The notes beneath the pieces were generated by a model. It was not told the DNA's origin. It did no database searches and worked only from the letters and a program-made list of their open reading frames with translations. From the NCBI GenBank assembly GCA_021414085.1, contig JAIOPC010000014.1, positions 372,001 to 436,000 on the forward strand: a stretch of DNA of 64,000 bases. Direction: 5' to 3'. This document shows positions 1-64,000 of the stretch, one piece after another. This DNA is from Actinomycetes bacterium. GTDB taxonomy: Bacteria; Actinomycetota; Acidimicrobiia; Acidimicrobiales; Ilumatobacteraceae. The first letter of the stretch is position 1; each line of letters starts with the position of its first letter. The position numbers and the translations under genes were made by a program.

Positions 1-1
1 T

Positions 2-922
2 CTCACCAACGAGGTTGACGCCGAAGCCGAGTGGGGTTTTCTCGGAATGGCGTTTTCCCCCGATGGTGCGTTCGTGTACATCAACGAAACCGACGGCTAT
101 GTCACGCGCATCCACGAATTCGCGGTGCTCGCCGACGAGACATTCGCGACGGAAAGCGACCGCATCGTCTACCAATTTGATCAGCCCGGCGAAGGCCATA
201 AGGGCGGCGACCTACTATTCGGTCCCGACGGGTATCTCTACATTCCGATCGGCGATGGTGGTACGCCACGCGACATCGACGACCCGCTGTACAACGATGG
301 CCGACGCGTCGCGCTGTCGCTCGTGACGCCGCTCGGAAAGATGTTGCGCATCGACCCGCAGCCGTCCGACACGGCGGCGTTCACTGTGCCGGCCGACAAT
401 CCGTTTGTCGATGTGCCGGATGCCTTGCCCGAGATTTGGTCCGTCGGACTGCGCAACCCTTGGCGTGTCGCGTTCGATCCCGCGACAGGCGACCTGTGGA
501 TCGGTGATGTCGGTTCATTCGACATCGAAGAGATCGACTGGGTTGCGGCCGTTGATGGCAAAGACGCGGCCAAGGGAATCAGCTTTGGGTGGAGTGCATG
601 GGAGGGCACGCGACGGCTGAATACGGATCAGCCGGCGGCTGGTCACTTGATTCCGGTCTACGAGTTTGTGCACGGACCGCTCGGCTGTTCCGTCGTTGGC
701 GGCGAGGTCTACCACGGCACTCAGTTCCCTGAGCTCGAAAATCTGTACGTGTTCGGTGACTATTGCAGCGGAGAGGTGTGGACGCTCGATCCCAAACACC
801 CCACCGAGCCCGTGCGCAGCATCGCCAACCTGCCGTACCTCGTCGACATCACCGCCGATCTCGATGGCGAGTTGCACCTCGTGTCGGTTGTCGACGGCGT
901 CACCCGCCTGGTCGTTGCGTAA
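2..922 (+). CDS. Glucose/sorbosone dehydrogenase-like beta-propeller protein, 3' part
   Basis: The frame is open from the window edge, so the true start lies upstream; about 306 residues are visible. Motifs fit the PQQ-dependent sugar dehydrogenase (GSDH) beta-propeller family: GFLGMAFSPD near the visible start, GPDGYLYIPIGDGG, then SVGLRNPWRVAFDP and WIGDVG. Family members oxidise aldose sugars outside the cytoplasm using PQQ, but many actinobacterial relatives have no proven substrate. Any signal peptide would be in the missing part. It ends 18 bases from a convergent TerB-like gene, with no clear terminator between. Family call secure; substrate unknown. Confidence 0.85.
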   Translation, partial: LTNEVDAEAEWGFLGMAFSPDGAFVYINETDGYVTRIHEFAVLADETFATESDRIVYQFDQPGEGHKGGDLLFGPDGYLYIPIGDGGTPRDIDDPLYNDGRRVALSLVTPLGKMLRIDPQPSDTAAFTVPADNPFVDVPDALPEIWSVGLRNPWRVAFDPATGDLWIGDVGSFDIEEIDWVAAVDGKDAAKGISFGWSAWEGTRRLNTDQPAAGHLIPVYEFVHGPLGCSVVGGEVYHGTQFPELENLYVFGDYCSGEVWTLDPKHPTEPVRSIANLPYLVDITADLDGELHLVSVVDGVTRLVVA

Positions 923-940
923 ACGTCGGCTCGAGGCCTC

Positions 941-1342
941 TCAGTCGAAGCGGGCCGCGATCTGGCCCAGCAGCGATTCTTCAGCTGCGTCCAAATCGTG
1001 GTCCGCGCCAGCAACGTCGCGGGCGGCGCTGAACAGCGCGCTGCGCAGAACACTGCTGGCGACTCGGCCGTCGATGTCGTCGAGTAGCGCTTCGACTGCG
1101 TCGTCCTCCAGCGCCGCTCGCACCTTCGACGCTGCGACGCCTAGATACTGATCGAACGAGAAGGTTGCGGTCTCCCAGCCCGAGTCGGCGCTGATGCTTC
1201 GAATCTCGTCGACCTCGGCCTCGCTGACGTGATGGTCGGCGAGCATCACCAGCAGCAGCAACTCGACCGCCGCTTCGTGCTCGCGGTCGGCTGTGGCGTG
1301 CACAGCTACATGGTTGTAGAGCTCGGCAAGGCGTTGGTTCAT
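941..1342 (-). CDS. TerB-like acidic helical protein
   Basis: 133 residues, rich in Asp, Glu and Ala, predicted all-helical and soluble, with no signal peptide. The pattern VELLLLVMLADHHVSEAEVDEI followed by regularly spaced acidic helices resembles the TerB/DjlA-type domain (tellurite resistance TerB superfamily), whose conserved acidic residues may bind metal; the biochemical role is not established. It is the last gene of a minus-strand run, 12 bases after the DPP-IV-type peptidase gene, so it is probably co-transcribed with it. The ATG start is clear. It could be a generic helical protein; domain assignment is moderate. Confidence 0.6.
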   Translation of the reverse strand: MNQRLAELYNHVAVHATADREHEAAVELLLLVMLADHHVSEAEVDEIRSISADSGWETATFSFDQYLGVAASKVRAALEDDAVEALLDDIDGRVASSVLRSALFSAARDVAGADHDLDAAEESLLGQIAARFD

Positions 1343-1354
1343 GGTGGTCGCACG

Positions 1355-3451
1355 CTACTTGAGTGCGAGTGTGCGCTGTAAAAAGTCGAGCTGGTGCAGC
1401 AACAGATTCTCAGCAACGACCTCCTGTGGCGTCATGTGTGTGACGCCAACCAGCGGCAGCACCTCATGAGGTTTGCCGGCCGCGAGCAATGCGTTCGACA
1501 GCTGCAGCGTGTGCGCGGCGACGACGTTGTCGTCGGCGAGACCGTGAATCAACAGCAGCGGTCGCGTGAGCTGACCAGCGAGCGGTAGTAGCGATGTCGC
1601 TGCGTACGCTGTCGCGTCGATGGTGGGGTCGCCCAAGTAGCGCTCGGTGTAGTGCGTGTCGTACAAACGCCAGTCGGTGACCGGTGCGCCTGCAACAGCG
1701 CTGTGGAATACGTCGGGGCGACGCAACACCGCGAGCGCCGCGACGTATCCGCCGAAACTCCATCCGCGAATGGCAACGCGCGACAGATCGAGCGGATAGT
1801 CGGCGGCGGCGGCTTGCAGCGCGGCCACCTGATCGTCGAGCACAGCAGTGGCCAGATCGCGATGCACGGCCCGCTCCCACTCACTGCCGCGCCCCGGTGT
1901 GCCGCGCCCGTCGGCCACCACAACCGCGAAGCCTTGATCGGCAAACCACTGCGAAGTGAGGTAGCTGCTTTGCGCGTGCAGCACCCGCTGTGCGTGGGGC
2001 CCCGCGTACGGATCGAGCAGCACGGGTAGCGGCGAGCCGTCGTGCTTGTGTGGAAGCAGAACTGCTGTCGCAATTCTGTTCGGGCCGTAGTGATGAATCA
2101 CGACGTTTGGGCGAACCAGCGGTTGTAGTGCGAACGATTCGAGATTGGTTCCCTTGTCGACGCCATCCTCGAGAACTTTTGTGACTAGCCCGGCGTCGGC
2201 CAAACCTGCCGATCGCAAAACCGTTGTCGAGCCACCGACGGCTGCCGTGTGAACACCGGGTTCGGTGGTCAGCGCGACGAGCGTGCGATCGGTTCGCCAA
2301 CGCCATACATGCTGCACTGTCGCATCGCTGATCGGGTTGGCGAGAAAGAACACTTCGTCACCTTGTGTCGCCAAGACCGCGCGCACTTGCAGATCAATCG
2401 GCGTGCTTGGTTCGCCGTCGATCATCAAGCGGCGCGCTCCCTCTCGATCGGCGCATGTGATGAGCGTGCCGTCGTCGAGCAGCGCCGGTGTGCCGGGCAC
2501 GAGCTCGACCCAAGCCGTATCGCCATCGGCAAACAGCGGACCTGTGTCGCCGGTTCGCGGGTTGGCTTCCAACACCATCAACGAGCGCTGATCACGCGAC
2601 TGGACGGTGAGCAGCAGGCGATCGGCCGAGGGCCACTTCACATCAGCGAGGTAGGGATAGCTCTCGCGATCCCACATCACTTCCGTCGACCCGCCATCGA
2701 GAGCCAAGACGTGCAGACTCACATCAGGGTTGTGAGTCCCGGCCGATGGGTAACGCACTTCGTTTGCCGGTTGATCTGGGTTCGCAGGATCGGCGATGTA
2801 CCAACGCTGCACGCTGCTGACGTCGACTCGACAGGCAGCGATCGCTGAACCATCCGGACTCCACCAATGCCCGCGAAAGCGATGCATCTCTTCCGCGGCT
2901 ATGAAGTCGGCGCTTCCCCACGAGATGGCGGGAGACTCCTCGGCAGCAAGTTCCCAGCTGCTGCCATCGAGCTCGGCGATGCGCAGCGCGCGTCCGCTGA
3001 CATACGCGATGCGGGTGGCGATCGGGTCGGGCCGTGGGTCGAACACCGGACCATCCACGATCAGTTCGCGTGCGTGACCGCTGAGTAGGCCGGCAAGGAA
3101 CAGTCGCCCAGACAGCGCGAACGCCGTAACCGTCGCCGCCTTATCGGTGGCGAACGCGGTGATTCCGCTGGCGCCTTCGCGCATGCGCTCGCGGCGCACT
3201 CGCTCTTCGGCGGGTAGGTCTTCGTCGTCTGGTGCGGCAAGCAAAGTGGCCGGGTCGCCAACCAGCCGCTCAGTCGCGGCGGAGACATCGAGCACCCACA
3301 AACAGTTCATGGGGTCGTCGCCAGCGCGGCTGCGGGCGAAGATGACGCGCTGACCGTCGGGGGAGACCGCTACGTTGCGCGGGTCGCCAAGGGTGAAGCG
3401 TTGCGTGCGCGCGTTCTGTCGGGGAAACGTGTCCGTCGCTTTTTTGGCCAC
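1355..3451 (-). CDS. Dipeptidyl peptidase IV-type S9 serine peptidase
   Basis: 698 residues from a GTG start, the full length of the S9B family. An N-terminal beta-propeller carries the paired glutamates (Glu187-Glu188 in FIAAEEMHRFRGHWWSPDG) that in DPP-IV hold the substrate amino terminus. The C-terminal alpha/beta hydrolase domain has the nucleophile Ser565 in GWSFGGY, the acid in HGLADDNV (about 640) and His672 in GVTHM. Such enzymes remove Xaa-Pro dipeptides. No signal peptide or N-terminal membrane anchor is visible, so it is probably cytoplasmic and used in peptide recycling. It lies 22 bases after the MDR dehydrogenase gene in the same run. Confidence 0.9.
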   Translation of the reverse strand: MAKKATDTFPRQNARTQRFTLGDPRNVAVSPDGQRVIFARSRAGDDPMNCLWVLDVSAATERLVGDPATLLAAPDDEDLPAEERVRRERMREGASGITAFATDKAATVTAFALSGRLFLAGLLSGHARELIVDGPVFDPRPDPIATRIAYVSGRALRIAELDGSSWELAAEESPAISWGSADFIAAEEMHRFRGHWWSPDGSAIAACRVDVSSVQRWYIADPANPDQPANEVRYPSAGTHNPDVSLHVLALDGGSTEVMWDRESYPYLADVKWPSADRLLLTVQSRDQRSLMVLEANPRTGDTGPLFADGDTAWVELVPGTPALLDDGTLITCADREGARRLMIDGEPSTPIDLQVRAVLATQGDEVFFLANPISDATVQHVWRWRTDRTLVALTTEPGVHTAAVGGSTTVLRSAGLADAGLVTKVLEDGVDKGTNLESFALQPLVRPNVVIHHYGPNRIATAVLLPHKHDGSPLPVLLDPYAGPHAQRVLHAQSSYLTSQWFADQGFAVVVADGRGTPGRGSEWERAVHRDLATAVLDDQVAALQAAAADYPLDLSRVAIRGWSFGGYVAALAVLRRPDVFHSAVAGAPVTDWRLYDTHYTERYLGDPTIDATAYAATSLLPLAGQLTRPLLLIHGLADDNVVAAHTLQLSNALLAAGKPHEVLPLVGVTHMTPQEVVAENLLLHQLDFLQRTLALK

Positions 3452-3473
3452 GTTCTACTTTGGCACCGTCTGG

Positions 3474-4544
3474 TTAAGAAGCGAAACCCGGCACGACAAG
3501 AATCTTGGCGTGGGTGTCGGGGCTGCCCAGGTCGGTGAACGCCTGCGGGACTTCGTCGACGGTCACCGTTCCGGTCAGCCAAGGCGCGAGGTCGATCTCG
3601 CCCTCTGCGAGTGCCGACAGTGCGCTGGTGAACTCCGCGGGCTCGTACCCGAGAACGAACTGAATGTTGAGCTCGCGGCCGATTCCGAGCATCGGGTGAA
3701 TGGTGTCCTGCTGCATGCACGCGCCGACGACCAAAATGCGGGCACCGCGTGGGGCCATCCGCATTGCTTCGTCGAGCATGCCGCGCACACCAACCGCTTC
3801 GAAGATCACCAAAGGCCGTAAGCCGTCGATCTTGCGCCACGCCTCGATTGCGGGTGTTTCACGTGGATCAACGACGACATCGGCACCGAGTTGCAGCGCG
3901 AGTTCGCGACGTTTGGCGGAGAATTCGGCGACCACGATCGGTCCCAGCCCGCGCATCCGCAGCGCGGCGATGCACGCAAGGCCAACCGGCCCGGCGCCCA
4001 ACACGACCGCGCTTTCGGCGCCATCAATGCGACTCTTCGCCACTGCGTGGATTCCGACCGCCAAGGGCTCGGTGAGTGCGGCCATCGATGGCGACAGTCC
4101 GTTTGGCACCTTCAGTGCTAGCAACTCGTTGACGACCATCAGCTCGGCGTAGCCGCCGTTGTAGCGATTCGAATAGCCAAGTGCGTGCAAACCCTGCGCA
4201 TCGAAGGCCACAGGCATGCTGACGACGACATCGCCAACCTTCAAGTTGTCGCATCCGGCGCCAAGCTCGGTCACTTCGCAACAGAACTCGTGCCCCATGA
4301 TCGTGTCGTGCTGCGGTTCGAATGGCTTCGGTGCCATCGGGTCGTTGCCGTTGGACGAACCGGTCGCCGAACCAACAAGGTCTGCCATGGACGCTCGCAT
4401 CTCGGCGCCATGGCGCAACATGTGCAGGTCGCTGCCACAGATGCCGCACGCAAGCACCTTGGTGAGCACTTGGCCAGGGCCCGGCGTGGGGTCGGCGACG
4501 TCGTCGACTCGCAGTTGCCACTCGCGCATCACTGCTGCTCGCAT
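3474..4544 (-). CDS. Zinc-dependent MDR alcohol dehydrogenase family protein
   Basis: 356 residues. The GroES-like N-terminal domain has the catalytic zinc signature CGICGSDLH (about residues 33-41) and GHEFCCEV. The Rossmann domain has LGAGPVGLACIAAL followed by an acidic residue near VAEFS, suggesting NAD preference. The usual structural-zinc four-cysteine lobe is absent; instead there is a polar stretch (GSATGSSNGNDPMAPKPF) in that region. Substrate cannot be read; an alcohol, polyol or amino-sugar is possible. It is 14 bases downstream of a nucleoside hydrolase gene and upstream of the S9B peptidase gene, all on the minus strand. Confidence 0.88.
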   Translation of the reverse strand: MRAAVMREWQLRVDDVADPTPGPGQVLTKVLACGICGSDLHMLRHGAEMRASMADLVGSATGSSNGNDPMAPKPFEPQHDTIMGHEFCCEVTELGAGCDNLKVGDVVVSMPVAFDAQGLHALGYSNRYNGGYAELMVVNELLALKVPNGLSPSMAALTEPLAVGIHAVAKSRIDGAESAVVLGAGPVGLACIAALRMRGLGPIVVAEFSAKRRELALQLGADVVVDPRETPAIEAWRKIDGLRPLVIFEAVGVRGMLDEAMRMAPRGARILVVGACMQQDTIHPMLGIGRELNIQFVLGYEPAEFTSALSALAEGEIDLAPWLTGTVTVDEVPQAFTDLGSPDTHAKILVVPGFAS

Positions 4545-4558
4545 GATCGCAGCGTAGG

Positions 4559-5512
4559 TCAGTGCGAGAAGTGCGCGATCGCCTCAAGCAGTACTAGCCA
4601 TGCCGCATCGGCGTCAATGCCGGTGAGCACGTCGCAGTTGGGTTCGGGAATGTCTTTCAGATCGCGGTCGTCAAAGAGGGTCATCCCCGCCGTGATCGTG
4701 CCGTGCGTTTCGATTTGCACGTGTGCGCGCCGCCGAGTGAAGAGGTGCGGATGGGTCAGTGCCATCACCGCGCACGGATCATGAACCGGCGCGCCGACGA
4801 TGTTGTGGTGTCGCGAGCGATATGTACCGCTGAAGAACTCGAACAGTTCGGCGAGGATGGGTGCAAGGGTGCCGGGAAGTGCGTGCACCATGGCGATTCG
4901 TTCGGGTGTCGCTTGAAACTGGTGCGTGAGATCAAGGCCGGACATGATCAAAGGACCGCCGTACCGGAACACGACGTCGGCGGCTTCCGGATCGCACCAC
5001 AAATTGAACTCGGCCGCAGCGGTGCTGTTGCCGAAACGCCCGCCACCCATAATCGAGATGCCAGCAATACGGCCAGCAAGATCTGGTGCCGAGCGCAACG
5101 CGAGCGCGATGTTCGTCATCGGCCCGATCGGCACCAACCAGATCCCTTCCTGCGCGCGACAGGTCTCGATGATGTAGCCGACAGCGTCGGTGCTTGCGGG
5201 CGGGCCGCTTGGCGCCGGCAGGTTGGCTCCATCCATGCCGCTCTTGCCGTGCACATTGACGGCATGTCGCGGCTCGCGGATCAGTGGCCGCTCGGCGCCC
5301 GAGTGGACGGGACAGTCGAGGCCGAGTAGATCGCGCATGATGATTGCGTTGCGCGTCGTCGATTCAAGCGGCGCGTTGCCCGACACGCTGGTGATACCGA
5401 TCACGTTCGTGTGCCGCGCCGCGACGACGATGGCCATCGCGTCGTCGTGCCCAGGGTCGCAGTCAAGAATGATCGGAAGCGGATTGGGTGACATGGCGTT
5501 ATAGCTTGCCAT
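4559..5512 (-). CDS. Inosine-uridine preferring nucleoside hydrolase family protein
   Basis: 317 residues from the chosen ATG at 5512. The calcium-binding signature LDCDPGHDDAMAIV (DxDxxxDD type) is at the N-terminus, and SGLDLTHQF and HDPCAVMAL supply the later conserved Asp and His region of IunH enzymes, which hydrolyse the N-glycosidic bond of ribonucleosides for base salvage. The start overlaps the stop of the thiolase-like gene as TGATG, strong evidence for this start and for translational coupling; a second in-frame ATG at 5494 is possible. A frame extending further upstream runs inside the neighbouring gene and is not used. Confidence 0.9.
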   Translation of the reverse strand: MASYNAMSPNPLPIILDCDPGHDDAMAIVVAARHTNVIGITSVSGNAPLESTTRNAIIMRDLLGLDCPVHSGAERPLIREPRHAVNVHGKSGMDGANLPAPSGPPASTDAVGYIIETCRAQEGIWLVPIGPMTNIALALRSAPDLAGRIAGISIMGGGRFGNSTAAAEFNLWCDPEAADVVFRYGGPLIMSGLDLTHQFQATPERIAMVHALPGTLAPILAELFEFFSGTYRSRHHNIVGAPVHDPCAVMALTHPHLFTRRRAHVQIETHGTITAGMTLFDDRDLKDIPEPNCDVLTGIDADAAWLVLLEAIAHFSH

Positions 5513-6990
5513 CAGAACGCGAGGTGGCCTTCGTCGGTGAGCTGAGTCGCGCGGCCCACCCATTCGCCGTCGCACATTGCGGCTGCGAGTTGCGCGTCGG
5601 CTGAGGTACCCCACGCGCGTCGGCCGTCGGCCAACAGGCAGGCCGCGAATGCCGTTTCCGGTTCACCGTCGCGATTGTGCATCACCGTGTACGCCTCGAT
5701 CGTCGCCGAACCCGTTGCGTCGGCAACATCGGCGAGTTCGCGGCGGGGGAGCGCATCGATCTCGGCTTGCGGACGGGAGTGCTGGAAGGACGATGGCGGA
5801 TTCGTTCCGTATACGCCGAAGGAGTGCTTCGTCGCGTAGCCGCCGTTCGCCCACACCAGCGCGTGCGCGCCGGGCCGCTTGCGTAGATCGTGCATCACCG
5901 TTGCGATCGCGTGCATGACGTAGTTGTTCCACGGCCCACCTGCGAAGGACAGGCCACCGGTTCGAGTGAGCTGGCGATCGAGTGCCAGGCCCAGGCTCTG
6001 CGCACCGAGTTGCACGGCGGAGGGGAAGCATGAATACAAGTCGACAACCTCGACCTCGTCGATCGTGAGACCAGCCAGCCGCAGCACGTCGCGGCCGCCG
6101 ATCGCGATCGCTGGCGTCTGATCGAAGCTCCAGCGGTTGCTGATGTAGTTGTGCTCGTGGCAATCGGTGCCGGAGTGAGGGAAGATCCAACGGTCGCGCG
6201 CGATTCCCAACGACTTCGCCTTCGCCGCGCTGCACATGATGAGTGCCGCGGCCATGTCCACGTTGTTGTTCGAGTTCATGTACTTCGTGTACGGAAACCC
6301 GATCATTCGGTTGGTGGCGCTCGGTGTGCGGATGTCTTCGGCGGTCCTAGCGGTGCGCGACCACGCGGCCGGGTTCTGCGCTGCCACTTCGCTAAAGCGC
6401 GACCACAGGTCGCTGGCCAGCAACTGCTGTTCCGCGACTGTGCGGCCGGCGGCTGCGCGAATTGCCGTTTCGAACATCGGGTAAATCTGGATAGGCATGA
6501 GCAAACCCCGCTCGCGTTCGGCGGGGTGATTCATCTCTAGGTCTTCGCCGAGCACGCGCGGGAAGGCGTCGGGTGGCGCCTTGGGCCAGGTCAACTCAAC
6601 CCCCGCCTTGCGGCTACGCCCCCGACTCTGCCACGCCTCGCCGCCGGCGAGTATGGCGATATCCAGTTCACCGCGCTGGATTGCCAAGGCGGTTTCATTG
6701 ACCAGCGACTGCGGGCTATTGCCGCCCATGGTTGTGGCGGCGGTTTCTCGAGGTGACAGACCGAGTTGCTGAGCGACGACGAGGGCGGGGTCGCCGTAGC
6801 GCCAACTCAGCAGCGACACGACGCGGATGGAATCGACTATGGGAACGCCGCCGAGACCCGCATCGGTAGCGGCGCGACGAATGGCTTCGCACATCAGAGT
6901 TGCTGGATCAAGCGCATCGTCGAGACCCGTTGCGTGATGCACGAACTGGCCCGCCCCGATCAGTACCGGAGTCCGGGCATCAACGGGCAT
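5512..6990 (-). CDS. Thiolase-like (acetyl-CoA acetyltransferase family) protein without an active-site cysteine
   Basis: 492 residues from ATG 6990. It opens with RTPVLIGAGQFVHH, the form typical of mycobacterial acetyl-CoA acetyltransferase-like proteins. Where true thiolases carry the nucleophilic Cys in VCxSG, this protein has TTMGGNSPQSLVNE (about residues 86-99) with no Cys. The second half retains a thiolase-like fold signature (VDLYSCFPSAVQLGAQ; WANGGYATKHSFGVY). The family is associated with lipid or sterol metabolism, but without the nucleophile it may be an SCP2-thiolase-like protein with another activity. First gene of the five-gene minus-strand run, with a -10-like TACCCT seven bases before the ATG. 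Confidence 0.82.
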   Translation of the reverse strand: MPVDARTPVLIGAGQFVHHATGLDDALDPATLMCEAIRRAATDAGLGGVPIVDSIRVVSLLSWRYGDPALVVAQQLGLSPRETAATTMGGNSPQSLVNETALAIQRGELDIAILAGGEAWQSRGRSRKAGVELTWPKAPPDAFPRVLGEDLEMNHPAERERGLLMPIQIYPMFETAIRAAAGRTVAEQQLLASDLWSRFSEVAAQNPAAWSRTARTAEDIRTPSATNRMIGFPYTKYMNSNNNVDMAAALIMCSAAKAKSLGIARDRWIFPHSGTDCHEHNYISNRWSFDQTPAIAIGGRDVLRLAGLTIDEVEVVDLYSCFPSAVQLGAQSLGLALDRQLTRTGGLSFAGGPWNNYVMHAIATVMHDLRKRPGAHALVWANGGYATKHSFGVYGTNPPSSFQHSRPQAEIDALPRRELADVADATGSATIEAYTVMHNRDGEPETAFAACLLADGRRAWGTSADAQLAAAMCDGEWVGRATQLTDEGHLAF

Positions 6991-6997
6991 GGTGATC

Positions 6998-7003
6998 AGG
7001 GTA
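6998..7003 (-). promoter_or_regulatory. Putative -10 element, leaderless start of the thiolase-like gene
   Basis: TACCCT on the minus strand ends seven bases before the ATG at 6990, and there is no Shine-Dalgarno sequence in between. Transcription would begin at or next to the start codon. Confidence 0.45.
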
Positions 7004-7023
7004 GGTCGCGAGGGTCGGTCACC

Positions 7024-7029
7024 TACACT
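7024..7029 (+). promoter_or_regulatory. Putative -10 element, leaderless start of rpiB
   Basis: TACACT ends seven bases before the rpiB ATG. It faces away from the thiolase-like gene, so the 46-base gap would carry two divergent promoters. Confidence 0.45.
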
Positions 7030-7036
7030 CGCAGAG

Positions 7037-7546
7037 ATGTCTCGAATTGCCATTGGTGCCGACCACGCCGGCTACGAACTCAAGAAACATCTGATTGCCG
7101 TACTCACACGCGATGGGCACATCGTCACCGATCTGGGCACAGGTAGCACCGCCGCAGTGGACTATCCACCGATTTGCGCCGAGGTTGGTCGCGCCGTGCG
7201 CGATCGTCGCGCCGATGTCGGCATCGTTCTCGGCGGCAGCGGGCAAGGCGAACAGATCGCGGCCAACAAGGTGCGCGGTGTGCGTGCTGCGCTGTGCAAC
7301 GACCTCTATACGGCGCGTTTGGCCCGCTCGCACAACGACGCAAATGTGCTCAGTATTGGGGCGCGCGTTGTCGGTGTGGGGTTGGCCGAGGAAATCCTCG
7401 CCACCTTTCTCGCTACTCCGTTCGAAGGCGGTCGCCACACTGCCCGTATCGATCTGTTGATGCAGATCGAAGTTGAAGAAGCTGCGCCAGCGTGGCCAAC
7501 CCCAACTCCAACTCCACCCCCGCCCCCCGCACACGAGGTGAACTGA
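7037..7546 (+). CDS. rpiB: Ribose-5-phosphate isomerase B
   Basis: 169 residues from ATG 7037. RpiB interconverts ribose 5-phosphate and ribulose 5-phosphate. [16 protein letters not shown] gives the phosphate-binding start, and [20 protein letters not shown] is the active-site loop. Instead of the Cys of the E. coli enzyme it has the Ser/Glu arrangement known from the M. tuberculosis enzyme. [16 protein letters not shown] and PFEGGRH are also conserved. The last 20 residues are a Pro/Thr tail ([11 protein letters not shown]) with no family counterpart. Its stop lies just before the glyA GTG, so the pair is co-transcribed. Confidence 0.93.
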
Positions 7547-7548
7547 TC

Positions 7549-8796
7549 GTGCCATTTCCCAGCGACACCACTCCGGACACCGAACTGTTCGCGCTCATCG
7601 ATCAAGAAGTGCAGCGCCAGGTCAGTGGGCTGCAGTTGATCGCTAGCGAGAACTTCACTTCGCCAGCGGTGATGCGTGCAGTTGGCAGCGCGCTCACCAA
7701 CAAGTACGCCGAGGGTTATCCGGGCAAGCGGTACTACGGCGGGAACGCGGTGATCGATGAGGTCGAGGCGCTGGCTATCGATCGCGTGAAACGGCTGTTC
7801 GGCGCCGACCACGCCAACGTGCAGCCGCACAGTGGCGCCAACGCCAACATGTGTGCGTATCAGGCGATTCTGCAGCCGGGCGACACGGTGCTCGGCCTCA
7901 GTCTCGATCACGGCGGCCATCTCACGCACGGCTCACCTGTGAACGCGAGCGGCAAGCTGTATCACTTCGTCGCGTACAAGGTGACGCCCGGCGATGAACG
8001 CATCGATATGGATCAGGTGCGCGATCTCGCGCTCGCGAATCGTCCGAAGCTGATCGTGGCGGGCACAACCAGTTACCCGCGCCGGCTCGACCCGGCGGCA
8101 TTCAAGGCGATCGCCGACGAAGTTGGCGCGCTCTTCATGTTCGATGCTGCGCACATTGCTGGTCTGATCGCCGGCGACGCGCATCCCAATCCGGTGCCCT
8201 ACGCCGACATTGTCACGTTCACGACGCACAAGACGTTGCGCGGCCCGCGCGGCGGTTGCATTCTCAGCAAGGCCGAACACGCGGCGGCGATCGATAAGGC
8301 TGTCTTCCCCGGCTGGCAGGGCGGGCCGCTCGAGCACGTCATTGCGGGCAAGGCCGTGGCGTTCTTCGAAGCGCTGCAACCCGAGTTCAAGGTGTATGCG
8401 CAACAGATCGTGCGCAATGCCAGCGCTCTGGCCGAGGCGCTGGTGCAGCAAGGATTCCGCCTGGTCAGCGGCGGCACTGATAACCACATGATGGTGGTCG
8501 ATCTGCGCCAGTTCGATGCGGAACTGACCGGCAAGGAAGCGCAGATCGTGCTCGATAGCGGCGGCGTGACGTTGAACAAGAACACAATCCCTGACGATCC
8601 GCGCAGTCCGTTCGTTACCAGCGGCGTGCGGATCGGAACACCCGGAGTCACTACCCAGGGCATGCGCGAGCCGCAAATGGTGCAAATCGCCGAACTGATC
8701 GCCCGCATCCTTCGCCAGCGCAACGACACCGCGGCCGTGGCTGCGGCCCGTGCCGAGGTGGCGGCGCTCTGCGGGCAGTTCCCTGCCTACGCCTGA
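7549..8796 (+). CDS. glyA: Serine hydroxymethyltransferase
   Basis: 415 residues, the standard length. SHMT converts serine and tetrahydrofolate to glycine and methylene-tetrahydrofolate. Conserved stretches are [29 protein letters not shown] and the PLP lysine motif [13 protein letters not shown] choose GTG 7549 because a good Shine-Dalgarno (GAGGTGA) precedes it by eight bases and the protein then begins at the family position. A longer frame from 7492 would overlap rpiB by 55 bases and add a non-homologous Pro-rich leader. Two bases separate it from rpiB, so it is a leadered, coupled internal gene. Confidence 0.95.
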
Positions 8797-8800
8797 TCGC

Positions 8801-8806
8801 TACGCT
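8801..8806 (+). promoter_or_regulatory. Putative -10 element before the 165-residue membrane protein
   Basis: TACGCT ends eight bases before the GTG at 8815 and lies just after the glyA stop. It could give a leaderless internal transcript for the membrane protein and rfe-like gene; no Shine-Dalgarno is present. Confidence 0.35.
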
Positions 8807-8814
8807 GTCGCCCT

Positions 8815-9312
8815 GTGAACCACGGCGCCGATCAATCACCCGCGGTGCGCTGGTTAGGCGTGAGTCGCGAGCGCTTGTTGCGCGGGGCGCTCGCCGGCGG
8901 CGCTGCCGGCGTCTTGGCGGCGTGCGCATGGTTCGCCGTGGTGGCGGGCACGACGCAGCGGCAGGCGTACCTGATTCCGGTGGTCGGTGCGGCCGTCGCT
9001 TATGGCGTGCATAAGGGAATGCGCGGGTTCGGCCGCGCGCAGGCGATCGTGTCGGTCGCTATCACGGCGGTTGCTGTCGTGATCACGATGTATTACGTCG
9101 AGCGGTTGCTGGTCGTGCGTTGGTTCGCTGAGAGCGGCGATCACGCCGCCATTCCCTTGGTCCCCTATCTCGATTGGTTCTGGTCGGTGCTGCGCCGGGC
9201 ATTCACCATTTCACCGTCGCCAGCGGTGTATACCGTCGGTGCGCTGCTCGCTGCCGGCTGGCTGGGTCACCAGGGTTTCGAGGCGCCACCCGCGCGCCAT
9301 CACGATGCCTGA
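8815..9312 (+). CDS. Integral membrane protein of unknown function
   Basis: 165 residues from a GTG start. Three or four hydrophobic segments are visible: about 22-45 (GALAGGAAGVLAACAWFAVV), 50-66, 74-98 (SVAITAVAVVITMYY) and 137-153 (VYTVGALLAAGWLG). An Arg-rich N-terminus (SRERLLRG) suggests N-in topology. I recognise no family. Its end overlaps the start of the rfe-like transferase gene by eight bases, so it is translated together with that enzyme and may assist it or simply share its transcript. No catalytic motif is visible. Confidence 0.7.
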   Translation: MNHGADQSPAVRWLGVSRERLLRGALAGGAAGVLAACAWFAVVAGTTQRQAYLIPVVGAAVAYGVHKGMRGFGRAQAIVSVAITAVAVVITMYYVERLLVVRWFAESGDHAAIPLVPYLDWFWSVLRRAFTISPSPAVYTVGALLAAGWLGHQGFEAPPARHHDA

Positions 9313-10429
9313 TACGGCCGCCTACCTGCTCGTAGGCGCCATCGCGGCGGCGGTCACCTTCGCCACGACGCCGGTAGTGGGTGCTGTCGCTCGCCGACTG
9401 AGTTGGGTAGTCGAGCCAGCTGCTGAACGCCACGTGCACAGGGTGGCTACGCCCGATGTCGGCGGCATTGCGATGCTCATCGGGTTCGTTGTGGCGTTCC
9501 TTGTGGCTCGCGAAATGGACACGTTCGCGTCGCTGTTTCGTTCCGGTGACTCCGAGCCGCGTGGTGTGCTCATCGCCGCCACGCTGATGTTCTTGGTCGG
9601 CTTCATCGACGACATCTTCGAGATCTCGGCGCCAGCCAAAGTATTCGGCACCGTCCTTGTTGCCGTCGTGCTCGTCTACTACGGCGTCACGATGTTCTAC
9701 TTCCGCGTTCCGTTCAACGACGTGTACATCCTCAGCGACGAGTGGGTGCCGTTGGTAACGGTGCTGTGGCTGTTGGGAATGACCAATGCGATCAACCTGA
9801 TCGATGGACTTGATGGTCTCGCAGCAGGCATCGTCGCGATCGGTGCGTTTGCCTTCTTCTTGTACAGCCAACGCCTTGCCGATCCGTCGATCGGAATGTT
9901 GACGCAGCCGAACGTTGGTCCACTGGTCGCGATTCTCGCGGTCGGCATCTGCGTGGGGTTTCTTCCGCACAACTTCAATCCGGCGCGCATCTTCATGGGC
10001 GACGGCGGCGCGCTCCTGCTCGGGCTGTTGATGGCCGTCAGTACCAGCGTCGTGGGTGGCCGCGCCGACCCCAACACCCAACGCTTCATCGGTCAGTCGT
10101 ACTTCTTCCTTGCGCCGCTATTGATACCGCTGATCATTCTCGGCGTGCCGATTCTCGACACGTTGTTCGCGATCGTGCGTCGCGCGGCTCGGCGCCAAGG
10201 TGTCGCCAGCGCCGACAAGGGTCACCTGCACCACCGATTGATGGAGATGGGTCACGGACAACGGCGCAGTGTGTTGATTCTTTGGGCGTGGACCGCGCTG
10301 CTCTCGGCGTTTGTGCTCTATCCGGTGTACACCGGCAGTGGGCTCAGCTATGTGCCGATCGGCATGCTGATGTTGGTCTTGGTGCTCTACACGCTGTTGC
10401 ACCCGCAGATTCGTCGCCGTCGCAAATGA
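9305..10429 (+). CDS. Undecaprenyl-phosphate GlcNAc-1-phosphate transferase family protein
   Basis: 374 residues, polytopic with about eleven membrane segments. It carries the family signatures GFIDDIFEIS (Mg-binding Asp pair), MTNAINLIDGLDGLAAG, NPARIFMGDGGALLLG and DKGHLHHRLMEMGH (His-rich loop). The family moves a sugar-1-phosphate onto undecaprenyl or decaprenyl phosphate, starting arabinogalactan-linker, teichoic acid or O-polysaccharide synthesis; the mycobacterial relative is Rfe/WecA. The ATG at 9305 overlaps the preceding gene. Lying directly upstream of the ATP synthase operon matches the M. tuberculosis order rfe - atpI-like - atpB. Confidence 0.92.
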   Translation: MPDTAAYLLVGAIAAAVTFATTPVVGAVARRLSWVVEPAAERHVHRVATPDVGGIAMLIGFVVAFLVAREMDTFASLFRSGDSEPRGVLIAATLMFLVGFIDDIFEISAPAKVFGTVLVAVVLVYYGVTMFYFRVPFNDVYILSDEWVPLVTVLWLLGMTNAINLIDGLDGLAAGIVAIGAFAFFLYSQRLADPSIGMLTQPNVGPLVAILAVGICVGFLPHNFNPARIFMGDGGALLLGLLMAVSTSVVGGRADPNTQRFIGQSYFFLAPLLIPLIILGVPILDTLFAIVRRAARRQGVASADKGHLHHRLMEMGHGQRRSVLILWAWTALLSAFVLYPVYTGSGLSYVPIGMLMLVLVLYTLLHPQIRRRRK

Positions 10430-10435
10430 TCTGAT

Positions 10436-10459
10436 AGCTTGTGTATGCATTCACAAGCT
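10436..10459. promoter_or_regulatory. Perfect 8-bp inverted repeat ahead of the ATP synthase operon
   Basis: AGCTTGTG (10436-10443) and CACAAGCT (10452-10459) flank an eight-base spacer, ending four bases before the GTG of the first atp-cluster gene. A possible -10 (TAGCTT, 10435-10440) overlaps the left arm. No T-run follows, so an operator or 5' hairpin is more likely than a terminator. Function is inferred. Confidence 0.4.
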
Positions 10460-10463
10460 CGCT

Positions 10464-10757
10464 GTGAAGCAGGACGACCCCAAGGGAATTGCCACTTTGA
10501 AGCCGCCCCCCAACGTCAAGAAGCACACCGACGACAAAATCGGTAAGGGCATCGACGTTGCTTTGGTGACGCTGCTGTTCTTGGGCGGCGGTTACTTGCT
10601 GGATCGTTGGCTCGACACGAAACCCGTGTTCATGATTGCGCTCGTTTGTGTGGCGTTGATCGGTGAATTCGTGCGGTTTTGGTACGACTACGATGCCCGA
10701 ATGAAAGTGCTTGAGGCGGAGCGCACGGCTGTCCGCGGCGAGGGCAGGCGCGCATGA
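10464..10757 (+). CDS. AtpZ/AtpI-like ATP synthase accessory membrane protein
   Basis: 97 residues from GTG 10464, with two hydrophobic segments (about 34-49, VALVTLLFLGGGYLLDRW, and 54-72, PVFMIALVCVALIGEFVRFW), between a basic N-terminus and an Arg/Glu-rich cytoplasmic tail. Size, the GGGYLLDRWLDT turn and position directly before the atp genes match the AtpZ/AtpI family thought to help c-ring assembly or Mg2+ supply. Its last codon overlaps the next start (ATGA), indicating coupling. It has no Shine-Dalgarno; see the inverted repeat just upstream. Confidence 0.75.
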   Translation: MKQDDPKGIATLKPPPNVKKHTDDKIGKGIDVALVTLLFLGGGYLLDRWLDTKPVFMIALVCVALIGEFVRFWYDYDARMKVLEAERTAVRGEGRRA

Positions 10758-11224
10758 ACGACGCTTCCCTCAACGGCACCGCCTTTTCGATGTCGGCCCC
10801 GCTCGCTGGGCCGGCCCCGGAAGTTGCCGTATCGAACGACATGGTCAAGCGTGGCTTGGTCGTCGCGCCACTGCTGATTGCCGTATGTGGCTTCATCTGG
10901 GGACTCGACGGTGCGTGGTCGTGTGCCTATGCGATCGCGATCGTGCTCATCAACTTCGCGTTGGCCTCCGGAATCGTCGCCGTCACGGCCCGAATCAGCC
11001 TGACGCTGATGATGGCCTCGATCCTGATCGGCTACATCCTGCGGCTCGGGCTGATCTTCCTCGCCGTGTACTTGGTGAAGGACGCCAGTTGGATTTCGCT
11101 TCCGGCCCTCGGAGCGACCATTATCTTCACGCACCTAGGCCTGTTGGTCTGGGAGATGAAGTACGTCGCGATGTCGCTCGCTTACCCCGGCCTCAAACCC
11201 TCTACCCAAGCTTCGAAGAAATAG
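10754..11224 (+). CDS. ATP synthase operon-associated membrane protein (AtpI-like position)
   Basis: 156 residues with four hydrophobic segments (about 37-54, 58-78, 83-104, 112-131) and a short Ser/Lys tail. The layout, small size and place between the AtpZ-like gene and atpB fit the poorly conserved AtpI / Rv1303-type proteins of actinobacterial atp operons. These are presumed assembly factors and not part of the finished enzyme. The start overlaps the previous stop by ATGA, and 12 bases separate it from atpB. Family assignment rests on topology and context, since no diagnostic motif is visible. Confidence 0.65.
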   Translation: MNDASLNGTAFSMSAPLAGPAPEVAVSNDMVKRGLVVAPLLIAVCGFIWGLDGAWSCAYAIAIVLINFALASGIVAVTARISLTLMMASILIGYILRLGLIFLAVYLVKDASWISLPALGATIIFTHLGLLVWEMKYVAMSLAYPGLKPSTQASKK

Positions 11225-11236
11225 GACTGGTACGGA

Positions 11237-11998
11237 ATGCTCGGACTCAAGTTTCCGCCGATCAACGAGTTGATTCGTTGGCGCGACATCTTCACCAACT
11301 TCAACAAGGTGGGCGTGATTGCCGTTGCCGCGGCGCTGATTGGTATTGCCGTGTTCCTGATCGCGGGTAGCCGCGATCCGCTGAAGGCGCCGACCGGCGT
11401 GCGTAACCTCGCCGAAACCGGCGTCAACTTCATTGAGAACGACATCGTCATGCAAACGATGGGTAAAGACGGCTTGCGCTGGACGCCGTTCCTGTTGTCG
11501 CTGTTCGTCTTCATCTACCTTTGCAACCTGCCGGGCATCTTGCCGGTGCTGCAGATGCCGGCGACGGCGCGCATGGCGATTCCGTTGTTCCTCGCGCTGT
11601 TCGTGTGGGTCATCTACAACGCCGTCGGCATTCGACACAACGGCATCAAGTACTTCACGTTGATGGTGTGGCCGCCAGGCGTTCCGGTGGCGATGCGACC
11701 GCTAGTGGGCTTGATCGAGTTTCTCTCGAACATCATCCTGCGCCCGTTCTCGTTGGCCGTTCGACTTTTCGCCAACATGCTCGCTGGCCACATGTTGTTG
11801 ATCACGTTCGCGTTTCTCACCAACGCACTCTTCTTCGCCGAGACCAAGCAGTTTGCTCTGAAGCCGATGAGCATCCTGCCGTTCTTCATGCTCGTGTTCC
11901 TCACGGCCTTCGAAGTGCTTGTCGGCTTTCTGCAGGCTTACATTTTCACCATTCTCACCGCAGTCTTCATCAACGCTGCTCAGCATCCCGAGCACTGA
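11237..11998 (+). CDS. atpB: ATP synthase Fo subunit a
   Basis: 253 residues. The key helix has RPFSLAVRLFANMLAGHMLL, containing the Arg essential for proton transfer against the c-ring carboxylate, and the C-terminal helix has FEVLVGFLQAYIFTILTAVF. About five to six membrane spans are visible. EFLSNIILRPFSLA is typical of the family. Followed after 21 bases by atpE. The full order is atpI-like pair, a, c, b', b, delta, alpha, gamma, beta, epsilon. Confidence 0.97.
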   Translation: MLGLKFPPINELIRWRDIFTNFNKVGVIAVAAALIGIAVFLIAGSRDPLKAPTGVRNLAETGVNFIENDIVMQTMGKDGLRWTPFLLSLFVFIYLCNLPGILPVLQMPATARMAIPLFLALFVWVIYNAVGIRHNGIKYFTLMVWPPGVPVAMRPLVGLIEFLSNIILRPFSLAVRLFANMLAGHMLLITFAFLTNALFFAETKQFALKPMSILPFFMLVFLTAFEVLVGFLQAYIFTILTAVFINAAQHPEH

Positions 11999-12013
11999 AC
12001 CAGGAGAAATTGA

Positions 12014-12298
<285 letters not shown>

Positions 12299-12306
12299 GG
12301 AGCCTT

Positions 12307-12885
12307 GTGTCTCGTTTCATCCTGCACATCGACGGAGCCGTCGTTCTTGTGCCCCAAACCTCTGGCGACGCGGAAACCGTCGTTGAGGACAAGGGCCCAA
12401 GCCCGATCGCGCCCGAGATCAAGGAACTGGCGTGGGGTGCCGGCGCGTTCATCGTGCTGTTCGCGCTCATGCGCATTTGGCTCTTCCCGCGGTTGAAGAA
12501 GGGCATGGATGCGCGTTACGGGAAGATTCGTGGTGACCACGAATCCGCCGACGCCACGCGCGCCGCGGCCAACGCTGAGGTTGCCGAGTACGAAGCCGAG
12601 ATCGCAACCGTGAAGGCGCAAGCAGCGGCCCGCATCGAAGCGGCTCGTGGGGTGCTGGAAGCAGAGCGCACCGCGGCACTTGCCGAGGTGAATGGTCGCA
12701 TCGCAATCCGTCGCACGGAGTCCAATGCGGCCTCGGAAGCCGCACGTGCGGCTGCTGCCGAGCATGTGCAAGCCGCCGTCGCCGACGTCAGTAGCCGTGC
12801 CGCCGAGTTGGCGACCGGGCACAAGCCGCAGGCAGCTGCGGTGTCGGGCATCGTCGCGTCGTTGATGGCGGGGGGTCACAAATGA
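12307..12885 (+). CDS. ATP synthase Fo b-type subunit (b'-like)
   Basis: 192 residues from GTG 12307, with AAGGAG just upstream. A polar, acidic N-terminal extension of about 35 residues precedes one membrane helix (about 42-60, AWGAGAFIVLFALMRIWLF) and a long Ala/Glu-rich helix (about 75-175) ending in a Lys/His tail. Compared with the next gene it lacks the C-terminal delta-binding end typical of subunit b. I therefore call it the b'-like partner. The stop overlaps the second b gene by four bases (ATGA). Two b genes in tandem are unusual, since M. tuberculosis has one b and a b-delta fusion. Confidence 0.85.
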   Translation: MSRFILHIDGAVVLVPQTSGDAETVVEDKGPSPIAPEIKELAWGAGAFIVLFALMRIWLFPRLKKGMDARYGKIRGDHESADATRAAANAEVAEYEAEIATVKAQAAARIEAARGVLEAERTAALAEVNGRIAIRRTESNAASEAARAAAAEHVQAAVADVSSRAAELATGHKPQAAAVSGIVASLMAGGHK

Positions 12886-13457
12886 GGTTGCTTGAGATCT
12901 TGATTCGTGCAGCTGGCGAAGGACACGAGCACGACGTCACGCAGACGCCGTCGAAGTTCCTGCCAGAGGGTTACGAGCTGCTGTTCGGTATTCCGGCATC
13001 ACTGCTGGTGTTCGGGCTGCTCTACAAGTTCGCTGGCCCGGTCATTAAGAAGGGCATGGCGGCCCGCACCGCCAAGATTCAAGCCGAGCTCGATGCCGGT
13101 GAGGCCGCCCGTTCGGCCGCCGACATCGAAGCGGTGAAGATTCGCGAGGCAAAGGGCGACATCGCCAGCGAGCGCAGTCGGATCCTGGCCGACGCTGATG
13201 CGCAGGCCGCCACGATGTTGGCCGACGGTCGCGCACGCATCAAGACCGAACTGGCCGAGGTCGAGGCCAAGGCGCTCGCCGATATCGCCAGCGTGCAAAG
13301 CCGCGTCGGTGACGAGTTGCGCGCCGAGATCGCACGCTTGTCGTCGGCCGCGGTCGATCAAGTCGTGACTGGTTCGCTCGACGATGCAACTCATCAAGAG
13401 TTGATCGAGAACTTCATTCAGCGCGTTGGTGCCCAGAAGGCAGGAGCCTCGAAATGA
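12882..13457 (+). CDS. atpF: ATP synthase Fo subunit b
   Basis: 191 residues: a short amphipathic N-terminus, a membrane helix at about 34-52 (FGIPASLLVFGLLYKFAGPV) and a long coiled-coil stalk rich in Ala, Glu, Lys and Arg. The C-terminus (SLDDATHQELIENFIQRVGA) matches the end of canonical subunit b that contacts subunit delta. It overlaps both neighbours by ATGA, so b', b and delta are translationally coupled, as expected for a stalk made in fixed proportion. Confidence 0.92.
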   Translation: MRLLEILIRAAGEGHEHDVTQTPSKFLPEGYELLFGIPASLLVFGLLYKFAGPVIKKGMAARTAKIQAELDAGEAARSAADIEAVKIREAKGDIASERSRILADADAQAATMLADGRARIKTELAEVEAKALADIASVQSRVGDELRAEIARLSSAAVDQVVTGSLDDATHQELIENFIQRVGAQKAGASK

Positions 13458-13981
13458 GCGACAATCGCATTGAGGGTTACGCCCGCGGTCTGTTCGAGAT
13501 CGCCCGCGCCGAAGGCACGCTCGACGAGGTCGAAGACGAACTATTCCGCTTCGCTCGCAGCTACGAGAGCAGCGATCAGTTGCGCAACGCGCTGAACGAC
13601 GAACTGATTCCGCCGGCCAAGCGTCAGGCGATCATCGAGGATCTGCTCGGCTCCAAGGCAACCAGCACGACCACGCAACTGATTTCAATGGTTGTTGGTT
13701 CTGGTCGCACACGCGACCTGCCGGCAATCGTCGACAATCTGGTGGCTCGCGCAAGCTCGGCAAAGGATCTAGAAGTTGCCGAGGTTCGCACTGCCGTCGC
13801 GCTGACTGCAGATCAGCAGACCCGTCTTGCTGCTGCGCTCACTAATGCAACCGGCAAACAAGTGAACCTGAAAGTCGTCGTCGACTCGTCGGTACTCGGG
13901 GGCATCGTCGCCACCGTCGGCGACACCGTCATCGACGGCAGCGTTCGCACCCGCATCGATCAACTGAAGTCTCGTCTCTAA
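13454..13981 (+). CDS. atpH: ATP synthase F1 subunit delta
   Basis: 175 residues, the usual bacterial length, and not fused to b as it is in mycobacteria. It starts with EGYARGLFEIARAEGTLDEV, the N-terminal helical domain that binds the top of alpha. The C-terminal motif VDSSVLGGIVATVGDTVIDGSVRTRIDQLK is characteristic of the OSCP/delta family. Start overlaps the b stop; 32 bases separate it from the preferred alpha start. Confidence 0.95.
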   Translation: MSDNRIEGYARGLFEIARAEGTLDEVEDELFRFARSYESSDQLRNALNDELIPPAKRQAIIEDLLGSKATSTTTQLISMVVGSGRTRDLPAIVDNLVARASSAKDLEVAEVRTAVALTADQQTRLAAALTNATGKQVNLKVVVDSSVLGGIVATVGDTVIDGSVRTRIDQLKSRL

Positions 13982-14013
13982 CACGTCTCTGAAGACATGG
14001 AGCAATGAACAAA

Positions 14014-15615
14014 ATGGCTGAACTGACACTGAGTGCTGGCGACATCGCCTCCGCGCTAAAGAAGAACCTCGAAGGCTTTGAGCCTTCGCTTGAGGCTCGC
14101 ACCGTTGGGCGCGTCACCGAAGTCGGCGACGGTATTGCTCGCGTCAGCGGGTTGCCTGACTGCGCCGTGAACGAACTGCTCGAGTTCGAAGATGGCTCCG
14201 TCGGTCTCGCGTTGAACCTCGACGAGTCGTCGATTGGTGCCGTCGTGCTCGGCGATGCCGATGCCATCGAAGAGGGCCAGACGGTGAAGGCCACGGGCCG
14301 CATTCTCAGCGTGCCAGTCGGCGACGCGATGCTCGGTCGCGTGGTCAACGCGCTCGGCCGTCCGATCGACGGCAAGGGCGAAATTGTCGGCGGCATTCAG
14401 CGCCGCGTGGAGATTCAGGCGCCGGGCATCATGGGCCGCAAGCCGGTGCACGAGCCGCTGCAGACCGGCATCAAGGCGATCGACGCAATGACCCCGATCG
14501 GTCGTGGCCAGCGCCAGCTGATCATCGGCGACCGTAAGACGGGCAAGACCACCGTCGCCATCGACGCAATCATCAACCAGCGCGGTCTCGGCGTGAAGTG
14601 CATCTACGTCGCGATCGGCCAGAAGGGTTCGACCGTTGCACAGACGGTCGAGACGCTTCGTCAGTACGGCGCGCTTGAGTACACCGTCGTTGTTGCCGCT
14701 CCGGCCAGCGATCCAGCTCCGTTCAAGTATCTGGCCCCTTATGGCGGTTGCGCCATGGGTCAGCACTGGATGGAAAACGGCGAGCACGCCCTCATCGTGT
14801 ACGACGACCTTTCCAAGCAGGCCGAGGCGTATCGCCAAGTGTCGCTGCTGTTGCGCCGCCCGCCGGGCCGCGAGGCTTACCCCGGCGACGTGTTCTATCT
14901 GCACAGCCGTTTGCTCGAGCGTGCCGCCAAGCTCAGCGACGATCGCGGTGCCGGTTCGCTCACCGCTCTGCCGGTGATCGAGACCAAGGCTGGCGACGTG
15001 TCGGCGTACATCCCCACCAACGTGATTTCGATCACCGACGGTCAGGTGTACCTGCAGGACAACCTGTTCAAGTCGGGTGTGCGCCCGGCCGTCGACGTGG
15101 GCATCTCCGTGTCGCGCGTGGGTGGCGCAGCGCAGATCAAGGCGATGAAGAACGTGTCGGGCACGCTGAAGCTCGACCTCGCACAGTTCCGCGAGTTGGA
15201 AGCGTTCGCGACGTTTGGTTCCGAGCTCGATGCGATTTCCAAGGCGCAGCTCGAGCGCGGCTATCGCTTGGTCGAGTTGCTGAAGCAGCCGTTGAACAGC
15301 CCGATGCCGGTGGAGGAGCAGATCGTGTCGGTGTTCGCTGGCACGAAGGGTTACCTCGACAGCCTGCCCGTCGCCGACGTTCGTCGTTTCGAGGCCGAGT
15401 TGCTGGCGCACGTGCGCAGCACGCACAGCAGCATGCTCGCTGGCATGCGCGGTAACCCGAAGGCCGACGTCCCCGCCGAGCTCGGCGACGTGATCGCCGG
15501 TTTCAAGGAGACGTTCGTCGCGGCTTCCGCGGCAGCGCGTGCCGCCGACGCAACGGCCACCTCTGCCGAGGAAGTCGGCGCCGCCCACAGCAACAAGACG
15601 CTGGCAACGGAGTAA
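14014..15615 (+). CDS. atpA: ATP synthase F1 subunit alpha
   Basis: 533 residues from ATG 14014. A start three codons earlier (14005) is possible, but [13 protein letters not shown] is the usual actinobacterial beginning, and a GGAG at 13999-14002 is 11 bases from 14014 and only two from 14005. The nucleotide-binding P-loop is [11 protein letters not shown], followed by [18 protein letters not shown] and [20 protein letters not shown]. Subunit alpha binds non-catalytic nucleotide. The C-terminal Ala/Thr/Glu tail is slightly longer than in relatives. It is three bases from atpG. Confidence 0.97.
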
Positions 15616-15618
15616 TTC

Positions 15619-18064
<2,446 letters not shown>

Positions 18065-18066
18065 CG

Positions 18067-18483
18067 ATGGCAACGATGCAGGTCGAGGTGGTATCGCCGG
18101 AGAAGGTGTTGTTCTCCGGCGAAGCCAAGCAGGTGATTACGCGCACGCTCGATGGCGAGATCGCGTTCCTGCCCGGCCATGCGCCGTTCCTTGGTGCGCT
18201 GAGCGAGTGCCACACGCGGATCACGCTCGCCGACGACTCGGTGCTGGATGTCGCGGTGCACGGGGGTTTCGTGCAGGTCAGCGGCAGCACGGTCAGCATT
18301 CTCAGCGACATCGCAGAGCTGGGCGACGAGATCGATCGTGATCGCGCGTTGCGTGCCAAGGACGCTGCCGAGGAGCTTCTGCGCAAGGAGCACGACGCCG
18401 AAGCCGAGTCGGCGCTCGCCCGGGCACACGCCAGGTTGAATGCCACCGGCGGCCTAGCCGGCACCTCGCAAGGCGCTCACTAA
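18067..18483 (+). CDS. atpC: ATP synthase F1 subunit epsilon
   Basis: 138 residues. The N-terminal beta sandwich has VEVVSPEKVLFSGEAKQVI and GEIAFLPGHAPFLGAL, and the C-terminal helical hairpin (about 85-138) is Ala/Glu-rich. Epsilon links the rotor and can inhibit ATP hydrolysis. Last gene of the operon, converging with the methyltransferase-Arr gene 18 bases away. A weak hairpin (CGAGG / CCTCG, 18494-18511) spans the junction but no T-run follows. Confidence 0.93.
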   Translation: MATMQVEVVSPEKVLFSGEAKQVITRTLDGEIAFLPGHAPFLGALSECHTRITLADDSVLDVAVHGGFVQVSGSTVSILSDIAELGDEIDRDRALRAKDAAEELLRKEHDAEAESALARAHARLNATGGLAGTSQGAH

Positions 18484-18501
18484 CAACACGTCCCGAGGTT
18501 C

Positions 18502-19575
18502 TCAATCCTCGATCTTGCCTGCTCCGATTCGTTCGATGGCGTTGCGCATCCCCTGCAGCTTCTCGGGGGAGTGACCGGTCCAGTCGACGAGCTCCCGTAC
18601 GACACGTAGCGGTTCGCGGCTACGGAATGACTGTGTCGGATTCCCAGGGAACTTCTTGTCGGTCACATTGGGGTCGTCTTCGAACTCGCCCATTGGCTCG
18701 ACGACGTAGATCCGCCCGCGGCCTTCACCGGCAGCGAGCTCGGCGCCCCAGGTCGCGGCGTCAAGAGTCGCGGTGAAGTAGACGAAGTTCATCACTCGGC
18801 CCTGTTCGAAGTTGGACTCGCGGCCGGCGATCAGCATCTCGCCGACTGCGAGGTCGGCCTTTGTGCCGTGCAAGTACACACCGGGCTCGTACACCTCGAA
18901 GGGCACCGGCTCGGGCATAGTGCTCATGGCTCTCGACGCTAACAAAAGGGCAGCGCCGCGCCGTTCGGCTCGACCACAAGCCGTGTCACTTGGGCGTCGC
19001 CAGGTAAGTGCGTACCGAAAGTACGGAACGCGACCGTACCGGGCGCCGTCCAACAGCTGGAGCGACAGGGAACGGGACTGTGCGTATGACAGGGGTGGCG
19101 GCCAGACTTTCGGCGCTGACGTGTTCCACACGCGTTTGAACAACGTGTGTCGACGAATGCCGACGCTGTCGATGGCGTCTCGCGCGAAGTCAGCCACCGT
19201 GCGACTGCGAGCAATTCCGACGATCAGCAGCAGTCCGCCCGGGCGCACAAGCGACGCGAGACGCGGAATCGCCGACCTCTGGTCGAGGTGGTGCATCACC
19301 GCCACCGCGGTGACGACATCGAACGTCGCGCCTCCCAGATCGAGCGAGTCGAGCGTGGTGACGAGATAGTCGATGTCGTCGTCGTGCGAACGAGCAAGGT
19401 CGATGCTGTCGGCGTCGGGGTCGATGCCGACGACGGAATTCACTCGGGTCCGAAGCCGACGCGCCGTCTCACCCTCACCGCACCCTACGTCCAGCCCGGT
19501 TGCTGCGCCCGCCGGGACCTGGCGAAGCAGTCGTTCGAAGGCGTGAAGGCTCGAGTTCCATCGCACGTCACCCAC
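18502..19575 (-). CDS. SAM-dependent methyltransferase fused in frame to a rifampin ADP-ribosyltransferase (Arr) domain
   Basis: 357 residues from GTG 19575 in one uninterrupted frame. Residues 1 to about 195 are a class I methyltransferase: motif I LDVGCGEGETARRL, acidic loop GIDPDA and MHHLDQ. After a short Arg/Ala/Leu linker, residues 217-357 are a complete Arr-type domain: YEPGVYLHGTKADLAVGE, NFVYFTATLDAATWGAELAA, YVVEPMGEFEDDPNVTDKKF and NPTQSFRSREPLRVV. From the internal ATG at 18927 (Met217) the Arr part is 141 residues, the length of stand-alone Arr enzymes, which inactivate rifamycins with NAD+. The internal ATG has only a weak GAGAG before it. Either a true fusion or two genes that lost the stop between them. 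Confidence 0.85.
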   Translation of the reverse strand: MGDVRWNSSLHAFERLLRQVPAGAATGLDVGCGEGETARRLRTRVNSVVGIDPDADSIDLARSHDDDIDYLVTTLDSLDLGGATFDVVTAVAVMHHLDQRSAIPRLASLVRPGGLLLIVGIARSRTVADFARDAIDSVGIRRHTLFKRVWNTSAPKVWPPPLSYAQSRSLSLQLLDGARYGRVPYFRYALTWRRPSDTACGRAERRGAALLLASRAMSTMPEPVPFEVYEPGVYLHGTKADLAVGEMLIAGRESNFEQGRVMNFVYFTATLDAATWGAELAAGEGRGRIYVVEPMGEFEDDPNVTDKKFPGNPTQSFRSREPLRVVRELVDWTGHSPEKLQGMRNAIERIGAGKIED

Positions 19576-19764
19576 TCTTCAAGGCTCCCACACTCGCTCG
19601 AGCGGGACAGATCGTGGTCGTCGTGATCGGCGGTCAACTCAAGCTGGAAATCTGAAAGAGCTGAAACCTCGCGGTTTGCGAGGCGCGCCGGCGGACCCGA
19701 ATCTTTCAAAAGAATTCCTTGTTCCGGGTTGCCTGACGAACATACGTCCGCTAGTCTACTTCAC
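19576..19764. other. Intergenic region between the methyltransferase-Arr gene and the DUF222 remnant
   Basis: 189 bases with no convincing gene. It holds a six-pair hairpin (CCTCGC 19667-19672 / GCGAGG 19678-19683, loop GGTTT) without a T-run, a small AT-rich patch at about 19701-19720, and the promoter-like pair described separately at 19729-19757. Divergent genes lie on both sides. Confidence 0.4.
19729..19757 (+). promoter_or_regulatory. Putative promoter of the DUF222-HNH remnant
   Basis: TTGCCT (19729-19734) and TAGTCT (19752-19757) are separated by exactly 17 bases, and the -10 ends seven bases before the ATG at 19765. No Shine-Dalgarno, so a leaderless transcript is expected. Confidence 0.45.
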
Positions 19765-20857
19765 ATGAGGAACACCCTCAACCTTTGCGACCAGGCAACC
19801 GCAGCCCTGGCCCGAGTCGACCTCAACTCCGCCACGCCCCAATCGCTTGCACTAGGAGCGCTCGGCATTCAACGCCACATCGACCGCATGAAAGCGCTCC
19901 ACGCCACGGTGCTCACCGCTGCCGATAACGCCAAGGTGTGGCAAGGCACCGGTGCGCGCAACATCGCCGACTGGTTGTCGTCCAACACCAACACCTCCTA
20001 CGGCGACGCCGTCGGACGCAAGAAACTCGCCGACTCGCTCGACAAGTCACCGGAACTCGCCGACGCTGTTTCCAAAGGCGAGATCTCCGCGGCCACCGCC
20101 GAAGCAGTCGCCGACACGATCACCAATCCACCAGCAGGTGCCAACGTCGGCGAATTGATCGACGCCGTTAAAGGTGCCGGCCCGCGCGAAGCCAAAGCCG
20201 CCGCCGAACTGTGGAAAGACATCGTGTCCAACGAAACCGAAGAAGAACGCGAAGACCGCCGTTACCAGCAGCGCTCCGTGCGCAGCACAGCACCAGTCGA
20301 CGGGATGGTCACCACCACCGTGAAACTGCCCGTCCTGCAGTCACGCCAGTTCATCAACGCGATCAGCCACATCGCGGGTACGCCCGACGCCAGCGATCTG
20401 CGCACCACCGAACAACGCCTCGCCGACGGAATCGTGCAACTGTGTGTTGCGTACGCCAACGGACAAGTGACCGGCGGGCGGGAACGACCGACGATTCTGA
20501 TCACCATCCCTGTCGACGGGTTCACCGGCGACACCGACGAACCCGGCGTCACCGCCAACGGCGACCGCATCCCCGGACCAGTACAAAGCCCTCTTCGCTC
20601 GCGACCAAGGGTGCCGCTGGCCCGGCTGCAACATCCCCGCTGCCTGGTGCGAAGCCGACCACCTCACCGCCTTCCCCGAAGGCGGACGCACCAACCTCGA
20701 CGAACTCGTCCTGTGGTGCGACCACCACCACCACGTCAAACACCGACCAGGTGTCAAAGTGCACGGCAACGCCCACAACCTGCGCATCGAACTCCCCAAC
20801 GGCACCATCATCGACTGCCCAATCCCCGACAAACGAAGAACCGCGGCGGCGGCCTGA
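19765..20857 (+). pseudogene. DUF222 / HNH endonuclease gene broken by an internal deletion and frame change
   Basis: From ATG 19765 the frame encodes a typical DUF222 region (GALGIQRHIDRMKALHATVL; GTGARNIADWLSSNT; TTEQRLADGIVQLC) up to ANGDRIPG near 20575. The frame then yields Arg/Pro/His-rich nonsense. One frame over, from about 20576, the sequence reads QYKALFARDQGCRWPGC, then WCEADHLTAFPEGGRTNLDE and LWCDHHHHVKH, a textbook HNH nuclease domain with its zinc cysteines, ending at TGA 20855-20857. Family proteins usually have a few dozen residues between these points, so a deletion plus frame change is likely. Codons are strongly C-ending and G-poor compared with neighbours, suggesting acquired DNA. 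Confidence 0.85.
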
Positions 20858-20878
20858 CGCCTCGTAGTTCGTTGCTCA

Positions 20879-20884
20879 TAGCCT
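20879..20884 (+). promoter_or_regulatory. Putative -10 element, leaderless start of the SDR gene
   Basis: TAGCCT ends six bases before the ATG at 20891, just after the HNH remnant; a weak -35-like CTGACG is at 20854-20859. No Shine-Dalgarno. Confidence 0.4.
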
Positions 20885-20890
20885 GGCGCT

Positions 20891-21670
20891 ATGGCAGACA
20901 CCTTCCCGTTCAAGTCCGCGCTTGTTACCGGCGCGTCCAGTGGGATTGGCGAGGCAATGGTCGAGTTGTTGGCCGCGCAAGAAATCCCAACAGTTGTGGT
21001 GGCGCGTCGACGCGATCGGCTTGACGAGCTGGCTGCCCGGCACTCGTGCGTCACTGTGCTTGCCGCCGATCTCACCGAGCCCGAAGGACTACGCACCGTC
21101 GTTGAGCGAGTCGCCGACATCGTCGACACAATCGACCTGGTCGTCAACAACGCCGGCTTCGGAACGTCGGGGGAGTTCTACGAGCTCGATGCCGACCGAC
21201 TCGACCGCGAAGTACAGCTGAACGTCGCCGCCCTCACGCGCATCAGCCGGGCCGCACTTGGCGTGATGGTTCCGCGTGGCCGTGGCTACCTGCTGAACGT
21301 CAGCAGTGTTGCCAGCTTCCAGTCGGCACCGAAGTTGGCGGTGTACGCGGCGACGAAGGCCTACGTCACAAGCTTCAGCGAAAGCATTCACGAGGAAGTC
21401 CGCGGCAAGGGCGTGCACGTCACCGCGCTGTGTCCCGGCCTCACCCGCACGGAGTTCCAAAGCGTCAGCAGCACCGAGCGTTACGCCAGCGAGTACCCGA
21501 GCTTTGCGTGGATGGAATCCGACGAGGTTGCTCGCGCCGGACTGATCGACGTGGCCAAGGGTAAGACGCTGTCGATACCCGGTGGGCTGTACAAAGGACT
21601 CGTTGCAACCACTGGCTTCGTGCCGCGATCGCTGATGCGTCGCCTCAGCAGCCTTGTGCAGCGCGACTGA
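20891..21670 (+). CDS. Short-chain dehydrogenase/reductase
   Basis: 259 residues, classical SDR length. Cofactor motif TGASSGIGEAMVELL at the N-terminus with VVARRRDRL after beta-2 (basic residues, favouring NADP), VNNAGFGTSGEF in beta-4, catalytic Ser in LLNVSSVASFQS and the YAATKAYV catalytic Tyr/Lys pair. The closest pattern is the DltE/YqjQ-like SDR subgroup acting on short-chain oxo or hydroxy compounds, but the substrate cannot be predicted. It converges with glpX, with three bases between the stops. Confidence 0.9.
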   Translation: MADTFPFKSALVTGASSGIGEAMVELLAAQEIPTVVVARRRDRLDELAARHSCVTVLAADLTEPEGLRTVVERVADIVDTIDLVVNNAGFGTSGEFYELDADRLDREVQLNVAALTRISRAALGVMVPRGRGYLLNVSSVASFQSAPKLAVYAATKAYVTSFSESIHEEVRGKGVHVTALCPGLTRTEFQSVSSTERYASEYPSFAWMESDEVARAGLIDVAKGKTLSIPGGLYKGLVATTGFVPRSLMRRLSSLVQRD

Positions 21671-21673
21671 TAC

Positions 21674-22666
21674 CTAGTACTCGACAGAGGCGAACGCGGC
21701 CAGCTTGTCGATGCGGTGGCGGGCGTCGATCATGCGCACCGTTCCGCTGCGCGAGCGCATCACCAGGCTCTGCGTGCGAGCACCCGTGCGCTCGTAACGC
21801 ACGCCGCGCAGCAGGTCGCCATCGGTGATGCCGGTAGCGGCGAAGAAGCAGTTGTCGCCGGAAATCAGGTCGTCGGTAGTAAGGACCTTGTTGAGGTCGT
21901 AACCGGCAGCAAGAGCCGCGGCCTTTTCGTCTGCGTTGCGTGGCGCGAGCAGTGCTTGAATCTCGCCGCCCATGCTCTTCAGCGCAGCTGCCGCGGTGAT
22001 GCCCTCCGGTGTGCCGCCGATGCCGAGTAGCACATCGACACCCGCGTCGGGCCACGCTGTCGCGATAGCGCCGAAGATATCGCCGTCGCCGATCAGCTTG
22101 ACGCGAGCCCCGCTGGCGCGAACTTCGGCGATCAGTTCTTCATGACGTTCGCGGTCGAGGATGACCACCGTCAGGTCGCGAACGCTTTCGCCCTTCGCCT
22201 TGGCGATCCACTTCAGATTCTGCGTTGCCGTGGCAGTGACGTCGATCGAGCCAGCGGCCTCGGGACCGACCGCGATCTTGTGCATGTACACGCACGGACC
22301 CGGGTTGAACATCGTGCCCCGCTCGCTGACGGCGATCACGGCGATGGCGTTGGCGCGTCCGTACGCAGTGAGCGTTGTGCCGTCGATCGGGTCGACCGCC
22401 ACGTCGGTGAGTGGAGCGGTGCCATCGCCGACACGCTCGCCGTTGAACAACATCGGTGCTTCGTCTTTTTCGCCCTCGCCGATCACCACGATGCCGTCCA
22501 TCGGCACCGTACTGAGCACCGTGCGCATGGCGTCGACGGCCGCACCATCGGCGCCGTTCTTGTCGCCGCGCCCGACCCAGCGGGAAGCAGCGAGAGCGGC
22601 GGATTCGGTGACCCGCACAAGCTCGAGGGCAAGGTTGCGGTCGGGTCGTTGCGAGTTGGCGATCAT
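21674..22666 (-). CDS. glpX: Fructose-1,6-bisphosphatase class II
   Basis: 330 residues from ATG 22666. GlpX removes the 1-phosphate of fructose 1,6-bisphosphate in gluconeogenesis. Visible family features are [20 protein letters not shown], the metal-site region [24 protein letters not shown] and [10 protein letters not shown] (Li+-sensitive phosphatase signature), then [15 protein letters not shown]. This is the main FBPase type in actinobacteria. The start chosen gives the usual N-terminus; a longer frame to 22729 would overlap the divergent peptidase gene. A -10-like TACGGT precedes the ATG by eight bases. Confidence 0.95.
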
Positions 22667-22674
22667 CAGGGCAC

Positions 22675-22680
22675 ACCGTA
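22675..22680 (-). promoter_or_regulatory. Putative -10 element, leaderless start of glpX
   Basis: TACGGT on the minus strand ends eight bases before the glpX ATG (22666). It sits back to back with the peptidase promoter in a 49-base divergent gap. Confidence 0.45.
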
Positions 22681-22702
22681 GTGGGCGACGCCGGGAGACG
22701 GG

Positions 22703-22708
22703 TAACGT
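22703..22708 (+). promoter_or_regulatory. Putative -10 element, leaderless start of the S9 peptidase gene
   Basis: TAACGT ends seven bases before ATG 22716 with no Shine-Dalgarno between. Confidence 0.4.
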
Positions 22709-22715
22709 CCCGACG

Positions 22716-24509
22716 ATGGCTGATATCACGCCCGAGATGTGTGTCGGCGGGCGCGAGATCAGTGAACCGCGTCTGACCAGCGACGGCTCTTTTGTCGTCT
22801 ATGGAGTCCTTGATCGAAGCGCCGATCAGAGTGCGAGCTATCTGGTGGTGCACTCCCTCTCAGACGAACTTGCCGACGAGATCCTGGCGACGGAACCCCC
22901 CTTGCGTCCCGGGCGCGGCCTCGGCGGCGGGGCATGGTGCTTCACGGCCGACGAAACCGCGGTCGTTTATGCGGGCACGGGCGGCGACCTGTGGTTGCAA
23001 TCGATTCACGGTGGCGAGAGCCGCCAGCTCACCGACTACGGGTCCGACCGCAGTGTTTCGTCGCCGTGTTGTACGCCCGACGAACTCTCCGTGGTGTACA
23101 TGCTTGATCAGGCCGCAATCCATCAGTCGTTCTTCGACGGCGGCGGTGATCAACGTGTCGACGATGGCTCGGCCGACTTCTGCTTCGATCCGTTTGTCGA
23201 TTCCACCTCGATTCGGTGGCAAGCGTGGAACGTACCCGACATGCCGTGGGATCACAGTCGGGTTGAGCGCCGTGTCGAGGGCGGTGAAGTCGCGGATCTG
23301 CTGGTGGCCGGATCGGTGCAACAGCCGCGCGTGCTGCCCGACGGAAGGTCGATTTGCATCCGCGACGACGACGGCTGGCTGAACATCTGGATCGCCGGGT
23401 GGCCGGCGATCGTTGAGCCGTTCGAACATGCCAGCCCGACTTGGGGTCCCGGGCAACGTTCATATGCGTGGTCGCCGGATGGAAGTCGTATTGCGTTCAC
23501 GCGCAACGAGCGCGGCTTCGGTCGCCTGTGCGTGATGGACGTCGACTCGCGCGAACAGCCGATGGAGGTCGCTCGCGGAGTGCACGGCCAACTGTCGTGG
23601 GCCGGCGGTCGGTTGGCGTGCATACGCAGCGGAGCGCGCACTCTGCCTGAGATAGTGGTGTACGACACGACCACGTGGGAACGCACGGTCGTCGCCGTCG
23701 GCGGATCGCCCGGTTGGGCTGCAGTCGATCTCGTCGAACCGGAACTCATCGAAGTCGAGTCGGCGGGTGGCACCATCCACGCTCGCCTGTACAGGGCAGG
23801 CAATGGAGTCGATCGCGGGTTGATCGTGTGGTTGCACGGCGGCCCCACTGATCAGTGGCAGGTCTCGTTCATGCCGCGCATTGCCTATTGGTGTGCGCAG
23901 GGTTGGAACATCCTGGTGCCCGACCATCGCGGCTCAAGCGGGCACGGCCGCGAGTACCAGCAGGCGTTGCGTGGCGAGTGGGGCGTGCTCGACGTTCACG
24001 ACACGGTGTCGGTTGCCGAGCACGCGCAATCGATGGGCTGGGGAACGCCGGAGCGCACAGTCGTGATGGGCGGCTCGTCGGGCGGCTTCACCGCGTTGGG
24101 GGCAGTCGCCGCTCGGCCGTCACTGTTCGCGGCAGCGGTCGTGCTCTATCCGGTGACCGACCTGCTCGACCTCGCTGAACGTAGCCACCGGTACGAGAGG
24201 CACTACACCGACAGCCTGATTGGGCCGCTGCCAGCAGCACTCGACGTGTATCGCGAGCGGTCTCCGATTTTGCACGCAGACCAGTTCGCCGCGACACCAT
24301 TGTTGATTCTTCATGGCGATGCCGATCCGGTTGTCCCAGTCGAACAGAGCAGTGTGTTCGCCGAGCGCGTGCGTGCCGCTGGCGGAGACGTTGAGCTGCA
24401 CGTTTACGAAGGGGAGGGCCACGGGTTTCGGCAGCGTGCGAATCAACTCGATGAGTACGGTCGCATCGCAGGCTTCTTGGCGCGTCATGTGCCGCTAGCG
24501 TTTGAGTAG
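22716..24509 (+). CDS. S9 family (acylaminoacyl/prolyl oligopeptidase-like) serine peptidase
   Basis: 597 residues from ATG 22716. An N-terminal beta-propeller of about 330 residues precedes an alpha/beta hydrolase domain: oxyanion region [25 protein letters not shown], nucleophile in [13 protein letters not shown], acid in [14 protein letters not shown] and catalytic His in EGEGHGFRQ. This pattern fits acylaminoacyl-peptidase/S9C enzymes that trim small peptides in the cytoplasm; no signal peptide is seen. It overlaps the next gene by one base (TAGTG), so the next protein is probably coupled to it. Distinct from the S9B enzyme at 1355-3451. Confidence 0.9.
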
Positions 24510-25279
24510 TGACTGACGACTGGAACCCGAACGACCCCGACGCAAGCAACGTGATGTACGACCTCAGTCGTTGGTCGTTCGATCAGCAGGCAGAACTCGC
24601 TGCCGAGTTGGCCGAGGCCGAAATTCCGCACACGTGGGACGGCTCGGAGTTGGTCGTTCCCGAGTCGCATGAAGCAGCCGCCGACTCCACGGTCACCAGG
24701 GTCGAAGCACGACTCGGCATCACGTATGAGGGTGACGACAATGGCGCCACCGACGAAAGCGCGAGACACGACCCGATCGACATTCCGGCCGGGGTCGCAT
24801 CGACCGAGTACGACCTGGGCGAGTGGTCCGAGAGCGATCGGCAATCGATCACCCAAGCACTGACTGCGGAAAGGATCCCGTATCGCTGGGAGGACGATCT
24901 GCTGCTGGTGAGCACCGCCCACGAAGACGCGGCCGAGGCGCTGATGGACACCATCGAAGCTGGCGACTTCGCGATGCTGCCAACCGACGACGCCTCACCC
25001 GATGAGCTGCCGTTCGAAACGCTGACCACGTTCTTCCTTGCTGCCGAGCGTCTGCAGCGCAACACGCAAGACGCCGATGGCCTCGAGCAGTTGCTCGACG
25101 CATTGGAGGTCGCCGAGCCCGAGCGACGGCCATACGGTGTCGAGCTGTTGTTGTGGCAGAAGACGTGCGAGTTGGCCGACGCCCTTGCCAGCGCGTTGGT
25201 CGATGCCGATGAGCCAGATCACGAAACCGCGATGGCAGTGGCCACCGATCTGCACGACTTGTTGCGGCCATACATCTAG
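24509..25279 (+). CDS. Acidic protein with an internal two-fold repeat, function unknown
   Basis: 256 residues from GTG 24509, very acidic. Two copies of a roughly 50-residue unit are visible: YDLSRWSFDQQAELAAEL at about 18-68 and YDLGEWSESDRQSITQAL at about 96-146, each with an IPHTW/IPYRW turn and a hydrophobic strand (ELVV, LLLV). The alternating strand-helix pattern recalls small ferredoxin-like DUF2007-type modules, but that is only an impression. The last 90 residues are helical. Soluble, no catalytic motif. Overlaps the peptidase stop by one base. Confidence 0.75.
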   Translation: MTDDWNPNDPDASNVMYDLSRWSFDQQAELAAELAEAEIPHTWDGSELVVPESHEAAADSTVTRVEARLGITYEGDDNGATDESARHDPIDIPAGVASTEYDLGEWSESDRQSITQALTAERIPYRWEDDLLLVSTAHEDAAEALMDTIEAGDFAMLPTDDASPDELPFETLTTFFLAAERLQRNTQDADGLEQLLDALEVAEPERRPYGVELLLWQKTCELADALASALVDADEPDHETAMAVATDLHDLLRPYI

Positions 25280-25313
25280 TCGTGGCCCGCCAGCCAGATT
25301 GAACTAGTCCACA

Positions 25314-26009
25314 ATGCTGCTTGCCGAGCTCGAGATCTGGCACACACGCCCGGTGACGCCCACCCGTCGTGTTGCGCTCGGCCACCTCGTGTTGCCCACC
25401 GACCCAGCCCCGGGGCTCGGCGGTGTGTTGTTGGCAGCGGTGGTCGCCGCGTATCTGCCCGCCGTTGATGACGAACTGGTGCCGGATCTCGGTCGCCTGA
25501 TCGATCAGGTGACGCGCGGTGATCGCATTGTTCAGCCTCGGTTGCAACACCGTTACCAAATTGACCGCCACGGGTTGGCGGTCAGCGTGCACCAACTGAA
25601 TGGCGATGCCGACAACGTGACCTTCGACTTGCACTCGATGGGTCGTCCGCTGTCGCAAGTGCTCGGCGCGGTGTACGCACTTGAGCGACTCGACTTCGAC
25701 GCGCGGCGCGCCCTCGCACCCGTATTGCATCGCGCCTTGCGCTGGCGCGGTCCGATTGGCCCGTCGTTTGTTGCCGACATCAGCGGCGTCAGTCGCGACG
25801 ACCTTGTGGGCCTGGCCGATCCGCGATTGTGGGCGCTTGATCTGTTGGGCTTTCCTATGGGAACGGTGAAAGTGACGAAGAAGGAAGTGATGGCGAGATT
25901 CCGGCTGAAACTTCGCGACGCGCATCCCGATCACGGTGGCGACGACGCCGTAGCGGGCAATGCGATCGAACGCCTCGGTGAGGCTCGGCGAATTCTGTTG
26001 CAGTCATGA
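25314..26009 (+). CDS. Protein with a C-terminal J-domain-like module
   Basis: 231 residues. The first 165 residues show no family that I recognise (LAELEIWHTRPVTPTRRVAL; FDLHSMGRPLSQVLGAVYAL). From about 173 the sequence follows a J domain: DLLGFPMG, a basic helix KKEVMARFRLKLRDA, the invariant HPD in HPDHGGDD and a final helix ERLGEARRILL. J domains stimulate DnaK-type ATPases, so the N-terminal part may be a client-binding region. The gene overlaps the next start by ATGA. A dedicated partner cannot be named from the window. Confidence 0.75.
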   Translation: MLLAELEIWHTRPVTPTRRVALGHLVLPTDPAPGLGGVLLAAVVAAYLPAVDDELVPDLGRLIDQVTRGDRIVQPRLQHRYQIDRHGLAVSVHQLNGDADNVTFDLHSMGRPLSQVLGAVYALERLDFDARRALAPVLHRALRWRGPIGPSFVADISGVSRDDLVGLADPRLWALDLLGFPMGTVKVTKKEVMARFRLKLRDAHPDHGGDDAVAGNAIERLGEARRILLQS

Positions 26010-26563
26010 CGCAGCTGCTTTTGTTTCCAGGTGCTGGCTCGTCAAGCACCCATTCATCGCTAGTGGCGATTGAAGCCGCGGTCTCGCCGATGCACTGCGT
26101 GCGCGAGGACTTTGGCTATCGCAAGGCTGGTCGCAAGGCGCCTGACAGAACCCCGGTGCTCCTACAGGCGGTGCGCAGCGCGGCGGCACCGATGCTCGCC
26201 AACGACGACAGGCTGGTGCTCGGTGGTCGATCGATGGGTGGGCGGATGTGTTCGCTGGCGGTCGCTGACGAGAGCGATCCGGTGCCAGCGGTCGGTCTGG
26301 TGTTGATTTGCTACCCGCTGCATCCGCCGGGCAAGCCCGAGTCGTTGCGCGTCGAGCACTTTCCGCGACTCAACGTTCCGTGCCTGTTCATCTCGGGCAC
26401 GAAGGACGCCTTTGGTTCACCGAGCGAGTTGGAACAGTGGACGGCCACGATTCCCGGAGCGGTCACCCATCATTGGCTCGACGGCAAGGGTCACGATCTG
26501 AAGGGCTGCGACACCGTGATCGCACAAACTGTCGCCAACTGGATCACGGCGCTCGCTAGCTGA
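26006..26563 (+). CDS. Alpha/beta hydrolase (dienelactone hydrolase / Tex30-like)
   Basis: 185 residues, compact. LLLFPGAGSSSTHSS begins the core, the nucleophile elbow is LGGRSMGGRMCSL, and the acid and His are in FISGTKDAFGS and DGKGHDLKG. This matches the small KANL3/Tex30-like hydrolases found across bacteria, whose substrate is unknown. Its ATG overlaps the stop of the J-domain gene (ATGA), and its end overlaps the convergent MFS gene by eight bases, leaving no room for a classical terminator. Confidence 0.85.
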   Translation: MTQLLLFPGAGSSSTHSSLVAIEAAVSPMHCVREDFGYRKAGRKAPDRTPVLLQAVRSAAAPMLANDDRLVLGGRSMGGRMCSLAVADESDPVPAVGLVLICYPLHPPGKPESLRVEHFPRLNVPCLFISGTKDAFGSPSELEQWTATIPGAVTHHWLDGKGHDLKGCDTVIAQTVANWITALAS

Positions 26564-27974
26564 CCACTGGATCGCCGGGGTTGAGTTGCTCGAGTTCGAG
26601 GTGAGCTGTCTCCGGATAGTGGCGATACGCGATGTACACCGCGACCAGCTGCCCGATCGCCATCAGACCCATCGATAGACCGAAACTCACGCCCTGGTCG
26701 CGCGCGTAGCCCACTACCAAAATGCCGAGGCCGCCGCTCAATAGGGCGGTCGCGGTGACGATGCCGTTGGCCTTACCGCGATTGCCGGTGGGAAACATCT
26801 CCGAGCGATACACCGCGAACGCTGGGTAAGCCATGCCTGCGAGAAATCCGCCGACCAGTGCGAGCAACCACATGGCTGGTCCGCCGATCAAGAATGCGCC
26901 GATGATCGCGGCAGTCGAGGCTGGCGAGCACAACAGAATCAATTTTCGCCGACCAATCACGTCGGCCATGCGGCCACCGACGATCAGCCCAATCGACGCC
27001 GGCGTTCCGGTGGCGAGAGTGAACAGCGCAATTCCGCCACCGGAGTAGCCGCGCACATCGCCCAGGTACCGGTTCTGAAAGAACGACGCCGGCGCGACGA
27101 AGAGGTTGGACGCCAGCGCGACCCAGCCGATCAACGCGAGTCGTCGCCGGTCGAGTGCAGGCGCGACGGGATGTGACGTCTCGAAGCGGCGAGTCTCATC
27201 GAGTTTGCGCGCCAGGCTGACGGCGACCGGCAGCCACATCAGCGACAGCAAATACGAGTAGCGCCATCCGTCTTCGCCAAGGTCGGCGAGACGAAGCGAT
27301 CCAACTGCAATGCCAGCTCCTAACCCTGCCGACATTGCGAGGAGGCTGACGGCGAAGGCCCGGCTGTTGCGTGGCATGTCTTCAGCTGCGGCGACGCCCG
27401 CGACCATGGCCATCGCGATTCCAAGTGGGCGCGCGATTGTTTGCGAGACAACCAGCAGTGGAAACGACGGCGCTGCCGCACCAAGCGCGCAGAAGACCGG
27501 TGTCAACCAAGCCAGCAAGATGATCGTTCGGCGGCGACCGACGCGATCTGCCAGCAAGGCAAACGGCATCGCGACGAGCACTCCGATGCGAACTGCGGCA
27601 CCGCCATAACCCTGACCTTGATCGTCGACACCAAAGCTGTCGGCCGCGAAGTTCGCTGTTTGCGTAAACAGCGTGTTCGCGAAAGCTGCGGCGCTGGAGG
27701 CGATGGCGAGCAGCGCCAGGGTACGCACCTGTCGCTCGTTCAGCCGATCGGGTGGCGACCACCACGGTTGTGGGGTGCCAGCGCTGCGGCGATTGCGCAG
27801 GGCGTGGCGCATCGGCAGCGCGAACACCCAACCAAACCACGGAACGCTGAGTCGGTACTGTGTCGTTTCGCGCACGGTGCCATCGGCGGCCACGGCGACA
27901 TCCCTGCGATAGCTGGTGAACGGGCCGCTCTCCTGCTCGAACACGGTGTCACCAATCGCGCGCTCGTCGCACAC
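26556..27974 (-). CDS. Major facilitator superfamily transporter
   Basis: 472 residues from a proposed GTG at 27974. About 55 cytoplasmic residues ([33 protein letters not shown]) precede twelve membrane segments. The loop 2-3 signature [17 protein letters not shown] and the matching second-half [16 protein letters not shown] are typical MFS motifs. Substrate unknown. The frame stays open to 28526, but everything above 28134 lies opposite murA and is unlikely to be coding; other GTG starts lie nearby, so the exact start is uncertain. It diverges from murA across a 160-base gap. Confidence 0.88.
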
Positions 27975-28119
27975 GTCGGTTCGCGGGGTATTCGCGCTCA
28001 GTGCGCGCGGTGAGCCTGCGGGCCACGACTGCGTCAATGTCTTCAATCGCCGTGACACCGAGCGCAGGCTAGCTGTGTCTTTCGCTCGTGGCTTCGAGCT
28101 ATGGCCGACTGAATGCGGG

Positions 28120-28125
28120 CATAAT
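28120..28125 (+). promoter_or_regulatory. Putative -10 element of murA
   Basis: CATAAT, one mismatch from the consensus, ends nine bases before the murA ATG. No Shine-Dalgarno in the gap. The rest of the 160-base region between the MFS gene and murA shows no other clear feature. Confidence 0.45.
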
Positions 28126-28134
28126 GAACAGTTC

Positions 28135-29418
28135 ATGACCGAAGAGCGAATTGTCATCCGGCGCGCCGGGCCATTGCATGGCGAAGTCGCTATCCCGGGC
28201 GCCAAAAACTCGGTCTTGAAGCTGATGGCGGCTTCTTTGTTGGCCGACGGTTGCTTCACGCTCACCAATGTTCCCGACATCGCCGACGTCGGCATCATGG
28301 CCGACTTGTTGACCGCGATCGGCTTGCGCAGCGAGCAGGTGCAGCCGGGCACCATGCGCTTGGTGAACGACGGAGCGATCGTGCCGGTCGCGCCATACGA
28401 GCTAGTCGAACGCATTCGGGCGAGCATCAACGTGCTTGGGCCGTTGCTTGGCCGGTGCGGGCGGGTATCGCTTTCACTACCGGGCGGCGACGACTTTGGC
28501 AGCAGACCGATCGACATGCACCTCAAGGGCCTGGAGGCGATGGGCGCGACGTTCGTGCTGCGCCACGGGGTCGTCGAGGCTTCGGTGCGAACCCCTGACG
28601 AGCGCCTTCACGGTGCCGAGATCACCCTCGAGTTTCCCAGCGTCGGCGCAACAGAGAACATCCTTACCGCGGCGGTCTACGCCAAAGGCACGACGGTGAT
28701 CGACCACGCGGCGCGCGAACCCGAGCTAGCTGACCTGTGCAATTTTCTGGTTGCGATGGGTGCGCAAATCGAGGGCATCGGTTCCCCGCGATTGGTGATT
28801 CACGGCGTCGAGCCGGGCTCGCTGCATGCCACAGACCACGAGGTGGTGCCCGACCGCATTCAGGCGGCGACGTATCTCGCGGCGGTCGCCGTCAGTGGTG
28901 GGGAGGTCGTTCTGCGCGGCGCGCGCGGCGACCACATGGAAATGCTGTTGCGTCGCTTCCATGAAATGGGGCCGACGATTACCGCCAGTCCCGCGGGTCT
29001 TGCTGTGTGGGCCGATGGTCGCCTGCACAGCATCGATGTCGCGACTCTTCCGTATCCAGGAATCGCCACCGACTACAAGCCGTTGCTGGTGACCATGCTC
29101 GCGGTCGCCGATGGCGTCGGCATCGTTACTGAGAACCTCTACCCGGGTCGCTTCCGATACGTCGAGGAACTACAGCGCCTTGGTGCCGACATTCGCGCCG
29201 ACGGTCATCACGCGGTGGTTCGGGGCGTGCCCCGGCTAAGTGGCGCACCAGTGCGCGCTCCCGACATCCGCGCTGGTGCCGCTTTGGTGATCGCTGGCCT
29301 CGCTGCCGATGGCGAGACAACCTTGACGGGCGTGCAACACATCGATCGCGGCTACGACGACTTGGTCGGCCGCCTCGCCTCGCTCGGTGCTGACATCGAG
29401 CGAGTCGTCAGTAGCTAG
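28135..29418 (+). CDS. murA: UDP-N-acetylglucosamine 1-carboxyvinyltransferase, Asp-type
   Basis: 427 residues from ATG 28135. MurA transfers enolpyruvate from PEP to UDP-GlcNAc, the first committed step of peptidoglycan synthesis. [19 protein letters not shown] is the N-terminal signature. The active-site loop reads [20 protein letters not shown]: Asp119 stands where most bacteria have the Cys that fosfomycin alkylates, as in M. tuberculosis. The second half has [19 protein letters not shown] and [13 protein letters not shown]. The frame open upstream of 28135 lies opposite the MFS gene and is ignored. Confidence 0.95.
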
Positions 29419-29435
29419 TCGTCAGTAGCTAGTCG
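29404..29435 (+). repeat. 14-bp tandem repeat across the murA stop
   Basis: GTCGTCAGTAGCTA occurs twice in tandem (29404-29417 and 29418-29431), followed by GTCG. The first copy encodes the last murA codons and part of its TAG stop; the second contains the reverse-strand stop of the small membrane protein. Probably a local duplication. Confidence 0.7.
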
Positions 29436-29590
29436 CTATCGGGTCCGTCGCTCGCGGGTCCGTCGTTGTCACGCTCGACCCGGTTCTTCGCTAATCGCAA
29501 GAGGCCGGCGATGATCAGGATTGGCCCAAGCACCAGCAGAATCTCGTCCCAACCGCCCTGATGGGCAAGTAGGGCCTGGAACGCGATCAC
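29429..29590 (-). CDS. Small single-span membrane protein, coupled to the cupredoxin-like lipoprotein
   Basis: 53 residues from GTG 29590, below common length cut-offs. HQGGWDEILLVLGPILIIAG (about residues 10-29) is a single membrane helix, followed by LLRLAKNRVERDN and an acidic tail. The GGWDEILL-type N-terminus and placement after a cupredoxin-like lipoprotein recur, to my recollection, in other actinobacteria. Its GTG overlaps the lipoprotein stop (GTGTGA), indicating coupling. It may anchor or assist the lipoprotein; function otherwise unknown. Confidence 0.65.
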   Translation of the reverse strand: MIAFQALLAHQGGWDEILLVLGPILIIAGLLRLAKNRVERDNDGPASDGPDSD

Positions 29591-29952
29591 ACGACGTCGA
29601 TGACGACGAGCACTTCTTCGGTGGTGTGGCTCTCGACCTCGATCTCGCCGACGGTGTCCACAACGAAGGTGAAGCTTGCCGTTTCTCCGGCAGCGACTTC
29701 CTTTTCGACATCGATCGTGTGCACGTGGACTTCATCGTCGGCGTCGGGGGACGTGACCGTGAGCGTGACTTCGGTTCCCACAGCCACCGTCTCTATCCGA
29801 TCCGGACCGCTGTCGACACCGATCGTGACGTCGATCTGCACCGTGGCCGGAGCGGGGACAGTGGTGTCACTGGACTTGTCGCTGGAGTCGTCGCAGGCGC
29901 CGAGTAGAAGGGCTGCGACGGGAATGATTGCGAGGCTGCGAAGTGTTCTCAT
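29587..29952 (-). CDS. Cupredoxin-like lipoprotein
   Basis: 121 residues from ATG 29952. Signal peptide II: MRTLRSLAIIPVAALLLGAC, with Cys20 as the lipid-anchored residue. A Ser/Thr linker follows, then a beta-sandwich of about 85 residues with DEVHVHTIDVEKEVAAG and FTFVVDTVGEIEVESH, typical of EfeO-type cupredoxin-like domains. Histidines in HVH and ESH could bind copper, but the usual Cys ligand is absent, so it may be redox-inactive. A longer open frame upstream is not used because it crosses the divergent Nfu-like gene. A -10-like TAGGAT is eight bases before the ATG. Confidence 0.8.
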   Translation of the reverse strand: MRTLRSLAIIPVAALLLGACDDSSDKSSDTTVPAPATVQIDVTIGVDSGPDRIETVAVGTEVTLTVTSPDADDEVHVHTIDVEKEVAAGETASFTFVVDTVGEIEVESHTTEEVLVVIDVV

Positions 29953-29960
29953 GGGTGGCA

Positions 29961-29966
29961 ATCCTA
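29961..29966 (-). promoter_or_regulatory. Putative -10 element, leaderless start of the lipoprotein gene
   Basis: TAGGAT on the minus strand ends eight bases before ATG 29952 in a 31-base divergent gap. Confidence 0.4.
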
Positions 29967-29983
29967 CGGCTCGGGCTGGTTCA

Positions 29984-30268
29984 ATGGTAAATGTGATGCG
30001 CACGCAGGTTGAAGAAACGATCGAAGTCATTCGGCCGGCGTTGCAGGCCGACGGCGGCGACATCGTGTTACGCGACGTGAACGAAGCGACCGGTGTCGTG
30101 TCCGTCACACTCATCGGCGCTTGCGTCACCTGTCCGGCGAGCTCGCAAACGCTCAAGGCTGGCATCGAGCGCATCATGCGCGATCGCATCGACGGTGTTA
30201 CCGAGGTCATCAACATCGCCGACGATGCGCTCGACGGGCTGCTCGATACCGGCGCCCACGCACGATGA
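29984..30268 (+). CDS. NifU C-terminal (Nfu)-like iron-sulfur carrier
   Basis: 94 residues. ALQADGGDIVLRDV and the CxxC in GACVTCPASSQTLKAGIE define the Nfu domain, which holds a labile 4Fe-4S cluster at a dimer interface and passes it to target enzymes. Starts at 29984 (chosen) and 29996 (ATGCGC) are both possible and neither has a clear Shine-Dalgarno. Its stop overlaps the meaB ATG (ATGA). A cysteine desulfurase is encoded at 45.5 kb in this window. Confidence 0.88.
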   Translation: MVNVMRTQVEETIEVIRPALQADGGDIVLRDVNEATGVVSVTLIGACVTCPASSQTLKAGIERIMRDRIDGVTEVINIADDALDGLLDTGAHAR

Positions 30269-31227
30269 GCCGGCGGTCGCTTTCCGTCGGCGACCTTTTC
30301 CAATCCGCTCGCAACGGTGATCGCGGTGCATTGGCAAGACTGCTCTCACTGATTGAACGCGGAGGCGATCCAGCGCGCGAGGTCAGTCGCCTTTCTTATC
30401 CATTGTCCGGTCAGGGCTACACGGTCGGCCTCACCGGGGCACCCGGTGCGGGTAAGAGCACCCTGACCTCTTCGATCGTTCGCCACCTGCGCACCCAAGA
30501 GCTAGAAGTGGCGGTGCTCGCGGTCGACCCGTCGTCGCCGTTCACGGGCGGCGCAATTCTTGGCGATCGCGTGCGCATGCAAGATCACGCCACCGATCCC
30601 GGGGTGTTCATCCGGTCGATGGCCAGCCGCGGTCACCTGGGCGGGCTGTCGCTCGCGACGCCCGAGGCTGCCCGCCTGCTTGATGCCATTGGCCGGCACC
30701 TGATTCTCATCGAGACGGTTGGCGTCGGACAGGTAGAAGTAGAGATCGCGGGCAAGGCCGACACGACCGTTGTGGTCGTCAACCCTGGGTGGGGTGATTC
30801 GGTGCAGGCCAACAAGGCGGGTTTGATGGAGATCGCCGACGTGTTCGTGATCAACAAAGCCGATCGCAAGGGCACCGACGACACGCGCCGCGACCTGGAA
30901 CAAATGCTCGAACTCGGTGATCTCGCCGACGACGCTTGGCGTCCGCCGATTCTTCTCGTGATTGCGACTGAACACACTGGTGTTGACGCGTTGTGGGAAG
31001 CGGTGCTGCAGCATCGCGCGTTCATCGAAGCGAACGGCGAGTTGCTCCGTCGCCGCGAGTTCCGGCTACGTGAAGAGTTGCGCGAGGTCGTCGCCCGTCG
31101 ACTCGAACGTCGGGCGCTCGAAGTGACCGGTGGCGACCGGTGGGCGGAACTGCAATCGCAAGTGGTCAAGCGCTCGATCGACCCCTGGACCGCGGCCGAC
31201 GAGATGTTGAAGGCGATCGACGGCTAA
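30265..31227 (+). CDS. meaB: Methylmalonyl-CoA mutase-associated GTPase MeaB
   Basis: 320 residues from ATG 30265. MeaB/ArgK proteins load and protect adenosylcobalamin in methylmalonyl-CoA mutase. P-loop GLTGAPGAGKSTLTSSI, VDPSSPFTGGAILGDRVRM, the switch region RSMASRGHLGGLS, ETVGVGQVEVEI and the NKAD base-recognition motif (FVINKADRKG) are all intact. The mutase genes are not in this window. Coupled to the Nfu-like gene by ATGA and convergent with glgP. Confidence 0.95.
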   Translation: MSRRSLSVGDLFQSARNGDRGALARLLSLIERGGDPAREVSRLSYPLSGQGYTVGLTGAPGAGKSTLTSSIVRHLRTQELEVAVLAVDPSSPFTGGAILGDRVRMQDHATDPGVFIRSMASRGHLGGLSLATPEAARLLDAIGRHLILIETVGVGQVEVEIAGKADTTVVVVNPGWGDSVQANKAGLMEIADVFVINKADRKGTDDTRRDLEQMLELGDLADDAWRPPILLVIATEHTGVDALWEAVLQHRAFIEANGELLRRREFRLREELREVVARRLERRALEVTGGDRWAELQSQVVKRSIDPWTAADEMLKAIDG

Positions 31228-31250
31228 CGCTGGCGCTAACCGACCAGCGT
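31227..31250. terminator. Possible bidirectional hairpin between meaB and glgP
   Basis: ACGCTGG (31227-31233) pairs with CCAGCGT (31244-31250) across a ten-base loop, overlapping the meaB TAA and the glgP stop. There is no T-run, so termination ability is uncertain. Confidence 0.3.
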
Positions 31251-33314
31251 CTGCGCGGCGGCCGGTTCGTACAGTTCGGTCGTGTACTCGCGCACCATTC
31301 GGGTAGCGGTCACAAATGGCCCAAGCGATTTCCAGTTGGCCTTCATCTTGGCGATCCAATCGTGGGGGACATCGTTGTCATCACGTTTGTAGAACAGCGG
31401 AACGATCTCGCGCTCTAACAGATTGAACAGACTGTCTGCCTCAAGATGATCGCGCGCGGCCAGGTCTGGGTCGTTCTCCGTCGACTCGATCGCCCAGCCG
31501 TTGGAACCGTCGTAACACTCGTCCCACCAGCCGTCGAGAATGCTGCAGTTCAGCGCGCCGTTCAGCGCTGCCTTCATGCCGCTGGTGCCGCACGCTTCCA
31601 GCGGGCGTCGCGGGTTGTTCAGCCATACGTCGCAACCGTGATACATCATGCGCGCGACGGCCATGTCGTAATCGGGCACAAACACAAAGCGGTGCCCTAC
31701 TTCGAGTTTGCGCGCAAACAGTTCGATCTCGCGGATCATGTCCTTGCCCGCTTGATCGGCGGGGTGTGCTTTGCCGGCGAACACGAACTGAACCGGGCGC
31801 TCGGATTGCAGCAGTAGGACGCGCAGTCGCTCGGGTTGCGCCAGCAGCAAGGTCGCGCGCTTGTAGGTCGCGAAACGGCGCGCGAATCCGATCGTCAGAG
31901 CGTGTGGGTTGAGCAGCTCGTCGGAAACGCGCGATCGGACAAAGGCGACAAGTGCCGCCCTGCCCTGGCGTCGCGCCAGCAACACATCGTGATCGTCGAG
32001 CGCATCGACGCCCTGCCATGCCTTCGCGTCGGCCTCGGCCCACTCGGGACCAACGCTGCGCGCGAGCAGTTGTCCGATGTGCGTGCCGACCCATGTCGGC
32101 GCGTGCACGCCGTTTGTGATGGCGCCTATCGGCACCTCGTCAACCGGCAGGTCGGGCCAGAGTCCGGCGAACATTTCGCGGCTGACCTTGCCGTGGAGCT
32201 GCGCAACGCCGTTGGCTCGACCGGCGAGCCGCAAGCCCATCACAGCCATGTTGAACGCCTTGTCGTTGATGCCAGCTGTGTCGTCCTGACCAATCGCCAT
32301 CAGCTCGTCAAACGTGCAACCGCACTCCGGCGCGAAGTTGAGGAAGTACTTCTTCATCAACTCGACATTGAAACGATCGATGCCTGCTGGCACCGGGGTG
32401 TGCGTGGTGAACACGCCGCCGGCACGGACGGAAGCGACTGCCTCCGTGAAAGTCAGCCCAGTTGCTACCAGCTCGCGAATGCGTTCCAGTGAAAGGAATC
32501 CCGCGTGGCCCTCATTGGTGTGAAACACCTGTGGTTGCAACCCAAGTGCGCGCAGCGCGCGTACCCCGCCGATGCCGAGCAGGATCTCTTGGCGAAGGCG
32601 GTGTTCGTTGTCGCCGCCGTAAAGACGGTCGGTGATTGTCCCCGCCTCGACGCTGTTGCCAGCGACGTTGGTGTCGAGCAGGTACAACGAGATTCTGCCG
32701 ACTTGTACGCGCCACACGTTTGCGCGCACGAGGTCGCCCGCGAAGTCGACCGCGATCTGCACGCCAGTGTCGTGCAGCGGCAGCGAGTGTGGGTCGAGCG
32801 GCGGGTAGCGCTCTTCCTGCATGCCGTCGGCGTTCAATTGTTGACGGAAGTACCCTTCGTCGTACAGCAGGCCCACTGCGGCAAGCGGTACCCCAAGATC
32901 CGATGCGGCCTTCAAATGATCGCCGGCGAGGATTCCTAAGCCGCCGGCGTACTGCGGCAGCGTCTCGGAGATGCCGAACTCAGGTGAGAAGTATGCGATC
33001 AGCCCGAGTGCCGAGTTGGCGTGCGTCTGAAACCATCGCGGTTCGACCAGCGCGTTGCGCAGTCGTTGCGCCGCGTGCTCGGTGGCGGCCACGATGGCGG
33101 GATTGTCGGCTAGCGCTTCCCACCGCTCGGCGGTGATGCCAGCGATGAGTTGCAGCGGATCGCCGCCACAGGACTGCCACGCGCGTGGATCGAGCGACTC
33201 GAATAGGTGCTGCGTGTCGCGATCCCACGTCCAATGCAGGTTCGATGTCAGCTCGGATAGCGCAGCGAGAGCTGAAGGAATGTGGGTGACGAGCTTGCGC
33301 TCCCGCGGATGCAT
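31236..33314 (-). CDS. glgP: Alpha-glucan (glycogen/maltodextrin) phosphorylase
   Basis: 692 residues from ATG 33314, in the size class of the mycobacterial and archaeal-type GlgP, which is shorter than animal phosphorylase. It releases glucose 1-phosphate from alpha-1,4-glucans. LTSNLHWTWDRDTQHLFE and EFGISETLPQYAGGLGILAG are the N-terminal domain. FTTHTPVPAGIDRF and FAGKAHPADQAGKD follow, and the PLP-lysine motif is EACGTSGMKAALNGALN. It is transcribed away from glgB across only 46 bases, so phosphorylase and branching enzyme are probably controlled together. Confidence 0.94.
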   Translation of the reverse strand: MHPRERKLVTHIPSALAALSELTSNLHWTWDRDTQHLFESLDPRAWQSCGGDPLQLIAGITAERWEALADNPAIVAATEHAAQRLRNALVEPRWFQTHANSALGLIAYFSPEFGISETLPQYAGGLGILAGDHLKAASDLGVPLAAVGLLYDEGYFRQQLNADGMQEERYPPLDPHSLPLHDTGVQIAVDFAGDLVRANVWRVQVGRISLYLLDTNVAGNSVEAGTITDRLYGGDNEHRLRQEILLGIGGVRALRALGLQPQVFHTNEGHAGFLSLERIRELVATGLTFTEAVASVRAGGVFTTHTPVPAGIDRFNVELMKKYFLNFAPECGCTFDELMAIGQDDTAGINDKAFNMAVMGLRLAGRANGVAQLHGKVSREMFAGLWPDLPVDEVPIGAITNGVHAPTWVGTHIGQLLARSVGPEWAEADAKAWQGVDALDDHDVLLARRQGRAALVAFVRSRVSDELLNPHALTIGFARRFATYKRATLLLAQPERLRVLLLQSERPVQFVFAGKAHPADQAGKDMIREIELFARKLEVGHRFVFVPDYDMAVARMMYHGCDVWLNNPRRPLEACGTSGMKAALNGALNCSILDGWWDECYDGSNGWAIESTENDPDLAARDHLEADSLFNLLEREIVPLFYKRDDNDVPHDWIAKMKANWKSLGPFVTATRMVREYTTELYEPAAAQTLVG

Positions 33315-33321
33315 CCGGGCG

Positions 33322-33327
33322 AGGCTA
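33322..33327 (-). promoter_or_regulatory. Putative -10 element, leaderless start of glgP
   Basis: TAGCCT on the minus strand ends seven bases before ATG 33314. It is 21 bases from the opposing glgB element. Confidence 0.45.
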
Positions 33328-33348
33328 ATTGCTCACCTGGCCGCGCCC

Positions 33349-33354
33349 TACGCT
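33349..33354 (+). promoter_or_regulatory. Putative -10 element, leaderless start of glgB
   Basis: TACGCT ends six bases before GTG 33361. The matching -35 region would overlap the glgP -10 and start, so the two promoters probably interfere. Confidence 0.45.
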
Positions 33355-33360
33355 CGCGCC

Positions 33361-35217
33361 GTGGTATTGCCCGCTCGCGACCTGCAACTCTTCATGGAGG
33401 GCTCACATTGGCGACTGTGGGAGTTGCTCGGGGCGCATGTCACACCCGGTGGCGTCCGTTTCGCTGTCTGGGCACCGAACGCGCGGGCGGTGCACGTGGT
33501 TGGCGACTGGACACAATCCGCAGGTGGTGAGCCGTTACAGCCGCAGGGCACGTCTGGAGTGTGGGCTGGTATCAGCGCGGCTGCACAGGCCGGACAGCGC
33601 TATCGCTTCTGTGTCACGAGCGCCAACGGCGACGTCGAACTGAAGGCAGATCCGATGGCGCGCTACGCGGAGGGTGCGCCATCGAACGCGAGCGTGATCG
33701 TCGCCGACAGCGAGTATCAGTGGGCCGATGACGAGTGGATGAGAGCACGCAGCAACCTTGTTGGTGCTCCGTTACGAATCTACGAAGTACACCTCGGCTC
33801 ATGGCGATTAGGAGTGACGAACTACCGCGATCTCGGCCGCGAACTGGCCGCGCATGTGAGTTCGCTCGGTTTCACGCACGTCGAGTTGCTGCCGGTGGCG
33901 GAGTATCCGTTCGGTGGCTCGTGGGGGTACCAAGTCACCGGCTACTACGCCCCCACTTCGCGTTACGGCCCACCCGACGATTTGCGGGCGATGGTCGATG
34001 CGCTGCACGCGCGAGGAATCGGCGTGATTGCGGACTGGGTGCCCGCGCATTTTCCGAAGGACGACTGGGGTCTGGCGCGCTTTGATGGCACTCCGCTGTA
34101 CGAACACGTCGACCCGCAACGCGGCGAGCACCCGGATTGGGGGACCTACGTGTTCGACTTCGGTCGGGCGGAGGTCAAGAACTTCCTCATCGCAAACGCT
34201 TTGTATTGGCTGCACGAGTTCCACATCGATGGGCTGCGCGTTGACGCTGTCACCAGCATGTTGCACCTTGACTACTCGCGCAAGGCTGGCGAGTGGACAC
34301 CGAATGAAGCGGGCGGCGTCGAGAACCTGGAGGCGATTGCGTTTGTTCGCGAGCTGAACACGCTCGTCGCAACGCAAGCCCCGACCGCAATGATGATCGC
34401 GGAGGAAAGCACTGCGTGGCCGAAGGTGACGCACGCAATCGATGAAGGCGGCCTCGGCTTCACCCACAAGTGGAACCTGGGTTGGATGAACGACACCCTC
34501 AAGTACTTGCACCGCGAACCAACGCTGCGCCCGATGCATCACCACGAGCTGACGTTCGGTTTGACGTACGCCTTCAGTGAGCGTTTTGTGCTGCCGTTAA
34601 GCCACGACGAGGTGGTGCACGGCAAGAGCAGCCTGTTGGCCAAGATGCCTGGTGATGAGGCGCAACGGTTCGCCAATCTGCGCGCGCTCTACGCCTGGAT
34701 GTGGGCCCTCCCCGGCGCGCCGCTGCTCTTCATGGGGGCTGAGTTGGCTGCGTACACGGAGTGGGACGTCGCGGCAGAGCTGTCGTGGGATTTGCTGCAA
34801 TTCGACGTGCATCGCGGTGTGCGTGACCTGTTGGTCGAATTGAATCGAGTCATCGTCGACTGGCCGGCGTTGTATGAACGCGATCGCGAGCCAGAAAGTT
34901 TCCAATGGTTAGACGCCGACGATGCCGAGGGCTGCACGTACGCGTTTCTGCGGTGGGGCGTCGATGGGCGAGCGGCAGTTGCGTGTGTCGCGAACTTCTC
35001 GCTCCAATCGCGCGCGGGCTATCGGGTTGGCCTGCCGTGGGGTGGCAGTTGGCAGACAATCCTCAACACGGACTCGGTCGCGTTCGCCGGTGGTGGCGCC
35101 GGTGCCGCGGGCGAGGTGGAGGCAACCAACCAGCCGTGGCAGCATCAGCCATCATCCGTGGTGCTAGCACTACCAGCCTTAAGCGTTACATGGCTCGCTA
35201 GCGTGCGGCACTCGTGA
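33361..35217 (+). CDS. glgB: 1,4-alpha-glucan branching enzyme
   Basis: 618 residues from GTG 33361. GlgB makes alpha-1,6 branches in glycogen. One CBM48 domain (WELLGAHVTPGGVRFAVWAP) is followed by the GH13 barrel: VELLPVAEYPFGGSWGYQ, nucleophile Asp in FHIDGLRVDAVTSML, acid Glu in MIAEESTAWP and Asp in LSHDEVVHGKSSL. It lacks the extra N1 domain found in longer GlgB proteins. The upstream open frame to 33055 runs opposite glgP and is not used. Its stop overlaps the azlC-like GTG. Confidence 0.94.
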   Translation: MVLPARDLQLFMEGSHWRLWELLGAHVTPGGVRFAVWAPNARAVHVVGDWTQSAGGEPLQPQGTSGVWAGISAAAQAGQRYRFCVTSANGDVELKADPMARYAEGAPSNASVIVADSEYQWADDEWMRARSNLVGAPLRIYEVHLGSWRLGVTNYRDLGRELAAHVSSLGFTHVELLPVAEYPFGGSWGYQVTGYYAPTSRYGPPDDLRAMVDALHARGIGVIADWVPAHFPKDDWGLARFDGTPLYEHVDPQRGEHPDWGTYVFDFGRAEVKNFLIANALYWLHEFHIDGLRVDAVTSMLHLDYSRKAGEWTPNEAGGVENLEAIAFVRELNTLVATQAPTAMMIAEESTAWPKVTHAIDEGGLGFTHKWNLGWMNDTLKYLHREPTLRPMHHHELTFGLTYAFSERFVLPLSHDEVVHGKSSLLAKMPGDEAQRFANLRALYAWMWALPGAPLLFMGAELAAYTEWDVAAELSWDLLQFDVHRGVRDLLVELNRVIVDWPALYERDREPESFQWLDADDAEGCTYAFLRWGVDGRAAVACVANFSLQSRAGYRVGLPWGGSWQTILNTDSVAFAGGGAGAAGEVEATNQPWQHQPSSVVLALPALSVTWLASVRHS

Positions 35218-35939
35218 GATTGCCGTTGAAAGCGACGTCTATCAAGGAGTTGCGTCACGACGCTGGTCTGCGCCAGGTGTTCGCCGCGTGTGTGACGCTG
35301 GGAATGGCCGTTGGTGTGTTTGCAGTGTCGTTCGGCGTTGCGGCGGTGGGTGCTGGGGCGTCAGTGGCGCAGACGTGTGTGATGTCGCTGCTGGTCTTCA
35401 CCGGAGCGTCGCAGTTCTCTGCGGTCAGCGTGCTCGGTGCGGGCGGCTCGTCGGCGTCTGCGTTCGGTGGTGCAGCATTGCTTGCGGCGCGTAACTCTGT
35501 CTACGGCCTAGCGATGGCACCGCACTTGAAGGGGCGGGTTGCAACCCGGCTCGTCGCGGCGCACATCACTATCGACGAGTCGACGGCGATGGCCGCGGCG
35601 CAGGAGGACGAGACACATCGACGCGCCGCGTTCTGGATCACTGGGTTGAGCATCTACCTGTTCTGGAACATCGGCACGTTGATCGGCGCCATCCTCGGCT
35701 CGGCTATTGATCCGAAAACGTATGGTCTGGATGCCGCCTTCCCGGCGGCCTTCGTCGCCATGGTCTGGCCCCTTCTGCGCGAACGCCGCTCGGCGATGGC
35801 CGCTGCGATCGGCGCGTCGTTGTGCTTGGCGTTGATCCCGTTTACTCCGGTCGGCGTGCCGATTCTTTGTGCCGTGCTCGGCGTGGTTGTCGGGATTCCG
35901 TCGCCTCGCTTGTCGCATCGGCCGGAGGCTGCGCAATGA
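35214..35939 (+). CDS. azlC: AzlC family transporter subunit (branched-chain amino acid export type)
   Basis: 241 residues from GTG 35214, overlapping the glgB stop (GTGA). AzlC signature features include GVFAVSFGVAAVGAG, LLVFTGASQFSAVSVLGAGG and LLAARNSVYGLAMAP. About seven to eight membrane segments are visible. AzlC works with small AzlD partners to export branched-chain or other amino acids. The partner follows at once with an ATGA overlap. No regulator gene is adjacent; expression probably follows glgB. Confidence 0.9.
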   Translation: MRLPLKATSIKELRHDAGLRQVFAACVTLGMAVGVFAVSFGVAAVGAGASVAQTCVMSLLVFTGASQFSAVSVLGAGGSSASAFGGAALLAARNSVYGLAMAPHLKGRVATRLVAAHITIDESTAMAAAQEDETHRRAAFWITGLSIYLFWNIGTLIGAILGSAIDPKTYGLDAAFPAAFVAMVWPLLRERRSAMAAAIGASLCLALIPFTPVGVPILCAVLGVVVGIPSPRLSHRPEAAQ

Positions 35940-36238
35940 GTTGGGCGTTTGTGTTTGCGCTGGCCGCGACCGCGTATGCCTTCAAGGTGCTGGGTCTGGT
36001 GCTGATCGGTGACCGCAAGTTGCCGCCGATGCTCGACCGCTGCCTGGCGCTCATCCCCGCTGCACTGATCGCCGCGCTGGTGGTGAAGGACACGTTCAGT
36101 GTCGGCCAGCACTTGCAAGTCGACGCCCGGGCGGCGGGCGTTGGCGCTGCGGTGATCGCGGCATGGCGCAAGGCCCCGCTGATAGCGGTCATCGTGATCG
36201 GCGCCGCAGTCACCGCCACAATTCGCGCGGCGACCTGA
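35936..36238 (+). CDS. azlD: AzlD-type transporter subunit
   Basis: 100 residues from ATG 35936, overlapping the azlC stop by ATGA. Small hydrophobic protein with three or four membrane spans: WAFVFALAATAYAFKVLGL, the loop LPPMLDRCLALIPAALIAAL and a C-terminal span IAVIVIGAAVTATI. Size, the RCLALIPAA motif and position identify the AzlD partner. It converges with the SRPBCC gene, 12 bases between stops. Confidence 0.88.
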   Translation: MSWAFVFALAATAYAFKVLGLVLIGDRKLPPMLDRCLALIPAALIAALVVKDTFSVGQHLQVDARAAGVGAAVIAAWRKAPLIAVIVIGAAVTATIRAAT

Positions 36239-36250
36239 AGCCCTGCTCGA

Positions 36251-36688
36251 TCAGTCCTCGATCTGGCGTTTGAGGGCGCGCAGGTTTCGCTTCCACAGTG
36301 GGCGTAGCACCAGTGGGCCGGCGACAGCGGCGCCGAAGGGGCCGCCCAGCCACCACGGGAAGCGCAACCGTTCTTCCCATGCGAAGTGTGTGCGGTTGTC
36401 GATTGCGCGCAGTGTGAACTTTCCTTCGCCGGTGACGACACCGGTGTGGCGCACGCCCATCGCCTCGCTCGGCAGCCATTCGGTGATGGTCATGCGGTCG
36501 ACCAGCTTGAACGGGCCAACCTTCGTGTCGCACAGGAACTCGGTGCCGACGCCGCTTGTTTGCTCACCGGTGAATCGGATCGCGACTGCGTCGTGCATCC
36601 ACTCGACGTGGCGATCGATTTGCTGCAGTGATGCCCAGACTTGAGGCGGTGTCGCGTTGATCTCGACAGAGACGTGGACGCTTGGCAA
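36251..36688 (-). CDS. SRPBCC (START-like) family protein
   Basis: 145 residues from a proposed TTG at 36688. VEINATPPQVWASLQQIDRH, then WMHDAVAIRF, GVGTEF and VDRMTITEWLPSEAMGVRHT follow the polyketide-cyclase/dehydrase SRPBCC fold, which forms a deep hydrophobic ligand pocket. The frame stays open far upstream, but that part lies within galT and has no homology, so a start just after the galT stop (14-base gap) is the best guess. Ligand unknown. Same strand as galT and the upstream methyltransferase. Confidence 0.8.
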   Translation of the reverse strand: MPSVHVSVEINATPPQVWASLQQIDRHVEWMHDAVAIRFTGEQTSGVGTEFLCDTKVGPFKLVDRMTITEWLPSEAMGVRHTGVVTGEGKFTLRAIDNRTHFAWEERLRFPWWLGGPFGAAVAGPLVLRPLWKRNLRALKRQIED

Positions 36689-36702
36689 GCGTGTCGCCCG
36701 AC

Positions 36703-37683
36703 CTAGGCCTTGACGGTGACGTTGCGCAGGCGCTCGGCAGCGGTTTCCGGCGGCACGATGTTGATCATCACGCCGGTGCCGCGCTCGAACCCGGCAGTGG
36801 TGACAAGTTTCGGGAACAGGTGCACGTGCCAGTGGTACGCGCCGTTGTAATGGTGCGGGGCGGTATGGAAGACGATGTTGTAGGCGACGTCGCCGTGCAC
36901 CTCTCGCAATGCGCCCACCGCATCGCGCAGCGCAATGCCCATGCCGCGGAGGGTTTCCTCGTTGCTGTCGGTGAGGTGCAGATCGTGACTGCGGGGAATG
37001 ATCAGCAGTTCGTATGGCGTGCCTGCCCAGAAGGGGCTGATGCACACGACATCGTCGGTGGCCCACAGCACTCGTTTGCCGTCGACCAATTCGGCTTCGA
37101 TCGTGGCGCACAAAATGCAACCGCCCTCGAAGCGGGTGAACGCCCGCTCTTCCTCAACGATCTCGCCCGGCACGAACGGCAGGCCGAGTAGTTGGCCGTG
37201 CGGATGGGCAAGCGACGCACCGGCTTCGCGGCCGTGGTTGATGATGGCCTGCGTGTAGCGAATGTGGTTGGTGGCACCGTGCTCGAGTAGGCGACGCTTC
37301 AGCATCAACATCATGTCGGCTGCGTCGTCGTCGGTGACCGGATGCGTGCTCGCGTCGTGTTCGGGCGTGTAGACGAAGATCTCGTGAATGCCACTGGCTT
37401 CGGCTTCAACATGCACAGGCCCGAGATAGTGCACCGCGAAGGGCTCAGTGCCATCGAAGGCGGGATACAAGTTCGGAATCACTCGCATACGCCACTTGCC
37501 GCCAGCATCGAGCGACTCGAGCGCGGGCGGTGTTGCTTCCTCGTTGCCGGGGCAGAACGGGCACGGGCGATCGGGGTGCGCCTCGACCTGCGCGCGCCGA
37601 GGAGCAAAGTCGGTGGGGCGTTCGGCGCGATCGGCCACGATCGTTACCCATCGCCCGGTAAGTGGATTCAAACGGAGGCTCAC
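36703..37683 (-). CDS. galT: Galactose-1-phosphate uridylyltransferase
   Basis: 326 residues from GTG 37683. GalT exchanges UMP between UDP-glucose and galactose 1-phosphate (Leloir pathway). It opens with LNPLTGRWVTIVADRAERP. The zinc-binding CPFCPGNE, SLAHPHGQLLGLPF, active-site YHWHVHLFPK (HxH) and a second Cys pair GCILCATIEAE are present. The C-terminal GTGVMINIVPPETAAERLR is also typical. No galK or galE lies nearby; neighbours are an SRPBCC gene and a methyltransferase gene 72 bases upstream. Confidence 0.93.
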   Translation of the reverse strand: MSLRLNPLTGRWVTIVADRAERPTDFAPRRAQVEAHPDRPCPFCPGNEEATPPALESLDAGGKWRMRVIPNLYPAFDGTEPFAVHYLGPVHVEAEASGIHEIFVYTPEHDASTHPVTDDDAADMMLMLKRRLLEHGATNHIRYTQAIINHGREAGASLAHPHGQLLGLPFVPGEIVEEERAFTRFEGGCILCATIEAELVDGKRVLWATDDVVCISPFWAGTPYELLIIPRSHDLHLTDSNEETLRGMGIALRDAVGALREVHGDVAYNIVFHTAPHHYNGAYHWHVHLFPKLVTTAGFERGTGVMINIVPPETAAERLRNVTVKA

Positions 37684-37755
37684 AGCAACTACATCTTATG
37701 ACGTGACCGGTCCTCTTGTGTGGACGCATGTCACTCGGGCGTTGCGTGAACAAAC

Positions 37756-38493
37756 TCAGTTCTTGCGATACACGCTCACGTGGCGTGTGCTGGTCGCACT
37801 GAACGGCGAACGGTCGAAGGCCTCCCAGCGTTCGGCGAGCGCGAGCCCCGCCGCTGCCGCCATGTTGTCGAGCTGCTCGAGAGTGACCCAGCGGATGCTC
37901 CAGGGTCGCAACCGAACTCCACCGGCTTCGGTGATTTCGATGAAATGGCCCTCGGCGAGCTGCGCGTCGACCCGCGCCTGCGTCACGCTCAGCACGACAC
38001 GATCGACGGCCATCGAGCGCACGGCAACCTGCGACGGCGGATCGTGCAGTGACGGATCGGGAACGAATGCCTCGACCACAAATGTGCCGCCGTCGGACAA
38101 TCGCTGTGCCACCTGCGCGAAGCAGCTGCGTTGCCGCTGCTCAGTGGTCAGATTGAAGATCGTGTTGTACGCGACAAAGATCAGCGAGAAGGGGCCGGCT
38201 GGCAGTTCTTCCGCCATGTCAGCGAGGCTGACGTGCACAGCGGCACTATTGGGTTTCGCGGCCAACTGCCGCAGCATCGCGGTGCTGCTATCGACTCCGT
38301 ATACATCCAGTCCAGTCGACGCCAACGGGATGGCCAACCGACCGGTTCCGACCCCGAGTTCCAGAACGCGACCTCCGTTGGCGAGTGCAGAAAGCGTCGC
38401 CACCGTCGCGTCGGTGTCGGTTATCCCGGCATACCAATCGTCGTAGACGTCGGCGAATCCTTCGCCATAGCTGGCATCGTCGTAGCCGCGCAC
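37756..38493 (-). CDS. SAM-dependent class I methyltransferase
   Basis: 245 residues from a proposed GTG 38493. YGEGFADVYDDWYAGITDTD is the common N-terminal helix of small-molecule methyltransferases. Motif I is VLELGVGTGRLAIPL, followed by GVDSSTAML and FVAYNTIFNLTT. The substrate is unknown. A longer frame extends upstream through the divergent membrane gene and is not used. The start has a CAGACT hexamer six bases upstream, matching the leaderless pattern seen across the window. Confidence 0.85.
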   Translation of the reverse strand: MRGYDDASYGEGFADVYDDWYAGITDTDATVATLSALANGGRVLELGVGTGRLAIPLASTGLDVYGVDSSTAMLRQLAAKPNSAAVHVSLADMAEELPAGPFSLIFVAYNTIFNLTTEQRQRSCFAQVAQRLSDGGTFVVEAFVPDPSLHDPPSQVAVRSMAVDRVVLSVTQARVDAQLAEGHFIEITEAGGVRLRPWSIRWVTLEQLDNMAAAAGLALAERWEAFDRSPFSATSTRHVSVYRKN

Positions 38494-38499
38494 GGCGAC

Positions 38500-38505
38500 A
38501 GTCTG
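38500..38505 (-). promoter_or_regulatory. Putative -10 element of the methyltransferase gene
   Basis: CAGACT on the minus strand ends six bases before GTG 38493. The same hexamer precedes the leucine leader at 59256-59261. Confidence 0.35.
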
Positions 38506-38540
38506 GCCCAGCCGGTCCCCAAGGTGACGATCGTTTGGGT

Positions 38541-38546
38541 CAGAAT
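38541..38546 (+). promoter_or_regulatory. Putative -10 element at the head of the MoxR-type cluster
   Basis: CAGAAT ends six bases before GTG 38553, the first gene of a chain of six plus-strand genes reaching 43697. Confidence 0.35.
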
Positions 38547-38552
38547 GGACGG

Positions 38553-39500
38553 GTGACGAGCTGGGTCGAGATTGAGTCGAAGACCCCACCGCCGGAAGCC
38601 GCCGCGGCCACGCCAGCTGTGGCGCCGAAACCTGCGACGGCGACGCGTTTGCGGCGCACCGATCAACTCGTGGTCGGCTCGATCGACGCAGCTGCGCACG
38701 TCTTTCAACGGCGCGCTCGCCACGTAGTGCTCGGCTCGGCCGTGCTGATGGTGCCGATGGTTGCACTGCACCTGCTGCTCACCGTGTTGGCGTTCGACCA
38801 ATACCAACAGTTCGACAGCTTCCTCGGTGACCGCGGCTACGTCGGTGTCGAGACCGGTCTGGTACTGCTGGGGTTAGTGGTGCAGTCGCTGAGCGCTCAC
38901 CTGATCGGTGCCTACACCGCTGCCTATCTTGTGCCGTATCAGATGGGTGGCGAGCCGCGGGTTGGCGTGTGCCTGCGTCGGGTTGTACGCAAGCTTCCAC
39001 TGCTGCTGCTGACGTGGGCGTTGACTCATTGGCCGACGCTGTTGACGATGTGGTGGTTCGCCACCATCGCGCCGACAGAGGTGTTTGGTCTGGCGTGGAT
39101 CATGGTGCCGGTGCTGGCGGTGATCAGCGCGATGTCGTTGGTTGTTGCACCGGTCGTAATGATCGAGCAGCTCGGCGTGCGGTCGATCGCGAGGGCGTGG
39201 CGGTTGGCCCGCACGCGTTTCGGCGCCGCCTTTGGCTTTGTGTTCGCGTGCGGCTTGCTTGGGGCGATGTTGGCGGCGTTCATTGCGTTTCTACCGCAAT
39301 TGGCTAAGTCGACGGGCTTCATCACCTTCGGTTCCTTTGGATGGCTCGTCCAGGGCGTGACCACCCAGTTGGCTGTGTTGATCGTTTTGCCCTTCGTCGC
39401 GATCGCCACCGCGCAGATGTACTTGCAGTTGCGCGTGCACGCCGAGGGTCTCGACATCGCCATCGCCGCCGATCGAGCCTTTGGCAGGGTCGCATCATGA
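38553..39500 (+). CDS. Polytopic membrane protein heading the MoxR cluster
   Basis: 315 residues from GTG 38553. A Pro/Ala/Thr cytoplasmic N-terminus is followed by a long helix (RRTDQLVVGSIDAAAHVFQR) and about six membrane segments (for example HVVLGSAVLMVPMVALHLLL; LAWIMVPVLAVISAMSLVVA). The repeated basic loop SIARAWRLARTRFGAAFG resembles the DUF7544/YciC-type membrane proteins often placed at this point in actinobacterial MoxR clusters. Function unknown. Its stop overlaps the DUF4129-type gene by ATGA. Confidence 0.75.
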   Translation: MTSWVEIESKTPPPEAAAATPAVAPKPATATRLRRTDQLVVGSIDAAAHVFQRRARHVVLGSAVLMVPMVALHLLLTVLAFDQYQQFDSFLGDRGYVGVETGLVLLGLVVQSLSAHLIGAYTAAYLVPYQMGGEPRVGVCLRRVVRKLPLLLLTWALTHWPTLLTMWWFATIAPTEVFGLAWIMVPVLAVISAMSLVVAPVVMIEQLGVRSIARAWRLARTRFGAAFGFVFACGLLGAMLAAFIAFLPQLAKSTGFITFGSFGWLVQGVTTQLAVLIVLPFVAIATAQMYLQLRVHAEGLDIAIAADRAFGRVAS

Positions 39501-40183
39501 GAGCGTTCGCGAGATTGATCATCCTGTTCGTCAGCGGCTCCGACCCGTTGGAGCCGATCGACCAAGACCCCGATGCCGTGCGCGAGGAAGCGTGTCGGTT
39601 GGTGTCGCGCGATCAAGCGGTGTGTGCGCCCCCCGACACCACTCCACCACCGAGAGGTTCGGGCAGCAGTGGAGTGAACGTGGATTGGCTGGGAACGCTG
39701 CTGTGGATAGTGCTCATAGCCGCAGTCCTGGTGGCGATGGTGTACCTCGCTCGTTACTTAATGCAGCGTTCGGGTCGCGGTCGTGCGAAAAAGAAGCGCG
39801 AGACCGCTGAAGACGGCGAACTGGATGAAGTCGAGCAAGCGGCGGTAGCCATCGATCGATCGCGCGAGCCGACGAATTGGCGGGCAGAGGCCGACGAACA
39901 TCGTCGTGCTGGCCGTTATCGCGAGGCGATGCGCTGCCGGTATCGCGCGCTGGTCGGCGACCTCGCCCGCCGCGGCTTGATCGACGAGATTCCTGGCCGC
40001 ACAACGGGCGAGGAACGCACACAGTTGCGACGAGTGCAACCCGATGCGAGCAGCCCGTTCACCTCTGCTGCAGACCTGTTCGATGACGCATGGTTTGGGC
40101 ATCACGCGGTCGACGCTGCCGACGACGATCGCTTCCAGTCATTCGAACGCGACGTGCTCGCCAAGTCGCCGGTGCGCAAGTGA
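39497..40183 (+). CDS. DUF4129-type membrane protein
   Basis: 228 residues from ATG 39497. A periplasmic-type N-terminal segment with a Pro/Ser/Gly linker leads to one membrane helix (about 67-89, WLGTLLWIVLIAAVLVAMVY), a basic/acidic linker, then a helical cytoplasmic domain: EADEHRRAGRYREAMRCRYR and LVGDLARRGLIDEIPGRTTG, the DUF4129 signature. In related clusters it partners transglutaminase-like or DUF4350 proteins. Overlaps both neighbours by ATGA and GTGA. Confidence 0.8.
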   Translation: MRAFARLIILFVSGSDPLEPIDQDPDAVREEACRLVSRDQAVCAPPDTTPPPRGSGSSGVNVDWLGTLLWIVLIAAVLVAMVYLARYLMQRSGRGRAKKKRETAEDGELDEVEQAAVAIDRSREPTNWRAEADEHRRAGRYREAMRCRYRALVGDLARRGLIDEIPGRTTGEERTQLRRVQPDASSPFTSAADLFDDAWFGHHAVDAADDDRFQSFERDVLAKSPVRK

Positions 40184-41370
40184 GCGCGCGTCAGGCGAAA
40201 CAGTCCAGCGGCAGCGGTGCCCGTGTCGGGCTCTCCGCGTTGCTGGTCGTTGCAATCGCGGTGATCATGCTGCTACTCGTACGCGCGCGGCCCGAAGCGG
40301 AGCCCTTCGACCCACGCAGCTCGGATTCACTTGGCACCCGTGGGCTTGTCCTACTGTTGGAGCAGCAGGGCGCCAGCGTCGATATCGCACGTTCCGCACC
40401 AGGCGCAGGCGCCGACGCACGAGTGTTAGTACTGCAAGACCGACTGAACGACTCGCAACGGCAAGAACTGCTGCAGTTTGTCGAAGCCGGTGGCTTGCTG
40501 GTGATGGCCGATCCCGACAGCGAGATTCTCGAAGGTCTTGTGGTTTCTCGCACGATTGAAGGTGAGGTGCCAGCCTTCGCTGGCAACGATCCTTTGGAAC
40601 AGACCAACGTGCCGCTCGACGAGTGTGATGTGCCGGCGCTCGCACAGCTGCGCGGCTTGTTCGTGATTCGCGGCTCTCGCTTTCGCGTCCCCGAGGGGGC
40701 TCGCTCGTGTTTCGTCGACAACGGCAGCGCCTTCGCGATTGTCGGCGAATACGGTGCGGGATTGATCGTGCAACTGGGCGACAACGAACTCTTCACGAAC
40801 CACCTGTTGCGCTACGCCGACAACGGTCCGCTGGCGGCGGCATTGCTTGCTCCGAACGCAGACGCGCAAGTCAGCATTCTGCTCGGAGAAGAAGCCGCCA
40901 AGTCGACTGCGGATATCGGAACCGGCGAGAAGACGTTGTCGGATCTGTTGCGGCCGAGTGTGTGGATGGCCCTCGCGCAACTCGCGCTCGCCTTCATCAT
41001 CTTTGCGACTGCGCGGGCTGTGCGACCCGGGCGACCTGTGCGCGAACCCGAGCAGGTTCCAGTCGCCGGTAGCGAGTTGGTGGTTGCGACCGGCACGCTG
41101 ATGCGACGCGCACGCCACGCTGAACGCGCCGGGTGGATGTTGCGCGGCAACCTGTATCGAGCGTTGTGTCAGCGGTTCCATTTGCCCACCACCGCTTCGA
41201 TCGCCGCGCTCGACGAAGTGGTCGCAGCCAACACCTCGCTGCCCGTCGGTCACGTCGCCGCCGTGCTGCAGCGTGAGGTGCACGACGACAAGGGTCTGCT
41301 CGAACTCAGCAACAGTCTGCAAGCAATTCGCGCCGCAACACTCGAAACACTTGAAGGAGCCAACTCGTGA
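40180..41370 (+). CDS. DUF4350 domain membrane protein
   Basis: 396 residues from GTG 40180. A membrane helix at about 15-35 (VGLSALLVVAIAVIMLLLV) leads to an extracellular domain with DSLGTRGLVLLLEQQGASVD, VLVLQDRLNDSQRQELLQFV and GGLLVMADPDS (the DUF4350 GATase-like fold). A second membrane helix at about 268-287 (VWMALAQLALAFIIFATARA) precedes a helical cytoplasmic tail. The M. tuberculosis counterpart in the same order is Rv3691. Function unknown; the cluster may handle envelope assembly or protein maturation. Confidence 0.85.
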   Translation: MSARQAKQSSGSGARVGLSALLVVAIAVIMLLLVRARPEAEPFDPRSSDSLGTRGLVLLLEQQGASVDIARSAPGAGADARVLVLQDRLNDSQRQELLQFVEAGGLLVMADPDSEILEGLVVSRTIEGEVPAFAGNDPLEQTNVPLDECDVPALAQLRGLFVIRGSRFRVPEGARSCFVDNGSAFAIVGEYGAGLIVQLGDNELFTNHLLRYADNGPLAAALLAPNADAQVSILLGEEAAKSTADIGTGEKTLSDLLRPSVWMALAQLALAFIIFATARAVRPGRPVREPEQVPVAGSELVVATGTLMRRARHAERAGWMLRGNLYRALCQRFHLPTTASIAALDEVVAANTSLPVGHVAAVLQREVHDDKGLLELSNSLQAIRAATLETLEGANS

Positions 41371-42347
41371 CCAATTCCGTCACTCCCGAGAACCGATCCC
41401 CACTCGATGCCGTGCTCGCCGTGCGCGCCGAAGTCGCGAAAGTGGTGGTCGGACAAGAAGGTGTGCTCACCGGGGCCATCGCTGCGCTTCTTGTGCATGG
41501 CCACGTGCTGCTGGAGGGTGTGCCCGGCGTTGCGAAGACGCTGTTGGCGAAGAGCCTCGCTTCCGCGTTCGACATGAAGTTCACGCGGTTGCAGTTCACC
41601 CCCGACCTGATGCCCAGCGACGTGATTGGTCAACAGCTTGTCGAGCAATCGGGGGGCGGCATCTCGTTCCGTTTTCGTGAGGGGCCGGTCTTCACCAACC
41701 TGCTGCTTGCCGACGAGATCAACCGCACGCCACCCAAGACACAGGCCGCGTTGCTGGAGGCCATGGAGGAGCGACAGGTCAGTTACGACGGCCACACGTT
41801 GCGCCTGCCGGAGCCGTTCTTGGTGATCGCCACCCAAAACCCGATTGAGTACGAAGGCACGTATCCGCTACCGGAAGCGCAGCTCGATCGCTTCTTGTTC
41901 AAGCTCAACGTGAACTATCCGACTGCTGAACAAGAGCTGGAGATGATCGCCCGCCACGACGCCGGGCTCGATCCGCACGACATGCGCAGCGCTGGCGTGC
42001 AACCGGTTGCGAATGCTGCCGATCTTGCGGCTGGACGCGCCGCTATCCAACGGATTCGTGTCGACACGTCTGTGCAGCAGTACATCGTCTCGCTCTGCCG
42101 CGCCACCCGCGAGTCGCCGTCGCTGCAGCTCGGTGTCTCGCCGCGTGGTGCGACATGGTTGCTGCATGCGTCGAAGGCATGGGCATGGCTGAGTGGCCGC
42201 GACTTCGTGACGCCCGACGAGGTAAAGGCTGTTGCGAAGCCGTGTATGCGTCATCGCGTCATGGTCCGCCCGGAGCTTGAGCTGGAGGGCACGTCGGCCG
42301 ACGCCGTGCTCGACGGTCTACTCGCCACGATTCCCACGCCGCGCTGA
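41367..42347 (+). CDS. MoxR family AAA+ ATPase
   Basis: 326 residues from GTG 41367, overlapping the DUF4350 stop. Walker A is LLEGVPGVAKTLLAKSLA, Walker B LLLADEINRTPPKTQAALLE, then sensor 1 FLVIATQNPIEYEGTYPLPE and Arg-finger region AQLDRFLFK. MoxR ATPases act with VWA or DUF58 proteins as chaperones that insert cofactors or remodel protein complexes. The DUF58 partner is the next gene, 21 bases on. Confidence 0.95.
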   Translation: MTNSVTPENRSPLDAVLAVRAEVAKVVVGQEGVLTGAIAALLVHGHVLLEGVPGVAKTLLAKSLASAFDMKFTRLQFTPDLMPSDVIGQQLVEQSGGGISFRFREGPVFTNLLLADEINRTPPKTQAALLEAMEERQVSYDGHTLRLPEPFLVIATQNPIEYEGTYPLPEAQLDRFLFKLNVNYPTAEQELEMIARHDAGLDPHDMRSAGVQPVANAADLAAGRAAIQRIRVDTSVQQYIVSLCRATRESPSLQLGVSPRGATWLLHASKAWAWLSGRDFVTPDEVKAVAKPCMRHRVMVRPELELEGTSADAVLDGLLATIPTPR

Positions 42348-42368
42348 CTCGTCGACAACGAGAACTTC

Positions 42369-43697
42369 GTGCGTCGCCGTATTGCCTACCCGATACCAAC
42401 GGTGTGGTTCGCCGCGCTCGCGGCGGCCAGCGGGCTGCTCTTGTTTGCGTGGCCGGGCAGCAGTTGGTGGGCGTTGTGGACGGTTGAGCTGCTGCTGCTG
42501 GTGGTGCTTGTCGTCGATACGTTGGCGTGCGTATCGCCGCAGCGGATCGACGTGCAACGCGAGGTTGCTGAGTCGGTGACCGTTGGCGAATCAGCGACGC
42601 TGACTTGGCTCATCGACAACCACTCGTCGCGCGGGGGCCGGGTCACCGTCAGCGATGCGTTGTGGCCGAGCTTGGGGGCCGAGCGTCGTCGCGTTGGCGC
42701 GTTCCTGCGCAGTGGAGCACGCTTGAAGTCGAGGACTGTCCTGCGGCCGACGCGGCGCGGTCGCTTTCCGCTGAACGACGTAACCGTGCGCGTCGAAGGA
42801 CCGTTGCGCATGATCAGCCGCCAAGCCACTCGCGATGTTCCGGGCGGACTGCGCGTGATGCCGGCGTACCCAAGTCGTGAGGAAGTGCAGCGTCGCATGC
42901 GGATGCCGCGGGTCCTGGAAGTGGGCCTGCGCAGCATTCGTACGAGCGGCGGCGGCACCGAGTTCGATCAGTTACGCGACTTTCGTCCCGACGACGAGTT
43001 CCGTCGTATCGACTGGGCCGCCACAGTGCGACTGCAGCGTCCGATTGTCAAGCAATATCGCGCAGAACGCAATCAGAACATTGTCCTGTTGATGGACAAC
43101 GGGCGCGTCATGGCCGGCGTCGTGGGAGGAGTTCCGCGCGTTGAGCACGCCATGGATGCGGTGCTCGGTGTCGTGCAGGTGGCAACCAAGTTGGGCGACC
43201 GCGCCGGTCTGGTCACGTTCGATCGTCAAGTACGCAGCATTCTCGTGCCCACCAACGGCAAGAGCCAGCTCGGCCGTGCTGCCGAGGCGATGTACATGCT
43301 CGAGCCGGATTACAGCGAGAGCGCCTATCAAGTGGCGTTCAGTGCGGCCACCGCGAGATTCCGGCGACGCTCGATGTTCATCGTGCTCACCGATCTCGTC
43401 GAGTCGGCGGTCGAGCAGGCATTGCTGCCGGCAATTCCGATCATCACTCGCCGTCATCTGGTGGTGGTTGCCGCGGTGCAGGATCCGCTGGTCAAAGCAT
43501 GGGCTGATGGCGCAACGCATGAGTGGGCGAGCGAGGCGTATCGCCAAGCGGCGGCCGTCAACATGTTGCAGCAGCGCGCACGAGCGACGGCACGATTGCG
43601 AGCCGCCGGCGCTGTGGTCATCGACGCCGCGCCTGGTCAGCTGGCCATCGAACTCGTCGACACATACTTGGCGCTGAAGGCCAGCGGCCGCCTCTGA
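42369..43697 (+). CDS. DUF58 / VWA-like partner of MoxR
   Basis: 442 residues from GTG 42369. Two membrane helices at about 8-29 and 33-53 are followed by a beta domain and the DUF58 core (RTSGGGTEFDQLRDFRPDDE, then RRIDWAATVRLQRPIVKQYR) and a VWA-like segment with LLMDNGRVMAG replacing a classical DxSxS MIDAS. It is the usual partner of MoxR ATPases. Its stop abuts the stop of the convergent SpoIIM-like gene with no gap. Confidence 0.92.
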   Translation: MRRRIAYPIPTVWFAALAAASGLLLFAWPGSSWWALWTVELLLLVVLVVDTLACVSPQRIDVQREVAESVTVGESATLTWLIDNHSSRGGRVTVSDALWPSLGAERRRVGAFLRSGARLKSRTVLRPTRRGRFPLNDVTVRVEGPLRMISRQATRDVPGGLRVMPAYPSREEVQRRMRMPRVLEVGLRSIRTSGGGTEFDQLRDFRPDDEFRRIDWAATVRLQRPIVKQYRAERNQNIVLLMDNGRVMAGVVGGVPRVEHAMDAVLGVVQVATKLGDRAGLVTFDRQVRSILVPTNGKSQLGRAAEAMYMLEPDYSESAYQVAFSAATARFRRRSMFIVLTDLVESAVEQALLPAIPIITRRHLVVVAAVQDPLVKAWADGATHEWASEAYRQAAAVNMLQQRARATARLRAAGAVVIDAAPGQLAIELVDTYLALKASGRL

Positions 43698-44690
43698 CTA
43701 CAGCGGTGCGTCTGGTGTGTAGTTCTCGTAGCCCTGACGGCGCGCGCGAATCGCAAACCTGATCGTCCAACCCCAGAAGAGCGTGAACACCAGCACGCCG
43801 ATGCCAATACGCAGTGAGGTTGGCCACGGCCGGCCGGTGACGAAACCTTCGACCAGCGCAGCCAGTAGGAAAGCGACGACCAGTCCGACAAGAACGCTGC
43901 CGGCGCGCCTGGCTTCCTCAGTGAGCGCGTTCGCGCGCGAACGATCGCCAGGGTCGATGATGGCCCACCCGATGCGCAGGCCAGCGGCCCCGGCGACGAT
44001 GACGGCAGACATCTCGAGCATCCCGTGCGGCAGGATCAACCCCCAGAACTTGTCGGCCTGCCCCACGTTGGTGAAAAGCCCACCCGCGATGCCGATGTTC
44101 GCGCCGTTGAAGGCGAGCAATACTGCGGTGACAACGCACAGCAAAATGCCAGACGCGAACGCCAAGAACCCGACTCGGACGTTGTTGAGGAACACCTGTG
44201 TCGCGAAGTTCTGCGCCGGCTGGTTGCTGTAGTAGCTCTCAAAGTCCTGATCGATGTATTGCTGCGCGGCAGCGTCTGGCGCGACGACGTCGAAGGCTGC
44301 AGGCGAGACTGCGAGCCAAATCTGAAACACTGCCCACGGTAGGCAGGTGAGCAGCGCGGCGATACCGATGTAGCGCCGCAGCGCATAGATCGCAGCCGGA
44401 AACGTGATGGTCGCGAAGTGTGTGACACCGCGACGTACCTCCGTGTCGGGCTGCCCGTACAAAACTCCGTGCGCATCGGTGACGAGCAGCGTCAATCGGT
44501 TGACCAGCGCAGAGTCGCCCGCGTATTCGACGCGTGCGTGGGCGAGGTTGGCGCCACCGCGCTGATAAAGGTGCACCAACTCGTCGAGCTCGTCCGGCGC
44601 GACTTGGGCCACCTTGCGGGTTTTCTCGGTGAGCTGCTGCAGCCGCCACCATGCACCCTGATGCGTTGCGACGAAGGCATCGATATCCAC
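43698..44690 (-). CDS. SpoIIM / stage II sporulation protein M-like membrane protein
   Basis: 330 residues from GTG 44690. A helical cytoplasmic N-terminus (DELDELVHLYQRGGANLAHA) leads to about five membrane segments, with the family motifs FLNNVRVGFLAFASGIL and LILPHGMLEMSAVIVAGAAG. Although named after Bacillus SpoIIM, these proteins occur in non-sporulating actinobacteria beside MoxR/DUF58/RDD genes and do not imply sporulation. It diverges from the RDD gene across 52 bases. Confidence 0.9.
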   Translation of the reverse strand: MDIDAFVATHQGAWWRLQQLTEKTRKVAQVAPDELDELVHLYQRGGANLAHARVEYAGDSALVNRLTLLVTDAHGVLYGQPDTEVRRGVTHFATITFPAAIYALRRYIGIAALLTCLPWAVFQIWLAVSPAAFDVVAPDAAAQQYIDQDFESYYSNQPAQNFATQVFLNNVRVGFLAFASGILLCVVTAVLLAFNGANIGIAGGLFTNVGQADKFWGLILPHGMLEMSAVIVAGAAGLRIGWAIIDPGDRSRANALTEEARRAGSVLVGLVVAFLLAALVEGFVTGRPWPTSLRIGIGVLVFTLFWGWTIRFAIRARRQGYENYTPDAPL

Positions 44691-44698
44691 TGTCGTTC

Positions 44699-44704
44699 AG
44701 GGTA
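44699..44704 (-). promoter_or_regulatory. Putative -10 element, leaderless start of the SpoIIM-like gene
   Basis: TACCCT on the minus strand ends eight bases before GTG 44690. Confidence 0.4.
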
Positions 44705-44727
44705 ATCGTTCCGGGCAATCGTGCTTC

Positions 44728-44733
44728 TAGGGT
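44728..44733 (+). promoter_or_regulatory. Putative -10 element, start of the RDD gene
   Basis: TAGGGT ends nine bases before ATG 44743, with a weak GAGAG in between that might serve as a short ribosome site. Confidence 0.35.
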
Positions 44734-44742
44734 AAGAGAGAT

Positions 44743-45510
44743 ATGGAGGGCATCGTCACCCCGGAAGCGGTCGTGCTCGACGTGCAGACAGCAGGTGTCG
44801 CCTCGCGCGTCTTTGCTGGGATCATCGATTTGTTGATTCAGCTCGGCATCTTGCTCGTTGGTTCAATGATGCTGGCGGTGCTCGGGCTCACCGGTACGTC
44901 GACGCGACTGTTTACAACTCTGTTGTTCGCCGCGGTGATTATGGGGTACCCGGTCATCAGCGAGACGCTGATGCGCGGTCGCACAATTGGTAAGCGAGCG
45001 ATGGGCTTGCGCGCCGTCACTGTCGAGGGTGCGCCGATCCGACTGCGTCATGCGCTGTTGCGCATGATGGGTGGCTTGGTCGATCGCTTCTTGCCCCCGC
45101 TCGGCGTGACGGGAATGCTGTTCGTGCTGGGAACCTCTCGTCACCAAAGAGTCGGCGATCTGCTTGCCGGCACGATTGTGATTCGCGATCCGGAGCGCAC
45201 TCCGCTACCCGCGGCGGTGTGGTTCCCTGTGCCACCCGGTTGTGAGGCGTTCGCGGCGACTATCGACCCGACGGCGATGACCGACCAGCAGTACACGGTG
45301 ATTCGGTCGTTTCTGATGCGCAACCGCGAGTTGTCGGTCGACGCGCGTTTCGCCCTGGCGACGGATCTCGCGCAGCGGGCGGCGACCACGCTGCGCCATG
45401 CGGGTGCTACGACGGTTCACCCCGAGGCCTATCTATTGTGCGTGATCAGTCGCTATCAACGGCGCAACTTCCCGAACTACCAGCCAAGTGCGTGGCAAGC
45501 GAACAGCTAA
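44743..45510 (+). CDS. RDD family membrane protein
   Basis: 255 residues. After MEGIVTPEAVVLDVQTAGVA, the RDD signature follows: ASRVFAGIIDLLIQLGILLV with the Arg-Asp pair in and after helix 1, then a second helix, GRTIGKRAMGLRAVTVEG and HQRVGDLLAGTIVIRD, with about four spans in all. The C-terminal 90 residues are cytoplasmic and helical. RDD proteins may transport ions or small solutes. With SpoIIM, DUF58 and MoxR this reproduces the M. tuberculosis Rv3691-Rv3695 neighbourhood. Confidence 0.92.
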   Translation: MEGIVTPEAVVLDVQTAGVASRVFAGIIDLLIQLGILLVGSMMLAVLGLTGTSTRLFTTLLFAAVIMGYPVISETLMRGRTIGKRAMGLRAVTVEGAPIRLRHALLRMMGGLVDRFLPPLGVTGMLFVLGTSRHQRVGDLLAGTIVIRDPERTPLPAAVWFPVPPGCEAFAATIDPTAMTDQQYTVIRSFLMRNRELSVDARFALATDLAQRAATTLRHAGATTVHPEAYLLCVISRYQRRNFPNYQPSAWQANS

Positions 45511-45526
45511 CTCGGTCGCCAGTTCG

Positions 45527-45532
45527 TAGCCT
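45527..45532 (+). promoter_or_regulatory. Putative -10 element, leaderless start of the cysteine desulfurase gene
   Basis: TAGCCT ends six bases before ATG 45539; no Shine-Dalgarno. The same hexamer and spacing are seen at the SDR gene. Confidence 0.45.
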
Positions 45533-45538
45533 TGCAGC

Positions 45539-46693
45539 ATGGCTTCGCCGGCTGCCTATACCTATCTCGACCACGCGGCAACTACGCCAATGCGCCCGCA
45601 GGCGGTTGCCGCGATGCTGCCCTTCCTTTCCGAGCGTTTCGCCAACCCGTCTGGCTCCCATCGCTTTGCCCGTGAGGCGCGGCGAGCGATCGACGAAGCC
45701 CGCGATGTGGTCGCCGACGTAATCGGATGCCGGCCCAGCGAAATCGTCTTCACCGGCAGCGGCACCGAGGCCGACAACACTGCCGTGCTCGGATCGGTCG
45801 CTCGTAGCGGCGGAACTGCCGCGTGTTCGGCCACGGAGCACCACGCGGTGTTGGAATGCGTGGAAAAGATTGGTGGGCACACCGTCGCTGTGAGTGCGGC
45901 CGGCGAGATCGACCTGGCTGCCCTCACGGCGACCCTTCAACGGGCGCCCGACGTGACAGTGGTGAGCGTGATGGCCGTCAACAACGAGGTCGGCACGATC
46001 AACGACCTTGCGGCTGTGCGCAAGGTCATGCGCCAGCACGCACCCAAGGCTCTGTTGCACACCGACGCGGTGCAGGCGGCGTGTTGGCTCGACCTGCGTG
46101 CGATCACACCGCACGTCGACTTTCTGTCGCTATCCGCGCACAAGTTTGGTGGCCCGAAGGGTGTTGGCCTGCTGGTAGCGCGTCAGGACGCACAGTTTGC
46201 TCCGACCCTGATCGGTGGTGGGCAGGAAGCCGAGCGGCGAAGCGGAACTCACAACGTCGGCGGCATTGTCGCGATGGCGGAAGCCCTGCGGCTTACCGAT
46301 GCGAATCGTGCGGCTGACATCGCCCGCATCGCCCCGCTGCGCGATCGATTGGTCGACGGACTTGTCGCCAACGTGCCCGGAGTTCACGAAACGGTCGCCC
46401 GCGATCGCAAGGTGGCTGGCTCGGCACACGTGTGTATCGAAGGGATCGAGAACGAGTCCCTGCTCTTCATGCTTGACGAAGCGTCTGTGTGCGCCAGCGC
46501 GGCCGCGGCCTGTGCCGCGGGTGCGATGGAGCCCTCGCATGTGTTGGCCGCGATGGGAGTGGCGCGCGAGTTGGTCCTGGGTGCAGTTCGCTTCAGTCTG
46601 GGTGTCACCTCGACCGAAGCTGATGTCGATCGTGGTATCGAGGTAGTTGCGGAAGCAGTGCAACGACTGCGCCGTGTGCGGGTGACGTCTTGA
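45539..46693 (+). CDS. iscS: Cysteine desulfurase (IscS/NifS type)
   Basis: 384 residues. PLP enzyme that removes sulfur from cysteine. YLDHAATTPMRPQAVAAM, TGSGTEADNTAVLG and the PLP lysine in LSAHKFGGPKGVG are present. The sulfur-accepting Cys is in the loop AAACAAGAMEPSHVLAAMG. Ten bases separate it from mnmA, which needs exactly this sulfur, so the pair forms a tRNA thiolation unit; the Nfu-like carrier at 30 kb may also draw on it. Confidence 0.94.
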   Translation: MASPAAYTYLDHAATTPMRPQAVAAMLPFLSERFANPSGSHRFAREARRAIDEARDVVADVIGCRPSEIVFTGSGTEADNTAVLGSVARSGGTAACSATEHHAVLECVEKIGGHTVAVSAAGEIDLAALTATLQRAPDVTVVSVMAVNNEVGTINDLAAVRKVMRQHAPKALLHTDAVQAACWLDLRAITPHVDFLSLSAHKFGGPKGVGLLVARQDAQFAPTLIGGGQEAERRSGTHNVGGIVAMAEALRLTDANRAADIARIAPLRDRLVDGLVANVPGVHETVARDRKVAGSAHVCIEGIENESLLFMLDEASVCASAAAACAAGAMEPSHVLAAMGVARELVLGAVRFSLGVTSTEADVDRGIEVVAEAVQRLRRVRVTS

Positions 46694-46703
46694 GGGTGGC
46701 GAC

Positions 46704-47780
46704 GTGAAGGTGCTGATGGCATTGAGTGGCGGCGTCGACTCGTCGGTCGCCGCCGCTGAGTTGTTGCGCGACGGGCATGAGGTTGTTGGTATCACGATGC
46801 GGTTGTGGGGTGGCGAGAGCGATACCGGCTGCTGCTCGATCGCCGACGTGGACGATGCGCGCCGCGTTGCACAACAACTCGACATCGACCATCTTGTTTT
46901 CAACTTCACCGACGACTTCAACAAGCACGTCGTCGACCCCTACGTGCAAGCGCACCGCGATGGCCTGACGCCGAACCCGTGTATCGAATGCAATCGCCAC
47001 CTGAAGTTCGATCGGCTCAGCGAGCGTGCGGACTTGCTCGGCTTCGATGCAGTTGCAACCGGACATCACGCTCGTGTTGTGCAACGCGATGGTGTCTGGT
47101 TCGTTGCTCGTGGCGAAGATCCCGCGAAGGATCAGAGCTACGTGGTGCACATGTTGCCGCAACGCGAACTTGCGCGCACGCTCTTCCCGATTGGTCATAT
47201 GACGAAGGCGCAGGTGCGCGAGAAGGCAACTGCACTTGGTCTTCGCACCGCGGCGAAACCCGACAGTCAGGATGTTTGTTTCATCACTGACGGCGGCGGA
47301 CGCACTGCATTTCTTGGCAGCAGGATTCCGTTCCGCCCGGCGCGTGTGATCGATGCGGTTGATGGTGGCGCGCTGGGTGAAGTCGACGCGTTGGAGATGG
47401 TGACTCTTGGCCAACGGCGTGGGATTGGGCTGCCCGGTGGCGGTCCGAAGCGCTACGTCGTGGGCATCGATCACGCTTCCGCAACCGTTGCCGTCGGTGA
47501 TGAATCGCTGCTGCTGTGCGATTCGCTCGCGGTGCGCAACGTGGTCTGGGCGCACCAGCCGGTAGCGGGTCCCGTTGCAGTGCAGTGCAGCGCACACGGT
47601 GCAGCCCAGCCTGGCGATCTCGCCCGCGACGGCGATGACTCCAACGGCAATCACTCCAACGACAATGAGGTCGTCATCACTTGGAGTTCGCCGCAACGCC
47701 GCGTTGCTCCGGGCCAGAGCGTGGTGTTCTACGACCGCTCGAACACCTACGTGTTGGGCGGCGGCATCGCCGTTGGGTGA
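46704..47780 (+). CDS. mnmA: tRNA-specific 2-thiouridylase
   Basis: 358 residues from GTG 46704. MnmA thiolates U34 of Lys, Glu and Gln tRNAs. The PP-loop is ALSGGVDSSVAAAELL, the first catalytic Cys is in NPCIECNRHLKF and the second in DSQDVCFITDGG. The C-terminal beta domain contains an unusual polar insertion (DGDDSNGNHSNDNE, roughly residues 312-325) absent from standard MnmA. Sulfur donor is the adjacent cysteine desulfurase. Confidence 0.94.
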   Translation: MKVLMALSGGVDSSVAAAELLRDGHEVVGITMRLWGGESDTGCCSIADVDDARRVAQQLDIDHLVFNFTDDFNKHVVDPYVQAHRDGLTPNPCIECNRHLKFDRLSERADLLGFDAVATGHHARVVQRDGVWFVARGEDPAKDQSYVVHMLPQRELARTLFPIGHMTKAQVREKATALGLRTAAKPDSQDVCFITDGGGRTAFLGSRIPFRPARVIDAVDGGALGEVDALEMVTLGQRRGIGLPGGGPKRYVVGIDHASATVAVGDESLLLCDSLAVRNVVWAHQPVAGPVAVQCSAHGAAQPGDLARDGDDSNGNHSNDNEVVITWSSPQRRVAPGQSVVFYDRSNTYVLGGGIAVG

Positions 47781-47784
47781 TCGG

Positions 47785-48666
47785 CTAGCGCACGCTGATC
47801 TTGCGGTCGGTGAGCGCTTGCAAAGCACGACCTGGGCGCGATGGGGCAACCAGGAACGCTTGCGCGTGTATCGCTGATCCCTTGGGGTTCTTCGATGTTC
47901 CCGCGAACGTGACCTGGACCATCTCGTGCACTGTGATCTCCAACGCGTGACCGGCGGCCGGGCCGGTGAGGTCGGCGGCCTCGGTGGTCGCCAGTGCCAA
48001 CTGCGCGTGTTGCACGTTGGCTCGCATCACCATCAACGTCTCGCCCAACACCACCGAATCGTGCACGACCACTCCGGCGGGCACCGACACCAGCCAGCGA
48101 CACGAGAAGTGATGAAGACGCTGGTACAAGAGCCAGGTGAGTGCGATCGCGACCACCAGCACCGCTACGCCACCCACCAAACTGCCACCGGCGAGCAACA
48201 GCACACCCGCCAGCGACGCTCCGAGCCACAGCGTCCACGAAACGGCGATCGGTAGCTGCATCGCAGCTGGTAATCGCAAAGGCAGCCGTCGCTCGTCGCC
48301 GTATGCCGCGGTCTGCACGGTTGCTTCACCGGTCTCGGCCGTGAACACAGCCAGCGTCACCAAGGTGGCGCAGGCGAGTGCGGCGACGCCGCGGACGGCG
48401 GTCGCCCCGAAGAGCAGCGTGGCCGCCGCTACCGGCACGCTCGTCGGCACCACCATCCGACTCACCGTCAACCCAGCCGGTCCGCACACAACTAACGCGA
48501 CGAGAACTGCGCCAGCAGCGACCCACCAGGCCGTGAGCGAGACGTTGCTGGCGATAGCTGGCCGACCACGCGTCGCGCTGTCGATCGCGAGCGGTACGAG
48601 CGCGAGCGCGGCCAGCCACAGCACCCGCGTGATCCATAACGCAGAATTTGTGGAGAGACGAGGCAT
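47785..48666 (-). CDS. Polytopic membrane protein of unknown function
   Basis: 293 residues from ATG 48666. Six hydrophobic segments in the first 180 residues (for example VLWLAALALVPLAIDSATRG, SLTAWWVAAGAVLVALVVCG, LAGVLLLAGGSLVGGVAVLV), then about 110 soluble residues (SVPAGVVVHDSVVLGETLMV; HALEITVHEMVQVTFAGTSK). No known family recognised. It sits between mnmA and the MetE-like gene but on the opposite strand, interrupting the conserved block. A TACGTT hexamer lies six bases before the ATG. Confidence 0.75.
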   Translation of the reverse strand: MPRLSTNSALWITRVLWLAALALVPLAIDSATRGRPAIASNVSLTAWWVAAGAVLVALVVCGPAGLTVSRMVVPTSVPVAAATLLFGATAVRGVAALACATLVTLAVFTAETGEATVQTAAYGDERRLPLRLPAAMQLPIAVSWTLWLGASLAGVLLLAGGSLVGGVAVLVVAIALTWLLYQRLHHFSCRWLVSVPAGVVVHDSVVLGETLMVMRANVQHAQLALATTEAADLTGPAAGHALEITVHEMVQVTFAGTSKNPKGSAIHAQAFLVAPSRPGRALQALTDRKISVR

Positions 48667-48672
48667 TGGGCA

Positions 48673-48678
48673 AACGTA
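48673..48678 (-). promoter_or_regulatory. Putative -10 element, leaderless start of the membrane protein gene
   Basis: TACGTT on the minus strand ends six bases before ATG 48666, inside the 5' end of the divergent MetE-like gene region. Confidence 0.4.
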
Positions 48679-48683
48679 TCGCC

Positions 48684-51777
<3,094 letters not shown>

Positions 51778-51792
51778 CCTCGAAGACTTGCC

Positions 51793-52335
51793 CTAAAAGA
51801 CTTCAAACGACCAGGAGTAAGCGCGTGCGCTGCCGCGTCCTTCGATCGTCGGCCAATAGATCACCTGCACAGTGTGTTGGCCCTGCGAAAACGAACTGAT
51901 CGATGACTCGGGTGATGGATCGAATGTGAGCGTCGCATTGCCCGACTCGTAGACCGTGGTCGGCGGCAGTGTGATTTGCTGCCCCGGTCTGGTGGGATCA
52001 CGGAGTGCGTTCAGGTCGACGGTTTCCAGTTCCAGTCCGTCGATCACGAGCACGCCTTCGTACCCGGCGACGAGGTCGACTACCACTGAAGCTTGCGCTG
52101 GCGTCTGCGTCGCGCCAGCCACCGGCTCGATACGTTCGATGTACTTCGGTAGGTGCGCACCCTCGTCGCCCGTCACCGCCAGTGAAAGCGCGAATCCGAT
52201 CGCCACTATGCATAGCGCGATGAGGAAACTCGCCCCCAGCAGTTTGAAGTTTGGTCGACGGAAGCGGTTCTGCACATCCGCATTCTGGCTTGTGGGGTTC
52301 GATTTCACCCACCCGCGTGCCGTGCTGAGGGTCAT
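51793..52335 (-). CDS. Single-span membrane protein with a secreted beta domain
   Basis: 180 residues from the proposed ATG 52335. A basic cytoplasmic stretch (NRFRRPNFK) precedes one membrane helix at about 33-54 (LGASFLIALCIVAIGFALSL). The external domain of about 120 residues (VLVIDGLELETVDLNALRDP; TVYESGNATLTFDP; GQHTVQVIYWP) looks like an Ig-like beta sandwich. No family recognised. The frame extends across the start of the divergent kinase-like gene, but a start beyond 52335 would overlap it. Divergent position suggests co-regulation with the kinase-like protein. Confidence 0.7.
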   Translation of the reverse strand: MTLSTARGWVKSNPTSQNADVQNRFRRPNFKLLGASFLIALCIVAIGFALSLAVTGDEGAHLPKYIERIEPVAGATQTPAQASVVVDLVAGYEGVLVIDGLELETVDLNALRDPTRPGQQITLPPTTVYESGNATLTFDPSPESSISSFSQGQHTVQVIYWPTIEGRGSARAYSWSFEVF

Positions 52336-52360
52336 CCCGCTAGGTTCGTAGGTCGCAATC

Positions 52361-54403
52361 ATGCCCGATGACACCCAATCCTCCACGCGACTGATCGCGG
52401 GCCGCTACCGACTCGGCCACCGACTCGGCACTGGCCTCGACGCTGCCGTTTTTGAGGGTTTCGACGAGCAGTTGCAGCGGCTGGTGGTGGTCAAGCTGGT
52501 GCACCCGGACCTGGGCGATCGGCCCGACGTACGCACCGCATTTGGCACGGCGATGGGCATCGCCAAGAACCTGCACCACCCGAACATCGCTGCTGTTTAC
52601 CAATCGGGCACCACCACGTGGAACGAGCATGAGGTCTTGTTCGTCGTTACCGAGCATCTCGGCGGCGGCAGCCTGCGCGACATTCTCGACCGGGGCCGCT
52701 TGCTGTCGCCTTCGCAAGCGCTCGTTGTGGGGCTCGATGCGTGCAAGGCACTTGATGTCATGCATCGTCAAAACCTGCTGCACCACGACATTCGTCCGTC
52801 GACTCTTGTGTTCGGTGACGATCGCCGTCTTCGTGTTGTCGATGTTGGCTTCGCCGAGGTGCTGGCCATCGCGGCAGGTGGCATTACCTCGCGCAGTAAC
52901 GACCGTGCCAAGTACTGCTCGCCCGAGCAAGCCAAGGGCGAGGCCGCAGTTCCCAAGAGCGACGTGTACTCGCTGTGTCTTACGTTGCTTGAGGCTGTTA
53001 CCGGTTCAGTGCCGTTCGAAGACGACTCCACGGTCGCCACGCTCAGCAATCGCGTCGACAAGCTGATGCCGGTGTCGGCCGATTTAGGGCCGTTGGCAGC
53101 CGTGCTCGAACGAGCCGGTCGCTCCAACGCCGCCGACCGTTACAGCGCTGGCGAATTTGGGCGTGCTTTGGTGCAGGCGGCTGAGAAGTTGCCGCGTCCC
53201 GAGCCCATCCCGATCATCGGCGGCTCCATGTTCGAGAGCGATCGCCCGACCGGCGATCAGCCCGTGGAAGCGACCGGCCCGATTCGTCGCCCGACGGTTG
53301 AGCGGCCGCCGGTGGTGCTCTCGCCGCCTGCTGATCCGGCACCGGCCGCCAGGGCGCCGATTGCTGCCGCGCCGGAGTTCGAGAAGACCACCATCAACCG
53401 CTTCGATGGCGATTCACTGAACGGCCGCGCACTCAAAGGCAATGCCGTCAACGGCAATGCCGTCGCCGCTGACGACTATCCGGAACGCCGACGCAGTGGT
53501 GGCCGCTGGTGGATTGCTGCGGTGTTGGTCGTGATGGCGGTAGCCGGTGGTGCATTCGCGTGGTACAAGGTGCAGCCTGAGACCAGCGCGGTTCCCGAGC
53601 TCGCCGGTTTGGAGGATGGCGTTGCCCTCAACCAGATCGCCGGCACGTTCAACGGAGTGTTGCTCGAGGAGTCGAGCGAAGTGGTTCCAGTCGGAATTGT
53701 CATCCGCACCGACCCGGCGGCGGGTGCACAACTCGAGCATGGCAAAGACCTCTTGCTCGTCGTCAGCTCAGGGCCGGCGCCGCGTCTGTTGCCGGAATTG
53801 ACGAACCTCACGATCGTGCAGGCCACGGCGGAGCTGGAAAAACTGGGCCTGGTTCTCGTCAAGGCCGAGCCACAGTTCAGCGACACGGTTCCCCTCGATG
53901 TGGTTTTGTCGTGGACGATTCCCGATTCGCCCACGCTGGTGGCGGGCGACACGGTGACAAAGGGAACGGTCGTGCAGGTGGTGCTGTCAGCTGGCCCCGA
54001 GCCGCGCGTCGTTCCCGAACTCACCGGCACCGCGCTCGCAGTCGCAACCACCGCGCTCGAGGCCGAGACCTTGCTGATCGCCGTCGGTCCAGAAGAGTTT
54101 TCGCCAACGGTCCCCGTTGGTCACGTGATCAGCCAGTCGCCCGTTGCTGGAACGGTCGTCGAGTTCGGAACGACCGTAACGGTGGTTCTGTCGAAAGGCC
54201 CCGACCTGGTGGCGATTCCATCGCTGGCCGGACTGGATCCGAATGGGGTAACCGTTGCGCTGCGCGACGCCGGTTTCACGCTGGGCACTATCGACGGCAA
54301 CACCACGCTGCCGTTCAAGAACGCAACAGTTGCGGGCGCAGTCGTGGCGGTTGGCCAGCAGTTCCCGCGTGGCACCGTCGTCGACGTGCACTACACCCCG
54401 TAG
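52361..54403 (+). CDS. PASTA-domain Ser/Thr kinase-like protein, probable pseudokinase
   Basis: 680 residues. The kinase-like domain spans about 13-275. The Gly loop LGTGLDAAVFEG and Lys45 (VVVKLV) remain, but the alpha-C Glu position is Ala64, the catalytic loop is HHDIRPSTLVF (Asp143 kept; usual Lys is Arg145, usual Asn is Thr148) and DFG is DVG (161-163). A Pro-rich linker with NGRALKGNAVNGNAV, a membrane helix at about 382-401 (GRWWIAAVLVVMAVAGGAFA) and four PASTA repeats (about 408-680) follow. PASTA domains bind cell-wall fragments. The layout is PknB-like, but catalysis is doubtful. Confidence 0.9.
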   Translation: MPDDTQSSTRLIAGRYRLGHRLGTGLDAAVFEGFDEQLQRLVVVKLVHPDLGDRPDVRTAFGTAMGIAKNLHHPNIAAVYQSGTTTWNEHEVLFVVTEHLGGGSLRDILDRGRLLSPSQALVVGLDACKALDVMHRQNLLHHDIRPSTLVFGDDRRLRVVDVGFAEVLAIAAGGITSRSNDRAKYCSPEQAKGEAAVPKSDVYSLCLTLLEAVTGSVPFEDDSTVATLSNRVDKLMPVSADLGPLAAVLERAGRSNAADRYSAGEFGRALVQAAEKLPRPEPIPIIGGSMFESDRPTGDQPVEATGPIRRPTVERPPVVLSPPADPAPAARAPIAAAPEFEKTTINRFDGDSLNGRALKGNAVNGNAVAADDYPERRRSGGRWWIAAVLVVMAVAGGAFAWYKVQPETSAVPELAGLEDGVALNQIAGTFNGVLLEESSEVVPVGIVIRTDPAAGAQLEHGKDLLLVVSSGPAPRLLPELTNLTIVQATAELEKLGLVLVKAEPQFSDTVPLDVVLSWTIPDSPTLVAGDTVTKGTVVQVVLSAGPEPRVVPELTGTALAVATTALEAETLLIAVGPEEFSPTVPVGHVISQSPVAGTVVEFGTTVTVVLSKGPDLVAIPSLAGLDPNGVTVALRDAGFTLGTIDGNTTLPFKNATVAGAVVAVGQQFPRGTVVDVHYTP

Positions 54404-54413
54404 GGCCAGTCGT

Positions 54414-54821
54414 TTAGCTCGTGAGTTCTTTGATCTCTGCGGAGATCTGCTTGGCGGTTGCGTCGTTGGGCATCGCCGATTGCAGGGCCATCATCTTCAT
54501 CATGTCGCCCTGCACGGTGATCTTTCCCGCCATGAACGCTTGCATGCCAGCGGCCTGGTCTTGGTCGACGAAAATCTTGCGCGCCGTGTCGTAGTCGGTG
54601 GTCACGGTGAGGTCGGGTGCCTCCAGAGCGCCCAGCTCCATGGCGACATCGCCCGAGGATGTATCGATGTAGACCTTGAGCGTGCCCTCACCGAACGGAA
54701 CGTCGGTGATGATTTGGTTCATCCGCACGATGGTCGTGACCTTCGCGGCTTGTTCGGCGTACTTCTCGCGAACGGCCTTGGCTGCGGCCATCCAGTCTTC
54801 GGAGAGAAAGGCATGAGTCAT
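54414..54821 (-). CDS. SCP2 sterol-binding domain protein
   Basis: 135 residues from ATG 54821. FLSEDWMAAAKAVREKYAEQ, then VPFGEGTLKVYIDTSSGDV, LTVTTDYDTARKIFVDQDQA and MQAFMAGKITVQGDMMKMMA follow the SCP2 fold, which holds lipids or acyl chains in a hydrophobic tunnel. Last gene of the minus-strand run starting with leuA, ten bases after the membrane protein gene. Convergent with the PASTA gene, ten bases between stops. Confidence 0.9.
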   Translation of the reverse strand: MTHAFLSEDWMAAAKAVREKYAEQAAKVTTIVRMNQIITDVPFGEGTLKVYIDTSSGDVAMELGALEAPDLTVTTDYDTARKIFVDQDQAAGMQAFMAGKITVQGDMMKMMALQSAMPNDATAKQISAEIKELTS

Positions 54822-54831
54822 GGCTGAGAAG

Positions 54832-56025
54832 TTAGTCGGTGCCGCTCGCGTGGCGGTAGGCCAACCGCACCGCCAGCGCCTGGCGAATCTGCGGGCCAGC
54901 GTCCTCCGCGAACTCGTCGCGGTAGGTCGCATCGGTGCTGAGCACGACGGTGAAGTACATGCCAGCGAAGGCGCCCAAGAATCCAGAGACTCGCAACAGT
55001 GCCTCGGTCAGCACCAAAGTGCGCCCGCCGAAGTGCAGGTGCGCGATGACGTTCATCTCGGTTGGAGCGGTCCAGGCTGCCGCCGTCGCCTCCGGAATTG
55101 CGAGAATTCCGAACAGCGTGAAAAACATGGCGAGCAGCACCGAGACGATGGTGATGAGGATCGCCTGGCTGAGAACGCTGACCAGTCCGATGTTGACTCG
55201 CTGACGTCCCGAGAGCGGAATCTCCATCGGGTTTCCCGCAGTTGGCAGCGCCAGACCCTCCGCAGGCGTGCCCGACACGAGCGTTGCAACCTCCGACCAC
55301 TCGTCGAATTGGTGGACCGCGCGGATGGACTCAGGGATGCGCGAGAGCACGAATGCGCTTCCGAGAAGGAAGAACAGCCCAATCGCAATGATGTAGACAG
55401 GCCCTTGCAGGGTGCCAGCCACCTGCCATACCTCGGTGCTGATGAACAGGAATGTCGTGAACAGCAGCAGTAGTGGAAGTGCTCGGCTGAGCACTCGCCC
55501 CACCGATCCGAGCCGCGAGAACGTTTGCGACGCCGCCCAACCGATCAGCGGCACCAGGCCGTACGACGTGGTGAAGTAGATCACTGTCAGCACGACAGCT
55601 CCCTCAATGACCGCCTGAATCGCATCGCCCCACTGCGTGAAAGCCATCGCCGGCAGCGCCGGTCCGATGAGGAAGGCCGCTAGCTCGAGTCGGCCCAACT
55701 GCCGGGGTCGCGAAAGGAGAGGGCGGCGGCGGGCGAGATTGGTGACCATCCAGGTGCCCAGCAGAATCGCCAGCACGACGCCAGCGCCGATCAGATTGTG
55801 TTGCAGGCTCCAGTGGGCGAGGTCGAGCCCGTGCAGCCCCCCGCCGATGTAGGCGACCACCAATACTGGTGCTGCGCGACTCCAGACATCAGGCCCGGCG
55901 CTGTAGGGCTCGATGAAGTGGGGGAGGCCGCGCTTGATGAACCACCGTTCCATCTCGGTGCGCGGTGAGGTTTTCGCGACGAGATTGCGCAGTCCCTCCA
56001 CCGGCTTCTTGGCGATGTTCGACAC
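54832..56025 (-). CDS. Conserved polytopic membrane protein
   Basis: 397 residues from GTG 56025, with a GGAG seven bases upstream. N-terminal soluble part (RNLVAKTSPRTEMERWFIKR, then LPHFIEPY), then about eight membrane segments (for example AAPVLVVAYIGGGLHGLDLA; ALPLLLLFTTFLFISTEVW; GPVYIIAIGLFFLLGSAFVL; QAILITIVSVLLAMFFTLFG). The ending (VLSTDATYRDEFAEDAGPQI) is cytoplasmic. Similar proteins occur across actinobacteria but I know no function. It lies between pyrF and the SCP2 gene in the leuA run, with ten-base gaps on both sides. Confidence 0.78.
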   Translation of the reverse strand: MSNIAKKPVEGLRNLVAKTSPRTEMERWFIKRGLPHFIEPYSAGPDVWSRAAPVLVVAYIGGGLHGLDLAHWSLQHNLIGAGVVLAILLGTWMVTNLARRRPLLSRPRQLGRLELAAFLIGPALPAMAFTQWGDAIQAVIEGAVVLTVIYFTTSYGLVPLIGWAASQTFSRLGSVGRVLSRALPLLLLFTTFLFISTEVWQVAGTLQGPVYIIAIGLFFLLGSAFVLSRIPESIRAVHQFDEWSEVATLVSGTPAEGLALPTAGNPMEIPLSGRQRVNIGLVSVLSQAILITIVSVLLAMFFTLFGILAIPEATAAAWTAPTEMNVIAHLHFGGRTLVLTEALLRVSGFLGAFAGMYFTVVLSTDATYRDEFAEDAGPQIRQALAVRLAYRHASGTD

Positions 56026-56035
56026 GTGTCGGCTC

Positions 56036-56839
56036 CTAGATTGTTTGATGTTGACGAAGAGCGTCGCGGGTTGCAATCGCTTCGGTGCGGGCTGCACTCT
56101 CGAAATCGGCCGCGCGCGAGGCATACAGGATCGCTCGTGACGAGTTCACGACCATGCCCATTCCGGAACTGTCGGCGCCGCCAGCTGTGGCCGCGACATC
56201 GCCACCCTGAGCTCCGATGCCGGGCACAAGCAGCGGTAGATCCCCGACGATCGCACGCACCGCGCGCAGTTCGTCGGGATACGTGCCGCCAACGACGAGC
56301 CCACAATCGCCGAGTTTGCTCCAGTGGTCCGCAACTCGCCGCGCCACGTGCTGGTACAGCGGTTGGCCGTCTGTCACCAGCGATTGAAAGTCGCTACCGC
56401 CGGGGTTGCTCGTGCGGCACAACACGAACACACCACCGTCGGGATGACGAAGGAATGGTTCGATCGAGTCGGTACCGAGATAGGGGTTCACCGTTACCGC
56501 ATGTGCGCCGTAACGATCGAACGCTTCACGGGCGTAATGCTCGGCGGTGCTGCCGATGTCGCCGCGTTTGGCATCAAGCACCAGCAACACGTCGGGGTAG
56601 CGATCGCGAATGTAGGCGCACACGCGTTCAAGTTCGCGCTCGGCGCCAATCGCCGAGAAGTAAGCGATCTGCGGTTTGAAGGCGCACACCAAATCAGCGG
56701 TCGCGTCGATGATCGCCGTGCAGAAGTCCGATACCGACTCGACGTGGTGCGGAAACTTGGTGGGATCCGGGTCGAGCCCGACACACAGCATTGATTCCGA
56801 TGTAGCCCATGCGCGCCGGAGTTGTTGGTGGAACCCCAT
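56036..56839 (-). CDS. pyrF: Orotidine-5'-phosphate decarboxylase
   Basis: 267 residues, the longer actinobacterial class. It makes UMP, the last step of pyrimidine synthesis. The active-site signature [18 protein letters not shown] and [13 protein letters not shown] are present, with [16 protein letters not shown] and [11 protein letters not shown] later. No other pyr gene is nearby. It sits instead in the leuA-headed run, 12 bases after the ferredoxin gene, so leucine-responsive attenuation could influence pyrimidine supply. Confidence 0.94.
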
Positions 56840-56851
56840 CGCGTTGCGACG

Positions 56852-57043
56852 TCAGCCTTCGACTGTGATGGCCGCCGTTGGGCACATGTCGGCGGCTGCT
56901 TGCACGCTGGCGCGCAGGTCTTCGCCCGGCTCTTCTTGCAGTATGTAGAGGTAGCCGTCGCTGCGCACCTCGAACACCTCGGGGCACACCTGCATGCAGG
57001 CACCTGTGCTGGCGCACACGTCGAAATCCACTGTTACCTTCAT
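56852..57043 (-). CDS. Single-cluster ferredoxin (3Fe-4S type)
   Basis: 63 residues. VDFDVCASTGACMQVCPEVF holds Cys10, Cys16 and Cys20; Thr13 replaces the second Cys of a 4Fe-4S motif, and the distal Cys is in DMCPTAAI (about 54). This matches 3Fe-4S ferredoxins that feed electrons to cytochrome P450 enzymes, none of which is encoded in this window. Its ATG overlaps the stop of the preceding gene (ATGA). Confidence 0.9.
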   Translation of the reverse strand: MKVTVDFDVCASTGACMQVCPEVFEVRSDGYLYILQEEPGEDLRASVQAAADMCPTAAITVEG

Positions 57044-57393
57044 GCTGCACCTCTTGGCTTGGCTGGCTTCTTGGCCGCTGGCTTGTTGGCTGCCGACTTG
57101 TTGGCTGCCGACTTGTTGGCTACGGGCTTCTTCACCGCGGGCTTCTTGGCGGCTGGCTTCTTTGCCGCCGACTTCACGGCGGGCTTCGCTGCCACCGCGT
57201 TCGCTGGCGCGTTCGTTGCGTCGGGAATGGGGGCCGGTGCCGGCGCGGGGGTCGCGGGTTGATAGCGAGCGCCTTCACTGAACGAATCGCCAGCTGCGCG
57301 TTTGGCTTGTTCTTGTCGCCACCACATCACGCCCGCGGCGATTGCGACCAGCAACAGCACCAACGGCAGTCGTGATCGACGCTTTCGGGCCAT
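57040..57393 (-). CDS. Membrane-anchored protein with a Lys/Ala/Pro-repeat tail
   Basis: 117 residues. A basic N-terminus (MARKRRSR) and one membrane helix (about 9-26, LPLVLLLVAIAAGVMWW) are followed by a Pro/Ala linker (PATPAPAPAPIPDA) and a tail of about 50 residues made of AAKKPA, VKKPVA and NKSAA units. Charge distribution predicts N-in, tail outside, so despite resembling histone H1 tails it should contact the wall or acidic polymers and not DNA. Coupled to the ferredoxin gene by ATGA and 18 bases after leuA. Confidence 0.7.
   Translation of the reverse strand: MARKRRSRLPLVLLLVAIAAGVMWWRQEQAKRAAGDSFSEGARYQPATPAPAPAPIPDATNAPANAVAAKPAVKSAAKKPAAKKPAVKKPVANKSAANKSAANKPAAKKPAKPRGAA
57085..57121. 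repeat. 15-bp tandem repeat in the Lys/Ala/Pro tail
   Basis: The plus-strand unit GTTGGCTGCCGACTT occurs at 57085-57099 and 57100-57114, followed by a seven-base partial copy. On the coding strand each unit encodes five residues of the NKSAA type. The surrounding region to about 57200 is built of related, less exact units. Confidence 0.8.
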
Positions 57394-57411
57394 GGCCGCA
57401 GCGTAGTCGTC

Positions 57412-59127
<1,716 letters not shown>

Positions 59128-59154
59128 TCAAGGTCGAGAGTCGGAAAAAGTAAG

Positions 59155-59181
59155 AAGCCCCGGCCGCTTTGGCTGGGGCTT
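59155..59181 (-). terminator. Attenuator terminator hairpin before leuA
   Basis: On the minus strand AAGCCCCAGCC pairs with GGCCGGGGCTT (one A-C mismatch) around a five-base loop, followed by TTCTTACTTTTT reaching 59144. It lies 26 bases before the leuA Shine-Dalgarno and stops transcription before leuA unless prevented. Together with the leucine-rich leader this is a classical amino-acid attenuator. Confidence 0.8.
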
Positions 59182-59184
59182 TGA

Positions 59185-59213
59185 GGGCAAGCGCGAGTAT
59201 GCGGCGCTTGCCC
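59185..59213 (-). promoter_or_regulatory. Leader hairpin overlapping the leader-peptide stop
   Basis: GGGCAAGCGC and GCGCTTGCCC form a perfect ten-pair stem with a nine-base loop. Its outermost pair includes the first base of the stop codon region of the leader peptide, so a ribosome paused at the leucine codons would be just upstream and one at the stop would disrupt it. Part of the attenuator switch. Confidence 0.75.
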
Positions 59214-59248
59214 TACATAAGAAGCAGGAGGCCGCGGTGCGTGCGCAT
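59213..59248 (-). CDS. Leucine leader peptide (leuA attenuator)
   Basis: Eleven codons and a stop: MRTHRGLLLLM, with four consecutive leucine codons (CTC CTG CTT CTT). It is far too short for normal gene finding. Ribosome stalling here when leucyl-tRNA is scarce would let transcription continue into leuA. There is no Shine-Dalgarno, and the -10 element ends only seven bases before the ATG, so the peptide is probably read from the very 5' end of a leaderless RNA. Comparable leuA leaders are known in Streptomyces. Confidence 0.85.
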   Translation of the reverse strand: MRTHRGLLLLM

Positions 59249-59255
59249 TGACGAC

Positions 59256-59284
59256 AGTCTGCCGAGTACTCGCCCTGTTGTCAA
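59256..59284 (-). promoter_or_regulatory. Promoter of the leucine leader and leuA
   Basis: On the minus strand a perfect TTGACA (59284-59279) is followed after exactly 17 bases by CAGACT (59261-59256). Initiation would fall at 59249-59248, the first base of the leader ATG. The -35 box overlaps the stop codon of the homospermidine synthase gene. Confidence 0.65.
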
Positions 59285-60741
59285 CGTGTGAGGAAGTTGT
59301 TGAACTGCCAGGGATCGCTGGCGTCCACCTGGGCAGCCTCATCGCTGAAGCGGGCAAACAGGTCGCGTCGGCTGCTGACCGGATCCCAGTCGGTCGGCCC
59401 AGAGTGCAGTGTGCCGAGGTATCGGCGCGCAACCGCGAGCAGGTCTTCCCATGGCAGATCGTCGGGCACACACACCCCCTCGTTGGGGTTCTCGATCATC
59501 CAGGTCACGGCGGCGATGATGCTGCCGGCCACTTGCACCGTGGTGGCGCTCTGGTGTGGAACGACGGCGCGCGCTTCGTCGATGCTGAGCAGCGAGCCGG
59601 TCCACCAACTCTTGTAGGGGTGCCCCATGAGTAGGACGCCAAGTTCGTCGCGGCCGCTGATGATCTCGTCGTTGAGGATGCGCTGCGCGGGCTGCATCTC
59701 CCAGCCGCGCATGCGCAGTTCCAGCACGCTATTGATCGCCGCGTCGCACGGGTGATACGCGTAGTGAACCGTCGGCCGGTAGACAGCCTTGCCGCTCGAG
59801 TCGTTCACCGTCAGGTGTTCGCACAGCGTGAACGCCTCGCCATGGCGCACGACCATGCCGCGGATCTCGCCGCTTGGCACCCAGCTGCGCACCCACGTCT
59901 CGATGCCGGGTTGCGCGATGCAGATCTGGTTGCACGGACCCTCGCCAGTGTGCACGTATGCATTCGCTGGCAGCTGACGCTCGTGCGTGCCCCAACCCAT
60001 CTCGGCTGGTGCAACGCCCTCCTCGTAGAGACCGTCGACCGACCACGTGTTGACGAACTCGTTGGTGCGCTTCGGAACGGCCGACACCTGCGTGTCGCGT
60101 TCGGCGATGTGAATCACCTTGGTGCCGGTGAGCATCGCCAAGTCGTTGAAACGCCGGTCGGCGAGTGCTGCTTCCAATGCCGGCGTGTTCGAACCGCCGA
60201 GACCGTCGGCCAACATGCGGGTGGCGATTTCGGCGAGTGCCTGTTTGGCGAAGTGGCTGACCAGACCAGGGTTGGCGCCATGCTCGAGCACCGCAGTCGC
60301 GCCCTTGTTGTCGGGCCAGCTCGCCTTCATGCGGCGCAGGTTCATGTGGCGGACGTAGAGCGTGCGCTCCAATGGCGGTGTGGAAGTCAGCTCGTCGTAA
60401 GGATCCCATACCTCGACGCTTGTGTTGAGGTAGCGCACGCCGTGATCGCGGCACCACTGCAGGATCGTCGGATTGTCGATGTTCCACGCCAGATCGAGCA
60501 ACAGATCGCCGTCTCCGACACGGGCAGTCAGGAATTCGTCGAGATTGTCCTCTGTGACGCGATCCAGCTCGAAGCGAACGCCCAGCGCGAGGGAGGAGGC
60601 GATGCGGTCGCGATTGTCTGTGAAATCAACGACGGTGACGCTGGCCGGTGGAACTCCGAGATCGCGGACCAGCAGTGGAACTACGCACTGCGCCACCGAC
60701 CCACAGCCGAGCACGAGTATGCGCTCGGGATGGTGGCTCAT
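59281..60741 (-). CDS. Homospermidine synthase / saccharopine dehydrogenase-like protein
   Basis: 486 residues from ATG 60741. RILVLGCGSVAQCVVPLLVR is the Rossmann dinucleotide site; LLDLAWNIDNPTILQWC, then YLNTSVEVWDPYDEL, VLEHGANPGLVSHFAKQAL and MGWGTHERQLPANAYVHTGE follow bacterial homospermidine synthase, which makes sym-homospermidine from putrescine and NAD+. The related saccharopine dehydrogenases lack the long C-terminal part seen here. It overlaps a 61-residue upstream gene by ATGA. Confidence 0.88.
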   Translation of the reverse strand: MSHHPERILVLGCGSVAQCVVPLLVRDLGVPPASVTVVDFTDNRDRIASSLALGVRFELDRVTEDNLDEFLTARVGDGDLLLDLAWNIDNPTILQWCRDHGVRYLNTSVEVWDPYDELTSTPPLERTLYVRHMNLRRMKASWPDNKGATAVLEHGANPGLVSHFAKQALAEIATRMLADGLGGSNTPALEAALADRRFNDLAMLTGTKVIHIAERDTQVSAVPKRTNEFVNTWSVDGLYEEGVAPAEMGWGTHERQLPANAYVHTGEGPCNQICIAQPGIETWVRSWVPSGEIRGMVVRHGEAFTLCEHLTVNDSSGKAVYRPTVHYAYHPCDAAINSVLELRMRGWEMQPAQRILNDEIISGRDELGVLLMGHPYKSWWTGSLLSIDEARAVVPHQSATTVQVAGSIIAAVTWMIENPNEGVCVPDDLPWEDLLAVARRYLGTLHSGPTDWDPVSSRRDLFARFSDEAAQVDASDPWQFNNFLTR

Positions 60742-60923
60742 TCCGAGGCGGCGGTTGCGAGCTCGAGTTCGAGGTCGAGTTCGCGAAGAATTGCCAAGTC
60801 GTTGGGGATTGCGTCGTTCGGGGTGGCGGTGACCAACAGGCTCTGCCAGTCGTAGGAGATGCCCTTGCGGCCGTTCTGGCTAAAGACTGGCTGATCGAGG
60901 AGCAGCGTGCTGAGTTCGTTCAT
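60738..60923 (-). CDS. Small protein coupled to homospermidine synthase
   Basis: 61 residues from ATG 60923, with an AAGGGA Shine-Dalgarno about eight bases upstream. Hydrophilic, with no membrane segment: NELSTLLLDQPVFSQNGRKG, then ISYDWQSLLVTATPNDAIPN and an acidic LRELDLELELATAASE tail. No family recognised. Its stop overlaps the homospermidine synthase ATG (ATGA), so it is translated first and may control or assist the enzyme. A longer frame to 60977 exists but lacks a ribosome site. Confidence 0.65.
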   Translation of the reverse strand: MNELSTLLLDQPVFSQNGRKGISYDWQSLLVTATPNDAIPNDLAILRELDLELELATAASE

Positions 60924-61050
60924 GTCAGTTCCCTTTCGGTCCGCCGCGCACACAGCGCGAGTAGAGCGAAGCGACACTAACTATCGAGGTGCCCCGTTGC
61001 TACTTACTGATTCAACAGACAGTGAGGCTGATGCGTCCGTCAGTATGGCG

Positions 61051-61062
61051 GACCGATCGGTC
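61051..61062. promoter_or_regulatory. Perfect palindrome GACCGATCGGTC, possible repressor operator
   Basis: A 12-base perfect palindrome overlaps the stop codon of the acyl-CoA ligase gene, about 130 bases upstream of the small gene that heads the homospermidine synthase unit. It has the form of TetR-family operators. A related partial half (ccgtcag, 61036-61042) is nearby. Between it and 60923 I see no other clear element. Confidence 0.4.
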
Positions 61063-62614
61063 AGTGGATCTGACGCTGCTGATCGTTCCAATACGGCTCG
61101 CGCAGCTTGAACTTCTGCAGCTTGCCGGTGGCCGTGCGTGCCAGTGCGTCGCGAAACACGACGTGCTTCGGACACTTGTAGCTCGCCAGTTTTGACTTGG
61201 TGTGCGCAATCACCTCCGCCTCCGTGATCGTCGACGACGGTGTGCGCACGACAAGCGCTAGCACTAGCTCGCCCCACTTCTCGTCGGGCACGCCGATCAC
61301 CGCGACCTCCGCCACCTCGGGGTGACTGAAGACTGCGTCTTCCACCTCGATGCTGCTGATGTTCTCGCCGCCGGAGATGATCACATCCTTCTTGCGATCG
61401 GTGATCGTGACGTAGCTCTCGTCGTCGATGATGCCGCCGTCGCCAGTGTGAAACCAGTGCACTCCTGCCGGGTCGTCGGCAGCGGGGTGGATCGCATCGT
61501 TGGTTGCGTCGGGCTGGTTCCAATACCCGGCCATGATGTGGTTGCCGCGAGCGAGGATTTCCCCATCGGGCGAGATCCGGACTTCGACACCGATCGTGGC
61601 TGCGCCGGCGCGACTGAGTTTTGAGGCTCGCTCGGCCGAGCTGAGCGTGTCGTACTCGGCGCGCGAGCGGTTCATGGTGAGCAGGGGAGTCGTCTCCGTC
61701 AGGCCGTAGATCTGAATCAGTTCCCACCCAAGTTCGGTTTCGATGCGCTCGATCGTCTTCGTTGGTGGTGGCGCTCCCGCGCACACGATGCGGACGCGCC
61801 CGCGGCCAGGAATCTCGCCCTTCCAGTGTGCGGCGGCGTCGAGAATCATGTTGGCGACGGCTGGGGCACCACACATCACGGTGACACCATGTTGTTCGAC
61901 CCGCCGGAGAATCTCGGCACCGTCGACCTTGCGCAAGATGATGTGTTGCGCGCCCATGCCCGTGACCGCATACAGCAAGCCCCACCCGTTGCAGTGGAAC
62001 TGGGGCAGCGTGTGCAGGTACACATCGCGGTCGTTGATGCCAAGGTGCCAGCCGAATGTTGTCGCGTTCAACCAGATGTTGCGATGCGTCAGTTGCACAC
62101 CTTTTGGCCGCGCCGTGGTGCCGCTGGTGTAGTTGATCGTCGCCGTCGCGTCCTCGTCGTATGCCCACGCTTCAGGCTCGCTGTGGGTCGGTGGAGCATC
62201 GGTATCGCTACCGATGACGAATCGGTGTTCGCAGACGACGGCCGCGAGCGTGTCATCGAGCTCGGGGTCGACGTACAGCACGCGTGCGCCGCAGTGATCG
62301 ACGATGTAGGACACTTCTTCGGCAACGAGTCGGAAGTTGATCGGCACCAGCACGCGGCCCGAACCGCTGACACCGAAGAGCGCCGTTAGCAACCGTGCTG
62401 AGTTGTGGCTGACGATCGCCACCCGTTCACCCTGCGCAATGCCGAGTGCATCGAGGTGCGCGGCGATCGCTCGTGCTCGCGCGGCCATCTCGGCGTAGGT
62501 CAGCGTGCCCCACGACTCGGCGGGTTGGTCGGGCTCGTCGACGACTGCGACGCGGTGGGGGTAGACCTGCTCGGCCCGGCGGAGGAAATCGTTGACAGTG
62601 AGCGCGACCTTCAT
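61061..62614 (-). CDS. Acyl-CoA synthetase (AMP-forming, fatty-acid ligase family)
   Basis: 517 residues from ATG 62614. AMP-binding motif ATINYTSGTTARPKGVQLTH, then LPQFHCNGWGLLYAVTGMGA, IYGLTETTPLLTMNRS, the hinge VHWFHTGDGGIIDDESYVTI and catalytic Lys near the end (RTATGKLQKFKLRE). It activates medium- or long-chain carboxylic acids as CoA thioesters. The frame open upstream is not used because it lacks homology and enters the promoter region of the divergent helicase. CACAAT lies six bases before the ATG. Confidence 0.92.
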   Translation of the reverse strand: MKVALTVNDFLRRAEQVYPHRVAVVDEPDQPAESWGTLTYAEMAARARAIAAHLDALGIAQGERVAIVSHNSARLLTALFGVSGSGRVLVPINFRLVAEEVSYIVDHCGARVLYVDPELDDTLAAVVCEHRFVIGSDTDAPPTHSEPEAWAYDEDATATINYTSGTTARPKGVQLTHRNIWLNATTFGWHLGINDRDVYLHTLPQFHCNGWGLLYAVTGMGAQHIILRKVDGAEILRRVEQHGVTVMCGAPAVANMILDAAAHWKGEIPGRGRVRIVCAGAPPPTKTIERIETELGWELIQIYGLTETTPLLTMNRSRAEYDTLSSAERASKLSRAGAATIGVEVRISPDGEILARGNHIMAGYWNQPDATNDAIHPAADDPAGVHWFHTGDGGIIDDESYVTITDRKKDVIISGGENISSIEVEDAVFSHPEVAEVAVIGVPDEKWGELVLALVVRTPSSTITEAEVIAHTKSKLASYKCPKHVVFRDALARTATGKLQKFKLREPYWNDQQRQIH

Positions 62615-62620
62615 GGGCAC

Positions 62621-62626
62621 ATTGTG
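62621..62626 (-). promoter_or_regulatory. Putative -10 element of the acyl-CoA synthetase gene
   Basis: CACAAT on the minus strand ends six bases before ATG 62614, consistent with a leaderless mRNA. Confidence 0.35.
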
Positions 62627-62696
62627 GTGTGCGCGCCGTTGCCCCGTGTACAAATGGGTGAACCGCGACGTGAACGCAACGGCGAGCGGTGCCCGG

Positions 62697-62702
62697 TACC
62701 CT
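62697..62702 (+). promoter_or_regulatory. Putative -10 element of the DEAD-box helicase gene
   Basis: TACCCT ends ten bases before ATG 62713, and the gap contains GAGGGG, a short ribosome site. This is one of few transcription-unit heads here with a Shine-Dalgarno-like sequence. Confidence 0.35.
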
Positions 62703-62712
62703 GAGGGGCAAC

Positions 62713-63987
62713 ATGCCTGAAAATTCACGCCCGCCGGGCGCTCAGCGGCGCCGCCGCACTTCCCCAAAGCCCGCCGAGTACCGCAATTCCGCCTCTGCTC
62801 CGGTGCTCACGCTTTCGCAGGACGATTACGTTCCGACCGCTTTCATTGATCTTGGCGTGCCCGCCAGCGTCGACTTCGGCCTCGCTGCCGCCGGGTTCAC
62901 TGCCCCGTTCGCGATTCAGACGAAGGCGATTCCCGTCGCGTTGACCGGGCGCGACGTGTGTGGCCGCGCGAAGACGGGTAGTGGAAAGACCCTGGCGTTC
63001 GGGGTACCGCTGCTCGCCCGCCTGACCAAGGTTGGCGAACCGCGCCGACCTGCAGCCCTGGTGATGGTGCCGACGCGCGAGCTGGCGCTGCAAGTCTCCG
63101 AAGTGCTGGCGCCGGTCGCGATCGCCTGTGGTCGCACGGTGCTCGCGGTGTACGGCGGAGCGTCGCGGCAGCAGCAAATCGACGCACTGCAGCTGGGTGT
63201 CGACGTCGTCGTCGCGACACCGTTGCGACTGATCGATTTGCTGAAAGAGAACGAACTCCAGCTCGACGCCGTCGAGATCGTCGTACTCGACGAAGCCGAC
63301 CGTATGGCCGACGACGGATTCACGCCGCAGGTCGAGTGGATTCTGCGCAAGGTCACCGCGCCGCATCAGACAATGTTGTTCTCGGCAACGCTCGACGGCG
63401 ATGTTGCTCACCTAGTCACGCGCTACATGAAGGACCCGATTGAGGTGGCAATCGATGCCGCTACCGACACGGTCGGCAGCATGCACCACCTCTTCTTGGC
63501 TGTGCATCACATGGACAAAGACCGCGTGGTCGCGGCTATTGCCAGCGGAATGACGAAGACGCTGGTCTTCTGCCAAACGAAGCGGATGTGCGACCGCGTT
63601 GAGCGCAACCTGCAAGACCTTGGTGTGCGCGCCGCCGCGATTCACGGCGACCTCGCGCAAGCGGCGCGCGAGCGAGCGCTGAAGCGCTTCACCGATGGCG
63701 AACTATCCGTGCTGGTGGCAACCGACGTTGCCGCCCGCGGCATCGACATCGACGACATCGGCGGCGTCATTCACTACGAACCAGCCTCGGATGTGAAGGA
63801 CTACCTGCATCGCAGCGGTCGCACAGCGCGCGCCGGTCGCGACGGCTGGGCGGTCACGCTCGCCGAATACAACCAGCACACGCAGGTGCGGATCCTGCAG
63901 CGCGGCATGCGCCTCGAGCCGACCGTGCCGATCGAAACCTTCAGCAACAACCCCAAGCTCAAGCACCTCCCCGACTTCCACGTCTAG
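62713..63987 (+). CDS. DEAD-box RNA helicase
   Basis: 424 residues from ATG 62713. An Arg/Pro/Ser N-terminus is followed by the Q motif (FAAPFAIQTKAIP-like: TAPFAIQTKAIPVALTG), Walker A GRAKTGSGKTLAF, PTRELALQVSEVL, VLDEADRMADDG, SATLDG, and the second-domain motifs ATDVAARGIDIDDI and HRSGRTARAGRDG. Similar to RhlE/DeaD-type helicases that remodel rRNA or mRNA. The end is inside the window: the C-terminus is short (LEPTVPIETFSNNPK) without an extra RNA-binding domain. Confidence 0.95.
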   Translation: MPENSRPPGAQRRRRTSPKPAEYRNSASAPVLTLSQDDYVPTAFIDLGVPASVDFGLAAAGFTAPFAIQTKAIPVALTGRDVCGRAKTGSGKTLAFGVPLLARLTKVGEPRRPAALVMVPTRELALQVSEVLAPVAIACGRTVLAVYGGASRQQQIDALQLGVDVVVATPLRLIDLLKENELQLDAVEIVVLDEADRMADDGFTPQVEWILRKVTAPHQTMLFSATLDGDVAHLVTRYMKDPIEVAIDAATDTVGSMHHLFLAVHHMDKDRVVAAIASGMTKTLVFCQTKRMCDRVERNLQDLGVRAAAIHGDLAQAARERALKRFTDGELSVLVATDVAARGIDIDDIGGVIHYEPASDVKDYLHRSGRTARAGRDGWAVTLAEYNQHTQVRILQRGMRLEPTVPIETFSNNPKLKHLPDFHV

Positions 63988-64000
63988 CCGGGGGTTTCGT

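Follow-up and report, generated by a model that had tools for sequence, protein, structure and literature searches.

A hairpin at the leader stop codon upstream of leuA in Acidimicrobiia suggests attenuation without a detectable antiterminator

Introduction

The trpL, leuL and hisL leaders of E. coli are each led by a Shine-Dalgarno (SD) sequence. The leader described here, which precedes leuA in a bacterium of the Ilumatobacteraceae, resembles them in its pathway-product codons, its position before the first gene and its intrinsic terminator. However, in our folding test an antiterminator forms with the ribosome at the control codons of the E. coli leaders, whereas none was found here, and the first hairpin of our leader, denoted as P1, begins at the stop codon and not among the control codons.

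Closer counterparts are known from other bacteria. In S. lividans, the leuA leader LeuL1 (peptide MRFGLLLLSCRGEGL, then stop) is reported as leaderless and as being without a typical Rho-independent terminator (PMC8079986). LeuL1 and the present leader share a short Leu-run ORF before leuA and, very probably for the present leader, a leaderless start, but here a hairpin at the stop codon and a terminator follow, in contrast with what is reported for LeuL1. As leaderless leu leaders before leuA are already known from LeuL1, this part of the arrangement is not new. LeuL2, the leuS leader of S. lividans, is described in the same paper as a leaderless Leu leader with a hairpin and a U stretch behind it. 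It resembles our locus in these features, but leuS is controlled there and leuA here. The LEU element (PMC1262725) combines a Leu leader, a proposed pseudoknot and a base stem between Leu codons and the SD; this stem, proposed for the actinobacterial element, is not supported here.

In the 'fast' attenuator reported for C. glutamicum ilvBNC (PMC11857589), the transcript starts at a distance of about 1 nt from the leader start codon, and the hairpin adjoins the terminator so that the decision falls at the boundary of two adjacent hairpins, which resembles the arrangement proposed here. It differs in that a GCC trinucleotide is common to antiterminator and terminator and an anti-antiterminator is reported there, whereas our two hairpins lie side by side, in general without overlapping, and P1 is tied to the stop codon. 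For M. tuberculosis ilvB1, a terminator and an antiterminator are described (PMC13236596). Mycobacterial polycysteine ORFs, as outlined in a review (PMC9031893), are similar as leaderless short ORFs with a run of a single amino acid and regulated downstream genes, but translation is regulated there, in contrast with the conserved intrinsic terminator here. For attenuation or leader peptides in Acidimicrobiia or Ilumatobacter, we found no paper in the open-access literature. What is new is a stop-codon hairpin without a detectable antiterminator, which recurs across the class and in three branched-chain operons.

Results

Leader and hairpins upstream of leuA

The window, that is, the whole stretch of 64,000 nucleotides that was analysed, carries a leucine leader, its hairpins and leuA, all on the minus strand (Table 1). 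An initial annotation of this DNA, which gave no strand, had pointed to an 11-codon ORF with four Leu codons, a ten-pair hairpin touching its stop codon and a second GC-rich hairpin followed by a T-run, and we recovered each of the three at the coordinates given there. The leader codons are ATG CGC ACG CAC CGC GGC CTC CTG CTT CTT ATG TAG. The arms of P1, GGGCAAGCGC and GCGCTTGCCC, pair positions 59213-59204 with 59194-59185, and the first of the ten perfect pairs uses the G of TAG. The second hairpin, denoted as T, runs directly into its U-rich tract. The leuA protein scored 788 bits against TIGR00970 (cut-off 697.4).

Table 1. Positions of the leuA leader features in the window, and of two further leaders of the same genome
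Feature	Position	Strand	Remarks
-35 element TTGACA	59279..59284	(-)	read from sequence; TTG at -35 in 72/126 loci
-10 element CAGACT	59256..59261	(-)	spacer to -35 of 17 nt; 7 nt 5' of leader ATG
Leader peptide ORF, MRTHRGLLLLM then stop	59213..59248	(-)	start ATG 59248-59246; very probably leaderless
Four consecutive Leu codons CTC CTG CTT CTT (sensor)	59219..59230	(-)	sequence
P1 hairpin	59184..59214	(-)	10 perfect pairs plus closing A-U from fold; loop CGCATACTC
Terminator hairpin T, AAGCCCC-A-GCC / GGC-C-GGGGCTT	59155..59181	(-)	2 nt 3' of P1
U-rich tract of terminator, CTTACTTTTTC	59144..59154	(-)	read from sequence
leuA SD-like AAGGA	59124..59128	(-)	read from sequence
leuA, 2-isopropylmalate synthase, 568 aa	57412..59118	(-)	Pfam HMGL-like, IPMS_D2 and LeuA_dimer; TIGR00970
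ilvBNC leader, this genome	locus L224, about 1330-1440; model match C17:205761-205824		outside window
Citramalate synthase leader, this genome	locus L002, about 714-860; ATG C17:451233		outside window

The 105-nt leader folded better than its shuffled versions (z = -3.89; 0/200 shuffles as good), and the 130-nt stretch down to leuA was less extreme (z = -2.44; 5/200 shuffles as good). The full layout of Leu-run ORF, P1 and T occurs once in the window. A generic promoter and terminator scan of the window reported neither this promoter (0 promoters found) nor T, and its one terminator-like site is on the plus strand; as such, simple consensus scans miss both elements. Rfam covariance models gave 0 matches over the window at the gathering score, the best sub-threshold hit reaching 28.4 bits where 39 are required.

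The next gene upstream on the same strand (59281-60741, with saccharopine dehydrogenase-type domains) has its TGA stop codon, 59281-59283, inside the -35 box of leuA, so that some read-through transcription into leuA is possible. The distance from this stop codon to the leader ATG is 32 nt.

Conservation of the layout before leuA

We collected leuA loci from the best 80 of 395 relatives, from further relatives and from genomes of the class. The sampled relatives are mostly metagenome genomes of Actinomycetota, Acidimicrobiaceae and Ilumatobacteraceae, and include Desertimonas flava (Acidimicrobiia, Ilumatobacteraceae). The leuA type of the window was found at E 1e-100 or better in 94/296 class genomes, from which 60 upstream regions were taken, leaving out G264 and the fragments in G222 and G245. 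From the resulting 198 loci we retained 168 upstream regions, no two identical and none shorter than 110 nt, after removal of L002, L104 and L106-L112 (best match starting past residue 25), L152 (too short) and 20 exact duplicates; near-identical regions remain among the 168, and as the species are related, counts across loci are not independent events.

Of the 168 upstream regions, 158 contain a short ORF that closes with a run of 3-5 Leu codons, at most one further codon and the stop. The Leu run comprises four codons in 75 leaders, three in 74 and five in 9, and the start codon is ATG in 109 and GTG in 49. Usually 5-8 codons precede the run and vary between species, while the Leu run and the stop are constant. 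By rule, P1 was found in 155/158 with 7-13 pairs (mode 10), and in all 155 its start and the first base of the stop codon are 0-4 nt apart (2 nt in 94, 3 nt in 50). T was sought where P1 was found and was present there in 155/155 loci, with 4 or more U in 8 nt, and the gap between the two hairpins was 0-6 nt in 153/155. The three leaders in which the rule gave no P1 (L146, L155 and L180) still form one hairpin at the stop codon and another besides, their P1 stems being longer or interrupted. Two loci whose assigned T lay more than 8 nt away were excluded from the folding tests, which therefore cover 153 leaders; in L157, T is directly 3' of P1 and had been mis-assigned by the rule, and L044 has an ambiguous fold.

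Covariation was analysed in 65 of the 153 leaders, picked by hairpin size at no more than 88% identity, so that the counts lean toward regular members: 10/13 consensus pairs changed on both sides, and 96.0% of cells were paired compared with 41-57% in slid structures. The initial annotation had named conservation of the Leu codons and hairpins in close relatives as a test of its reading and had proposed a covariation search of leuA upstream regions; both came out in its favour. Within 485,457 bases around the leuA genes of 80 relatives, there were 85 Leu-run ORFs, and 79 of these had the full layout, one each in 79/80 loci. The 79 are taken to be the leuA leaders. On these counts, a chance origin is negligible.

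Codon usage and loop sequence were also biased. CTT accounts for 235/567 Leu codons in the leaders, compared with 6.8% of 4698 in the leuA ORFs at these loci, as far as the sequences cover them, and is the last Leu codon of the leader in 115/158. The motif CATA occurs in the P1 loop of 83/153 leuA leaders, where 4.9 were expected with shuffled loop letters, the species being related and thus not independent. The P1 loop of the window's leuA leader spans 59195-59203, and CATA is also present in the ilvB P1 loop of this genome.

The ten regions outside the 158 are varied. In L122 and L189 the layout is the same but the Leu run is interrupted, and in L181 the run lies two codons before the stop and the first hairpin is weak, with 5 pairs. 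L190, L192 and L195 carry a different Leu-rich leader (e.g. VSFLLELRLLYPAA, then stop) with a -10-like hexamer 7-8 nt before the start, which is possibly another attenuator design. L186 keeps P1-like and T-like hairpins behind a short ORF, VNVKQSTRLRQ then stop (identified by eye), without a Leu run, and may be a decayed or re-targeted leader. Upstream of leuA in L162, L194 and L198, no leader or hairpin design was recognisable. Separately, the records of L064 and L071 are titled Bifidobacterium breve, yet their leuA and leader are of the Acidimicrobiia type, so the titles look wrong.

A covariance model of the leuA leader matched in 31/31 relatives at E 0.01 or better, G027 being matched only at 0.0011. 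In five genomes of the same order that have no gene closely matching this leuA (G023-G026 and G028; loci L261, L262, L270, L279 and L284), a Leu leader, P1 and T precede a different type of isopropylmalate synthase (IPMS), and two of these five proteins were typed and match TIGR00973, leuA_bact. The presence of the Leu leader before another IPMS type indicates that, across a change in enzyme type, the leader was either retained or relocated. L293 looks by eye like a tRNA with its terminator. Outside the class, 19 leuA loci were examined. By eye, 16 of them have a Leu leader that corresponds to the published LEU type and lacks the P1/T pair; of the others, L204 is of the window's type, one has a different leader and one has none.

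Leaderless transcription of the leader

To define the leader start for -10 counts across the 158 leuA loci, we took the nearest in-frame ATG or GTG. A YANNNT hexamer ending 4-9 nt before this start was present in 126/158 loci, most often at 7 nt, compared with 3/158 at leuA starts, 21/158 at 37 nt upstream and 1/158 downstream of the leader. TTG occupied the -35 position in 72 of the 126 loci, compared with 4-14/126 in shifted controls. SD-like 4-mers were found at 14/158 leader starts and at 95/158 leuA starts. Because of the conserved promoter spacing together with the lack of an SD at the leader, the 5' end of the transcript very probably coincides with the leader start codon or lies only a few nt away, as judged from sequence. 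The initial view of a leucine leader peptide that controls leuA is supported, and its leaderless start, which had been read from TTGACA-17-CAGACT, is very probable.

The same design before ilvBNC and citramalate synthase

A covariance model built from leuA leaders only was run against this genome and matched leuA (1.8e-17), the ilvB leader (3.4e-8) and two weaker sites. The latter, C17:665817 and C9:50694, were dropped as they overlap the ends of long ORFs, which we take to be proS and alaS.

The ilvB leader of this genome encodes MRAQITTPSILVVLIV and a stop, with the control codons ILVVLIV directly before the stop, and has CAGACT 7 nt 5' of its ATG. A 9-pair P1 is located at the stop codon and the terminator follows 1 nt later. 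In the class sample, ilvB was matched at E 1e-150 or better in 72/80 genomes, and 29 of the 30 loci examined have a leader with Ile, Leu and Val codons. The P1 offset is 0-2 in 29/29 of these leaders, P1 and T are 0-6 nt apart in 28/29, and at least 4 U lie in the 8 nt after T in 26/29. A -10-like hexamer was counted in 21/28 leaders, a biased count as the start codons were chosen to favour the hexamer.

The citramalate synthase gene of this genome was typed as TIGR00977. Its leader reads TTGACA-18-TTGAAT-6-ATG and encodes MSSQPAKPITTTAIIIC and a stop, the control codons being AIIIC (three Ile, then Cys) before the stop. A 12-pair P1 lies at the stop codon, followed by a 10-pair terminator. 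The leuA-trained model did not find this leader at E 1. Judging from the sequence, its leaderlessness is less sure due to a GAGG just before the ATG. In the class sample, the gene was matched at E 1e-150 or better in 48/60 genomes, and an Ile leader with P1 and T precedes it in 9/30 loci examined; of the 8 loci from the family to which this genome belongs, 7 have it. Many of the loci without the leader seem, by eye, to have another coding gene directly upstream. Start codons were chosen to favour a -10-like hexamer here too, which biases the -10 counts. For citramalate synthase together with leader peptides or attenuation, one paper, about a Methanothermobacter, was found in the open-access literature.

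As such, the control codons LLLLM of leuA, ILVVLIV of ilvBNC and AIIIC of citramalate synthase, each followed by a stop, match the product of the respective operon, and this genome has at least three attenuators of this design. Upstream of trpE of this genome, no short ORF containing Trp was seen.

Folding with the ribosome in place

In a nascent-RNA test, the RNA was masked from its start to 12 nt beyond the first nucleotide of the A site (A+12), the 3' arm of T was absent, and capture of the T 5' arm by upstream RNA was scored; the test was repeated with footprints A+9, A+12 and A+15. At A+12, capture above 0.5 with the ribosome at Leu1 or Leu2 was seen in 0/153 leuA leaders, and mean capture was 0.05 at Leu1, 0.04 at Leu2, 0.17 at the last Leu and 0.29 at the stop. 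Capture above 0.5 at Leu1 remained at 0/153 for all footprints, and at Leu2 it was 0 for A+9 and 3/153 for A+15. As controls, three E. coli leaders were tested with the ribosome at the control codons and at the stop. Between these two positions, capture fell from 0.71 to 0.01 in trpL (Trp codons) and from 0.55 to 0.00 in leuL (Leu codons). In hisL it was 0.61-0.67 with the ribosome on the His codons and 0.66 with the ribosome on the stop, so that hisL alone does not discriminate. The gain in capture at the control codons of the three controls was 2.5-9.3 kcal/mol. For the ilvB leaders, an antiterminator was found in 0/29 at the first two control codons, and capture occurred in about a fifth at the stop. 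The leuA leader had initially been called a complete attenuator, a description that is not supported, given that no antiterminator was found at the first Leu codons.

Equilibrium folding, in which T forms in nearly all loci at every ribosome position, might be read as proof that T is unregulated. This reading was dropped: E. coli trpL, leuL and hisL also keep T in equilibrium folding, and therefore the equilibrium test cannot judge antitermination.

While the T arm was rarely captured, P1 responded strongly to the position of the ribosome. When the ribosome was masked onto the 153 loci, the probability of P1 was 0.98 at Leu1, 0.92 at Leu2, 0.37 at the last Leu and 0.00 at the stop. The last Leu codon was sensitive to the footprint (0.78, 0.33 and 0.02 for A+9, A+12 and A+15), and with the longest footprint a ribosome at Leu2 lowered the probability to 0.59. 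In the free RNA of the window leader, the probability of P1 was 0.98. The initial annotation had also proposed alternative folds in which GCCGC in the first hairpin pairs with GCGGC in the leader and in the terminator arm. We found no such competition in the window sequence, considering this high probability of P1, and the pairing partner in the leader is not maintained, since the codons before the Leu run that supply GCGGC differ between species. A pseudoknot between ACAUA of the P1 loop and UAUGU at the leader end was likewise considered and dropped, since the loop also occurs in species in which ACG or ACC precedes the stop.

Proposed mechanism and alternatives

We give about even credence to the reading that the leuA leader is a leucine-sensing attenuator on a leaderless mRNA, in which the switch is P1 and not a terminator/antiterminator pair. 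Transcription would start at or near the leader ATG and the ribosome would load at the 5' end, as the promoter spacing and the missing SD suggest. The ribosome would then read usually 5-8 codons, 3-5 Leu codons rich in rare CUU, no more than one further codon and the stop. Because all sensor codons specify one amino acid, a leucine-starved ribosome is expected to halt at the first of them, which would leave P1 intact. With ample leucine, folding predicts that a ribosome at the stop codon covers the 5' arm of P1, which then could not form. The state of P1 was the sole RNA difference that we found between the starved and fed ribosome positions and, considering that starvation must give read-through, closed P1 should mean read-through. 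The abutment of P1 and T (0-6 nt) suggests a steric clash with the exit channel. A closed P1 at the RNA exit channel would hinder T closure by keeping T from zipping to its base, with read-through into leuA as the presumed outcome, while the geometry suggests that an open P1 would let T close and transcription stop.

The main weakness of the P1 switch is at the last Leu codon, which is most often the rare CTT, yet a ribosome there half-opens P1 and blurs the difference between the starved and fed states. In addition, P1 can re-form after the ribosome leaves, and the timing must therefore be right. L186, which keeps P1 and T without a Leu run, also counts against this reading.

Classical attenuation, with an antiterminator unseen by folding, is fairly unlikely. 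In this scheme, a stall at the last Leu would open P1, and the 3' arm or loop of P1 would capture part of T through pairing that is weak, tertiary or assisted by a protein, for long enough to allow read-through. The preference for a rare last Leu codon (CTT in 115/158) and the partial opening of P1 by a ribosome at that codon are consistent with it, as are the 47/153 loci in which, with the ribosome at the stop, the 3' end of P1 is able to pair just 3' of T, and the 3-nt overlap of antiterminator and terminator reported for C. glutamicum ilvBNC (PMC11857589). However, capture above 0.5 at the last Leu codon was reached in only 0, 7 and 17 of the 153 leaders (A+9, A+12 and A+15), and the mean gain there was 1.0 kcal/mol at A+12, far from the values of the E. 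coli controls (2.5-9.3 kcal/mol). Moreover, capture at A+12 was higher at the stop (0.29) than at the last Leu (0.17), the opposite of what classical attenuation would require.

It is rather improbable that P1 instead serves mainly to pause or time RNA polymerase so that it keeps step with the leaderless ribosome, with read-through set by ribosome-polymerase coupling or by a loop-binding protein. This explanation draws on the CATA motif, found in 83/153 leuA P1 loops against 4.9 expected and, by eye, in 9/10 ilvB P1 regions of near relatives, the latter being a biased set since it was found via the leuA model. Nevertheless, CATA is absent from 70/153 leuA loops and, by eye, from 24/28 ilvB P1 regions, and a mere pause leaves the abutment of P1 and T unexplained.

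Translational control as in the LEU element is very improbable. Here the Leu codons would pair with the leuA SD, which a stalled ribosome would set free. The Leu-run leader peptide before leuA is shared with that element (PMC1262725), and pairing of the Leu run with the region upstream of leuA was better at its own locus (-6.01 kcal/mol) than with a segment further upstream (-4.97 kcal/mol). However, own-locus pairing was no better than that after swapping between species (-6.29 kcal/mol), shuffling of codon order (-6.26 kcal/mol) or resampling of codons (-6.40 kcal/mol), and the LEU-type base stem was rejected on this ground. In addition, a terminator was found in 155/158 leaders here, whereas PMC1262725 describes none for leuA. 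We regard it as equally improbable that leuA is not leaderless and that P1 and T mainly terminate RNA from the upstream gene on the same strand (stop at 59281). The position of that gene's stop codon inside the -35 box, only 32 nt from the leader ATG, favours such a reading, but across relatives the promoter elements keep their distance to the start of the leader, and ilvB and citramalate synthase show the layout as well.

Discussion

In the folding tests, the hairpin at the stop codon is the element that differs with the position of the ribosome. For the leuA, ilvBNC and citramalate synthase operons of Acidimicrobiia, we tentatively propose, at somewhat less than even confidence, an antiterminator-free attenuator in which the stop-codon hairpin acts as a steric brake on termination and is released only when the leader peptide is finished. 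Textbook attenuation relies on two rival folds. If the proposal is true, the readout would be whether the ribosome reached the stop codon and not which rival fold formed, a simpler route from ribosome position to transcription decision. The layout would also serve as a sequence marker for annotating the control of branched-chain amino acids in a class known largely from metagenome genomes.
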